DNA of 41,382 bases from Akkermansiaceae bacterium. Lineage in GTDB: Bacteria > Verrucomicrobiota > Verrucomicrobiia > Verrucomicrobiales > Akkermansiaceae. The stretch spans positions 1 through 41,382 of the forward strand of contig CAIVSK010000135.1 of the NCBI GenBank assembly GCA_903908495.1. The letters are read 5' to 3'. This document shows, piece after piece, positions 1 to 41,382 of this stretch (the first letter of the stretch is position 1; each line of letters begins with the position of its first letter). Under the pieces are notes generated by a model. The model was given only the letters and a program-made list of their open reading frames with translations. It was not told where the DNA came from and searched no databases. The position numbers and the translations under genes are program-made.

Positions 1-30
1 GCGCCGGCGTCCCGCCCAATACTGCTGACA

Positions 31-147
31 TAGCGTGCTCTGATCGGAAAACAGGCATCCCGCCTGTGACGGAAGACAGCGCGTCCCGCCTGTCCGCGCA
101 TGAAACGACAGGCTGGAAGCCCGTCGTCCATGACAGGCAGGATGCCA
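31..147 (+). repeat. Dispersed palindromic element, copy 1
   Basis: First of three copies of a dispersed element; the others are at 24126-24257 and 36909-37043. Shared landmarks in order are TAGCG, CGGAAAAC, GGAAGACAGCGCGTC, CGACAGGCTGGAAGCCCGTC and CCATGACA, with constant spacing and no internal indels. In this copy the left palindrome has drifted (ACAGGCATCCCGCCTGT instead of ACAGGCTTCCAGCCTGT). Similarity stops near 147; the right tail TGTCCTCCTG of the other copies is absent. It lies just upstream of the lipoate-ligase-like gene. The frame that is coding in copy 2 is also open here through the element and ends at a stop near 224. Confidence 0.85.
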
Positions 148-205
148 AACCCAGCCGCCAGGATGCCGGCGCTCCCCGTGGGATTGCGACATTGCGGGTT
201 GTGGG

Positions 206-904
206 ATGCTCCGTGGCGGGCTAAGAACGGGCGTGATTTTCGAGCAATTGCAGGTATGGGTGGATCCGGTGCTGCGTCCCGGGCCGGAGGCGATGGCGGT
301 GGACGAGTGGTTGTTAGAAACGGCGTCGGCACCGGTGCTGCGGGTATACCGGTGGCTCGGCGAGTGGGCCACGCTCGGGTATTTCGGCGATTTGGCGCAA
401 GCGCAAAGCGCGCTGCCGGGGGTCGGGTGGGTGCGGCGTTGGACTGGTGGCGGGGTGGTCGATCACCGGGCGGATTGGACCTACACGGTGGTGGCACCAA
501 GTGGCGAGGCGCTGGCGGATGGGCGCGGAGCGGAGAGTTATCGGCGGATTCATGAGGCGCTGGTGGAGGCGCTGCGGGCCGAGTTGTGTGGCGTGCGCAT
601 GAGTGCCGGCGACGAACAGACCGGGGCGGCGCTTTGTTTTGAAAATCCAGTCGGCCACGACCTGGTCGGCGGCGATGGCCGGAAGCTTGCCGGAGCAGGC
701 CAACGCCGGTCGCGGCGGGGCTTGTTGCATCAAGGGTCGGTGGCGGTGCCCTGCGGTGAGGCGGCGTCCCGCCAGCGCGGCGAGGCGCTGGCGGCGTGCC
801 TGGCGGCGGCCTGGGAGTTCCAGGATTTCCAGGTGCCGGACGGGCACATTGCACGCCTGGTTGAGGCGCGATATGCCAATCCGGTGTGGACTTGGCGGCG
901 GTGA
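206..904 (+). CDS. Lipoate-protein ligase A-like protein (BPL/LplA/LipB fold)
   Basis: The 232-residue product resembles the biotin/lipoate ligase superfamily, which attaches lipoyl or octanoyl groups to lysines of 2-oxoacid dehydrogenases or GcvH in the cytoplasm. Visible motifs are an AVDEWLLE N-terminal helix (30-37), the substrate-loop signature RRWTGGGVVDH (77-87), and the region around GRKLAGAGQRRSRRGLLHQG (158-177), in which K160 corresponds to the conserved lysine of the family. It ends in a short tail and lacks the separate C-terminal accessory domain of E. coli LplA, as in many short lipoyl transferases. A GTG at 233 is an alternative start that brings the protein closer to the usual family N-terminus. 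No other lipoate gene is in the window, so ligase versus octanoyltransferase cannot be decided. It converges with the esterase gene, with 22 bases between them. Confidence 0.8.
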   Translation: MLRGGLRTGVIFEQLQVWVDPVLRPGPEAMAVDEWLLETASAPVLRVYRWLGEWATLGYFGDLAQAQSALPGVGWVRRWTGGGVVDHRADWTYTVVAPSGEALADGRGAESYRRIHEALVEALRAELCGVRMSAGDEQTGAALCFENPVGHDLVGGDGRKLAGAGQRRSRRGLLHQGSVAVPCGEAASRQRGEALAACLAAAWEFQDFQVPDGHIARLVEARYANPVWTWRR

Positions 905-926
905 TGGCAGTGCAGGTGCCCGGTGC

Positions 927-2351
927 TTACCAAGTGTCGCTGCGGAACGGGGACGCTGGCAGGCCGTCGCGGTTGTACAGGTTGGCACCGTCCGGATTCA
1001 TTTGGAAGGCGTAGCGCACGGCGACGGGTTCCTTGACCTCGGGGGAGGACACGGTGACGGTGTTGCCGTCGATGACGGCATCGGCCCAGAACCATTTCTT
1101 GTCGGCCCCGGCGATGGCGAAGCGCTGGAGCTTCTCGCCGGGGGCCTCGGCAGCGGGAGTTCTGCCGGCTTTTTTGCCGACCATCAGGCCTGCGCCGGTG
1201 TGGTCAAACGCGAGGCGTGCCTTGCCGCCCTCGATGGTGAGAGTTTTGAACAAGGGTCCGGAGACCTCGAGGGATTTCTGGCCGTAGTCGCGGGCGAGGG
1301 CCCAGCGGGCGAGGCGCAGGCCGACATCGACCTTGTTTTTCGGGTGGATATCGTCGCGCTCGGCGAGCGGGACGGTGTCGGTGATGACCGCCATGCCGGT
1401 GTTGGGGATGGTCAGCGACTTGGTTTGGGCATCGCGCAATTTGGCCCAACCATTGCCGCCGGCCGGATCGTCACTGACGGCTTGGAAATTGGCCAGCTGC
1501 GCGAAATAGAACGGGAAATCCCCCTGATGCCACTGCTGGCGCCAGCCGCCGATGAGGGAACGCATTTTTTCGTAGTAGGTATCGCCCTCTCCGCCATTGC
1601 TTTCGCCCTGATACCACAGCGCGCCTTTGATGGGCAGTGCCACGATCGGATGGATCATGGCATTGAACATGCTGCTCCACCCGGCGGTGCCGGCGGTGGG
1701 GACCCACGGTTCGATGGCGGTGCCGCCCCAATTGTCATCGATGATGCCGATGGGAACGCCGGTTTTCTGTTGGATGTCGCGGGCGAAATAGAACCCGACG
1801 GCGGTGAAATTGGCTGCCGTTTGGGGCGTGCACACCTGCCACGGGGTGGCGGTTGGCGCGTCGGATTCCGGGGTGGCGGACTGGACGTGATTGAACTTGA
1901 TGCGGCGGATCTTGGGTAGGTCGGCGGTCTTGATATCATCGGCGGCGCCGAGGCAGCCGCCCAAGGTCATTTCCATGTTGGATTGGCCCGAGCAAACCCA
2001 GAGGTCGCCGATGATGATATTCTTAAGGGTCAGGCTGTTGTTGCCGTGAACCGTCAGTTCGAGGTTCTCACCCGCCTTGACGGCCGGTAACTCGAGCGAC
2101 CAAGTGCCGCTATCGGCCGTCTTGGTGGTGGCCGACTTGCCCGCCAGCGTGACGCTGACCGCCTCGCCGGCATCCGCCCACCCCCACACGTGCAGCGGAA
2201 GATCGCGCTGCAGCATCATGTCGTCGGTGAAGATCTTGGGCAGGCGCACGTCCGCTGTGGCAGGCGTTGAGGTGAGCACGGCGAGGGAGGCGGAGGCGAG
2301 CAGAATCGCGGGGATGCTGCGGCGACGGTGGGTGGCGGGGGTCGGTTTCAT
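927..2351 (-). CDS. Sialate O-acetylesterase family protein (exported)
   Basis: The 474-residue protein has an N-terminal signal peptide (basic MKPTPATHRRR, then a hydrophobic stretch to about residue 33). It continues with a beta-rich region (about 36-110) typical of 9-O-acetylesterases, then the SGNH/SASA catalytic domain. The nucleophile motif GQSNM is at 122-126 (Ser124), WYQGESNGG at 246-254, and the probable catalytic histidine lies in DIHP (H336). The family removes O-acetyl groups from sialic acids and, in environmental bacteria, often from other acetylated glycans such as xylan or pectin; the substrate cannot be read from sequence. It starts 22 bases after the Gfo/Idh/MocA gene on the same strand, so the two probably form an operon for breakdown of decorated carbohydrates. 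It acts in the periplasm or outside the cell. Confidence 0.9.
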   Translation of the reverse strand: MKPTPATHRRRSIPAILLASASLAVLTSTPATADVRLPKIFTDDMMLQRDLPLHVWGWADAGEAVSVTLAGKSATTKTADSGTWSLELPAVKAGENLELTVHGNNSLTLKNIIIGDLWVCSGQSNMEMTLGGCLGAADDIKTADLPKIRRIKFNHVQSATPESDAPTATPWQVCTPQTAANFTAVGFYFARDIQQKTGVPIGIIDDNWGGTAIEPWVPTAGTAGWSSMFNAMIHPIVALPIKGALWYQGESNGGEGDTYYEKMRSLIGGWRQQWHQGDFPFYFAQLANFQAVSDDPAGGNGWAKLRDAQTKSLTIPNTGMAVITDTVPLAERDDIHPKNKVDVGLRLARWALARDYGQKSLEVSGPLFKTLTIEGGKARLAFDHTGAGLMVGKKAGRTPAAEAPGEKLQRFAIAGADKKWFWADAVIDGNTVTVSSPEVKEPVAVRYAFQMNPDGANLYNRDGLPASPFRSDTW

Positions 2352-2373
2352 GTCAGGATGGATTATAGCGGGT

Positions 2374-3822
2374 TTAGAGTTTGTAGAATTGTTCCCACTC
2401 CTTGCGTGGTGGCGGGCCGACGAGCAGGGCGTTGGCGACCGGGTGATTGGTGATTTGTTTGGTGGTGCGGTCGAACTTGAGCTGGGCGTTGGTGTGTTGG
2501 GCGATGACGCCGAGGACCATCACCTGGCTGAGCGGGCCGGCCACGGCGAAGGACGAGCGGCAGGTTTCCTCGCCCTTGCAGGCGCGCAGGAAGTTGGCGA
2601 AATGGTTGGACGGGCTCTTGAGCACCATCGGGAGTTTGGAGGCCATGTCCTTGGCCTTGGCCTCGGGAATGATTTGGAGGGTGGTGCCGTGGGAGCCGCC
2701 CTTGAAGGTGAGGTCATCGCCGTAAATCACCTTGCCCGGCGCGCTGGCCTTGGTCTCGATCTTGCCGGCGGTGGGAGGCGGAATGTTGGCATCCACCACC
2801 GCCTTGCCGAAGTCATCGGGCAGCGGCGGCAGGTTCTTTGCGCCGTCGTACCAAGTGAGGTCCAGCGCGGGCATCTGGCCGCGTTTGGGGAACTTGAAGC
2901 ACAGCGTCGAGGCCTGCGGGAAAATGAAATCGCTGGGGCCGTCGGCCTTGAGGGAATTGATTTCCTCGGGCAGGCCGAGGTGGAGAAACTCATGGGCGGT
3001 GTCGAAGATGTGGGCACCCCAGTCGCCGAGTGCGCCGTTGCCGAAATCGAACCACGAGCGCCAATCGCCGTTGATGTAGCCCTTGTTATAGGCGTGGGGT
3101 TGGGCGGTGCCGAGCCAGGTGTCCCAGTCGAGGGAGGCGGGCACCGGTTGCTCGGGCAGGTAGCCGGCCACCTTCATGCCGTGCCAGCGGCGGCTGCTGT
3201 TCATGAAAGCGGTGATTTTGGTGACATTCTTGATGATGCCCGCGTCCGTCCATGCCTTGAACTGGAAATAGTTGGCGTCGGAGTGGCCTTGGTTGCCCAT
3301 CTGCGCTGCCACCTTGTACTTTTTCTCGGCCAACATCATCAACTCCACCTCTTGGAACGTGTGGGCCATCGGCTTTTCCACATAAACGTGCTTGCCCATC
3401 GACATCGCCAGCATCGCAATCGGGAAATGCGCGAAGTCGGGCACCCCGATGCTCACCGCATCAATCTCCTTGTCCATTTTTTCGAGCATCTTGCGGAAAT
3501 CCTGGAATCTCGGCACATCGGGGAATTTTTTCAGGACTCCGAGCGTGTGCGGCGCACCCATGTCCACGTCGCAGAGTGCCACGATGGTGCAGAGGCCGGT
3601 GGCATGGAGGGAATTGACGTCGTCGGCGCCGCGGTTGCCGATGCCGCAGCAGGCGAGGCGGACCTTGTCGCCGCCCGCCGCTTTGGCGCCGGACTTGCGG
3701 GCCTGGGCAAACAGCGGACTGGAGGCAACGATGGAGCCGGCACCGGCACCGAGCATGCCTTTAAGAAAGGTGCGGCGCTGGAATCCGGATGCGGACGATG
3801 GGGCGGGGGATGGTGAATGCAT
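2374..3822 (-). CDS. Gfo/Idh/MocA family oxidoreductase with Tat signal
   Basis: A 482-residue NAD(P)-dependent oxidoreductase of the Gfo/Idh/MocA family. It opens with a twin-arginine signal (QRRTFLKG, 15-22, followed by a hydrophobic Gly/Ala stretch), so it is probably exported folded with its cofactor. The Rossmann motif is GIGNRG (60-65), the end of beta-2 is ALCDVD, and the family hallmark EKP is at 149-151 in GKHVYVEKPMAHT. The C-terminal half, with NQGHS, WDTWLGTAQPHAYN and WRSWFDFGNGALGDWGAH, is typical of the large Tat-exported members expanded in Planctomycetes and Verrucomicrobia. These are assumed to oxidise or isomerise sugars; the actual substrate is unknown. It is the first gene of a probable two-gene operon with the sialate O-acetylesterase and is divergent from radC. 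Confidence 0.92.
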   Translation of the reverse strand: MHSPSPAPSSASGFQRRTFLKGMLGAGAGSIVASSPLFAQARKSGAKAAGGDKVRLACCGIGNRGADDVNSLHATGLCTIVALCDVDMGAPHTLGVLKKFPDVPRFQDFRKMLEKMDKEIDAVSIGVPDFAHFPIAMLAMSMGKHVYVEKPMAHTFQEVELMMLAEKKYKVAAQMGNQGHSDANYFQFKAWTDAGIIKNVTKITAFMNSSRRWHGMKVAGYLPEQPVPASLDWDTWLGTAQPHAYNKGYINGDWRSWFDFGNGALGDWGAHIFDTAHEFLHLGLPEEINSLKADGPSDFIFPQASTLCFKFPKRGQMPALDLTWYDGAKNLPPLPDDFGKAVVDANIPPPTAGKIETKASAPGKVIYGDDLTFKGGSHGTTLQIIPEAKAKDMASKLPMVLKSPSNHFANFLRACKGEETCRSSFAVAGPLSQVMVLGVIAQHTNAQLKFDRTTKQITNHPVANALLVGPPPRKEWEQFYKL

Positions 3823-3924
3823 GATACGGGGCGGTTGGGTGCTGGTGGTTTTAAGAGGATTTTCTTGCCGGAGGCGTGACGGGTGACGGGGGTGGGGGAC
3901 ACTTCACCGCACTGCGATGGAGAG

Positions 3925-3958
3925 GCGCAAGCCAATACGGGGGCCTTGCGCATTGGCT
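3925..3958 (+). promoter_or_regulatory. Two overlapping inverted repeats upstream of radC
   Basis: GCGCAAG (3925-3931) is perfectly complementary to CTTGCGC (3945-3951), and AGCCAAT (3930-3936) to ATTGGCT (3952-3958). The arms interleave in the order A-B-A'-B', so the two 7-bp hairpins exclude each other. The segment lies 84-117 bases before the radC start in the divergent intergenic region. An operator or a leader switch is possible; nothing in the sequence proves either. Confidence 0.3.
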
Positions 3959-4041
3959 ATCAAGGGTTTTTCGGCAAAACGGAATTTCGCGCGATTTCCC
4001 TGCTTTCCATGGCGGGATTTCAGGTGTTAGCATGCACGGCT

Positions 4042-4737
4042 ATGAGTGACCGCATTCAAGACATGCCGTTTGACGAGCGCCCGCGGGAGAAGTTGGCGCT
4101 GTTAGGTCCGGCCGCCCTCGACAACGCCGAATTGATGGCCCTGTTCATTGCCTCGGGCATCCGCAACCACAGCGCCATCGATATCGGCCGCGACCTGATC
4201 GCCAAATACGGCTCGATGAGCGCGCTGGGCAGCATGCCGGTGGCTGCCCTGGCCAAGGAACGAGGTCTCGGTCTGGCCAAGGCGTCAAAGCTCGCCGCCG
4301 CCTTTGAACTCGGTGTCCGCGTCGCCCGCGAGCAGCTCCAGCACTCGCCGCTGGATACCCCGGAGCGTATCCTCGAAATGTTTGGCCCGCAAATGGCCCA
4401 CCTCTCGCAAGAGCAGGTCGTTGTGGTCACGGTGGACACCCGCCTCAAGCATCAGGGCACCACCATCGTTTCGCTCGGCACGGTCAATGAGTCCAATGCC
4501 CACCCGCGGGAAATCCTCCGCCCGGTCATTACCCGCGGAGCCTACGGCTTTATCCTCATTCACAACCATCCCTCCGGCGATCCGAGCCCGAGCCGCTCCG
4601 ATGAATCCACCACCCGCCGCGTGGTGGAGGCCGCCAACCTGATGCAGGTCCGCTTCATCGATCACATCATCATCGGCAAGCCGTCGCCCGGCCGCGCCGC
4701 CTATTATTCGTTTCGCGAGGCGGGCCTGATTGCCTGA
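4042..4737 (+). CDS. radC: RadC family JAB-domain protein
   Basis: The ATG at 4042 gives 231 residues, the usual RadC length; the frame is open further upstream to 3883 but that extension has no family similarity. The N-terminal part (about 5-95) contains the family's DERPREKLALLGP start and a helix-hairpin-helix-like stretch ERGLGLAKASKLAAAFELG. The C-terminal part is a JAMM/JAB metalloprotease-like domain with E150, H174, H176 and D187 in the pattern E...HNHPSGDPSPSRSD, a complete zinc-binding set. RadC proteins were once linked to DNA repair, but their biochemical role remains unsettled. The gene is divergent from the oxidoreductase gene and is followed 79 bases later by the AsmA-like gene. 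Confidence 0.93.
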   Translation: MSDRIQDMPFDERPREKLALLGPAALDNAELMALFIASGIRNHSAIDIGRDLIAKYGSMSALGSMPVAALAKERGLGLAKASKLAAAFELGVRVAREQLQHSPLDTPERILEMFGPQMAHLSQEQVVVVTVDTRLKHQGTTIVSLGTVNESNAHPREILRPVITRGAYGFILIHNHPSGDPSPSRSDESTTRRVVEAANLMQVRFIDHIIIGKPSPGRAAYYSFREAGLIA

Positions 4738-4816
4738 GGCTGATTGATTCCGGGCCGGATGTCGCGGATTGCATTTCCGCCGCCACTCCCTAGGCTGCGC
4801 GCGAGCTGAGCCACCG

Positions 4817-7294
4817 ATGACCCGCCTGCACCTTTTTCGCAACCTCCGCACCGCAGCGTTTCTGCTGGTGCTGGCCGCGCTCGTCACCGTCATCGCGACC
4901 CTGTGGTGGGCCAATCACACCGGCATGCCCGCCGCTTGGCGCGCTGCCATCGAGCGCGAATTCGCCAAACAAGGGGTCAATCTGACCATCGGCAGCCTGA
5001 GTTACATCCCGTTCAAGGGCGTCGTCGCCAGCTCAGTACGGGTGTTCGCCGACGAGCAACATGTCGTGACCCTGTCCGAACTCGAGCGCATCCTCATCGA
5101 TGTGGACAAAACCAAGCTCGCCCGCGGCGAGTTGCGGCTCACCAAGATCCAAATCAGCGACACCAGCCTGCGCCTGCCCATCCAGCCCGGTAACCCGGAT
5201 TCCGAGGTGTTGTCGATCACCGGTCTCACCGGCACGCTGCTGATGCCCGGCGGTCGTTTGATGGAACTGCGCGACGCCCATGGCACGGTGGCGGGCATCA
5301 AGATGGCGCTCGCCGCACGCATGCTCAAATACCGTGACACGGGAGCCCCCCCGCAAGAGGATCCCAACAAGGAATCGCGCCAGCGCCTGTTTGGCCAGAT
5401 CCTCACCGAACTCAAGAACTGGCACTTCGACCAAACCCATCCGCCCGCCCTGCGGGTCTTCGTCGAGGGCGATTTGTCAGATAGCGCGTCCATCGTGGCT
5501 CGCATGGAGTTGCAAGCTGCGGCGGTGGAGAAAAACGGCCATGTGATCGACGAGGTGACGGCGGAGGGTAATCTAACCGGCAGTCTGATCACCCTCAACT
5601 CGGTGCACGCCACCGATGCCCGCGGGAGTTTCGAGGGCCGGGTGGACTACGACATGGCCAGCCGCGAAGGGCGGTTTGACGGTAATTCATCGCTCAACGT
5701 GCCGGAGTTGCTCAAGAGTTGGCTCGGGCTGCCGGCCCTCCCGGATATCACTTTCGGTGGCGGCCAGGTGCTGGAGGCGGAAGGGGAATTCAAGGTGGAT
5801 GCCGACGGGTTTCCGCAAGTGCGCATGACCGGCCACGCCCGCTGTGAGGCGGTGCTGCTGCGCGGCCAGCGCTTCGATGTGTTGGAAGGCTCGTTCAGCT
5901 GGCGCGACGGCGAGGCCTACCTGCGCGACTTGCGCTGTGTGCGGCCCGATGGCGAGGCCAGCGGCAAGGTGATGATCCAATGGCCGTTGGTGCGGATGGC
6001 CCTCAAGACGACCCTGCCGATCCGGGTGTACCGCCCGTTTTTCGTCGGCCAACCCCTCGAACCGGTGCTCAACGACTTTGGCGAACGCGCCCATTCATCG
6101 GTCGAGGTGGTCCTCGAGGGCGGTTTCGATGCCAGCGACAAGGAATCCTGGGCCTTCAGCGGCAGTGGGCACGCCAAGAATATCACCTACCGCGGGGTGC
6201 CGGTCGATTCCGCCCAGTGCAAAATGTCGCTCGACAGTCACGCCTTGGATTTTTCCGATGGCACTGTGGTCTTCAACTATCAGGACTACGCGCTGCGCAA
6301 AGCCTACGCCGGGCCCGCCAGTGGCACCGTCCACGCCGGCCGCGTGCGCTACGACAACTGGAACAAGACGGTGGTGGTCGAGGACGTCGTCGGCAACATC
6401 TGGGCGGCGCCGGTGTTGCGCTTGTTTGCGCCGGCCATCGCGGATTCGTTGGAGGTGTATCGTTTTCACCGTCCGCCGCACCTGAGTGCATCTGGGGTCA
6501 TCGATGTGACGCCGGAGGGGCGGACCGCGCTGACGGTGGGCTTTCGCAGCAAGGACCCCGCAGAGTATGTGTTTCTCGGGAAGAACATCACCCTGGAACA
6601 ATCATCCGGCAAGGTCGGTATCCGCGGCGACTCGGTCCTCGTCGATGACTTGGATGCGGTCACCTTCGGCGGCCCGGTGGCCGCCCGCGTCCACGTCGTC
6701 AATTCCAAAAAAATCACCGGGGAGTTCAGTTGGACCGACCTATCGCTGGCTGCCGTCAACGCCACCTACGGCTTGAACATGGAGGGCGGCGGCACCCTCA
6801 CCGGGCGGCTCGAATTTGGTCTCCTGCAGGATAAACTCGAAACCATGAATGGCAGCGGGCTCGTCTCGGTCGAGAAATCAGAGCTGTTTTCCGCGCCCAT
6901 CCTTGGCCCGCTCTCGCCCATGATCGCCACCGTGCTGGGCAACCGCCACGCCGGCTTTGAGCGGGCGAGCAGCGCGTTTTGCTCATTCACGATCAAGGAT
7001 GGGGTGCTCCACACCAATGATTTTCACACCTCCACCCCCTCGCTGGTGTTTGCCGGGGATGGCTGGGTGGACTTGCAGAAACGCACGTTGGACATGACCC
7101 TGCGGGTGGATGCCCGCGGTTTGCTAGGCATTGTCACCTTGCCGCTGCGGCCGTTTTACGGCTTGTTCCAGTTCCGCGGCACCGGCCCGCTGGCCAAGCC
7201 GGATTGGAGCAATGCCGCCTTCACCCAACCCCCGCCCGAGCAGGCCAACATCCTCTCGCTGCCGCCCAAGGCACGGGTCATCGGTGGAAATTGA
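4817..7294 (+). CDS. AsmA-like / DUF3971-type envelope protein
   Basis: Starting at the ATG at 4817 (MTRLHLFRNLRTAAF), the protein has 825 residues. One N-terminal membrane anchor (about 10-32) is followed by a long periplasmic region of repeating beta-strand segments. The C-terminal region, with VSVEKSELFSAPILGPLSPMI and a late LDMTLRVDARGLLGIVTLPLRPFYGLFQFRGTGPLAKPDW stretch read in pieces, matches the AsmA/TamB/YhdP superfamily. These proteins form hydrophobic grooves thought to carry phospholipids between inner and outer membranes. An upstream in-frame ATG at 4769 is less likely because it would add 16 residues before the membrane anchor. It is followed by three small envelope genes on the same strand. 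The family call is good; the exact subfamily is not resolved. Confidence 0.75.
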   Translation: MTRLHLFRNLRTAAFLLVLAALVTVIATLWWANHTGMPAAWRAAIEREFAKQGVNLTIGSLSYIPFKGVVASSVRVFADEQHVVTLSELERILIDVDKTKLARGELRLTKIQISDTSLRLPIQPGNPDSEVLSITGLTGTLLMPGGRLMELRDAHGTVAGIKMALAARMLKYRDTGAPPQEDPNKESRQRLFGQILTELKNWHFDQTHPPALRVFVEGDLSDSASIVARMELQAAAVEKNGHVIDEVTAEGNLTGSLITLNSVHATDARGSFEGRVDYDMASREGRFDGNSSLNVPELLKSWLGLPALPDITFGGGQVLEAEGEFKVDADGFPQVRMTGHARCEAVLLRGQRFDVLEGSFSWRDGEAYLRDLRCVRPDGEASGKVMIQWPLVRMALKTTLPIRVYRPFFVGQPLEPVLNDFGERAHSSVEVVLEGGFDASDKESWAFSGSGHAKNITYRGVPVDSAQCKMSLDSHALDFSDGTVVFNYQDYALRKAYAGPASGTVHAGRVRYDNWNKTVVVEDVVGNIWAAPVLRLFAPAIADSLEVYRFHRPPHLSASGVIDVTPEGRTALTVGFRSKDPAEYVFLGKNITLEQSSGKVGIRGDSVLVDDLDAVTFGGPVAARVHVVNSKKITGEFSWTDLSLAAVNATYGLNMEGGGTLTGRLEFGLLQDKLETMNGSGLVSVEKSELFSAPILGPLSPMIATVLGNRHAGFERASSAFCSFTIKDGVLHTNDFHTSTPSLVFAGDGWVDLQKRTLDMTLRVDARGLLGIVTLPLRPFYGLFQFRGTGPLAKPDWSNAAFTQPPPEQANILSLPPKARVIGGN

Positions 7295-7332
7295 TTTTGC
7301 GCATTTTGCAAGTCCCACCTTGCGCGCAGACC

Positions 7333-7355
7333 CCCGGCGTGCCATTGTCGCCGGG
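7333..7355 (+). other. Intergenic hairpin
   Basis: CCCGGCG (7333-7339) and CGCCGGG (7349-7355) form a perfect 7-bp stem with a 9-base loop, 39 bases after the AsmA-like stop. No T-tract follows, so it is not a classical intrinsic terminator. It may stabilise a 3' end. Confidence 0.35.
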
Positions 7356-7402
7356 CGCGCCACCCACCATGGGTCGCGCCAAACTCGAACCTATCGTGAG
7401 CC

Positions 7403-7843
7403 ATGACAGATCCACTCGCCACCGCCACTAGTCTTGATCCGGAGTCGGGTTTCGCCCCCAGTCCCTCGGTGACCCAAGCCGCCAATGACCTGCGCGTCGC
7501 CGCCGGGGAAAAGGCCAAGGAACTCGCCCACAACGTCAGTACCCAGGCGTCCACCCTCAAGGAACGCGCCATCGAATCCGCGCAACATTTCCGCGAGGTG
7601 GCCACCGAGAAAGTCGGCCAGCTGAAAGCCACGGCCGCGGAACGCGCCGGTGAAATGAAGCAATCCGCCGCTGACCGGGCGCACCGCCTGCAGGAAAGCG
7701 CCGCCGAACAATGGCGCGACACCCAGGTGATGACCAAGGAATTCCACGTCACCGCGGAAGACTACATCCGCCAAAATCCCACCAAGTGCGTTGTCGGCGC
7801 GCTTGGCTTGGGCGTGCTCATCGGTCTGATCGTCCGCCGTTAG
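7403..7843 (+). CDS. DUF883 / YqjD-ElaB-like membrane-anchored protein
   Basis: The 146-residue protein starts with a polar segment, continues with a long amphipathic, Ala/Glu/Lys-rich helical region (about 25-115, e.g. ERAIESAQHFREVATEK and ERAGEMKQSAADRAH), and ends in YIRQNPTKCVVGALGLGVLIGLIVRR (read as two pieces). This combination of an NPT turn, one glycine-rich membrane helix and terminal arginines is the hallmark of DUF883 proteins such as E. coli YqjD and ElaB. Those are inner-membrane proteins that bind ribosomes in stationary phase. The two genes that follow fit the yqjD-yqjE-yqjK pattern, supporting an envelope or stationary-phase role. The middle region also resembles LEA-like apolipoprotein repeats. 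Confidence 0.8.
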   Translation: MTDPLATATSLDPESGFAPSPSVTQAANDLRVAAGEKAKELAHNVSTQASTLKERAIESAQHFREVATEKVGQLKATAAERAGEMKQSAADRAHRLQESAAEQWRDTQVMTKEFHVTAEDYIRQNPTKCVVGALGLGVLIGLIVRR

Positions 7844-7869
7844 GTTTGTCCGCCCCCTTCGCACGACCT

Positions 7870-7897
7870 GCGCGTCCCGCCTCAGGCTGGGACGCGC
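7870..7897 (+). repeat. Strong palindrome related to the dispersed element
   Basis: GCGCGTCCC (7870-7878) and GGGACGCGC (7889-7897) form a perfect 9-bp stem, and the loop GCCTCAGGCT can pair further (GCC with GGC). The word GCGCGTCCCGCCT is shared exactly with copies 1 and 2 of the dispersed element, and AGGCTGG also recurs there. It lies between the DUF883 and holin-like genes. It may attenuate transcription or be a reduced copy of the repeat. Confidence 0.45.
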
Positions 7898-7909
7898 GCT
7901 CGCCGCCTC

Positions 7910-8353
7910 ATGAATCCACTCCCCGGCATGGCCCGCTCCTCACCACCCGATGCTTCCGCCGAGCATCGCGCGGCGACGTCGCTGGTTGCGGGTTGGAGTG
8001 AGGCATTGGGGGCATTGCTGAGTTGCCGCATCGCGTTGATTCAACTCGAATCCAAAACCGCCGCCCGCCAGGCCGGTCAACTCGGTGCCCTGCTTGCCGG
8101 GGCCGCCCTCGCCACTTGCTTTGCCTGGGCCTTGCTGCTTGCCGGCGGTATCGCCGCCTTCGCCGCCGCCACCCGTTGGCCGTGGCACTGGTTCGCGCTG
8201 GCCGCTGCCGCCGCCCACGCGCTGGCCGCCGCCATTGGCCTTTACCTGGCCAGATCCGCCGCCCGTCCCGCGTTTCCCATCACCCGCGCTGAATTCCACA
8301 AAGACCGCGAATGGCTCGAGACCCTCAAATCACCCCGGAAATCGAACAGTTGA
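7910..8353 (+). CDS. Phage holin family III / YqjE-like membrane protein
   Basis: The 147-residue protein has a polar N-terminus (about 1-50, including an amphipathic segment RIALIQLESKTAARQAGQLG) followed by two hydrophobic helices (about 58-85 and 92-113) and a short charged tail ending in RKSNS. This is the layout of the YqjE/putative actinobacterial holin-X family. Despite the name, its chromosomal members are not lysis proteins but small inner-membrane proteins next to yqjD. The gene follows the DUF883 gene by 66 bases, and its 3' end overlaps the next gene by 43 bases in another frame. The overlap suggests translational coupling. Function in this organism is unknown. Confidence 0.65.
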   Translation: MNPLPGMARSSPPDASAEHRAATSLVAGWSEALGALLSCRIALIQLESKTAARQAGQLGALLAGAALATCFAWALLLAGGIAAFAAATRWPWHWFALAAAAAHALAAAIGLYLARSAARPAFPITRAEFHKDREWLETLKSPRKSNS

Positions 8354-8721
8354 TTCGTCTCAGCGCCGCCTCCCGCAGCTGCTTGAGCCTCGAAGCCGCC
8401 GCCCTCCGGCGCCGGCTCGATGTGCCCACACGCATCGTGCACTCGTTGCGCCGCCACCCGGCCGCATGGCTCGGCGGCTCGCTCGCCACCGGCTTGGCCG
8501 CCAGCCTCCTGTTCCGCCGCAAACCCGCAGCTGCCAAGCCGCCGCGCAGCTTGCGGCGCTCCCTCGGCCGCCTCGCCCTCACTGCCGCCGGTCCCCTCGT
8601 CAAAGCTTGGTTGACCGTCCAGCTCAAACAGTTCATTGCCGCGCAAGTGCTCGCCGCACAAGTCCGCGCACACGCATCTTCCGATAAGCCCCACCGCGCC
8701 ACCTTGCGCGCTTCAATCTAA
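8311..8721 (+). CDS. Small basic protein with a membrane segment (YqjK-position gene)
   Basis: The 136-residue product is strongly basic, with a central segment WLGGSLATGLAASLLFRRK (about 50-68) that reads as one short membrane helix followed by positive charges, and a C-terminal helix VKAWLTVQLKQFIAAQVLA. The start at 8311 overlaps the holin-like gene by 43 bases. Its position as third gene of the trio corresponds to yqjK in enterobacteria, but I cannot recognise sequence similarity beyond general features. It ends 31 bases before the first PilT-like gene. A role alongside its two neighbours in the inner membrane is an inference from position only. Confidence 0.6.
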   Translation: MARDPQITPEIEQLIRLSAASRSCLSLEAAALRRRLDVPTRIVHSLRRHPAAWLGGSLATGLAASLLFRRKPAAAKPPRSLRRSLGRLALTAAGPLVKAWLTVQLKQFIAAQVLAAQVRAHASSDKPHRATLRASI

Positions 8722-8752
8722 CGTTTACTAACTTCTCCCCACCATTCACACC

Positions 8753-9835
8753 ATGTCAGGCCATCAAGTACTCGATCACGTCGACCAATATCTCCAGCTC
8801 GGGCGGGAATACGAGTGCTCGGACATCCACCTTCCCACGGCGTTTCCACCGGCTTGGCGGCGCTTCGGCCAGCTCGCCCCGATTTGGGAGGATCACCCGC
8901 TGTTGACCCCGCATGACACCGAACGGTTGGCCCGCTCTTTCCTCGGCCCTCATGAATGGGCCCGCCTGCAGGACAAGGGCGACGTCGACTTCGCCTACGC
9001 CAACCTGCACGGCCGCTATCGCGCCTCGGTCGTCAAACAACGCCTCGGCTACGACATGGCCTTCCGCGTCATCAATACCAGAATCCGCTCGATGGAGGAA
9101 ATCGGGCTGCCCCTCGAGCACATCACCCCGCTCACCCGTTACCAAAACGGCCTCATCCTCGTCACCGGTTCGGTCGGCTCCGGCAAATCCACCACCCTCG
9201 CCGCCCTCGTGGATTTCGTCAACATGGACCGCGAGGACCACATCCTCACCCTCGAGGATCCCATTGAGTATGTCTTCGAATCCAAGGGCTGTCACGTCAA
9301 CCAGCGCGAAGTCCACGCCCACACCGAGTCCTTCGGCAAAGCCCTCCGCGGCGCCCTCCGCGAAGACCCCGACGTCATCATGGTCGGGGAAATGCGCGAC
9401 CTCGAAACCATCCAGCTCGCCCTCACCGCCGCGGAAACCGGCCATTTGGTCCTCGGCACCCTCCACACCGGCAATGCCCCGCGCACCCTCGACCGCGTGC
9501 TCGACGTGTTCCCCGTCGATCAACGCGAGCAGATCCGCGTCATGGTCTCCGAATCCCTCCGCGGCATCCTCTCCCAACAACTCGTGCCCCGCATGGACGG
9601 CGTCGGCCGCGTCCTCGCCCTCGAACTGCTGGTCAACACCCCGGCCGTCGCCAACTGCATCCGCGAGGGCAAAACCTTCATGCTGCCCGGCGTCATGCAA
9701 ACCGGCAAAAACGTCGGCATGATCACCATGGACGAATCGCTGCGCCAACTCTACATCAAAGGGGTCATCTCCCGCGAGGAAGTCCTCTACCGCGCCGAAG
9801 ATAAACACCAGATGCGCGATTTCTTCCGCTCCTGA
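8753..9835 (+). CDS. PilT-type twitching ATPase, divergent paralogue
   Basis: A 360-residue secretion-superfamily ATPase closest to PilT/PilU, the hexameric motors that retract type IV pili on the cytoplasmic side of the inner membrane. The N-terminal PAS-like domain (about 1-110) carries SDIHL; the ATPase core has Walker A GSVGSGKST (139-147), the Asp box TLEDPIEYVF, Walker B VIMVGEMRD (208-216) and the His box TAAETGHLVLGTLHT (225-239). The C-terminal motif that is AIRNLIRE in PilT reads AVANCIRE here. The second PilT-like gene follows after 69 bases; the two differ widely, so this is an old duplication rather than a recent one. No pilin or assembly gene is present in the window. Confidence 0.9.
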   Translation: MSGHQVLDHVDQYLQLGREYECSDIHLPTAFPPAWRRFGQLAPIWEDHPLLTPHDTERLARSFLGPHEWARLQDKGDVDFAYANLHGRYRASVVKQRLGYDMAFRVINTRIRSMEEIGLPLEHITPLTRYQNGLILVTGSVGSGKSTTLAALVDFVNMDREDHILTLEDPIEYVFESKGCHVNQREVHAHTESFGKALRGALREDPDVIMVGEMRDLETIQLALTAAETGHLVLGTLHTGNAPRTLDRVLDVFPVDQREQIRVMVSESLRGILSQQLVPRMDGVGRVLALELLVNTPAVANCIREGKTFMLPGVMQTGKNVGMITMDESLRQLYIKGVISREEVLYRAEDKHQMRDFFRS

Positions 9836-9904
9836 CCCGCCGTTGCTGTTTCTAACAAAGACCGCGCCAACCCCTTCCCTTAAACCGCTTCCCTCACTCG
9901 ACCC

Positions 9905-11014
9905 ATGGCTTACATAGACGGCTACTTCCGCTACCTCATCGACTCCAAAGGCTCCGACCTTCATCTCTCCGAAGGCCAGCCCCCGAAAATCCGCGTCCAC
10001 GGCTCGGTCGTCCCCATCCCGGAGCAACCGCTGCTGCAGGGGGAGAGCTTCCATTCGATGTTAGAGGAGATTTGCGAGCCGAGCGCCTTCGCCCGCTACC
10101 TCCAATCCGGCGACCTCGACTTCGCCTATGAGATGGACTTGGACTCGCGCTTCCGCTGCAATTATTTCAAACAGCAAAACGGCCTCGGAGCCGTCTTCCG
10201 CCTCATTCCCACCGAGATCGCCTCGCTGGAAAGTCTTGGGGTGCCCGCCGTCGTCAAGGAATTCGGCCACATGCGCTCCGGCCTGGTGCTCGTCACCGGC
10301 CCCACCGGTTCGGGCAAGTCCACCACTCTTGCGGCGTTGTTAGATTATATCAACATCAATTTCAACCGCCACATCATCACCGTCGAGGAACCCATCGAGT
10401 TCATCCATTCTAACAAGCGCTCGATCATCACCCAGCGCGAGGTTCCGATCCAGACGCCGTCCTTCGCCGACGGCCTGCGCGCCTCGCTGCGCGAAGACTC
10501 CGACATCGTGCTGGTCGGGGAAATGCGCGATCTGGAAACCATCTCGCTGGCGCTCACCGCGGCCGAGACCGGCCTGTTGGTGTTCGGTACCCTCCACACT
10601 AACAACGCCCGCAAGACCGTCGACCGCATCATCGACGTGTTCCCCGCCGACCAGCAATCGCAGGTACGCACCATGCTGGCCGCCTCGCTGCGCGGCGTCG
10701 TCGCCCAGTTGCTGTGCAAACGCGTTGACAAGCCCGGCCGCACCGCGGTGCATGAAATCATGTTCGCCACCCCGGCCGTGGCCGCCATCATCCGGGAGGG
10801 TGCCACCCAGAAACTCTACGACGTCATCACCAGCGGCAAGTCCGAAGGCATGCAGTTCATGGATGAATCCATCTGGACCAAGCTGCGCTCGGGCATGATC
10901 TCGCCGGAAGAGGCCTACATGAAGGCCATCGACAAGACCCGCTTCAAAAAATTCCTGCCCGCCGCCCTCGCCCACCTCGGCGATGCCTCCGGCGAAAGTC
11001 CGCTCGACCATTGA
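9905..11014 (+). CDS. PilT-type twitching motility ATPase
   Basis: A 369-residue PilT/PilU-family ATPase, the second of an adjacent pair. The N-terminus has the standard SDLHLSEGQPPKIRVHG signature (17-33). Walker A is GPTGSGKST (132-140), the Asp box TVEEPIEF, Walker B IVLVGEMRD (201-209), and the His box TAAETGLLVFGTLHT; the C-terminal motif is AVAAIIRE followed by a PilT-like tail with QFMDESIWTKL. It is closer to canonical PilT than its upstream neighbour and may be the main retraction motor, with the first acting like PilU. That division of labour is inferred from other bacteria. A strong hairpin begins 12 bases after the stop. Confidence 0.92.
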   Translation: MAYIDGYFRYLIDSKGSDLHLSEGQPPKIRVHGSVVPIPEQPLLQGESFHSMLEEICEPSAFARYLQSGDLDFAYEMDLDSRFRCNYFKQQNGLGAVFRLIPTEIASLESLGVPAVVKEFGHMRSGLVLVTGPTGSGKSTTLAALLDYININFNRHIITVEEPIEFIHSNKRSIITQREVPIQTPSFADGLRASLREDSDIVLVGEMRDLETISLALTAAETGLLVFGTLHTNNARKTVDRIIDVFPADQQSQVRTMLAASLRGVVAQLLCKRVDKPGRTAVHEIMFATPAVAAIIREGATQKLYDVITSGKSEGMQFMDESIWTKLRSGMISPEEAYMKAIDKTRFKKFLPAALAHLGDASGESPLDH

Positions 11015-11025
11015 GCGGCCACGGA

Positions 11026-11047
11026 GCGGCGATCTCCGGATCGCCGC
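11026..11047 (+). terminator. Strong hairpin after the PilT pair (possible terminator)
   Basis: GCGGCGATC (11026-11034), loop TCCG, GATCGCCGC (11039-11047): a perfect 9-bp stem with a 4-base loop, 12 bases after the pilT-like stop. It lacks a T-tract, so it may be a transcript-end stabiliser or a dispersed palindrome rather than a true intrinsic terminator. A weaker hairpin (GGGCGA/TCGCCC, 11101-11120) and a TTGACA box at 11125 follow. Confidence 0.4.
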
Positions 11048-11265
11048 AGCTCATGGTGAGCCAATGCGTGGTGGCCAACCCCATCGCCCCCCATGGTCCA
11101 GGGCGATTCGGAATTCGCCCGTCCTTGACAATCTTGTCACATGCCTGACGTTGCGCATCAGGGACGTCTGTTGCCGCTTTCGCCGCCCTGATTCTAAGAA
11201 TCCTCGCCGGTCCGGATATCGGCACACTCTAACGCCATCGGGTCCTTGGATCCGCCATCTAGCGA

Positions 11266-11661
11266 ATGCATCGCCTCCCCAGTCAACAATCCGTTCATCG
11301 CTTTCGCTTGGTAGCATTGCTAGTGCTTGCCAACCGCCTGCTTGTGGTCGGCTCCCCGATGCTGCTGGGGTATGCGCTGGTGGTCGCCGACCGCGATCTG
11401 AGCCACCTCGCCCTGGGCCTGTTGAGCCTAGTTGTGCCGATCACCCTCATCCAGTGGATCGGCGCGGCCCGCCTGCGTTGCCCGCTGTGTATTGGCACCC
11501 CGCTCGCGCACAACCGATGCGCCAAGAGTCGCCGCGCCCGCCGTCTCTTCGGCAGCTACCGCTTGCGCGTCGCCCTCGCGATTCTGACGGAAGACCACTT
11601 CCGCTGCCCGCTGTGTGGCGAATTCACCGCGATCGCCGTGCGCCGCCGCCGGAGTCGTTAG
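11266..11661 (+). CDS. Small membrane protein with CPLC zinc-ribbon-like motifs
   Basis: The 131-residue protein has two hydrophobic helices (about 14-40 and 47-65) followed by a basic cytoplasmic part. That part holds two cysteine knuckles, RCPLCIGTPLAHNRC and RCPLCGEF, about 43 residues apart. The paired CPLC motifs could bind one zinc ion in a split zinc ribbon. The stretch between them is arginine-rich and the tail ends RRRRSR, so contact with nucleic acid or lipid head groups is conceivable. I do not recognise a named family. It stands alone between the PilT pair and the FKBP gene. The ATG at 11266 is the first in frame before the helices. Confidence 0.55.
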   Translation: MHRLPSQQSVHRFRLVALLVLANRLLVVGSPMLLGYALVVADRDLSHLALGLLSLVVPITLIQWIGAARLRCPLCIGTPLAHNRCAKSRRARRLFGSYRLRVALAILTEDHFRCPLCGEFTAIAVRRRRSR

Positions 11662-11796
11662 GCGCGGCCGCCGCTCCGGCTTCCGGCCAATCCAGCCGCT
11701 TGGCTGGGTGAGGGGATGTCCCGGGAAAACCTGTCTGCGGGTGCCAAATTTCCATTTCGGGTTGACAGACGGATGGTCACCGGCCAGTTTTCGGCC

Positions 11797-12645
11797 ATGC
11801 ATTTCACCCTGAAATCCCTACGTGCCACAGTCCCGGCAGTCGTCGCTCTGGCCCTCACTCTCACACCTAACCTCCACGCCGAACCGACCATGCCCGAAAC
11901 TCCCTCCGATGTAGCCGTCGCGCCAGCCGATGCGGCCAAAACCGCCTCCGGCCTCGCCTCCAAAGTCCTTACCAAAGGCACTGGCAGCAAGAAGCCGGCC
12001 GCCGCCGATACCGTTACCGTCCACTACTCCGGTTGGACCACCGACGGCAAACTTTTTGATAGTTCCGTGCAACGCGGCAAACCAACCAGCTTCCCGCTCA
12101 ACGGCGTGATCAAGGGGTGGACCGAAGGCCTCCAGCTCATGGTGGAAGGCGAAAAGCGCCGCTTCTGGATTCCCGCCGCCCTCGCCTACGGTGAAACCCC
12201 CGGCGGCGGCCGCCCCGGTGGTCTGCTCGTCTTCGATGTGGAATTGCTCAGCTTCAAGGAGGCACCCAAGCCCCCGGCAGTGCCCGCCGATGTCGCCGCC
12301 GCCCCCAAGGATGCGGAAACCACCGCCTCCGGCCTCGCCTCCAAGGTCCTCGCCAAAGGCACTGGCAGCACTCATCCGAAGGCCACCGACCAAGTCAAGG
12401 TCCATTATTCCGGCTGGACCACCGACGGCAAACTTTTCGATAGCTCCGTCTCTCGCGGCCAGCCCATCACTTTTGGACTCAACCAGGTCATTCCCGGTTG
12501 GACCGAAGGGGTTCAGCTCATGGTCGAAGGTGAAAAGCGCCGCCTCTGGATCCCTGCCAAGCTCGGCTACGGCGAAAACCCCGGCGGCGGCCGCCCCGGC
12601 GGACTCCTCGTCTTTGACGTGGAACTCATCCAAATCGTCAAGTGA
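11797..12645 (+). CDS. Exported tandem-FKBP peptidyl-prolyl cis-trans isomerase
   Basis: From the ATG at 11797 the protein has 282 residues: a signal peptide (1-28, ending NLHA), then two FKBP domains (about 72-152 and 199-279) in direct repeat with a 127-residue period. Both contain VHYSGWTTDGKLFDSSV, a GWTEG turn, LMVEGEKRR, IPA and PGGGRPGGLLVFDVEL. The expected hydrophobic active-site residues (Tyr and Phe-Asp of HYSGW/LFDSS, Trp of GWTEG) are therefore kept in both copies. FKBP enzymes speed up proline isomerisation during folding of exported proteins. The domains differ at few positions, indicating a fairly recent internal duplication. The next gene starts at a GTG overlapping this stop codon, so the two are translationally coupled. 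The frame is open upstream to 11716, but the signal peptide marks 11797 as the start. Confidence 0.9.
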   Translation: MHFTLKSLRATVPAVVALALTLTPNLHAEPTMPETPSDVAVAPADAAKTASGLASKVLTKGTGSKKPAAADTVTVHYSGWTTDGKLFDSSVQRGKPTSFPLNGVIKGWTEGLQLMVEGEKRRFWIPAALAYGETPGGGRPGGLLVFDVELLSFKEAPKPPAVPADVAAAPKDAETTASGLASKVLAKGTGSTHPKATDQVKVHYSGWTTDGKLFDSSVSRGQPITFGLNQVIPGWTEGVQLMVEGEKRRLWIPAKLGYGENPGGGRPGGLLVFDVELIQIVK

Positions 12646-13136
12646 CCGCCGCCGCGATCAGATCGATCGCGCTTGCCTGTGGGTCCGCCGCACTCGTGTG
12701 TTGCGGGCCGCCGACAACCGGGCCGGCGCGGCTGTCCAGCCGTCCTGCCGCGGCCGGGCCGGTAGCGCCTGCTGCGCAATCTGCCACTCCCAAACCCGGC
12801 ACCATCACCCGCATCCCGCTGGCCGCTTTCTTCCCGCTCCAACAATCCACCACGGCTCTCATCTACGACGTGCGACCCGGCTTCTTCTACGGCCTCGGCC
12901 ACATCCCGGGAGCACGCAGTTGGCCCAAGAGCCAATTCTCCGCCCAACTTGCGTCCCGCGAAGCCGAAATCCGCAGCGCCCAACTCGCCAAGCACCCCGT
13001 CATCCTTTATTGCACGGATCCCGCTTGTCCGGATTCTAACAAAGTGGCGGCCCTCCTCGTGGCGCTAGGTTACTCGGTGAGCATCCTGGACGGCGGCTAC
13101 GCCACGTGGAAGGCCGCCGAGCTGCCGACTGAGTGA
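12642..13136 (+). CDS. Rhodanese-like domain protein, probable lipoprotein
   Basis: The 164-residue product starts at a GTG overlapping the FKBP stop codon. A short hydrophobic leader ends in SAALVCCG (15-22), a loose lipobox, so it may be lipid-anchored; a Pro/Ala linker follows. The rhodanese domain (about 55-160) has the CH2A-like YDVRPGFFYGLGHIPGA and an active-site loop starting with C124 in YCTDPACPDSNK, with a second cysteine at 129. Rhodaneses transfer sulfane sulfur through that cysteine; single-domain forms also serve as redox or sulfide-handling proteins. Coupling with an exported isomerase suggests an envelope role, possibly in protein quality control, but the partner is unknown. 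Confidence 0.82.
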   Translation: MTAAAIRSIALACGSAALVCCGPPTTGPARLSSRPAAAGPVAPAAQSATPKPGTITRIPLAAFFPLQQSTTALIYDVRPGFFYGLGHIPGARSWPKSQFSAQLASREAEIRSAQLAKHPVILYCTDPACPDSNKVAALLVALGYSVSILDGGYATWKAAELPTE

Positions 13137-13183
13137 GAAGAAAGCAAGCCGAAGCACCGGTCCGACCCATCTCTTCCCAGACA

Positions 13184-13214
13184 ACAGATAACCATTCACC
13201 GATAACCATTCACC
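13184..13214 (+). repeat. GATAACCATTCACC tandem repeat
   Basis: ACAGATAACCATTCACC is followed directly by GATAACCATTCACC, a 14-base tandem duplication just before the ppnP start. A similar ACAGATAACTA(C/T)CAACA pair lies at 21640-21684, so this belongs to a small family of GATAAC-type intergenic repeats. Confidence 0.6.
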
Positions 13215-13222
13215 GATCCCCC

Positions 13223-13543
13223 ATGTCCAGCTTCGCCAACGTCACCGTCGATGCCAAGGCCAACATCTATTTCGATGGCCGCGTCGTGTCCCACACCGTG
13301 CATTTCGCCGATGCCAGCAAGAAAACCCTGGGCCTGATCTATCCGGGAGAATACCATTTCGGCACCGCCGCCGCCGAGCGCATGGAAATTGTCGCCGGAA
13401 CCTGCACTGTCGTTCTTGACGGCACCACCGCGGTTCTATCCATCACCGCGGGCCAGGCCTTTGATGTCCCCGCCGACAGCGGCTTCACCATCACCGTGGG
13501 CGAGGGGATCTGCGAGTACGTCTGCTCGTTCCTGTCTGCATGA
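13223..13543 (+). CDS. ppnP: Pyrimidine/purine nucleoside phosphorylase
   Basis: The ATG at 13223 gives 106 residues, close to the family's usual 94-105. It is a single small cupin of the PpnP (YaiE, DUF1255) family: IYFDGRVVSHTVHF at the N-terminus, LGLIYPGEYHFGTAAAERMEIVAG in the core (quoted here as the 24-residue stretch's start LGLIYPGEYHF), ITAGQAFDVPADSGF, and the terminal ICEYVCSF matching the family's Y-x-C end. PpnP splits ribonucleosides with phosphate to base and ribose-1-phosphate with broad substrate range, for nucleoside salvage. The frame extends upstream to 13133 through the GATAAC repeats, which are unlikely to be translated. Confidence 0.9.
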   Translation: MSSFANVTVDAKANIYFDGRVVSHTVHFADASKKTLGLIYPGEYHFGTAAAERMEIVAGTCTVVLDGTTAVLSITAGQAFDVPADSGFTITVGEGICEYVCSFLSA

Positions 13544-13619
13544 GGCACTTCGGCTTGCTGTCACTCCGGCCATCTCGCTGCGCGCCGTGGCGGATTCATC
13601 GCCACCTGCCTTGAGCGTC

Positions 13620-14432
13620 ATGGGCAGAGTGCGACGAATCATGACGTGCGGAGTTTCTGCTTCCAAGCTTCCCGGCTTTGCCGCTTTTCGGCTCATCAGC
13701 CTAGCAGCTTTTCTATCGGTCTCCTGCATCCGCATTCCACCGCCGCCCGCCGCTGCGCTCCGTCAATTGCAGGTGGCAAGCCCCCCGCGGGCCGGAGTTG
13801 CCGGGGACAAATCGCCCGCTGCCGGGGCGCGCGACCCCGAGGTCCTGATCTGGCTGATAGCCGATCCTCACCACACCGGCATGGTCTTTCCCTATGCGTG
13901 GTTGTTAGAATCGGGTTTCATTCCGCCCGCGGGATTTGGCCATCCGGCTTATGTCACGCTCAGCTGGGGTGAGCGCACCGCCTACGTCCAAAAGGCGTGG
14001 CTCAATCCGTGGCAAGTGGGCCGCGCCTTTTTCACCCCGTCGCCGTCGGTCATGGAGCTCATCCCGTTCGACGGTTATGTCGTAAACGTCTGCCAACAAC
14101 AACGGGTGTGGCGCAAACTCGTCCCGCGTGAGCGCGGGCCACTCCTCGCCGCCTTTCTCAACCACGTCTGCCGCAGCGGCGCGGATGGCCGGCCCATCGT
14201 CATTGGCCCGTCCAGCTGGGGCGCCGGTTGCCTGCTGGAAGGCCAATACACCTACCACCTGCCACGCATCTGCAATGTCTGGACCGCGCAGTGCATCGAG
14301 GCCTGCGGCGGCACGATGTACCCCTGGTTTGCTCTAACCGCCGACGGCCTCATCCGCCAGGCCGAACGCCCGCGCAACGGCTTTGAAAATGTCTGGCCCG
14401 GCCGCCAGGACCAGCCCGCGGCCGCCCCTTGA
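13620..14432 (+). CDS. DUF2459 family lipoprotein
   Basis: The 270-residue protein begins MGRVRRIMTC, with an alternative ATG at 13641. A hydrophobic leader follows and ends in LSVSC, a good lipobox, and then a Pro/Ala linker. The mature part resembles DUF2459 (TIGR02117): HHTGMVFPYAWLLESG, a GFGHPAYVTLSWGER segment, and a late SWGAGCLLEGQYTYHLPRICN with NVWTAQCIEACG, in which a His/Cys/Asn set recalls an NlpC/P60-like or transglutaminase-like fold. The family is often found near urease or poly-hydroxyalkanoate genes, but its function is unknown. A cell-envelope location is likely. The frame is open upstream to 13389, overlapping ppnP, but that part has no signal features. Confidence 0.7.
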   Translation: MGRVRRIMTCGVSASKLPGFAAFRLISLAAFLSVSCIRIPPPPAAALRQLQVASPPRAGVAGDKSPAAGARDPEVLIWLIADPHHTGMVFPYAWLLESGFIPPAGFGHPAYVTLSWGERTAYVQKAWLNPWQVGRAFFTPSPSVMELIPFDGYVVNVCQQQRVWRKLVPRERGPLLAAFLNHVCRSGADGRPIVIGPSSWGAGCLLEGQYTYHLPRICNVWTAQCIEACGGTMYPWFALTADGLIRQAERPRNGFENVWPGRQDQPAAAP

Positions 14433-14718
14433 CGGTCGGGCCAGCGGTAATATTCCGTTAGTCCCAGGCCTGCGGCCGCCGCTCCTCCCGACGCACTTGA
14501 ATATTCACCGCAGAGCCGCGCAAAGGGGGATGGATTATCGAGAGGAATCCTGTCTTCCTCAGCGTTCCATGGCGCACTTTGCGGTGATGTAGTGGCAGAT
14601 ACCTTCCTTTCCACACACGGCCGCGCCGGGTTCTGGTGCTAATAAAGTTGACGCCTTGATCATGCGCCACTACCTGTTCCCGTCCTCAGCCACCATGGCT
14701 TAGTTTTAGCGTGTCCCG
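14433..14718. other. Intergenic region without a convincing gene
   Basis: From the DUF2459 stop to the PEP-CTERM remnant I see no supported gene; the short open frames here have stops in all plausible extensions and no recognisable motifs. The segment is probably decayed DNA of the gene whose tail survives at 14719-14880. Confidence 0.5.
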
Positions 14719-14880
14719 ATGGCCGCCGCTACGGGACTGCCTCACACCAACATCAACGCCTATCAACTTCGCGCCATCGGTGAGATTTCCGCGGTTCCCG
14801 AGCCCGCATCCAGTCTGGCGGTGACCGGCCTGATCGCCAGCGGATTGCTGCTGCGGCGCCGTGGGCTGCTGCCCCTGTGA
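14719..14880 (+). pseudogene. PEP-CTERM protein remnant (C-terminal sorting tail only)
   Basis: A 53-codon frame starting MAAATGLPHTNINAYQLRAI ends with SAVPEPASSLAVTG, LIASGLLL and then RRRGLLPL. This is a complete PEP-CTERM sorting signal: VPEPASS motif, hydrophobic helix and arginine cluster. In intact proteins it directs processing by exosortase and attachment or secretion across the outer membrane. Here no signal peptide or body is attached, and two TAG codons lie in frame within 16 bases upstream of the ATG. The sequence is therefore best read as the 3' remnant of a degraded exported protein gene. The phrase before the motif resembles the end of the usual carbohydrate-binding-like body of such proteins. 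No exosortase is present in the window. Confidence 0.65.
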
Positions 14881-15027
14881 CCGCCTGCGGCCGCAACATG
14901 GGCCGAAAGGGATGCGTTTCCATGCCTCCCGACAACGCAAGGGCACCGGTGACGCCGCCATGGTGGCTGTTATGACTGCTCCACAATCCGCTTGCCCGGT
15001 GGCGTGCGATGGCTGAGGCTCGTGGCC

Positions 15028-15474
15028 ATGGATCGCAGAGCGGATTATCTAACGTTGCTGGCATGGCGCTTGCGGGTCGGGCTCGGGCTGTGGTTTGTGT
15101 GGAGTGGCTGCCAGTTGGTTTTTGTCAGCGGCTTGACCCGCTTCACCCAGGCGATCGCCAATTACCAGATGGTGGCGGCCCCGCTGGATGCGCTGGTGGC
15201 CTACACGCTGCCGTGGGTCGAGATTGTGGCAGGTGTTTTCCTGATGCTAGGCCTGCTGCGGCGGGGCACGATTCTGGCGTTGTGTGGCTTGGTGAGCGCG
15301 TTTGCGGTGGCCATCGGCTGGGCATGGGTGCACAATCTCAACATCGCCTGTGGCTGCCACGGCGGCGACGAGCCGATCCAGTATTGGTGGAAGCTGCTGG
15401 AGTTTTACGCTTACTATGAGGCGTTGGCGTTCCTGTGGTGGATCGAGCGCAGGCCTTGTAGCGACGGCCCGTGA
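15028..15474 (+). CDS. MauE/DoxX-like membrane protein
   Basis: With the ATG at 15028 the protein has 148 residues and four hydrophobic helices (about 13-35, 52-75, 80-101 and 120-139), the layout of the MauE/DoxX superfamily. A conserved WSGxxL-type motif lies in the first helix (VWSGCQLVF), and the loop after helix three holds CGCHGG (108-113). MauE relatives take part in thiol-disulfide exchange or redox maturation at the membrane; the closely spaced cysteines fit that idea. No thioredoxin-like or methylamine dehydrogenase partner is nearby. The frame is open from 14992, but the added residues are not family-like. The stop codon lies in the loop of an inverted repeat. Confidence 0.7.
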   Translation: MDRRADYLTLLAWRLRVGLGLWFVWSGCQLVFVSGLTRFTQAIANYQMVAAPLDALVAYTLPWVEIVAGVFLMLGLLRRGTILALCGLVSAFAVAIGWAWVHNLNIACGCHGGDEPIQYWWKLLEFYAYYEALAFLWWIERRPCSDGP

Positions 15475-15482
15475 CCGTCGCT
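15460..15482 (+). other. Hairpin spanning the MauE-like stop codon
   Basis: AGCGACGG (15460-15467), loop CCCGTGA, CCGTCGCT (15475-15482) form a perfect 8-bp stem whose loop contains the TGA stop of the MauE-like gene. It lies between converging genes and could act as a transcript end for the plus strand; no T-tract is present. Confidence 0.35.
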
Positions 15483-15535
15483 GTGCATGCCTGGCCCGCT
15501 CGCTGCGACGGCTGAAGCCGATACTGCAGATATCC

Positions 15536-16708
<1,173 letters not shown>

Positions 16709-16766
16709 TCATCCGTTCATGGGTGAGATTTGACGCTCACAGGATGAGGCGGCAATGCGCCTTGCA

Positions 16767-17594
16767 TCAATCTCCGACGCGGATCGAGCGCGGGTCCCAG
16801 CTGATGGGCGGGAAGCTCATTTTCAAGTGCTTGAGAGTGTCCACCAGGATGCGGGCGACGCACAAATCGCGATACCACTTGCGGTTGGCCGGCACCACAT
16901 ACCACGGTGCCTGCGGCGTCGAGCTGTGGGAAATGACGTCCTCGTAGACCCGCATGAATTCGCCCCATACGGCGCGGTCCTTGAGATCATCGGGATTGAC
17001 TTTCCAATGCTTGTCGGAGTTGGCGAGGCGCCCCTCCAAGCGCCGCTTCTGCTCATCCTTGGAAATATGCAGGAAAATTTTCACCAGGGTGGTGCCTTCC
17101 TCCACCAGCATTCGTTCGAACTCGATGACGTGGCGGTAGCGGCGGCTCCAGACCGACTCGGCCAGGATCCGTTTCACCCGCACCGCGATGATGTCTTCGT
17201 AGTGGCTGCGATTGAAAATGACCAACTGGCCGTTGGCAGGCACCTTGGAATGGATGCGCCAGAGGAAATCGTGCGCCAGTTCCTCCTCAGTGGGTTTTTT
17301 GAACGAGCACACATGAATGCCCTGTGGGTCGATCCGCGAAAACACGTTGCGGATGCAGCCATCCTTGCCGCCGGTGTCCATCGCTTGCAGAACCACCAGC
17401 ACGCGGTGCTTGTTCTGGGCGTAGAGCACTTTTTGCAATTCCTGCAGCTCCGTGCGCAGCCGCTCAAACTGCGGTTCCTGCTCCTCCTTGCCGGCATCGC
17501 CAAACAGAGCCTTTTCCTGGGCATCGATTCTTTCCAGATCCACCTTCGATCCGTGTTTCACCAAATAGCGTTCGCGTGCTCCCTTGACTGGCAT
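16767..17594 (-). CDS. ppk2: Polyphosphate kinase 2 family phosphotransferase
   Basis: A 275-residue PPK2, which moves phosphate between inorganic polyphosphate and nucleotides in the cytoplasm. Walker A is in LQAMDTGGKDGCIRNVFSRI (69-88) and Walker B in NRSHYEDI (128-135); the lid region carries KRRLEGRLANSDKHWK, and WYVVPANRKWYRD is typical of the family. The stretch CSFKKPTEEELAHDFLWR resembles the TIGR03709 group, whose members often act on AMP or ADP; the nucleotide preference is not certain. The ATG at 17594 is chosen because the same frame stays open far upstream, antisense to the next gene, without similarity. It is divergent from the Ppx/GppA-ppk1 pair, with 213 bases between the starts. 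Confidence 0.92.
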   Translation of the reverse strand: MPVKGARERYLVKHGSKVDLERIDAQEKALFGDAGKEEQEPQFERLRTELQELQKVLYAQNKHRVLVVLQAMDTGGKDGCIRNVFSRIDPQGIHVCSFKKPTEEELAHDFLWRIHSKVPANGQLVIFNRSHYEDIIAVRVKRILAESVWSRRYRHVIEFERMLVEEGTTLVKIFLHISKDEQKRRLEGRLANSDKHWKVNPDDLKDRAVWGEFMRVYEDVISHSSTPQAPWYVVPANRKWYRDLCVARILVDTLKHLKMSFPPISWDPRSIRVGD

Positions 17595-17807
17595 GCACGG
17601 GTTATCCACGCCGCCCCAGCCGATGGCAAGCAGAGAACGTGGGGCGGGATCGATGGCGCCACTGCCTTGGAGACCCTTGCAGCTGGAGGGGTGGGCCAGC
17701 AATTCAGGGGGCACCAAGTCCCGCTCCCCCCGGAAGCCCGCGCCTGAATCAAGCCAATGCCGAAAATCGCGATTGATCCGGCGGCCAATCCACGCTGTTA
17801 TCAGGCG

Positions 17808-19367
17808 ATGCCCCGCCCCCGCAAATCGCGCCAAAAGCCTGACGCTCCGCTCACCCTGCTGAGCGCGCTGCACATCGGTGCCAGTTCGGTGTCGATGATG
17901 GTCGCCGAGCGCAACCCCGACGGCTCGCTGGTGCCGCTGGATTTCCTCGAACAACCCGCCCCCATCGCCCGCGATATCTTCCGTCTGGGCAGCGTCAGCC
18001 AAGCCACCACCGAGCGGGTCGTATCGATCATCAAGGGTTACCAGAAATCGCTGGCGGAACTCGGGCTCGATCCCCACAACGTCACCCGCGCCGCCACCAC
18101 CAACATTCTCAGCGAGGCATCGAACCACGAAACCGTCATGAACCGCGTCCGCATCGCCTGCGGCCTGCGGGTGGCCATCATCGACGATGGCGAAATGACG
18201 CGCCTGATCTATCTGAAAACCCGGCGCCGGCTGCACGATCTGCCGGCGCTGCGCCAAAACACCACCCTGGTGGTGCACGTCGGCCCGGGCAACACCCGCG
18301 CCCTGTTGTTTCGGGACGGCTTGATCACCCGCTACACCAGCTACCGGATGGGCACGCACCGCACTCGCGAGGCGGTCGAAGGGTCCCACGCCGAAGGCCC
18401 GGCCATGCTGCGCGTCATCCGCGAGCATGTCTCGGGCAACCTCGCCCAAATCCGCTTCGATTTCTCCGACGTGACCATCAACGGCCTCATCCTCATCGGC
18501 GATGAAATCCAATCCGTCGCCGCCCGCCTGACACAAAACCAGGCAATGTGCCCGGTCAGAATCCTGCGCCAGTTCACCACCGAGACCTCGATGCTCAGTG
18601 ACGTGGAATCCGTCAAACGCTTTCAACTCGACTACCAAACGGCCGAGGCGCTGGTCCCCGCGTTGGAAATCAATCTCGCCATCGCCGAATCCCTCAAACT
18701 GCCCGAAGTCCACATCCCGTCCACCGAGTATGAGCAGGGATTGTTGCACGACCTGCTGCTGTCGCGCGATCTGACTGGAAACTTCGCCGAGGAAGTCATC
18801 CGCTCCGCGCGCATTCTTGCCGAGCGCTACCAATCCGACCCCAGCCACGGTGAGCATGTGGCCGCGCTGTGCGAGCGCTTTTTTGATGAGCTCACCGCCC
18901 TCCATCAACTCACGCCGCACGACGCCCTGTTGTTGCAGGTGGCCGCCATCCTGCATGAGGTCGGCACCTATATCAGTCCCCGCGCCCATCACAAACACTC
19001 CGAATATATCATCCTCAACTCCGAGATCTTCGGCCTGGACCGACTCGATGTCACTCTGGTCTCGCTGATTGCCCGCTACCACCGCCACTCCGGACCGCGC
19101 CTTGAACACCCGAGCTACAGCGCCCTGACCACCGACGACCGCATCCGCGTGGCCAAGCTGGCGGCCATTCTGCGGGTGGCCGACGCCCTTGAGCGGACCC
19201 ATGCCCAGCGCGTGTCCCAAATCGAGATCCGCCGCGATGCGGGCAAACTGCGCCTGCGCCTGCCCAGCATCGCCGATGCCGCCGTCGAACGCCTCGCCAT
19301 GGCCTCCAAGGCAGATCTGTTCGAACAAGTCTTCGGCCTCAGCGTCGTCATTGATGAAGATAACTGA
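17808..19367 (+). CDS. Ppx/GppA phosphatase-family protein with HD-like C-terminal domain
   Basis: From the ATG at 17808 it has 519 residues; an upstream ATG at 17757 is possible. The N-terminal half has the two ASKHA lobes of exopolyphosphatase/pppGpp phosphatase: HIGASS (22-27) sits where active enzymes have DxGSNS, DDGEMTRLIY (127-135) retains the catalytic-type glutamate E129, and HVGPGNTR (157-164) replaces DIGGGSTE. Both phosphate-loop aspartates are thus histidine. The C-terminal half is an HD-like helical domain, with LLLQVAAILHEVGTYISPRA and HHKHSEYIILN. Ppx normally releases phosphate from polyphosphate. The lost acidic residues suggest altered chemistry or a binding-only role. It starts the operon with ppk1, 17 bases downstream, so a link to polyphosphate is strong. 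Confidence 0.82.
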   Translation: MPRPRKSRQKPDAPLTLLSALHIGASSVSMMVAERNPDGSLVPLDFLEQPAPIARDIFRLGSVSQATTERVVSIIKGYQKSLAELGLDPHNVTRAATTNILSEASNHETVMNRVRIACGLRVAIIDDGEMTRLIYLKTRRRLHDLPALRQNTTLVVHVGPGNTRALLFRDGLITRYTSYRMGTHRTREAVEGSHAEGPAMLRVIREHVSGNLAQIRFDFSDVTINGLILIGDEIQSVAARLTQNQAMCPVRILRQFTTETSMLSDVESVKRFQLDYQTAEALVPALEINLAIAESLKLPEVHIPSTEYEQGLLHDLLLSRDLTGNFAEEVIRSARILAERYQSDPSHGEHVAALCERFFDELTALHQLTPHDALLLQVAAILHEVGTYISPRAHHKHSEYIILNSEIFGLDRLDVTLVSLIARYHRHSGPRLEHPSYSALTTDDRIRVAKLAAILRVADALERTHAQRVSQIEIRRDAGKLRLRLPSIADAAVERLAMASKADLFEQVFGLSVVIDEDN

Positions 19368-19384
19368 TAACACTTCCGCCCCCC

Positions 19385-21478
19385 ATGGCCCCCTACCTTA
19401 ACCGCGAACTCTCCTGGCTGGAATTCAACCAGCGCGTCCTCAACGAAGCCCTGCGGGGGGAACTTCCGCTGTTAGAGCGGTTGAAATTCCTCGCCATCAC
19501 CTCCTCCAACCTCGACGAGTTCTTCCAAGTGCGCGTCGGCGGGCTGATGTTGCTGCGGCGCAGTGGCCGCAAGGCGGCGGACGCCTCCGGACTGACCCCG
19601 GCGCGCTGCCTCGCTGCGATTCGCGAGCGGGTCTTGCAAATGAGTGCCGACCAATACGAGTTGCTGGCCACCAGCCTGCTGCCGGCCATGGATGCGGCCG
19701 GCATCCGCCTGCTGCAGGTGCGCGACCTGACGCTGACGCAACTGACCAAGGCCACGGCCACCTTTGACGACAGCCTGTTTCCGCTGCTCACGCCGCTGGC
19801 GGTCGATCCGGAGCGCCCGCCGCCGGCCATTCCCGGCCTGCACATCATTGTCGCCTGCAGCCTGCTGGATCCCGAAACGCAAGCCACCCGCCACGCCCTC
19901 ATCCCCGTTCCGGACACCCTTGGCCGCCGCGTCGCGGTCCCCGGCATCGGCACCGAACACGCCTTTGTCCTCATCGAGGACCTCGTCGCCTCGCTCGCCG
20001 GCCAGTTCTTCCCCGGCGAAACCGTCACCTCCACCACCGCCTTCCGGGTCACCCGCAACGGCGACATCGCCGTCCACGAGGAAGACGCCATCGACCTCGC
20101 CGGGGAAATGGAAGACGTCCTGACCGCCAGGCGCTTTGCCGACACCGTCCGCCTCGAGCTGCGCCACGACGCGCCGCGCGAGCTCGCCCGGCTGATCCAG
20201 ACCGTCGCCGCCGCCAGCCCGCAGGAAGTCTATCCGTGTGACGGCCCGCCCGGCCTGGCCTCGCTCATGGAGTTGGCATTCATCGCCGGCTTCGACCACC
20301 TGCGCGATGCCGACTGGCCGCCACAAAACCCGCCGTCCATCGTGCCCGGAGCCTCGATGTTTGAAACCATCGCCGCGGCCGACATCCTGCTCCATCATCC
20401 ATATGAATCGTTTGAGCCGATCCTGCGCCTCATCGAGGAAGCTGCGGCCGACCCCGACGTCATCGCCATCAAGCAGGTGCTCTACCGCACCGCCCGCCAG
20501 TCCCGCATCATCGATGCGCTCATCCATGCCGCGGAAAATGGCAAACACGTCACCGTCATCGTCGAGCTCAAGGCCCGCTTCGACGAGGCCCGCAACCTCC
20601 ACCGCGCCGATGAACTCCAGCGCGCCGGTGCCCAGATCGTCTATGGCGTCAAAAACCTCAAGACCCATGCCAAAATCTGCCTCATCGTGCGCCGCGAAAG
20701 CGGCCACCTCCGCCGCTACGTCCACCTCGGCACTGGCAACTACAACGAAGCCACCGCCAAGCTCTACACCGATTTTTCCTATCTGACCTGCAAACCGAAT
20801 TTTGGCAACGATGCCACCCTGTTTTTCAATGCGGTGACCGGCCGTTCCAAGCTGTTGCGCTTCCAACGCCTGGTGCCGGCCCCCACCGCGATGAAGTCTA
20901 TACTGCTAGATCTGGTGGCCGGTGAAGCCGAGCGCGCCAAGCAAGGCCTGCCCGCCCGCATCGTCGCCAAGATGAATTCGCTGCAGGACCCCGAGCTCAT
21001 CACCGCCCTCTACAAAGCTTCGCAAGCCGGGGTGCGCATCCGTCTCAACGTGCGCGGCATTTGTTGTCTCAAGCCGGGCGACCCCAAGTACTCCAAGAAC
21101 ATCGAGGTGGTTTCCATCATCGACCGGTTCCTCGAACACGCCCGCGTCTTCCTCTTCCACCAAGGCGGCGACTCCGAGCTCTATCTGGCCTCGGCCGACT
21201 GGATGACGCGCAACCTCGACAAGCGCATTGAATTGATGATCCCGATCGAGGAACCCGTTCTCAAGCGCCGCCTGGTGCGGGTGCTGGAGAGCTTTTTCCA
21301 GGATAACACCCAAGCTTATCGCCTGCTGCCCGACGGCTCATCGCAGCGCGTCACCCGCGCCAAGGGCCAGAAATCATTCCGCGTCCAGGACCATTTCTAC
21401 CAACAAGCCAAAAAGGCCGCCAAGGCCCGCGAACACGAGCGGGCGATGACCTTCGACCCGCATGTCCCGGCTGAATAA
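19385..21478 (+). CDS. ppk1: Polyphosphate kinase 1
   Basis: A 697-residue polyphosphate kinase, which polymerises the terminal phosphate of ATP into polyphosphate at the inner face of the membrane. The N domain starts with the family signature YLNRELSWLEFNQRVLNEA (4-22) and SSNLDEFFQVRVGG. The two catalytic domains carry VLYRTARQSRIIDAL, KTHAKICLIVRR with the autophosphorylated histidine H428, HLGTGNYNEATAKLYTDFS, and FLEHAR with the second essential histidine H585, followed by SADWMTRNLDKRIELMIPI. Full length and all key residues are present. It lies 17 bases after the Ppx-like gene, indicating an operon; ppk2 is divergent upstream. It is probably upregulated with stress or phosphate status, though no Pho box was recognised. 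Confidence 0.96.
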   Translation: MAPYLNRELSWLEFNQRVLNEALRGELPLLERLKFLAITSSNLDEFFQVRVGGLMLLRRSGRKAADASGLTPARCLAAIRERVLQMSADQYELLATSLLPAMDAAGIRLLQVRDLTLTQLTKATATFDDSLFPLLTPLAVDPERPPPAIPGLHIIVACSLLDPETQATRHALIPVPDTLGRRVAVPGIGTEHAFVLIEDLVASLAGQFFPGETVTSTTAFRVTRNGDIAVHEEDAIDLAGEMEDVLTARRFADTVRLELRHDAPRELARLIQTVAAASPQEVYPCDGPPGLASLMELAFIAGFDHLRDADWPPQNPPSIVPGASMFETIAAADILLHHPYESFEPILRLIEEAAADPDVIAIKQVLYRTARQSRIIDALIHAAENGKHVTVIVELKARFDEARNLHRADELQRAGAQIVYGVKNLKTHAKICLIVRRESGHLRRYVHLGTGNYNEATAKLYTDFSYLTCKPNFGNDATLFFNAVTGRSKLLRFQRLVPAPTAMKSILLDLVAGEAERAKQGLPARIVAKMNSLQDPELITALYKASQAGVRIRLNVRGICCLKPGDPKYSKNIEVVSIIDRFLEHARVFLFHQGGDSELYLASADWMTRNLDKRIELMIPIEEPVLKRRLVRVLESFFQDNTQAYRLLPDGSSQRVTRAKGQKSFRVQDHFYQQAKKAAKAREHERAMTFDPHVPAE

Positions 21479-21639
21479 CGGGCTGGCGGTCCGCGCTGCA
21501 CGGATTCGCAACCCGATCAACGAAGCGGTTATCGACGCAGTGGCCAGCAAGGTCAATTCCCCGACGTTGTCGCGAATAGTGGCAAAGCAGCCACTGAAAC
21601 ACTGAGCAACGCCGTCTCCCGCCCTGTTCCCGCCTATTG

Positions 21640-21684
21640 ACAGATAACTACCAACACATCACCATTAACAGATAACTATCAACA
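21640..21684 (+). repeat. ACAGATAACTAYCAACA direct repeat
   Basis: ACAGATAACTACCAACA (21640-21656) and ACAGATAACTATCAACA (21668-21684) are 17-base direct repeats with one mismatch and a 28-base period, between ppk1 and the converging sigma-factor gene. Related to the GATAACCATTCACC repeat before ppnP. Confidence 0.6.
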
Positions 21685-21751
21685 GACAGCCGAAGTTGGG
21701 AAAGTTGCACGGAATGTCAGTGGGCGCTTGGACCCGCGCCAGCGCGCGTCC

Positions 21752-22612
21752 TCACGCCTCCAGTAGGCTGCCGCCGGTGATGGAGGGTTGCTGATTGTCC
21801 TTCTTGCGCAGCGCGTTGCGCATCTTGACCAGCGCCGAGTTCTGCAACTGGCGAATCCGCTCCCGGGTCACCCCGAATTGGCGGCCCACTTCCTCCAGCG
21901 TCAGGGGGGTGCAACCGGTCAGACCGAATCGCACATCGATGATGCGCCGCTCGCGCTCGTCGAGAATGTCCAGCAAGCCGTCGAGTTCGCCGAACATGTT
22001 CTTGTCCGCCAGCGTGTCGTGCGGATTGGATGCGCGCTCGTCGCCGATGACTTCGCCGTATTCGGTCGCCTCGCCATCGTTGATGGGAGAATCCAGTGAG
22101 GTCGGGCTTTGCGACGCCTGCCGCAGCATCGCCAGCTTGCGGCGCGGCAAGCCGACTTCTTCCGCCAGTTCCTCATCGGTGGGCTCGCGCCCCAGGGCTT
22201 CGGCCAAAATCACCGCGATGCGCCGCATCTTGGCGATCTTGTCGACCATGTGCACTGGCAGGCGGATCGTCTTGGATTGGTTGGCCAGCGCCCGCTTGAT
22301 GGATTGCTTGATCCACCACGCGGCGTAAGTCGAGAGCTTGCCGCCCTTGCACGGATCGAAGCGCTCCACCGCCTTCATCAGGCCGATGTTGCCTTCCGAA
22401 ATCAAATCCGTCACCGGCAGGCCGTAACTGGCGTAGTCCTGGGCAATTTTCACCACCAAGCGCAGATTGGCCCGGATCATTTGGGTGCGGGCTTCCGGGT
22501 CACCCCGTTTGATCCGCTCCGCAAGCGTGATTTCCTCCTCCACCGTGAGCAACGGCGTTTTGGAAATTTCCCGCAAATAGATTTTCAGGCTGCCATCGGA
22601 TTCGTGTGACAT
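21752..22612 (-). CDS. RNA polymerase sigma-70 family factor (RpoD/RpoS-like, group 2)
   Basis: The 286-residue protein has sigma regions 1.2 to 4 and no region 1.1, so it is more likely a group-2 alternative factor than the main sigma. Region 1.2 is LKIYLREISKTPLLTVEEE; region 2 contains RANLRLVVKIAQDYASYG, DLISEGNIGLMKAVERFDP and STYAAWWIKQSIKRAL (core binding and -10 recognition); region 3 follows from RLPVHMVDKIAKM; region 4.2 is TLEEVGRQFGVTRERIRQLQ, the -35 helix-turn-helix. It lies next to the polyphosphate cluster but converges with ppk1, so the two are not co-transcribed. The leader upstream is AT-rich and holds an inverted repeat at 22661-22680. The exact regulon is unknown. Confidence 0.93.
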   Translation of the reverse strand: MSHESDGSLKIYLREISKTPLLTVEEEITLAERIKRGDPEARTQMIRANLRLVVKIAQDYASYGLPVTDLISEGNIGLMKAVERFDPCKGGKLSTYAAWWIKQSIKRALANQSKTIRLPVHMVDKIAKMRRIAVILAEALGREPTDEELAEEVGLPRRKLAMLRQASQSPTSLDSPINDGEATEYGEVIGDERASNPHDTLADKNMFGELDGLLDILDERERRIIDVRFGLTGCTPLTLEEVGRQFGVTRERIRQLQNSALVKMRNALRKKDNQQPSITGGSLLEA

Positions 22613-22660
22613 AAGTTTGGTGGGGTTGGTTAATGGTTCGACGCAGGGGAATAGGAATTA

Positions 22661-22680
22661 TTCCAGATTTCTCTCTGGAA
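22661..22680 (-). promoter_or_regulatory. Inverted repeat in the sigma-factor leader
   Basis: TTCCAGA-N6-TCTGGAA is a perfect 7-bp dyad 49-68 bases upstream of the sigma-factor start, in an unusually AT-rich stretch (22640-22800). It could be an operator or a leader hairpin. AT-rich promoter-like words occur upstream, but I cannot assign a clean -35/-10 pair. Confidence 0.35.
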
Positions 22681-22881
22681 CTTCTCGCAATGGGCGGCGG
22701 CGGAACAATTCGGAAATAATGTTGTTTTTTTGTGCCTTACAAGTAAATTCTACGAAATAAAATCAAGCAGATTTCGTGCCATCATTTAGATTATTGTTGG
22801 GCGGTTGTGGATTCGGGTGAAATTGGCGGGTTGGAGCACGCGGGATTGGACAAGGTGGCGGGGGCGGGTCATAGTGCGGGC

Positions 22882-23910
22882 GTGCTTGATTCCCTATATC
22901 CCATGGTTCGCGCAGGGCTGTTTCGGCTTGATCCGGAAGTGGCGCACCATTTGAGTTTGAGCGTGTTGCGGCTGGCGGAACGCGTGGGTCTGCTGCGGCT
23001 GGCCTACCCGGCGGACGAGTTGGTGGCCCCGGTGGAGGTGCTGGGGCTGCGGTTTCCCAACCGGATCGGGCTGGCTGCGGGGATGGACAAGGCTGGCGAC
23101 ACGATCGACGGGTTCGGGCGGCTGGGCTTTGGCAGCCTTGAAATTGGGACGTTCACGCCGCGGGCGCAGCCGGGCAACCCCAAACCGCGGCTGTTCCGGC
23201 TCGTCGAGCACGAGGCGATCATCAACCGCATGGGCTTCAACAATGCCGGCATCGGTGCCGGGGTGGCCAACGCGCGCCGTGTCAAATCCTTTGACGGTGT
23301 GCTGGGTTTCAACATAGGCAAGAACAAGGACACGCCCAACGACGCCGCCGCAGCCGACTACCTGGAGTGCCTGCGCCAGGCGTATCCGGTGGCGGATTAC
23401 ATCGCGGTGAACCTGTCCTCGCCCAACACCCCCGGGCTGCGCGAGCTGCAGGGGCCGGAGGCATGTGCGCGCTTGCTGGAGACGCTCAAACGGGAACAGG
23501 AAACCCTCGCCGCCACGCACGGCAAGCGGGTGCCGCTGCTGTTCAAGGTGGCGCCGGACCTCGACGAGTCGCACATCCGCGAGCTCTCAGCGGTGTTTGT
23601 GGCAGGCGGTTTGGACGGCTTGATTGCCACCAATACCACCCTCGACCGCGACCTGGTGGCCGGCCACCTGCGCGCCGCCGAAGCCGGCGGGCTGTCCGGG
23701 CGGCCGGAATTTGCCAAGAGCACCGCCGTGCTGCAAGCCTTTGCCAGCCATCTGGGCGGCCGCATCCCGATCATCGGGGTCGGCGGCATCAGCTCGTTGG
23801 AAGACGCCCGGGCGAAACTGCGCGCCGGGGCCACCCTGGTGCAGGTCTACACCGCCTTCATTTATCAGGGACCCGGGCTGATCCGCCAACTGGCCCGCGA
23901 ATTGGCGTGA
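22882..23910 (+). CDS. pyrD: Dihydroorotate dehydrogenase (quinone), class 2
   Basis: The GTG at 22882 gives 342 residues beginning LDSLYPMVRAGLFRLDPE after the start residue, which aligns with the amphipathic membrane-binding helix of class-2 enzymes; the frame is open from 22807. Signature segments are RIGLAAGMDKAGDTIDGFGR, GSLEIGTFTPRAQPGNPKPR, NRMGFNN, VNLSSPNTPGLRELQG (FMN and substrate contacts, with the catalytic serine in NLSSPNT), TNTT, SGRPEF and PIIGVGGISS. It oxidises dihydroorotate to orotate in pyrimidine synthesis, passing electrons to quinone at the inner membrane. It is divergent from the sigma-factor gene and followed closely by a small palindrome and the permease gene. Confidence 0.95.
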   Translation: MLDSLYPMVRAGLFRLDPEVAHHLSLSVLRLAERVGLLRLAYPADELVAPVEVLGLRFPNRIGLAAGMDKAGDTIDGFGRLGFGSLEIGTFTPRAQPGNPKPRLFRLVEHEAIINRMGFNNAGIGAGVANARRVKSFDGVLGFNIGKNKDTPNDAAAADYLECLRQAYPVADYIAVNLSSPNTPGLRELQGPEACARLLETLKREQETLAATHGKRVPLLFKVAPDLDESHIRELSAVFVAGGLDGLIATNTTLDRDLVAGHLRAAEAGGLSGRPEFAKSTAVLQAFASHLGGRIPIIGVGGISSLEDARAKLRAGATLVQVYTAFIYQGPGLIRQLARELA

Positions 23911-23912
23911 TA

Positions 23913-23927
23913 GCGGCTTCCAGCCGC
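23913..23927 (+). repeat. GGCTTCCAGCC palindrome after pyrD
   Basis: GCGGCT-TCC-AGCCGC is a perfect 6-bp stem with a 3-base loop, 2 bases after the pyrD stop. Its core GGCTTCCAGCC is identical to the core of the dispersed element at 24126 and 36909, so it may be a minimal relative. Confidence 0.45.
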
Positions 23928-23947
23928 CAGCTTGATTTCCAGGGGTT

Positions 23948-25378
23948 ATGAGTGCCTCAGTGGAAAAATCCGCCGCGAGCAATCCCCGATATTCCCTTCA
24001 CTTGACGCCCATGCCACCCACCCCTACACCGCCACCAGCCGATGACCGCGAGCGCCGCGCCTTGCGCCGCTCGTTGCTGCAAATGACGCCGCCGCCAGCG
24101 GGCGGGCCGCGCAATAGTGTCAATTTATCGCTCTCTGATCGGAAAACAGGCTTCCAGCCTGTGATGGAAGACAGCGCGTCCCGCCTGTCTGTGCTTGAGA
24201 CGACAGGCTGGAAGCCCGTCGTCCATGACAGGCAAGATGGCTGTCCTCCTGCTAAACGAACCGAATTGGGCGCTCCGCGTCCGTGCTGCCTGCCGCCAGA
24301 GCCTGCTGCGGGCGGATCCTGCTGTGGACCAAAGGCAGCGGCAGCGGGCGGATCGTGCTGTGGCGGCGGGGCGCGGCGGCGGCCGGACTGGTTGATGTGG
24401 GGGTCGACCGCGGCATTCTTGTTTGGGCTGGGCGGGTATTTTGTGGTGGGCGGGCCGGGGTGGCTGCACATTTTCGGGCATACGTGTTACGAATTACTGA
24501 TGCGGACGTGGTGGAGTCTGGGCTTGGGGATTGTGGCGGTGGCGGTGATTGGCCGGGTGCCCAGCGAGCTGGTGGCAGCCCTGCTCGGGCGCAGCGGCAG
24601 TTTCAACGGGTTGCTGCGGGCGGTGGGTGCCGGGGTGGCGCTGGATTTATGCAACCACGGCATCCTGATGGTTGGCATGAGCCTCTACAAACGAGGTGCG
24701 TCACTGGGGCAGACGGTGGCCTTTTTGATCGCCAGCCCGTGGAATTCGCTCTCGCTGACGCTTATTCTCGCATCGCTGATTGGTTGGGGGTGGATGGGGC
24801 TGTTCATCGCACTGTCGATGCTGGTGGCACTCATCACCGGCTGGATCACCGAACGACTGGTGGCCGCCGGCAAAATCCCGGCCAATCCCAATGCGGTGCA
24901 GTTGCCCGCCGGCTACCGCAAAGGTCCGGCATTGCGCGGGGTGTTGCGCTCGTTGAAACCCGGCGTGGAAAATTATTCCCGGCTGGCCAGGGAAGGCGTG
25001 GCGGGCTCACGCATGGTGCTGCGCTGGATTCTGTTTGGCTTTGTGGTCACGGGGTTGATGCGCGCCTTCGTGCCGGAAGCGTTGTTTCAGCAATCATTCG
25101 GTCCGACCCTCGGCGGCATGTTCCTGACCTTGGTGGCCACCACCCTGCTGGAGGTCTGTTCGGAAGGCTCCTCACCCATCGCGGCGGATTTGTTGACCCG
25201 GGCGCACGCTCCCGGCAATGCCTTTGTGTTCCTGATGGCCGGCGCTGCCACCGACTACACCGAACTGCTCAGCTTGCGGGCCACCACTCTATCGTGGAAA
25301 GCCAGCCTGGCCTTGCCGCTCATTTCCACGCCGCAGGTATTGCTCATCGGCTGGTTGATCAATCATTTCAGCCACTGA
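23948..25378 (+). CDS. ArsP-like permease with repeat-derived insert and Cys-Cys pairs
   Basis: The 476-residue protein carries a permease core (about 148-476) of the DUF318/ArsP_1 family, with about eight to ten membrane helices and conserved GVALDLCNHGILMVGMSLY, IASPWNSLSLTLILASLIG and LEVCSEGSSPIAADLL. Relatives export organoarsenicals or other toxic compounds; the substrate here is unknown. The soluble N-terminus is odd. Residues about 60-103 are encoded by copy 2 of the dispersed element (TGFQPV and TTGWKPVVHDRQDG), followed by three CC pairs at 113, 125 and 137 with a 12-residue period, within GGSCCG-type repeats that could bind metal. The start at 23948 is uncertain; ATG 24011 is an alternative. 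It lies 37 bases after pyrD. Confidence 0.8.
   Translation: MSASVEKSAASNPRYSLHLTPMPPTPTPPPADDRERRALRRSLLQMTPPPAGGPRNSVNLSLSDRKTGFQPVMEDSASRLSVLETTGWKPVVHDRQDGCPPAKRTELGAPRPCCLPPEPAAGGSCCGPKAAAAGGSCCGGGARRRPDWLMWGSTAAFLFGLGGYFVVGGPGWLHIFGHTCYELLMRTWWSLGLGIVAVAVIGRVPSELVAALLGRSGSFNGLLRAVGAGVALDLCNHGILMVGMSLYKRGASLGQTVAFLIASPWNSLSLTLILASLIGWGWMGLFIALSMLVALITGWITERLVAAGKIPANPNAVQLPAGYRKGPALRGVLRSLKPGVENYSRLAREGVAGSRMVLRWILFGFVVTGLMRAFVPEALFQQSFGPTLGGMFLTLVATTLLEVCSEGSSPIAADLLTRAHAPGNAFVFLMAGAATDYTELLSLRATTLSWKASLALPLISTPQVLLIGWLINHFSH
24126..24257 (+). repeat. Dispersed palindromic element, copy 2 (inside the permease gene)
   Basis: The most complete copy. ACAGGCTTCCAGCCTGT (24146-24162) is itself a 7-bp palindrome, and its GGCTTCCAGCCTGT part also pairs perfectly with ACAGGCTGGAAGCC (24203-24216), so two alternative folds exist. 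The right end CTGTCCTCCTG is shared with copy 3. It is read through in frame by the permease gene. Confidence 0.9.
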
Positions 25379-25440
25379 GATTTTGCGTTTCGGCCTTGCC
25401 TCCGGTGCATTTCACCGGAATCCTCGACTCGCGCCTCCTC

Positions 25441-27018
25441 ATGCCCGACTCTCCACCCCCATCCCGCTTTGCGGCGTTGCTCAAGAAGCTCACCTGCCTG
25501 CGCAGCGCGCCGCGCGAGTTGTGGATCATTTACGCCGCCTACGTCCTGGAGAACATCGCTTACAAATGCGGGGCCGGCAACGTGATCCGCTTGTGGCTGC
25601 ATTCCGACCTGGGTTTCTCCCACATGGAAGCCAGCGGGTGGATCGCCACCTGGTCGGCCATCATGACCCTGATCATTGTGCTGGTGGGGTCTCTGACCGA
25701 CGCCATGGGCATCCGCCGCACGTTCCTGCTGGGTTTCTTCGTCTGTCTGGTGGCCCGCTGCGTGATGTTCCTAACGATAAGCCGGTGGATCGTGCTGCCC
25801 TTCGGCCTCTATCTCCAGGCCGTCGGCATGGCGCTGATGGTGCCGGTCATGATTGCGGGGGTGAAGAAATTTTCCAATGCAGCGCAGCGCTCGATCGCGT
25901 TTTCCCTCTACTACGCACTCATGAATCTGGGCTATGCCATCGGCGATGGCATTTTCGACCGCGTCCGTGGCTCCGAAGCCCCCGGAGTCTGGGTGTTATC
26001 CTGCTGCGGCCGCACCTTCGGATCCATCGATTTTTCCCGCTTGCCATTCGGGCTTGGTGAAAATGGCCATTGGGTCATGCCGGTGCTCGGGATGGAGCTG
26101 ACGTCGTACCGCGCGCTGATATTTCTCGGCGCTGTGTTCACCGTGCCGGGCTTGCTGCTGGTTTGGTTCTTCCTCCGCGATGGCGTGGAGATGACCGAAG
26201 ACGGGGTGACCGTCACCCCCCGGCCGACAACCACCGACAGCGGATTGTCGTGGATAGCGACCCTGTGGGCCACTTGTGAGGAGACCGCAGCCAAGACCGT
26301 CTCGATCTTTGCCGGCTTGTGGCGCCAGCCCGCGTTTCACCGCTTTCTGGTTTTCATGACCCTGGTGGTCGGAGTGAGGATGATATTTTTCCAATTGACC
26401 TTCACCTTTCCCGCATACGGCATTCTCGAACTGGGGCCCGGTGCGCCCTTCGCCCACATCACTGGCATGCTTAACTCGGTGATGATACTCGTGTTAGTGC
26501 CGATTTGCGGGGTGCTCACCCAAAAAGTCTCGGCCTATCGGATGGTCATGGTGGGCAGCCTGATCTCCGCTTTATCGGTGTTTTTCATCGCGCTGCCACC
26601 GCATTGGTTTCAGCCCCTGGCTGATGGCTGGCTTGGCAAGGTGATCGTTCACGACTGGCTCGGGGTGGCCGGCCGGGTCAATCCCGTCTATATATCAACC
26701 TTCATTTTCATCGTTTTTCTTTCCATCGGCGAGGCGCTGTGGTCGCCGCGTTTGTATGAATATTCCGCCGCGATCGCGCCGCACGGCCAGGAGGCGTCGT
26801 ACATGGCGTTGTCGATGTTGCCGTATTTCGGCGGAAAACTGGCTGCCGGTGCCCTCTCGGGCTGGCTGTTGAAGGAATTCTGCCCGGAGACGGGTCCGCG
26901 ACATGCCGAAATCATGTGGCTGGTGGTCGGTTGCATGGCGCTGATCACCCCGGTGGGGGCCTATGTGTTTCGCAAACACATCCAAGTGCACGAGGACGGA
27001 CGCGCGGAGGATGCCTGA
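25441..27018 (+). CDS. MFS transporter
   Basis: The ATG at 25441 gives 525 residues with about 12 predicted membrane helices. The segment between the first helices, VGSLTDAMGIRRTFLLG, has the major-facilitator loop pattern (G-x-L-x-D-x-x-G-R-R), and SIAFSLYYALMNLGYAIGD is similar to helices of oligopeptide/peptide-type MFS proteins. A long loop at about 200-270, with FGLGENGHWVMPVLGMEL and charged residues, is unusual. The C-terminal half repeats the bundle and ends KHIQVHEDGRAEDA. The same frame is open upstream through the permease gene, antisense-like and without similarity. The substrate cannot be deduced; the gene follows the permease by 62 bases and may share its transcript. Confidence 0.85.
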   Translation: MPDSPPPSRFAALLKKLTCLRSAPRELWIIYAAYVLENIAYKCGAGNVIRLWLHSDLGFSHMEASGWIATWSAIMTLIIVLVGSLTDAMGIRRTFLLGFFVCLVARCVMFLTISRWIVLPFGLYLQAVGMALMVPVMIAGVKKFSNAAQRSIAFSLYYALMNLGYAIGDGIFDRVRGSEAPGVWVLSCCGRTFGSIDFSRLPFGLGENGHWVMPVLGMELTSYRALIFLGAVFTVPGLLLVWFFLRDGVEMTEDGVTVTPRPTTTDSGLSWIATLWATCEETAAKTVSIFAGLWRQPAFHRFLVFMTLVVGVRMIFFQLTFTFPAYGILELGPGAPFAHITGMLNSVMILVLVPICGVLTQKVSAYRMVMVGSLISALSVFFIALPPHWFQPLADGWLGKVIVHDWLGVAGRVNPVYISTFIFIVFLSIGEALWSPRLYEYSAAIAPHGQEASYMALSMLPYFGGKLAAGALSGWLLKEFCPETGPRHAEIMWLVVGCMALITPVGAYVFRKHIQVHEDGRAEDA

Positions 27019-27482
27019 GCGGCCATGCCATCGGACGCACTTGCCAACCGGTCCGGATTCCATCACCCGGCTTGGGTGTTACGGGTTGCATGCCATCAAA
27101 TAGATGCTCGAGCGGCTGATGGCTCACGCCGTCCTGAAGCTGCTGCGGTAAGCCCTCAGATTACACGGTGCTTGAAAACGACCTTGATCGGCGGCGGCGG
27201 TGTGGCAGAAGTGTGACGGATGCCGGGATTCCACACAAGCAGCCGTTGCTCGAGTGACGCACCATTGCCCATGAAATCAACGATTGACACAGGAACCCGC
27301 ATGGATGGAGCGGTTTTCCAATCGGTCGGGCTGAGTCGATCTGACGGCGGCTTGGCGGGTGACCGATTCACCCAAGCACAGGCAGCCCCCTTCAATCCAA
27401 TGGCTAACTCAACCGTATCGGGCGGCGCGCCCTCGCCACTCAAAATTCCGCCGAGTTCCTAACTGGTTTGGATCAAGGCGCA

Positions 27483-27521
27483 GATTATGCTCATGGATTA
27501 TGCTCATGGATTGTGCTTGTG
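27483..27521 (+). repeat. 13-base tandem repeat (three units)
   Basis: GATTATGCTCATG occurs twice head to tail (27483-27495, 27496-27508), followed by a degenerate third unit GATTGTGCTTGTG. It lies 96-134 bases before the HyfB-like start. Confidence 0.6.
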
Positions 27522-27548
27522 AGTGGGGTGGTGCTCCGCTAGGGCTTG

Positions 27549-27562
27549 GTGGTCCCGACCAC
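27549..27562 (+). promoter_or_regulatory. Perfect palindrome upstream of hyfB-like gene
   Basis: GTGGTC-CC-GACCAC is a 6-bp dyad with a 2-base spacer, 55 bases before the start. A repressor operator is possible, but only the symmetry supports it. Confidence 0.3.
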
Positions 27563-27616
27563 GGGAACCGGATTGGTTTTTGCGGTGGCAGGGCGTCGGG
27601 TGTTAGCGTAACGCGT

Positions 27617-29572
27617 ATGCAAACGGGTCTGCTATTGTTGGTCGCCGCAGTGGCGATGCTCACCGCCATCGGCACCGGATGGCGACGGCCGCGGGTATGG
27701 CTGATTGCGAATCTAGCAGGAGCTGGGGCGGTGCTGGTGGCCGCGGTGGCGGTGCTGGCCGGCGGCGCGGATTGGGTCTGGCGCAGCGGCTTTGCGGTGG
27801 GGGGGGAGCGCTTGTTGTTCCGGCTCGACGCCATCAGCGCGTTGTTCCTGGCGCTGCTGTGCGTGGTCGGCGGGGCTGCCACGGTGTACGCTGTCGAGTA
27901 TTGGACGGAGGCGGCGCATCCACGCTCGGCGCGCAGCGGGCGGGTCTGGTGGAGTGTGATGCTGCTCGCGCTCGGCTGGGTTCTGCTCTCCTCTAACGGA
28001 TTGCATTTCCTCATCGGCTGGGAGATTTTCACCGTGGCGGCGTATTTTCTCGTCACCCTCAACCGGCAATCCCGGGAGGTGCGGGCGGCGGGCTGGTTGT
28101 ATCTAGCGGCCTCGCACGCGGCGGTGCTGGCGCTGTTTGCGTTTTTCTCGCTGTTGGCGCTGCGGACCGGCAGCTGGGACCTCGGCCCGCTGCGCGAGCG
28201 GACGGATCTGGCGTCGCTGTTTTGGCTGGCGCTGTGCGGTTTCGGGCTTAAGGCGGGGATGTTTCCGTTGCACATCTGGTTGCCATCGGCGCACGCCAAC
28301 GCGCCGAGTCATGTCTCGGCCATGTTGTCAGGGGTGACCCTCAAGATTGGCATCTACGGGTTGGTTCGCTTCAGCGGTTGGCTGCCGGTGCCACCCGCAG
28401 CGGGTCCGGTGGTGGCGATGCTGGGGGTGGTGAGCGCCGTGTTAGGTGTGGCTTTCGCCCTCGGCCAACACGACCTCAAGCGCTTGCTGGCCTACCACAG
28501 CGTTGAAAACATCGGCATCATTCTGATAGGCTTGGGTTTCGCGCTGGTGGCGGCAGGGCAGGGGAGCCCTGCCTGGGGGCGGCTGGCGCTGGCGGGCGGC
28601 TTGTTGCATGTGTGGAACCACGGTCTGTTCAAGGCGCTGTTGTTTTTCGGGGCGGGCTCGGTGCTGCACACCACCGGCACCCGCGAAATGAGCCGGCTCG
28701 GCGGGCTGTGGCGGGCCATGCCATGGACTGCGGGCTGGTTCGCGCTGGGAGCCGTGGCCATTTCCGGGCTGCCGCCGCTCAACGGGTTTGTGAGTGAATG
28801 GCTGGTGTATCTCGGGCTGTTCGATGCCACGCTGGCGCGGGGGCCGTTGGCATGGGCTGCGATGCCCGCGGCGATTCTGCTAGGTGTGACCGGGGCGCTG
28901 GCTCTGGCGTGTTTCGTCAAAGTGTGCGGTGTGGTGTTCTTGGGGGCGGCCCGATCTGGCGAGGCGGCCGGTGCCCATGAATGTGGTCCTTCGATGCGTG
29001 GTGCGATGGCGGTGCTGGGTGGTCTGTGCGTGGCGATCGGGCTGGCACCGCTGGTGTTGTGGCCTGCCATCGCGCGAGCGGCGGGGGCCTGGAACCCTGC
29101 GTGGGCCGGCACCGACTCTCCGGCCCCGCTTCTCCAGTTAGGTTGGCTGCATGTGGGGCTGGCGGCGATGGCGGCGGTGGCGGGTGGCTGGCTGTGGCGG
29201 CGGGTGTGCAAGCACGGGTTGACGCGAGGGCCAACCTGGGATTGCGGCTACGCGGCACCTACGGCCCGGATGCAGTACACGGCGGGCTCGTTCGCCGGTA
29301 TTATCACCGAGTGGTTCGCGGTCATTGTGCGGCCCGAGCGCCACGAGCAGCGGCCGGAGGGGGATTTTCCGGCTGCCGCCAGCCTGACCGACCACACGCC
29401 CGAAACGGTGTTGGAGCGGGTGCTCGAGCCGGCGGCGCGGGGCGTGCTGCGGGTGTCGTGGCTGGTCCGGCGGCTGCAGCACGGGCGGGTACAGGCATAT
29501 GTGTTGTATCTTCTCATCGGTCTGGTGGTGCTGGCCGCGTGGGCGTGTGCGGCAGGGGTGCCTTTGGACTGA
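27617..29572 (+). CDS. HyfB/HycC-like proton-translocating membrane subunit
   Basis: From the ATG at 27617 it has 651 residues and about 14-16 membrane helices, an antiporter-like subunit of the complex I/group-4 hydrogenase family. Conserved proton-path residues are visible: E136 in GWEIF, K212 in GFGLKAGMFPLHIWLPSAH and K243 in LKIGIYG. The C-terminal TWDCGYAAPTARMQYTAGSF is specific to the HyfB/HycC/formate hydrogenlyase type rather than NuoL. Such subunits normally work with HyfC-, HyfE-, HyfF-, HyfG- and HyfI-type partners encoded downstream. None of them is present here; the next gene is a response regulator 210 bases away. The frame is open upstream to 27359, without family similarity. 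Confidence 0.9.
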   Translation: MQTGLLLLVAAVAMLTAIGTGWRRPRVWLIANLAGAGAVLVAAVAVLAGGADWVWRSGFAVGGERLLFRLDAISALFLALLCVVGGAATVYAVEYWTEAAHPRSARSGRVWWSVMLLALGWVLLSSNGLHFLIGWEIFTVAAYFLVTLNRQSREVRAAGWLYLAASHAAVLALFAFFSLLALRTGSWDLGPLRERTDLASLFWLALCGFGLKAGMFPLHIWLPSAHANAPSHVSAMLSGVTLKIGIYGLVRFSGWLPVPPAAGPVVAMLGVVSAVLGVAFALGQHDLKRLLAYHSVENIGIILIGLGFALVAAGQGSPAWGRLALAGGLLHVWNHGLFKALLFFGAGSVLHTTGTREMSRLGGLWRAMPWTAGWFALGAVAISGLPPLNGFVSEWLVYLGLFDATLARGPLAWAAMPAAILLGVTGALALACFVKVCGVVFLGAARSGEAAGAHECGPSMRGAMAVLGGLCVAIGLAPLVLWPAIARAAGAWNPAWAGTDSPAPLLQLGWLHVGLAAMAAVAGGWLWRRVCKHGLTRGPTWDCGYAAPTARMQYTAGSFAGIITEWFAVIVRPERHEQRPEGDFPAAASLTDHTPETVLERVLEPAARGVLRVSWLVRRLQHGRVQAYVLYLLIGLVVLAAWACAAGVPLD

Positions 29573-29782
29573 AAACCCGGATCCTGTCCCGGATGGCCGC
29601 CTCGTGGACAAGGGTGGGATTTGACAAGATTTAAAAAATGGGCGACGTTGGACGGGTGCTGGTGGGCATCAGAAAGAGTCGATGACAGGATGATTAAACC
29701 GTGATTGCGACCCATTACGGGCACTGCGTGGCAGCGGTCTCCAATTGCGGCCTTGGAGTGGAACCTCAAACCTACGGCTGAG

Positions 29783-30160
29783 ATGAAAAAGAAGAAGCTT
29801 CTGATTGTTGATGATGAGGTGATGTTCACAAACGCCATCAAATTGGCTTTTGGGAGGAAAGAAGACTATGAGGTATGTGTCGAGAATGATCCGCGCATGG
29901 CTGTAGCCACGGCCCGGAAGTTCGGTCCCGACGTCATCATTTTGGATGTGATCATGCCGGAGATGGATGGTGGGGAAGTCCATAGTCAAATCATGGCGGA
30001 TCCAAGCCTGAGGCATATCCCAATCATCTTCCTGACGGCGATTGTTCGGCAGAGGGAAGTTGACGAGCACAACGGGGTTATCGGAGGATCCCTCTTCATC
30101 GCCAAGCCCGTGGATGCTGACGGACTGAGCAACGCAATTGAAAAATACCTGCACTTCTGA
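29783..30160 (+). CDS. Single-domain response regulator (CheY-like)
   Basis: A 125-residue receiver domain starting at ATG 29783 (MKKKKLLIVDDE). All conserved positions are present: acidic pair D10-D11, phosphoacceptor D55 in IILDVIMPEMDG, T85 in FLTA, and K108 in FIAKP. There is no output domain, so it must act through protein contact, for example on the adjacent kinase or another partner. It ends 16 bases before the histidine kinase start, a clear two-component pair. The frame is open upstream to 29705, but the receiver fold begins at 29783. Confidence 0.92.
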   Translation: MKKKKLLIVDDEVMFTNAIKLAFGRKEDYEVCVENDPRMAVATARKFGPDVIILDVIMPEMDGGEVHSQIMADPSLRHIPIIFLTAIVRQREVDEHNGVIGGSLFIAKPVDADGLSNAIEKYLHF

Positions 30161-30176
30161 GTTTCGGGGCAAAGTC

Positions 30177-32156
30177 ATGAACAGTCAACCCATGGCCGGA
30201 AACCATGACAGCTGCGTCGATCTCCAGCATCCGCAAATGCGGGCCGTCAGCGCGTCAATCCGGCTGGCAGCGCTCACGGAATCCTCGGACGACGCCATCT
30301 TCAGTCGGGATCTCAGCGGTGTCATCACCAGTTGGAACAAGGGCGCTGAAAAAATCTTCGGCTATTCCTCCAGTGAGATGCTAGGCACTTCGATCACGCG
30401 TTTGATTCCACCGGAGCGACTGCCTGAGGAGGAGCAGATTCTGGACAAGATCAAGCTTGATCAAAGCATCGTGCTTTTCGAGACGTTGCGCCTGGCCAAG
30501 GATGGCCGCATCGTTGATGTGTCAATCACGGCGTCTGCGGTCAAGGATTCAACTGGCAAGATCATCGGAATGTCGAAAGTCGAGCGTGACGTCACCGAAC
30601 GAAAAAAGGTGGAATCCTATCTGCGCTTGCAAAGCAGTGCACTGCAAGCTGCGGCCAACGCCATCGTCATCACCGATAGCAAAGGAGTAATCGAGTGGGC
30701 CAACGCAGCGTTCGCCAACATTTCCGGATACAGCATTGCGGAATCGGTCGGTATGAATCCACGATTCCTGAAGTCGGGCAAACACAGTGGGGATTTCTAC
30801 CGGAACCTCTGGGAAACCATTACATCCCGAAGAGTCTGGCATGGGGAAATCATCAACCGGCGCAAGGATGGCAGCCTTTATGACGAGGAGATGACCATCA
30901 CGCCGATAGAGGATCCCGAAGGAGAAATCGTTCACTTCATTGCCATCAAGCAGGACATTACCGAGCGCAAGCGGGCGGAACAGGCACTGCATGAATCCCA
31001 CCAGTTCATCGAAGCAATCCTCGAGGTGATGCCCGTGAGGGTGTTCTGGAAGGACATGAATCTGGATTTTCTGGGCTGCAACGCGTTGTTCGCTCGCGAT
31101 GCGGGATTTACCGATCCGAAGGATCTCATCGGGAAGGATGATTTCCAGATGGTGTGGCATGATCAGGCGGAAATGTATCGCCGCGATGACCGGCAGGTGA
31201 TCCAGAGCGGCTGCTCCAAGCTGCTCATCGAAGAGGAACAGACGAGCCCCGAGGGGAATATCCTCACCATGCTTTCAAGCAAGGTGCCATTGCGCGATTC
31301 CAAGGGTGAGATCTACGGCGTGTTGGGAACGTATATGGACATCACCGAGCGCAAGCGCGTCGATGAGATCCTCAAGTCGCTCTATCTGCAACTCATCCAA
31401 GCGGACAAGATGGACATTATCGGACGGATGGCCGCCGGGGTGGCGCACGAGGTGAAAAACCCGCTGCAAATCCTCCTGATGTATCTTGATTACCTCTCGC
31501 GGCGGATGGAGGTGGCGCATGACGCCGAACTCGACGCGGTGATCAAGGACATGCGCCTGGCCACCAAACGGGCGGATCTGATCATTTGCGAGTTGCTCGA
31601 CTTTGCCCGCTCCGACGCGCTGGAGTTGCAACCGCGGGACATCAACGCGTTGATTGAAAAGGCGTTGACGCTCGTCCGGCACAATCTCGTCTCCAGCCGC
31701 ATCAAGCTGGAAACGGAGTTGGCGCCGGGGCTGCCGCTGTTGGCACTCGACAGCGTGAAGATCGAGCAGGTGTTCGTCAATCTTTTCACAAATGCGACTG
31801 ATGCCATGCCGGCGGGAGGCACGCTGACGGTGAAGACATCCCTGAAAACGCTGACGGAGACTTACCGCGATCCCGGGTCGCGCGAGGCGGCCCACTTTTA
31901 CGCCGGGGACGACGTGGTTCTGGTTGAGGTGCTGGATACCGGCAGCGGCATCGTGCCGGAGGTTCTCCACAAGATTTTCGACCCCTTCTTCACCACGAAG
32001 GCGACGGGCAAGGGGACCGGGCTGGGATTGTCCATCGTGAAGAGAATCCTCGATCTTCACGACGGAAATATTGAAATCAGCAATCGGCAGGAGGGAGGCA
32101 CGCATTGCCAGCTCATGTTGAAACCCCGCGGCGCGAATCAGTCCGCAGCACGCTGA
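30177..32156 (+). CDS. PAS-domain sensor histidine kinase (soluble)
   Basis: A 659-residue kinase with three successive PAS regions (about 25-140, 150-270 and 275-395), each closed by a PAC-like DVTERKK, DITERKR or DITERKR. They are followed by a HisKA domain with H424 in MAAGVAHEVKNPLQIL and a HATPase domain with VFVNLFTNATDAM (N box), LDTGSGI (G1), FDPFFTTK (F) and GKGTGLGLSIVKR (G2). No membrane segment is visible, so it senses a cytoplasmic signal; no haem or flavin ligand motif was recognised in the PAS domains. The first PAS resembles the FixL-like SSDDAIFSRDLSGVITSWN type. It probably phosphorylates the preceding response regulator. It lies upstream of the GH13 gene, whose control by this pair is only possible, not shown. 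Confidence 0.93.
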   Translation: MNSQPMAGNHDSCVDLQHPQMRAVSASIRLAALTESSDDAIFSRDLSGVITSWNKGAEKIFGYSSSEMLGTSITRLIPPERLPEEEQILDKIKLDQSIVLFETLRLAKDGRIVDVSITASAVKDSTGKIIGMSKVERDVTERKKVESYLRLQSSALQAAANAIVITDSKGVIEWANAAFANISGYSIAESVGMNPRFLKSGKHSGDFYRNLWETITSRRVWHGEIINRRKDGSLYDEEMTITPIEDPEGEIVHFIAIKQDITERKRAEQALHESHQFIEAILEVMPVRVFWKDMNLDFLGCNALFARDAGFTDPKDLIGKDDFQMVWHDQAEMYRRDDRQVIQSGCSKLLIEEEQTSPEGNILTMLSSKVPLRDSKGEIYGVLGTYMDITERKRVDEILKSLYLQLIQADKMDIIGRMAAGVAHEVKNPLQILLMYLDYLSRRMEVAHDAELDAVIKDMRLATKRADLIICELLDFARSDALELQPRDINALIEKALTLVRHNLVSSRIKLETELAPGLPLLALDSVKIEQVFVNLFTNATDAMPAGGTLTVKTSLKTLTETYRDPGSREAAHFYAGDDVVLVEVLDTGSGIVPEVLHKIFDPFFTTKATGKGTGLGLSIVKRILDLHDGNIEISNRQEGGTHCQLMLKPRGANQSAAR

Positions 32157-32304
32157 TTTCCGCCCTTGAACCCCACTGGATTGGCACCCAGTCACCTCCG
32201 GATCCGTGGTTGGAGCTGGGAGGGAGCGATTCACCCGCAAAAACCGTTGAAATGGTGCTGTCTTTGGTGTTTGTTCCCCCCGCCTGGATTCGGGCAAGCC
32301 AACC

Positions 32305-35300
32305 GTGATTAAAAAAGCCACTCTTGCCACCGTGCTGATCTTGTCGGCATGGATTCTCTCCATCGTTCCCACGCGTGCCGAGGGGATGTTGCAGTACTTC
32401 AACACGAGCTGGGCGGAAATCACCCGCAAAATGCCCGAACTCGCCGAGGCGGGGTATGATTCCATCTGGCTGCCCCCGCCGACCAAGGGATCGGGCGCGT
32501 TGTCAGTCGGTTACGACGTGTGGGACCGCTTCGATCTCGGGTCAAAGGACCAGCGCGGCAGTGTGCGCACCCGCTATGGCACCGAGGCTGAGTTGATTGA
32601 ACTGGTCAGCACCGCGCACCGGTTCGGGATCAGGATCTATCTGGACAATGTGGTGAACCACTGCGCGTTCGACACGCCCGGGTACGATGCCAATTCCCCG
32701 ATCTCTCTGTATCCCGGCATGCTGCCCGGAGATTTTCACCTGCGCGTCACCGGCGACGGGTTCTACCGGAAATGGGACAACACGCGCGACTGGAACGACG
32801 CGTGGCAGGTGCAATACCTCGGGCTTTCCGATCTCATTGATATTGCCAGCGAGCCCGGGCCCACCAATGGCAACCACGGCTACCACGAAGGCGACACCCT
32901 CGCAAAGCCCGAATTCGTCCGCCATCCCAACAACCCGGAATACTATTGCTACAAGCCAAGCGGCGCGGGACAGCGGCACGCCGCAGGGCAGGGGATCTAT
33001 GTCGGGTTCGGCCCGGGCAATGGAATCTCGACCGCGCTGCTCGCGGCCAACCCGGATTTTTACAAGGAACGGGTCGAGGATTTTCTGTGCCGCTCCGCCC
33101 GCTGGGAGATTGACCGGACCAAGGCGGACGGCTTCCGCCTGGACGCAGTGAAGCATGTCCCAGCAGATTTTTTCGGGGCCACCTACGGAGCGGACCGGGA
33201 TTCATCGGCCTACGGGTACACCGGACAGGTCCAGCTCCAGTTCAATTTATCGCGGGGATTTTCCGACTGGGACAACCACCGCGACACGGTATTTGACACC
33301 GAGAAACCGCGCGACGATGCGATGCTCTTCGGTGAGCACCTCGGCCAGCCGCCGCCCTACGATGGCTACCTCAATGCGGGCATGCGCTTGGTGGACAACG
33401 ATTTGCACAACAACCTCAATGGCATGCTCGGCAACCCATGGGGCTCGCTCGCCGGTTTTGACGGCCCCGGATACGGCGGATTTCCCCCCGGCAGCGGCGT
33501 GATGTTCGCGCAAAGCCACGATAACGACTACTCCGTGTGCCGCGAGTTGCAGCACGCAATCTGCTTCACCCGCGCCGGGCTGCCACTCATTTACACCGAC
33601 GGCAATCACCACGCTGACGTACTCAACGGCAGCGGTGGGGCCTTTCCTCGCCATGCCAATACCGCCTATCTCGGCCAATGGGGCGACGCGCGCATCCCCA
33701 ATCTGCTCAAAATCCACCAGAGCATGTCCCGCGGCTGGCAATTCCCGCGCTGGAGCGATGCGGACTTCCTTGCCTATGAACGCATTGACGAGCGTGAGTT
33801 TGCGGAGTCCGACCAGACGCTCAAACAGCGCAAGGGCGTGACCATGATCATGATGCTCAATGACAACTACGGCGCCGGCCAGGAGCGTCCCCTTGCCACC
33901 TCCTTCCCCTCCGCTGCGGGCGGGGGATCCGAAAACAACCCCGATACCAACGACGAATATCTCTATCAATACGCCCGCGGCTATGGCAGCCAGACGGGGT
34001 TCTACAGCTACGCCTCGGCGCTTGGCTCGGTGCTGGTGGACAAGGGCAGCTATTTTGTGTTCTCACCGCGCACCCCGGAGGAATCCTCGCTTTGGTCGGC
34101 TGGCGGCGGCAGCCCGCTGACGATCTATCAAAACAATGCGGCGGTCGGCAAGGTGAGTTTGACCCGCCGTGATGGAGCGGATGGCGACCCGGGGTTCAAC
34201 CCCTACGGACTCCCGGACTCGGTCACCTCGGATTACAGTTATACCATGGATGTGCCGCGCGTCACGGACAGTTCCGCGCTGCGCTTGGTGGTCCGGGCGG
34301 ACGGCTCGGCGGAAAACATCCTGCTCAAACTCGACGGCGGCATCGATCTCAACGGCACCCGCCCAGCCGGTAACAGCGACCCGTTCTATCGGGACAACCC
34401 GCCCGCCTTGTCCACCGATGTTTTTCTCGGCTATGAACAGCCCGGTTTCACCCGCAGGCAATATGCCGAGAAATTTGCCGCCAAGGACACCACCCGCAAT
34501 CACGTCGGCTCATCCGGCGCGGAAACCTACGCGACAGTGATTGGCAGCAAGGTGTTCGCGATTGCCAACGGGCCTCTCAACTCGAACGATTACTCGACGG
34601 ATGGCGGCACCCTCGCGGCCTTTCTCTATCACGATCCGCTCGACGTGGTCGGCGGCACGCCGGTCGGCGGTTGGCCGGGTGGAGTGGCGCCGAAGCAATA
34701 TGGGGAATTTTCCTCCAGCCTGGCGATCTGGGCGAAGCCCAACGGCGTGGGTTTAGGGTTCCGCATGTTTTGCTACTACACCGGCGATGGCAGCAACCCG
34801 GAAGGCGCAGGTGGCGAGGGCATCGGCACCACCAAGGTGGCTGAGATGAATTGGAGCCACAATCAGGGCTCGGATGACTGGTGGATGACCGCGACGCTGC
34901 CGAAGCCGGCGGCGGGGGGCACCGTCAAATACAAGATTGGCATTTTCAAGGCAGGCGCGCCGAGTATCTATCCGTCAGGGCCGGCCTCCGTGGCGAAGAA
35001 GTCCAGCATGATGACCGTGTTCGAGATCGACGGCTTCCAGCCCGCCACGGTAGCGCATGCCCAGCACAATGACTACAGCGCGACGACCGGCGGCCTCGAG
35101 GAAGGCTTCCATGTGCTGCGCGGCAGGGTCTTTCTCAAGCGGGACGGCAAGGCGTCTCTCTACAACACGTTCACCCAGACGTTTTACTATGACGCCCAGC
35201 CGCCGCGCGGACAGATACTCTATCCCGCGAACAATGGCGACACGGTGGGTGGCAATGGATATGGCGCAGTGGTGCGCAGCGATTTTTCCGCCACCGCGGT

Positions 35301-36720
35301 GTGGTACCGCATTGTGGACGCGGATGATTCCAATGACGACGCGGCCACCGGCGCGGCCAATGGCAATGCGGCCTGGGTCATGGCATCGGAAGAGACCTCG
35401 AGTCCCGGCATCACGCCGTCCGATCCGGCGCTTGGGCGGCAATGGCGCTTCGACTATATCAACATTCCGGCATCCGGAACCGCCACCCTCCAGGTTCGGA
35501 TCAAGGAGATATCGTCATCTGCAGACAACTCACTGAGTGACTCCGCCGGACACTTCACCACCCTCACTCGCAGCGTGAACACCGCCGGCCCGGATCTGCG
35601 CCTGTTTGTGGGATGGCCACAGGCGGACCGCGCGCTCATCGATCCGGGTTATGTATTCAAGACGTATTTCACCAAGGCGTTGGCGGCGGGCATGAGTGAG
35701 GCGGACGTCAAAAGCCACCTGGTGGTTAGGTACGGATCCAATGAGAGCTGGCCATGGGGCGCTGTGACGCTGGACAGTTCAGGCTATTCCATCAACTGGG
35801 ACGAAACCAGCCAGTATCACGCGTTGGTGTTTCAATTGCCCGATTTGTACAACGGGGTGCCGGACTATTTGTTCCGCGTTGAAGCCACCTTCACGCGGGC
35901 GGCACCGCTGGCCAGCCTGATCGCGCGCCGCCTGGTCACCGCCGCAGCGCCCGCGCAGCCGCGGGTGGCGGTCACCCAGCCGCTGGAAGTTGATAGTGAC
36001 GGGCAAGCGGTGCGGATCGTGCTGCCGGATTTTCCCGCGCTCAACCCGCTGGCTTATGCGGTGCGGGTGGAGACGGATTTGAGTGCCACCGACGTGAGTA
36101 TTTCCTTCAATCTCGGCACGGGGACCCTGACGCCGGTGGATCATGACAGCGCGGTGGCGGGTGTGCAGCCGCTGGTGCAGGGCACGAGCAAGCTCTGGGA
36201 ATTCATCTGGATCCTCAGCGCGCCCGGTGACTACCGCTTCACCGCGAGCGCCACCGGCCCGCGCGGAACCAGCAGCGCCAGCCGCAACGCCCACGTCGTT
36301 GCCAGCCAAGCGGGCGTTGTCGCCCCCGTGGACATGGACGGCGACGGGCTGCCCGGCGCATGGGAAACGGCCAATGGGCTCAGCGACACGGATGCCACCG
36401 GGGTCAACGGCAGGTATGGTGATCCCGATGGCGACGGCATTCCCAACATCGCGGAATACCTCTTCGGCACCAATCCGCAAGTGGCAAACCCCGCGCCCAA
36501 AGTGACCCTCACCCGGCAGCCCGGATCGTGGCATATCACGTTTCCCACCGTGCCGGATCGCAGATACCAACTGCAGGTTTCCCAGGACTTGCGAACCTGG
36601 CTCGATCTCGGGGCCGCCCTCGATACCACCGGCGCCACCGGTCCCGGGGTTTTTCAAGCGGATGATGCCGCCTCAAGCGCCGCGCGCTTGTACCGGATGG
36701 TTGTTTCGGCGGCGAATTGA
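32305..36720 (+). CDS. Large secreted alpha-amylase family (GH13) protein
   Basis: The GTG at 32305 gives 1471 residues with a signal peptide (1-25, ending PTRA). The N-terminal part (about 26-470) is a GH13 (beta/alpha)8 barrel: region I YLDNVVNH (113-119), region II DGFRLDAVKH with nucleophile D280, region III LFGEHLG with acid/base E344, and region IV AQSHDND with D406. All three catalytic carboxylates are present. Residues about 560-1330 form a long beta-rich section of unassigned modules. Near the C-terminus (about 1343-1392) a thrombospondin-3-like calcium segment DMDGDGLPGAWE and DPDGDGIPNIAEYLFGTNP is followed by a domain ending in RLYRMVVSAAN. GH13 enzymes act on alpha-glucans; substrate and product are not predictable. 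The size and modules suggest an extracellular or surface enzyme. Confidence 0.9.
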   Translation: MIKKATLATVLILSAWILSIVPTRAEGMLQYFNTSWAEITRKMPELAEAGYDSIWLPPPTKGSGALSVGYDVWDRFDLGSKDQRGSVRTRYGTEAELIELVSTAHRFGIRIYLDNVVNHCAFDTPGYDANSPISLYPGMLPGDFHLRVTGDGFYRKWDNTRDWNDAWQVQYLGLSDLIDIASEPGPTNGNHGYHEGDTLAKPEFVRHPNNPEYYCYKPSGAGQRHAAGQGIYVGFGPGNGISTALLAANPDFYKERVEDFLCRSARWEIDRTKADGFRLDAVKHVPADFFGATYGADRDSSAYGYTGQVQLQFNLSRGFSDWDNHRDTVFDTEKPRDDAMLFGEHLGQPPPYDGYLNAGMRLVDNDLHNNLNGMLGNPWGSLAGFDGPGYGGFPPGSGVMFAQSHDNDYSVCRELQHAICFTRAGLPLIYTDGNHHADVLNGSGGAFPRHANTAYLGQWGDARIPNLLKIHQSMSRGWQFPRWSDADFLAYERIDEREFAESDQTLKQRKGVTMIMMLNDNYGAGQERPLATSFPSAAGGGSENNPDTNDEYLYQYARGYGSQTGFYSYASALGSVLVDKGSYFVFSPRTPEESSLWSAGGGSPLTIYQNNAAVGKVSLTRRDGADGDPGFNPYGLPDSVTSDYSYTMDVPRVTDSSALRLVVRADGSAENILLKLDGGIDLNGTRPAGNSDPFYRDNPPALSTDVFLGYEQPGFTRRQYAEKFAAKDTTRNHVGSSGAETYATVIGSKVFAIANGPLNSNDYSTDGGTLAAFLYHDPLDVVGGTPVGGWPGGVAPKQYGEFSSSLAIWAKPNGVGLGFRMFCYYTGDGSNPEGAGGEGIGTTKVAEMNWSHNQGSDDWWMTATLPKPAAGGTVKYKIGIFKAGAPSIYPSGPASVAKKSSMMTVFEIDGFQPATVAHAQHNDYSATTGGLEEGFHVLRGRVFLKRDGKASLYNTFTQTFYYDAQPPRGQILYPANNGDTVGGNGYGAVVRSDFSATAVWYRIVDADDSNDDAATGAANGNAAWVMASEETSSPGITPSDPALGRQWRFDYINIPASGTATLQVRIKEISSSADNSLSDSAGHFTTLTRSVNTAGPDLRLFVGWPQADRALIDPGYVFKTYFTKALAAGMSEADVKSHLVVRYGSNESWPWGAVTLDSSGYSINWDETSQYHALVFQLPDLYNGVPDYLFRVEATFTRAAPLASLIARRLVTAAAPAQPRVAVTQPLEVDSDGQAVRIVLPDFPALNPLAYAVRVETDLSATDVSISFNLGTGTLTPVDHDSAVAGVQPLVQGTSKLWEFIWILSAPGDYRFTASATGPRGTSSASRNAHVVASQAGVVAPVDMDGDGLPGAWETANGLSDTDATGVNGRYGDPDGDGIPNIAEYLFGTNPQVANPAPKVTLTRQPGSWHITFPTVPDRRYQLQVSQDLRTWLDLGAALDTTGATGPGVFQADDAASSAARLYRMVVSAAN

Positions 36721-36861
36721 TTTTCCCCCGGCGGCAACTGCGGCATCCGCCGCCTACTACGTCATCCTGCCGGGAGAAAGCACGGAAAAGATGACCTTGA
36801 TCTATCACCTCTCAGGCTGCCCCGGGAGGAGAATGCCATAAAATCCATGACTCTTTCTTTA

Positions 36862-36888
36862 TCCGTGTACTCCGTGAAATCCGTGGTT
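36862..36888 (+). repeat. Nine-base TCCGTGNNN tandem repeat
   Basis: TCCGTGTAC, TCCGTGAAA and TCCGTGGTT follow each other without gaps. The phrase is familiar to me from intergenic regions of Verrucomicrobia and Planctomycetes, but this was not searched. Confidence 0.55.
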
Positions 36889-36908
36889 TCCATCGTCCTT
36901 TCCAGGTT

Positions 36909-37043
36909 TAGCGCTGGCTGACCGGAAAACTGGCTTCCAGCCTGTGATGGAGGACAGCGCGTCGAGCCTGTCGGCCAATGAATCGACAGGCTGGAAGCCC
37001 GTCGGCCATGACATGCGGGACGTCTGTCCTCCTGTCAAACTGC
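36909..37043 (+). repeat. Dispersed palindromic element, copy 3
   Basis: Third copy. It keeps GGCTTCCAGCCTGT and the matching ACAGGCTGGAAGCC, GGACAGCGCGTC and the right end CTGTCCTCCTG shared with copy 2. The left palindrome has one change (ACTGGCTTCCAGCCTGT). It lies between converging genes and ends about 25 bases from the stop of the minus-strand gene. The frame that is coding in copy 2 is open here as well. Confidence 0.88.
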
Positions 37044-37068
37044 CAATATTGGCCTCGCAGGTGGCCGC

Positions 37069-37575
37069 TTAGCGGGTCTCGGCCGATTCGCTGGACGAGT
37101 CATCCTGCTTGGCCGAGCCGATGGACGGCAGGAAACCCTTGGCCGTGTAATCGAAGGTTCCGTATGACAGATTTGCCACCCCCCAAGTGGTCACCCGTCC
37201 GCCGGAAATCCCCTTGAAGCGAGCGGTGCCGCCGATGGCAGAGAACTCACCCGCGAAGCCACCTGTGAGCAGCGAAACCGCGACATGAACGTCAAAGGTG
37301 ATGGTGCCGCCGCTGGATGCGGTGGAGGTGAAGGTCCCGTCAAAGACCAGGTAGGCACCGGCCAGGCTGACGTGCAGGTCATAGACCGAAGTGAAGTTGC
37401 CGAGTAGCGTGGCGCGGCCGCTGTCCACAGCTGCAACGGTCCCGCCTGGCACGGGCTGGGCGAGCAACTGAGCCACGCCGTTGCTGGAGAATGGCACGAG
37501 GTCGCGCGCCTCTACGAACGGGGTGAGGAATGCAAACGAGACGGCGAGTAAAGCGAGGTGGATGGAACGGATCAT
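37069..37575 (-). CDS. Exported protein of unknown function
   Basis: The 168-residue protein starts MIRSIHLALLAVSFAFLTPF at 37575, a clear signal peptide ending around VEA. The mature part is beta-rich with many Gly/Ser/Thr residues, including GRATLLGNFTSVYDLHVS, AYLVFDGTFTSTASSGGTITF and FDYTAKGFLPSIG, and a Ser/Glu-rich polar tail. It looks like a small all-beta secreted protein; the pattern of G-x-F/T strands recalls lipocalin- or CHRD-like beta sheets, but I recognise no family. The frame extends upstream to 37686, but the signal peptide marks this start. A possible -35/-10 pair (TTGCGT, TACATT, 16-base spacer on the minus strand, near 37660-37690) lies upstream. Confidence 0.6.
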   Translation of the reverse strand: MIRSIHLALLAVSFAFLTPFVEARDLVPFSSNGVAQLLAQPVPGGTVAAVDSGRATLLGNFTSVYDLHVSLAGAYLVFDGTFTSTASSGGTITFDVHVAVSLLTGGFAGEFSAIGGTARFKGISGGRVTTWGVANLSYGTFDYTAKGFLPSIGSAKQDDSSSESAETR

Positions 37576-37880
37576 GATTGTTTTCGGTTTTGGGTTTCGG
37601 TTATTACGGTTGTTGTGGCAGAGCCTGGTACAGGTGACCTTTGCCCTGCAAACAGCCGAATGTATTTCAATGAGCACGATACGCAACGGATTTTAAGAGA
37701 TTTTTTGGTTTTATTCAGTGAGGGCTGGAAGCCGGGGCGGGTGGCCTGAGGTGCCGCCAAGATCCCGGAGAGGGGCACCACTGAGGTTGCGGCCCGGGCA
37801 GGGGGCCGGGTTCTCTAAGGGGTCGATAAATATCATATTTTCCAAAGATCCCCCTTGGTTATTTTTACGATCAGTATAAA
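37576..37880. other. Divergent control region, no gene
   Basis: This 305-base AT-richer region separates the minus-strand exported protein from the GH9 gene and must hold both promoters. It contains a GGCTGGAAGCC word (37725-37735) as in the dispersed element, and an AAATAT-C-ATATTT palindrome (37828-37840) about 40 bases before the GH9 start. No clean -35/-10 pair for the GH9 gene could be assigned. Confidence 0.45.
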
Positions 37881-40800
37881 ATGCCGGACAGCATGAAAAA
37901 TACCGGATATAAAGTGCAGTTGGTTATTTTAGCCGTTCTGGCGACCTATTTTCCGAGGGTGGCGGCGCAGGGTGGGGAGGCCGAGCGCATCGACGGTCTC
38001 CACGGCCAGAGTCCGGCCAGCGGGACCGAATGCCTGCGATTCATCACACCGCAAGTGCTCGAACTGGCGCGGACCGGGAGCAAAGCCAAGGGGCAGGACC
38101 CCACCAGTTGGAATTTCGTGCCGGCAGGGGTATTCACGCCGCCCGCTGCCGCCAGTTACGGCGTCGCCGTGAACGGCCAGCCCGCCGCCGCGAGCTTCAG
38201 CGGCTTCCGCCGCCGGGTGGCGCACGCGCCGCTGGCGAAGTTCGACATCCAGATTGACAACCGGGTCTACCTGAAGCTCGCCACTCCGGCGCAACCCGGT
38301 GACGTGGTCAGCATCACCACCGACGGCTGGGGCAGCGGTGTCGCAGACCTGTTCACCGCCACCCTGGCCACTGATCGCCGCAATCCGGCCATCCACGTCA
38401 ACCAGGTCGGGTATTGCACCTGCGGGCCGAAACAGGCGATGGTCGGCTACTACCTTGGCAGCGCCGGCGAATTGGATATTCCGGCGGCAGGCTTCCGAAT
38501 CGTCGCCACCACCACCGGTGCCACCGCCTTCTGCGGCGTGCTCAGCCCGCGCCCGGATGTGGGCTTCGGCACCACGCCCCTGCCTTATCAAAAGGTCATG
38601 GTCGCTGATTTCACGGCGCTCGAAACCTCCGGCACCTATCAGCTGGAAATCGACGGGCTCGGCCGCTCGCTGGCATTCCAGATCGATCCTGACATGGCGC
38701 TGAATTTCGCCCGGATGTATGCGCAGGGACTCTACAACCAGCGTTGCGGGGTCGCCCTCACGCTGCCCTACAGCCGCCACACCCACGCGGCCTGTCACGT
38801 CGATGCCGCCGCCATCCCGACTACTGACGCGGAATTTCAGGATACCTGGGCCACCATAGCCGCCGACAACAGTGACAGCACCGCCAGCAACCGGATCACT
38901 TCGGTGGCCACCCAGTTATACCCGATCCTGCGGCGTGGTCTGATTGATGTTTCCGGCGGCCACCACGATGCGGGCGACTACAGCAAATACACGATCAACT
39001 CCGCGCAGTTGATCCACCACCTGGCGTTTGCCGCTGACAATTTTGCCGGTGCCGGCGATCTCGATAATCTGGGGATTCCCGAGAGCGGCGACGGCAAGAG
39101 CGACCTGTTGCAAGAAGCGAAACAAGAAGCCGACTACCTGGTCAAAATGCAGGATGACGACGGCGGCTTTTTCTTCCTGGTTTACCCGAAACACCGCCCC
39201 TATGAAAACAACGTCCTGCCCGACGCGGGCGACCCGCAAGTGGTGTGGCCGAAAAACACCGCTGTCACCGCTGCTGCGGTGGGTGCCTTGGCGGATATCG
39301 CCTCGTCACCACGCTTCAAACAACAATTCCCAGCGGAAGCCGCGCTCTACCTGCAAAAGGCCCGCGCCGGCTGGAATTTCCTGCTCACGGCCATCCAAAC
39401 CTATGGCAAGGCCGGGAGTTATCAAAAACTCACCCACTACGGGGATTTGTTCTCCCATGACGACGAGCTTGCCTGGGCGGCCGCCGCCATGTTTGTGGCC
39501 ACCGGTGATCCGCTATGCCAGCAGAAATTCATCGAATGGTATAACCCCCAAGCTGCCGATACCGTCCGCTGGGGCTGGTGGTATCTTGTAGAGGGCTTCG
39601 GCTGTGCCGCCCGCTCATACAGCTTTGCCGTGAGCTCCGGCAAACGCACGCTCGCTGAAATGGACGCGGGTCAATTGGCAAAAACCCAAGCGATCATCAA
39701 AACCGCAGGCGACGCCATTGCCAGCCGCAGCCTGCAGAGCGCGTACGGCACCAGCCTTGACGACGCCTCCAAACGGCAAATGACCGCCGGGTGGTTTTTC
39801 TCGGGAGATCGCGCATTTGATATCACTGCCCGCAACGCGCTTGACCCCCGCGCCGATTGGAAAACCCTGGTGCTTGGAAACACCAACTACGAACTCGGTT
39901 GCAACCCGCTCAATGTCTCGTTCGTCACCGGCGCAGGACAACGCCAGCAACATGAAATCGTGCACCAGTACGCCCAAAACGACAACCGGGAAATGCCACC
40001 GTCCGGACTCCCGCTCGGCAACGTCCAGGCCGGCTTCAGCTGGACCAATATGTACGGCTCGGAGCTCAGCCAGATGAATTTTCCGTTCGATTGGGCCGCC
40101 TCCAACCCATACCCGCTCTACGACCGGTGGGGGGATACTTTCAACACCACCACCGAGTTTGTGGTCGCCCAGCAGGCCCGCGAACTTGCCAGCATCAGCG
40201 CCTTGGCGGCAACCGCACCCGGTGCCGCTACCCCGTGGCAAACCGCAGCAGCCACGATCCTGAGCAGCGCTGAATTCCTGCGTCAAAACCAAGTGGCCAC
40301 CTTCACCCTCCAAGCCGGCAATCTCGATCTGACCAACGCCCGCGTCACCTGGGAAACACCGGATCAATGCTACATCGGAGGTCCGACCTTCCAAATGACT
40401 CCCACCAAAACCGGCACCATCTGGGTGGAAGCCGAAGCCGTCCTGGCCGACGGCAAACGCGTCTCAGCCCGCAAGGACGTCGGCATCCAGGCCGTCCAAG
40501 GTGCTTCCGAATTCCAACTTGAACCAAATACGGTCGCCCTCTATCATTTCAACGGCGATTTCAACGATGCGTCCCCCAATGGATTCAACCTGACGCAGCA
40601 CGGCCGGGTTGATTTCGACCGGCTCGCCACCGGTTGGATGGCCAACCCGGCCGGTTCCGCCATCCGCTTTCATGGCATCGGGGACGCGCTCACGGTGCAG
40701 TTGCCGGACACCCGCATTGCCCCCGGCACCACCCCGAGTCCCCTCACCGTGGAAGCGTGGATCCACCCGCTGGGTTACAAGACCTACGGAGTTTCCAACG

Positions 40801-41382
40801 AGCCGCTGCTCAACTTGTACCAAGCGTGGAACTGCCAGTTTGGTGCCCAGCAAGATATGTGGGTGCAACCTAATAATCCGCAAATCACCGCCGATGGAGT
40901 CACTCTGTTTGATCGAACCAAGTGGAGCCAACAGGTCCAACCGGGTACCTGGCAACTCCTCTCGATCGGCCGCGACGCCAGCGGGCAATACACAGTCAAA
41001 CTCAATGATCAGATCGTTGGCACCGGCAGCGCCGGAACCCTTGCCAGTTACAACGGCACCGGTGATTGGACCCTGACCATCGGTAACTTCGACGGGTATA
41101 TCGACGAACTCCGGATCACCGGCAGCGTCCCCGCCACCACCCCCCCTGCAACCACCACCACCACCACCACCACCGGCACCGGCACCGGCACCGGCACCGG
41201 CACAGGCGGCACAGGCGGCACAGGCGGCACAGGCGGCACCGGCGGCGCCGGCGGTAATGGAGGAGCGGCCGGCTCAGGCGGCGTAGCCGGTAACGGCACA
41301 GGAACAGGAGCCTCTCTTATAGGCGGAACAGGCGGCAACTCCGGAAATATCTACGCCGGCGGATTTGAAGGTTACGGCACAA
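37881..41382 (+). CDS. GH9-type secreted glycanase with LamG-like domain (3' end outside window)
   Basis: The frame is open from 37881 to the window end (1167 codons, no stop). A signal peptide follows MKNTGYKVQLVILAVLATYF (ATG 37893 may be the true start). An N-terminal Ig-like CelD domain holds AIHVNQVGYCT, then the GH9 catalytic domain has the Asp pair of GGHHDAGDYSKY (D363, D366), GCNPLNVSFVTGAG and the probable proton donor E759 in NTTTEFVVAQQARELA. A LamG/concanavalin-like domain follows (about 880-1085, LYHFNGDFNDASPNG), then a Thr-rich and Gly-Thr-rich low-complexity tail from about 1090. GH9 enzymes cleave beta-1,4-glucans and related glycans; the exact substrate is open. The GH13 gene upstream suggests a polysaccharide-use region. 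Confidence 0.88.
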   Translation, partial: MPDSMKNTGYKVQLVILAVLATYFPRVAAQGGEAERIDGLHGQSPASGTECLRFITPQVLELARTGSKAKGQDPTSWNFVPAGVFTPPAAASYGVAVNGQPAAASFSGFRRRVAHAPLAKFDIQIDNRVYLKLATPAQPGDVVSITTDGWGSGVADLFTATLATDRRNPAIHVNQVGYCTCGPKQAMVGYYLGSAGELDIPAAGFRIVATTTGATAFCGVLSPRPDVGFGTTPLPYQKVMVADFTALETSGTYQLEIDGLGRSLAFQIDPDMALNFARMYAQGLYNQRCGVALTLPYSRHTHAACHVDAAAIPTTDAEFQDTWATIAADNSDSTASNRITSVATQLYPILRRGLIDVSGGHHDAGDYSKYTINSAQLIHHLAFAADNFAGAGDLDNLGIPESGDGKSDLLQEAKQEADYLVKMQDDDGGFFFLVYPKHRPYENNVLPDAGDPQVVWPKNTAVTAAAVGALADIASSPRFKQQFPAEAALYLQKARAGWNFLLTAIQTYGKAGSYQKLTHYGDLFSHDDELAWAAAAMFVATGDPLCQQKFIEWYNPQAADTVRWGWWYLVEGFGCAARSYSFAVSSGKRTLAEMDAGQLAKTQAIIKTAGDAIASRSLQSAYGTSLDDASKRQMTAGWFFSGDRAFDITARNALDPRADWKTLVLGNTNYELGCNPLNVSFVTGAGQRQQHEIVHQYAQNDNREMPPSGLPLGNVQAGFSWTNMYGSELSQMNFPFDWAASNPYPLYDRWGDTFNTTTEFVVAQQARELASISALAATAPGAATPWQTAAATILSSAEFLRQNQVATFTLQAGNLDLTNARVTWETPDQCYIGGPTFQMTPTKTGTIWVEAEAVLADGKRVSARKDVGIQAVQGASEFQLEPNTVALYHFNGDFNDASPNGFNLTQHGRVDFDRLATGWMANPAGSAIRFHGIGDALTVQLPDTRIAPGTTPSPLTVEAWIHPLGYKTYGVSNEPLLNLYQAWNCQFGAQQDMWVQPNNPQITADGVTLFDRTKWSQQVQPGTWQLLSIGRDASGQYTVKLNDQIVGTGSAGTLASYNGTGDWTLTIGNFDGYIDELRITGSVPATTPPATTTTTTTTGTGTGTGTGTGGTGGTGGTGGTGGAGGNGGAAGSGGVAGNGTGTGASLIGGTGGNSGNIYAGGFEGYGT
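41149..41230 (+). repeat. Trinucleotide/hexanucleotide repeats in the GH9 tail
   Basis: Eight ACC codons are followed by four GGC-ACC units and then GGCACA/GGCGGCACA units, encoding poly-Thr, Gly-Thr and Gly-Gly-Thr repeats. All units are multiples of three bases, so copy-number change would alter linker length without a frameshift. Confidence 0.8.

Follow-up and report, generated by a model that had tools for sequence, protein, structure and literature searches.

The window, a 41,382-nt stretch from the draft genome of a freshwater Akkermansiaceae bacterium (6.19 Mb, 432 contigs, 95.7% complete), carries an ORF for an ArsP_1-type permease into which a 157-bp repeat element has been inserted, flanked by 11-bp direct duplications (Table 1). 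An alternative permease start at 24011 likewise lies 5′ of the insert. The protein scored far under the cut-offs of the NCBIfam SO_0444 and SaoE transporter models, and an AlphaFold prediction (mean pLDDT 45; 8 sequences) was too poor for use. Two further copies of the element lie in the window, giving matching spans at 3–144, 24098–24239 and 36881–37022; identity to the first is 85% for the second and 73% for the third. An earlier note on this DNA had recognized these three copies and the in-frame insertion into the permease gene, and both observations hold. The insert is larger than the roughly 40 codons proposed there, which left out both terminal repeats: 157 bp of element and one 11-bp duplication make 168 bp, and so add 56 codons in frame. 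Also missed there were the 11-bp duplication, a partner of the IS4 family and a copy lying antisense in a gene.

Table 1 Features of the permease locus and the other element copies in the window
Feature	Position	Strand	Basis or remark
ArsP_1-type permease ORF with insert	23948..25378	+	Pfam ArsP_1 match at residues 181-467
Left 11-bp target duplication, GGCGGGCCGCG, beginning on a codon boundary	24101..24111	+	9/11 matches
157-bp MITE in permease, read in frame	24112..24268	+	Family alignment of ends; open frame
Left terminal inverted repeat, family form ~CAATACTGnCAGTnTAGCGC	24112..24131	+	Decayed in permease copy
Interval of the earlier note	24133..24257	+	Hairpin-rich core alone
Right terminal inverted repeat	24249..24268	-	Decayed in permease copy
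Right 11-bp target duplication, GGCGCTCCGCG	24269..24279	+	
Further element copy at contig end	3..160	+	Right end unrecognisable
Further element copy between ORFs 32305-36720 and 37069-37686	36881..37040	+	

The element occurs far more often than chance allows: its 21-bp core, allowing up to 3 mismatches, matched 90 times genome-wide, compared with once for the reversed control pattern. The 72 stretches around core matches, together with the window, gave 82 non-overlapping profile hits, among them at least 67 element copies at ≥80 bits, a census that is a lower bound because loci were picked by the core with ≤3 mismatches and one scan scored 40 of 106 candidates. Flank-aligned copies have in common CAATACTG-type inverted ends, which lie outside the interval first described. 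Exactly 157 bp was the length of 25 of the 32 copies with recognisable ends and a length of 155–165 bp; among 49 copies with end matches the figure was 24, several of the remainder being wrong end assignments. The element is a small one that cannot move itself and has spread through the genome. It has the make-up of a MITE, being short, free of a transposase gene and present in many copies (157 bp; 67 copies at ≥80 bits), with terminal inverted repeats across the family that have decayed in the permease copy. REP-like hairpins are present in its core (fold z −4.55), and the strong fold of the region is due to these palindromes; an RNA element was considered and rejected, as a search of 23900–24500 against Rfam matched nothing up to E = 1.

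Flanking sequences matched at an offset of 11 bp in 7.84 of 11 positions within copies, compared with 6.28 between copies, a value as high being reached in none of 20,000 shuffles (P = 5 × 10−5; rows with doubtful ends, L057, L091 and L062, were kept in this permutation test). Other duplication lengths between 6 and 15 bp gave a smaller excess or none (P = 0.04 at 6, 0.017 at 8, 0.015 at 10 and 0.006 at 12), so the fixed-length duplication of a MITE is seen at 11 bp, with a weaker excess at 6, 8, 10 and 12. The target site resembles GGC(N5)GCC. The two permease duplications, 168 bp apart, are imperfect.

A permease orthologue was present in 24 of 60 other genomes of the same genus. Searching these 24 loci with the element profile found no copy, the host’s own locus being positive; 23 of the loci are informative, as one (L154) is truncated close to the start of the gene. 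The comparison with insert-free orthologues that the earlier note had proposed gave a consistent result: the seven that were aligned all lack the insert and are conserved to either side of its site, with an A-L-R-R..L segment before it and the membrane part after it. Read from these alignments, the insert lies within the protein. The landing site would be a variable linker that separates the conserved N-terminal segment from the Cys-rich/membrane part, and the insertion would most simply date from after the split of this lineage from the sampled relatives. The permease copy falls below the coding-flank threshold used below, and its case therefore rests on the orthologues.

In the permease orthologue of another genome (L035:3115–3216; same gene in L144) we observed a different in-frame repeat in the same linker, with the peptide SSGQDARATVVRAS. 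The 21-bp core of that repeat had 45 matches in its genome and a control pattern had none. With a second repeat family in it, this linker tolerates insertions of more than one such family.

Copies in other genes use this frame too, which adds to the case for in-frame insertion. One of these genes is valS, which had one match genome-wide and in which the element sits between the catalytic and anticodon domains. The junction was readable at 23 of 29 orthologue loci and the insert was absent from all 23; a profile search of the 29 fetched loci also found no element, the host’s own valS being positive. The net difference between this valS and one orthologue (L159) is 54 codons. Among the loci fetched, the permease and ValS inserts are confined to this genome.

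For 9 of 67 copies the two flanks were coding, on the same strand and in the same phase, with a score above 0.2; seven of these read in the sense frame and one, in an ogt-like gene (L072), is antisense, while the ninth (L103) was excluded, its flanks having matched two different genes. The 0.2 threshold was picked after the table had been seen. Sense-frame copies with coding flanks include those in a TOTE helicase (L101), a glycoside phosphorylase (L091), an FtsQ-like protein (L104) and a sulfatase (L054), along with L075 and L089, the last of which had no Pfam or NCBIfam match and was called genic from its coding flanks alone. Among this genome’s copies, only those in ValS, the helicase and the phosphorylase have a core with Pfam domains to either side. 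A relative carries copies in the same frame between the FHA and AAA domains of an FHA-MoxR protein (L038) and inside a glycosyltransferase gene (L039/L124). Four copies near gene starts are ambiguous (L043, L044, L049 and L081), and three judged by eye to lie just 5′ of a gene (L073, L085 and L092) were left out of the genic count. Two genes that look similar by eye (L047 and L108) both have the element near the 3′ end in the same frame, which would reflect either insertion before duplication or two insertions.

The genome contains three DDE_Tnp_1 matches, one of which belongs to a complete 1,456-bp insertion sequence (L114) with CAATACTGTTTACTTAGCAC at its left end and a right end that differs at its first base. 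These ends depart from the MITE family ends at 3 and 4 of 21 positions, so that the element shares its ends with a resident autonomous insertion sequence. The L114 transposase has the Pfam domains Nterm_IS4 and DDE_Tnp_1 and the motif Y(2)R(3)E(6)K, and scores 206 bits against an NCBIfam IS4-family cut-off of 115. In a published table, the IS4 subgroup is characterized by lengths of 1,400–1,650 bp, ends of the form -AATR--------WTW----, a YREK motif and 10–13-bp repeats (PMC2266710); L114 agrees with that row in transposase family, YREK, length and end motif, and the MITE’s own 11-bp duplication fits the repeat length. The direct repeat around L114, one complete copy, matches at 8 of 11 positions, little over the 6.28 between unrelated copies. 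A second gene (L112), cut by a contig end, is 60% identical to the L114 transposase and has the same two Pfam domains; its single visible end is weak (6 of 21 mismatches). We also found a 328-bp chimera (L057) that joins the 5′ end of the insertion sequence to the right half of the MITE, between GGC(N5)GCC sites matching at 7 of 11 positions. To judge from its structure, it is a physical link between the two and may be an intermediate of MITE formation.

Together, these features make the IS4-family insertion sequence the probable mobilizer of the MITE. Counting against this link, eight relatives matched the MITE strongly (best E below 1 × 10−20), yet a close transposase was present in only one of them (G054) and was not detected in the other seven at E ≤ 1 × 10−20.

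In the mechanism that we propose, the MITE would be moved in trans by an IS4-family transposase, with GGC(N5)GCC-like sites as targets and an 11-bp duplication at each insertion. Because most copies can be read without stops in one particular frame and direction, insertion in that phase would add 56 codons and leave the host protein readable. We consider it highly probable that the permease insert belongs to a 157-bp MITE family moved in trans by an IS4-type transposase, and that the in-frame addition of 56 codons has been tolerated. The copies, their ends, the duplication, the partner transposase genes, the insert-free orthologues and the open frame were observed directly; movement by that transposase, translation of the insert, and an added peptide that is tolerated and not functional are what we infer.

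The earlier note had stated that the same frame is open in all three window copies, which is so across the core. When duplication, element and duplication were read together, the number of copies without a stop was 24 of 28 for the sense frame, 13 for one antisense frame, and 4, 1, 0 and 0 for the remaining four frames. Of 20 copies that are 157 bp long and lie outside the genes listed, 17 also had the sense frame open. It is conceivable, if unlikely, that the element is a translatable transposon, and that selection has tuned its 157 + 11 = 168 length and stop-free frame for genic insertions to yield 56-residue linkers. If true, the element would repeatedly supply proteins with new segments, essential enzymes included.

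A related possibility, that the element peptide itself is selected for translation as a built-in protein-linker strategy, would also account for the frame being open outside genes, and we regard it as rather improbable. When the consensus was dinucleotide-shuffled, 68% of the shuffled sequences contained at least one open frame, so that nothing special is required to account for the one in the element. Since insertions in closed frames would truncate proteins, this filter explains the frame common to genic copies. A test of selection was made on the 47 of 82 copies that were gap-free. Purifying selection on the peptide was not detected in the 13 treated as genic, five of them weaker cases (L043, L044, L049, L047 and L108), with 45 synonymous changes versus 40.4 expected (P = 0.22); the earlier note was right to caution that peptide selection was unproven. 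The 34 other copies, by contrast, did show a synonymous excess (108 versus 88.3 expected, P = 0.0085), as selection would predict, but changes shared by descent make these P values too small. Stop codons in the other copies were depleted more strongly in a control frame (2 versus 10.4 expected, P = 0.0005) than in the translated frame (5 versus 10.1, P = 0.06), so this measure is not specific to the translated frame. An earlier count for window copies 2 and 3, 7 of 17 differing codons changed only at the third base, proved exact; copies 1 and 2 gave 4 of 14.

We also weighed whether the element is of REP/BIME type and moved by a RAYT (Y1) transposase rather than a DDE-type MITE. The hairpins of the core and eight Y1_Tnp matches in the genome (G000) are consistent with that view. 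However, the 157-bp unit ends in terminal inverted repeats and is flanked by an 11-bp duplication, both features of DDE transposition, whereas REPs are described as 20–40 bp (PMC3733652), and the exact module ACAGGC(N5)GCC(T/C)GT was absent from 5 of 8 Y1 loci scanned (L199–L203), which together leave a RAYT origin very unlikely. Less probable still is that the protein starts downstream, after 24257, with the insert an untranslated leader: the permease insert is N-terminal and the four copies near gene starts could be leaders, but the A-L-R-R..L segment lying 5′ of the insert in the seven aligned orthologues argues against such a start, as do the inserts between Pfam domains in ValS, the helicase and the phosphorylase.

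We class the element, on the preferred reading of a MITE moved in trans, as an IS4-type MITE that would work like the Rickettsia palindromic elements. Those elements, reviewed together with in-frame MITE fusions in PMC10969869, are the best-known case of repeats turning into protein parts; as described there, they are about 150 bp, palindromic and found in frame inside unrelated genes. The parallel, drawn before from the permease alone, extends to the unrelated genes reported here and is one of description. The present element differs in coming from another phylum and in that its terminal repeats, 11-bp duplication and resident transposase are visible. In contrast to the Rickettsia phenomenon, the likely mover and the unoccupied versions of the genes can be identified here. 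With a probable mobilizer, a target rule, a duplication length and insert-free orthologues all visible, the question becomes testable in one system, for which valS is a sensitive reporter.

Other systems resemble it in part. The likeness to IS4-subgroup MITEs is by table description (PMC2266710) and covers the 1,456-bp length, CAATACTGTTTACTTAGCAC ends and YREK of the insertion sequence and the 11-bp duplication of the MITE; the core here consists of REP-like hairpins and not the interior of an insertion sequence, and the target is GGC(N5)GCC-like. In Opitutus terrae, another Verrucomicrobia genome, GTAG REPs are likewise palindromic repeats inside ORFs, but their units are 20–40 bp, occur as dimers or groups adding 20–30 residues, and are described in the part of PMC3733652 concerned with them with no mention of a duplication. 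MITEAba12 is also a small MITE linked to a resident insertion sequence by common ends and duplication length (PMC6382973); it differs in being 113 bp, in having a 9-bp duplication and in being reported there to disrupt hns. Among the publications listed for MITEs, palindromic elements or REPs together with Verrucomicrobia, none described this element in its title or the opening of its abstract.

Element matches, several of them weak, were found in 16 of 99 genomes including the host’s own, all of one genus, with up to 8 candidates scored per genome. Among 288 genomes from the phylum, with 2 candidates scored in each, the host’s own was the only one with a match.

Two diverged pairs of direct repeats were also seen in the window, at 9283–10707 and 11902–12582 (294 and 300 nt; 73% and 76% identity). 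Lone GGCTTCCAGCC-type palindromes that resemble modules of the element occur at 23915–23925, 35032–35042 and 37723–37733, and one of them sits directly 3′ of the stop codon of the upstream ORF.
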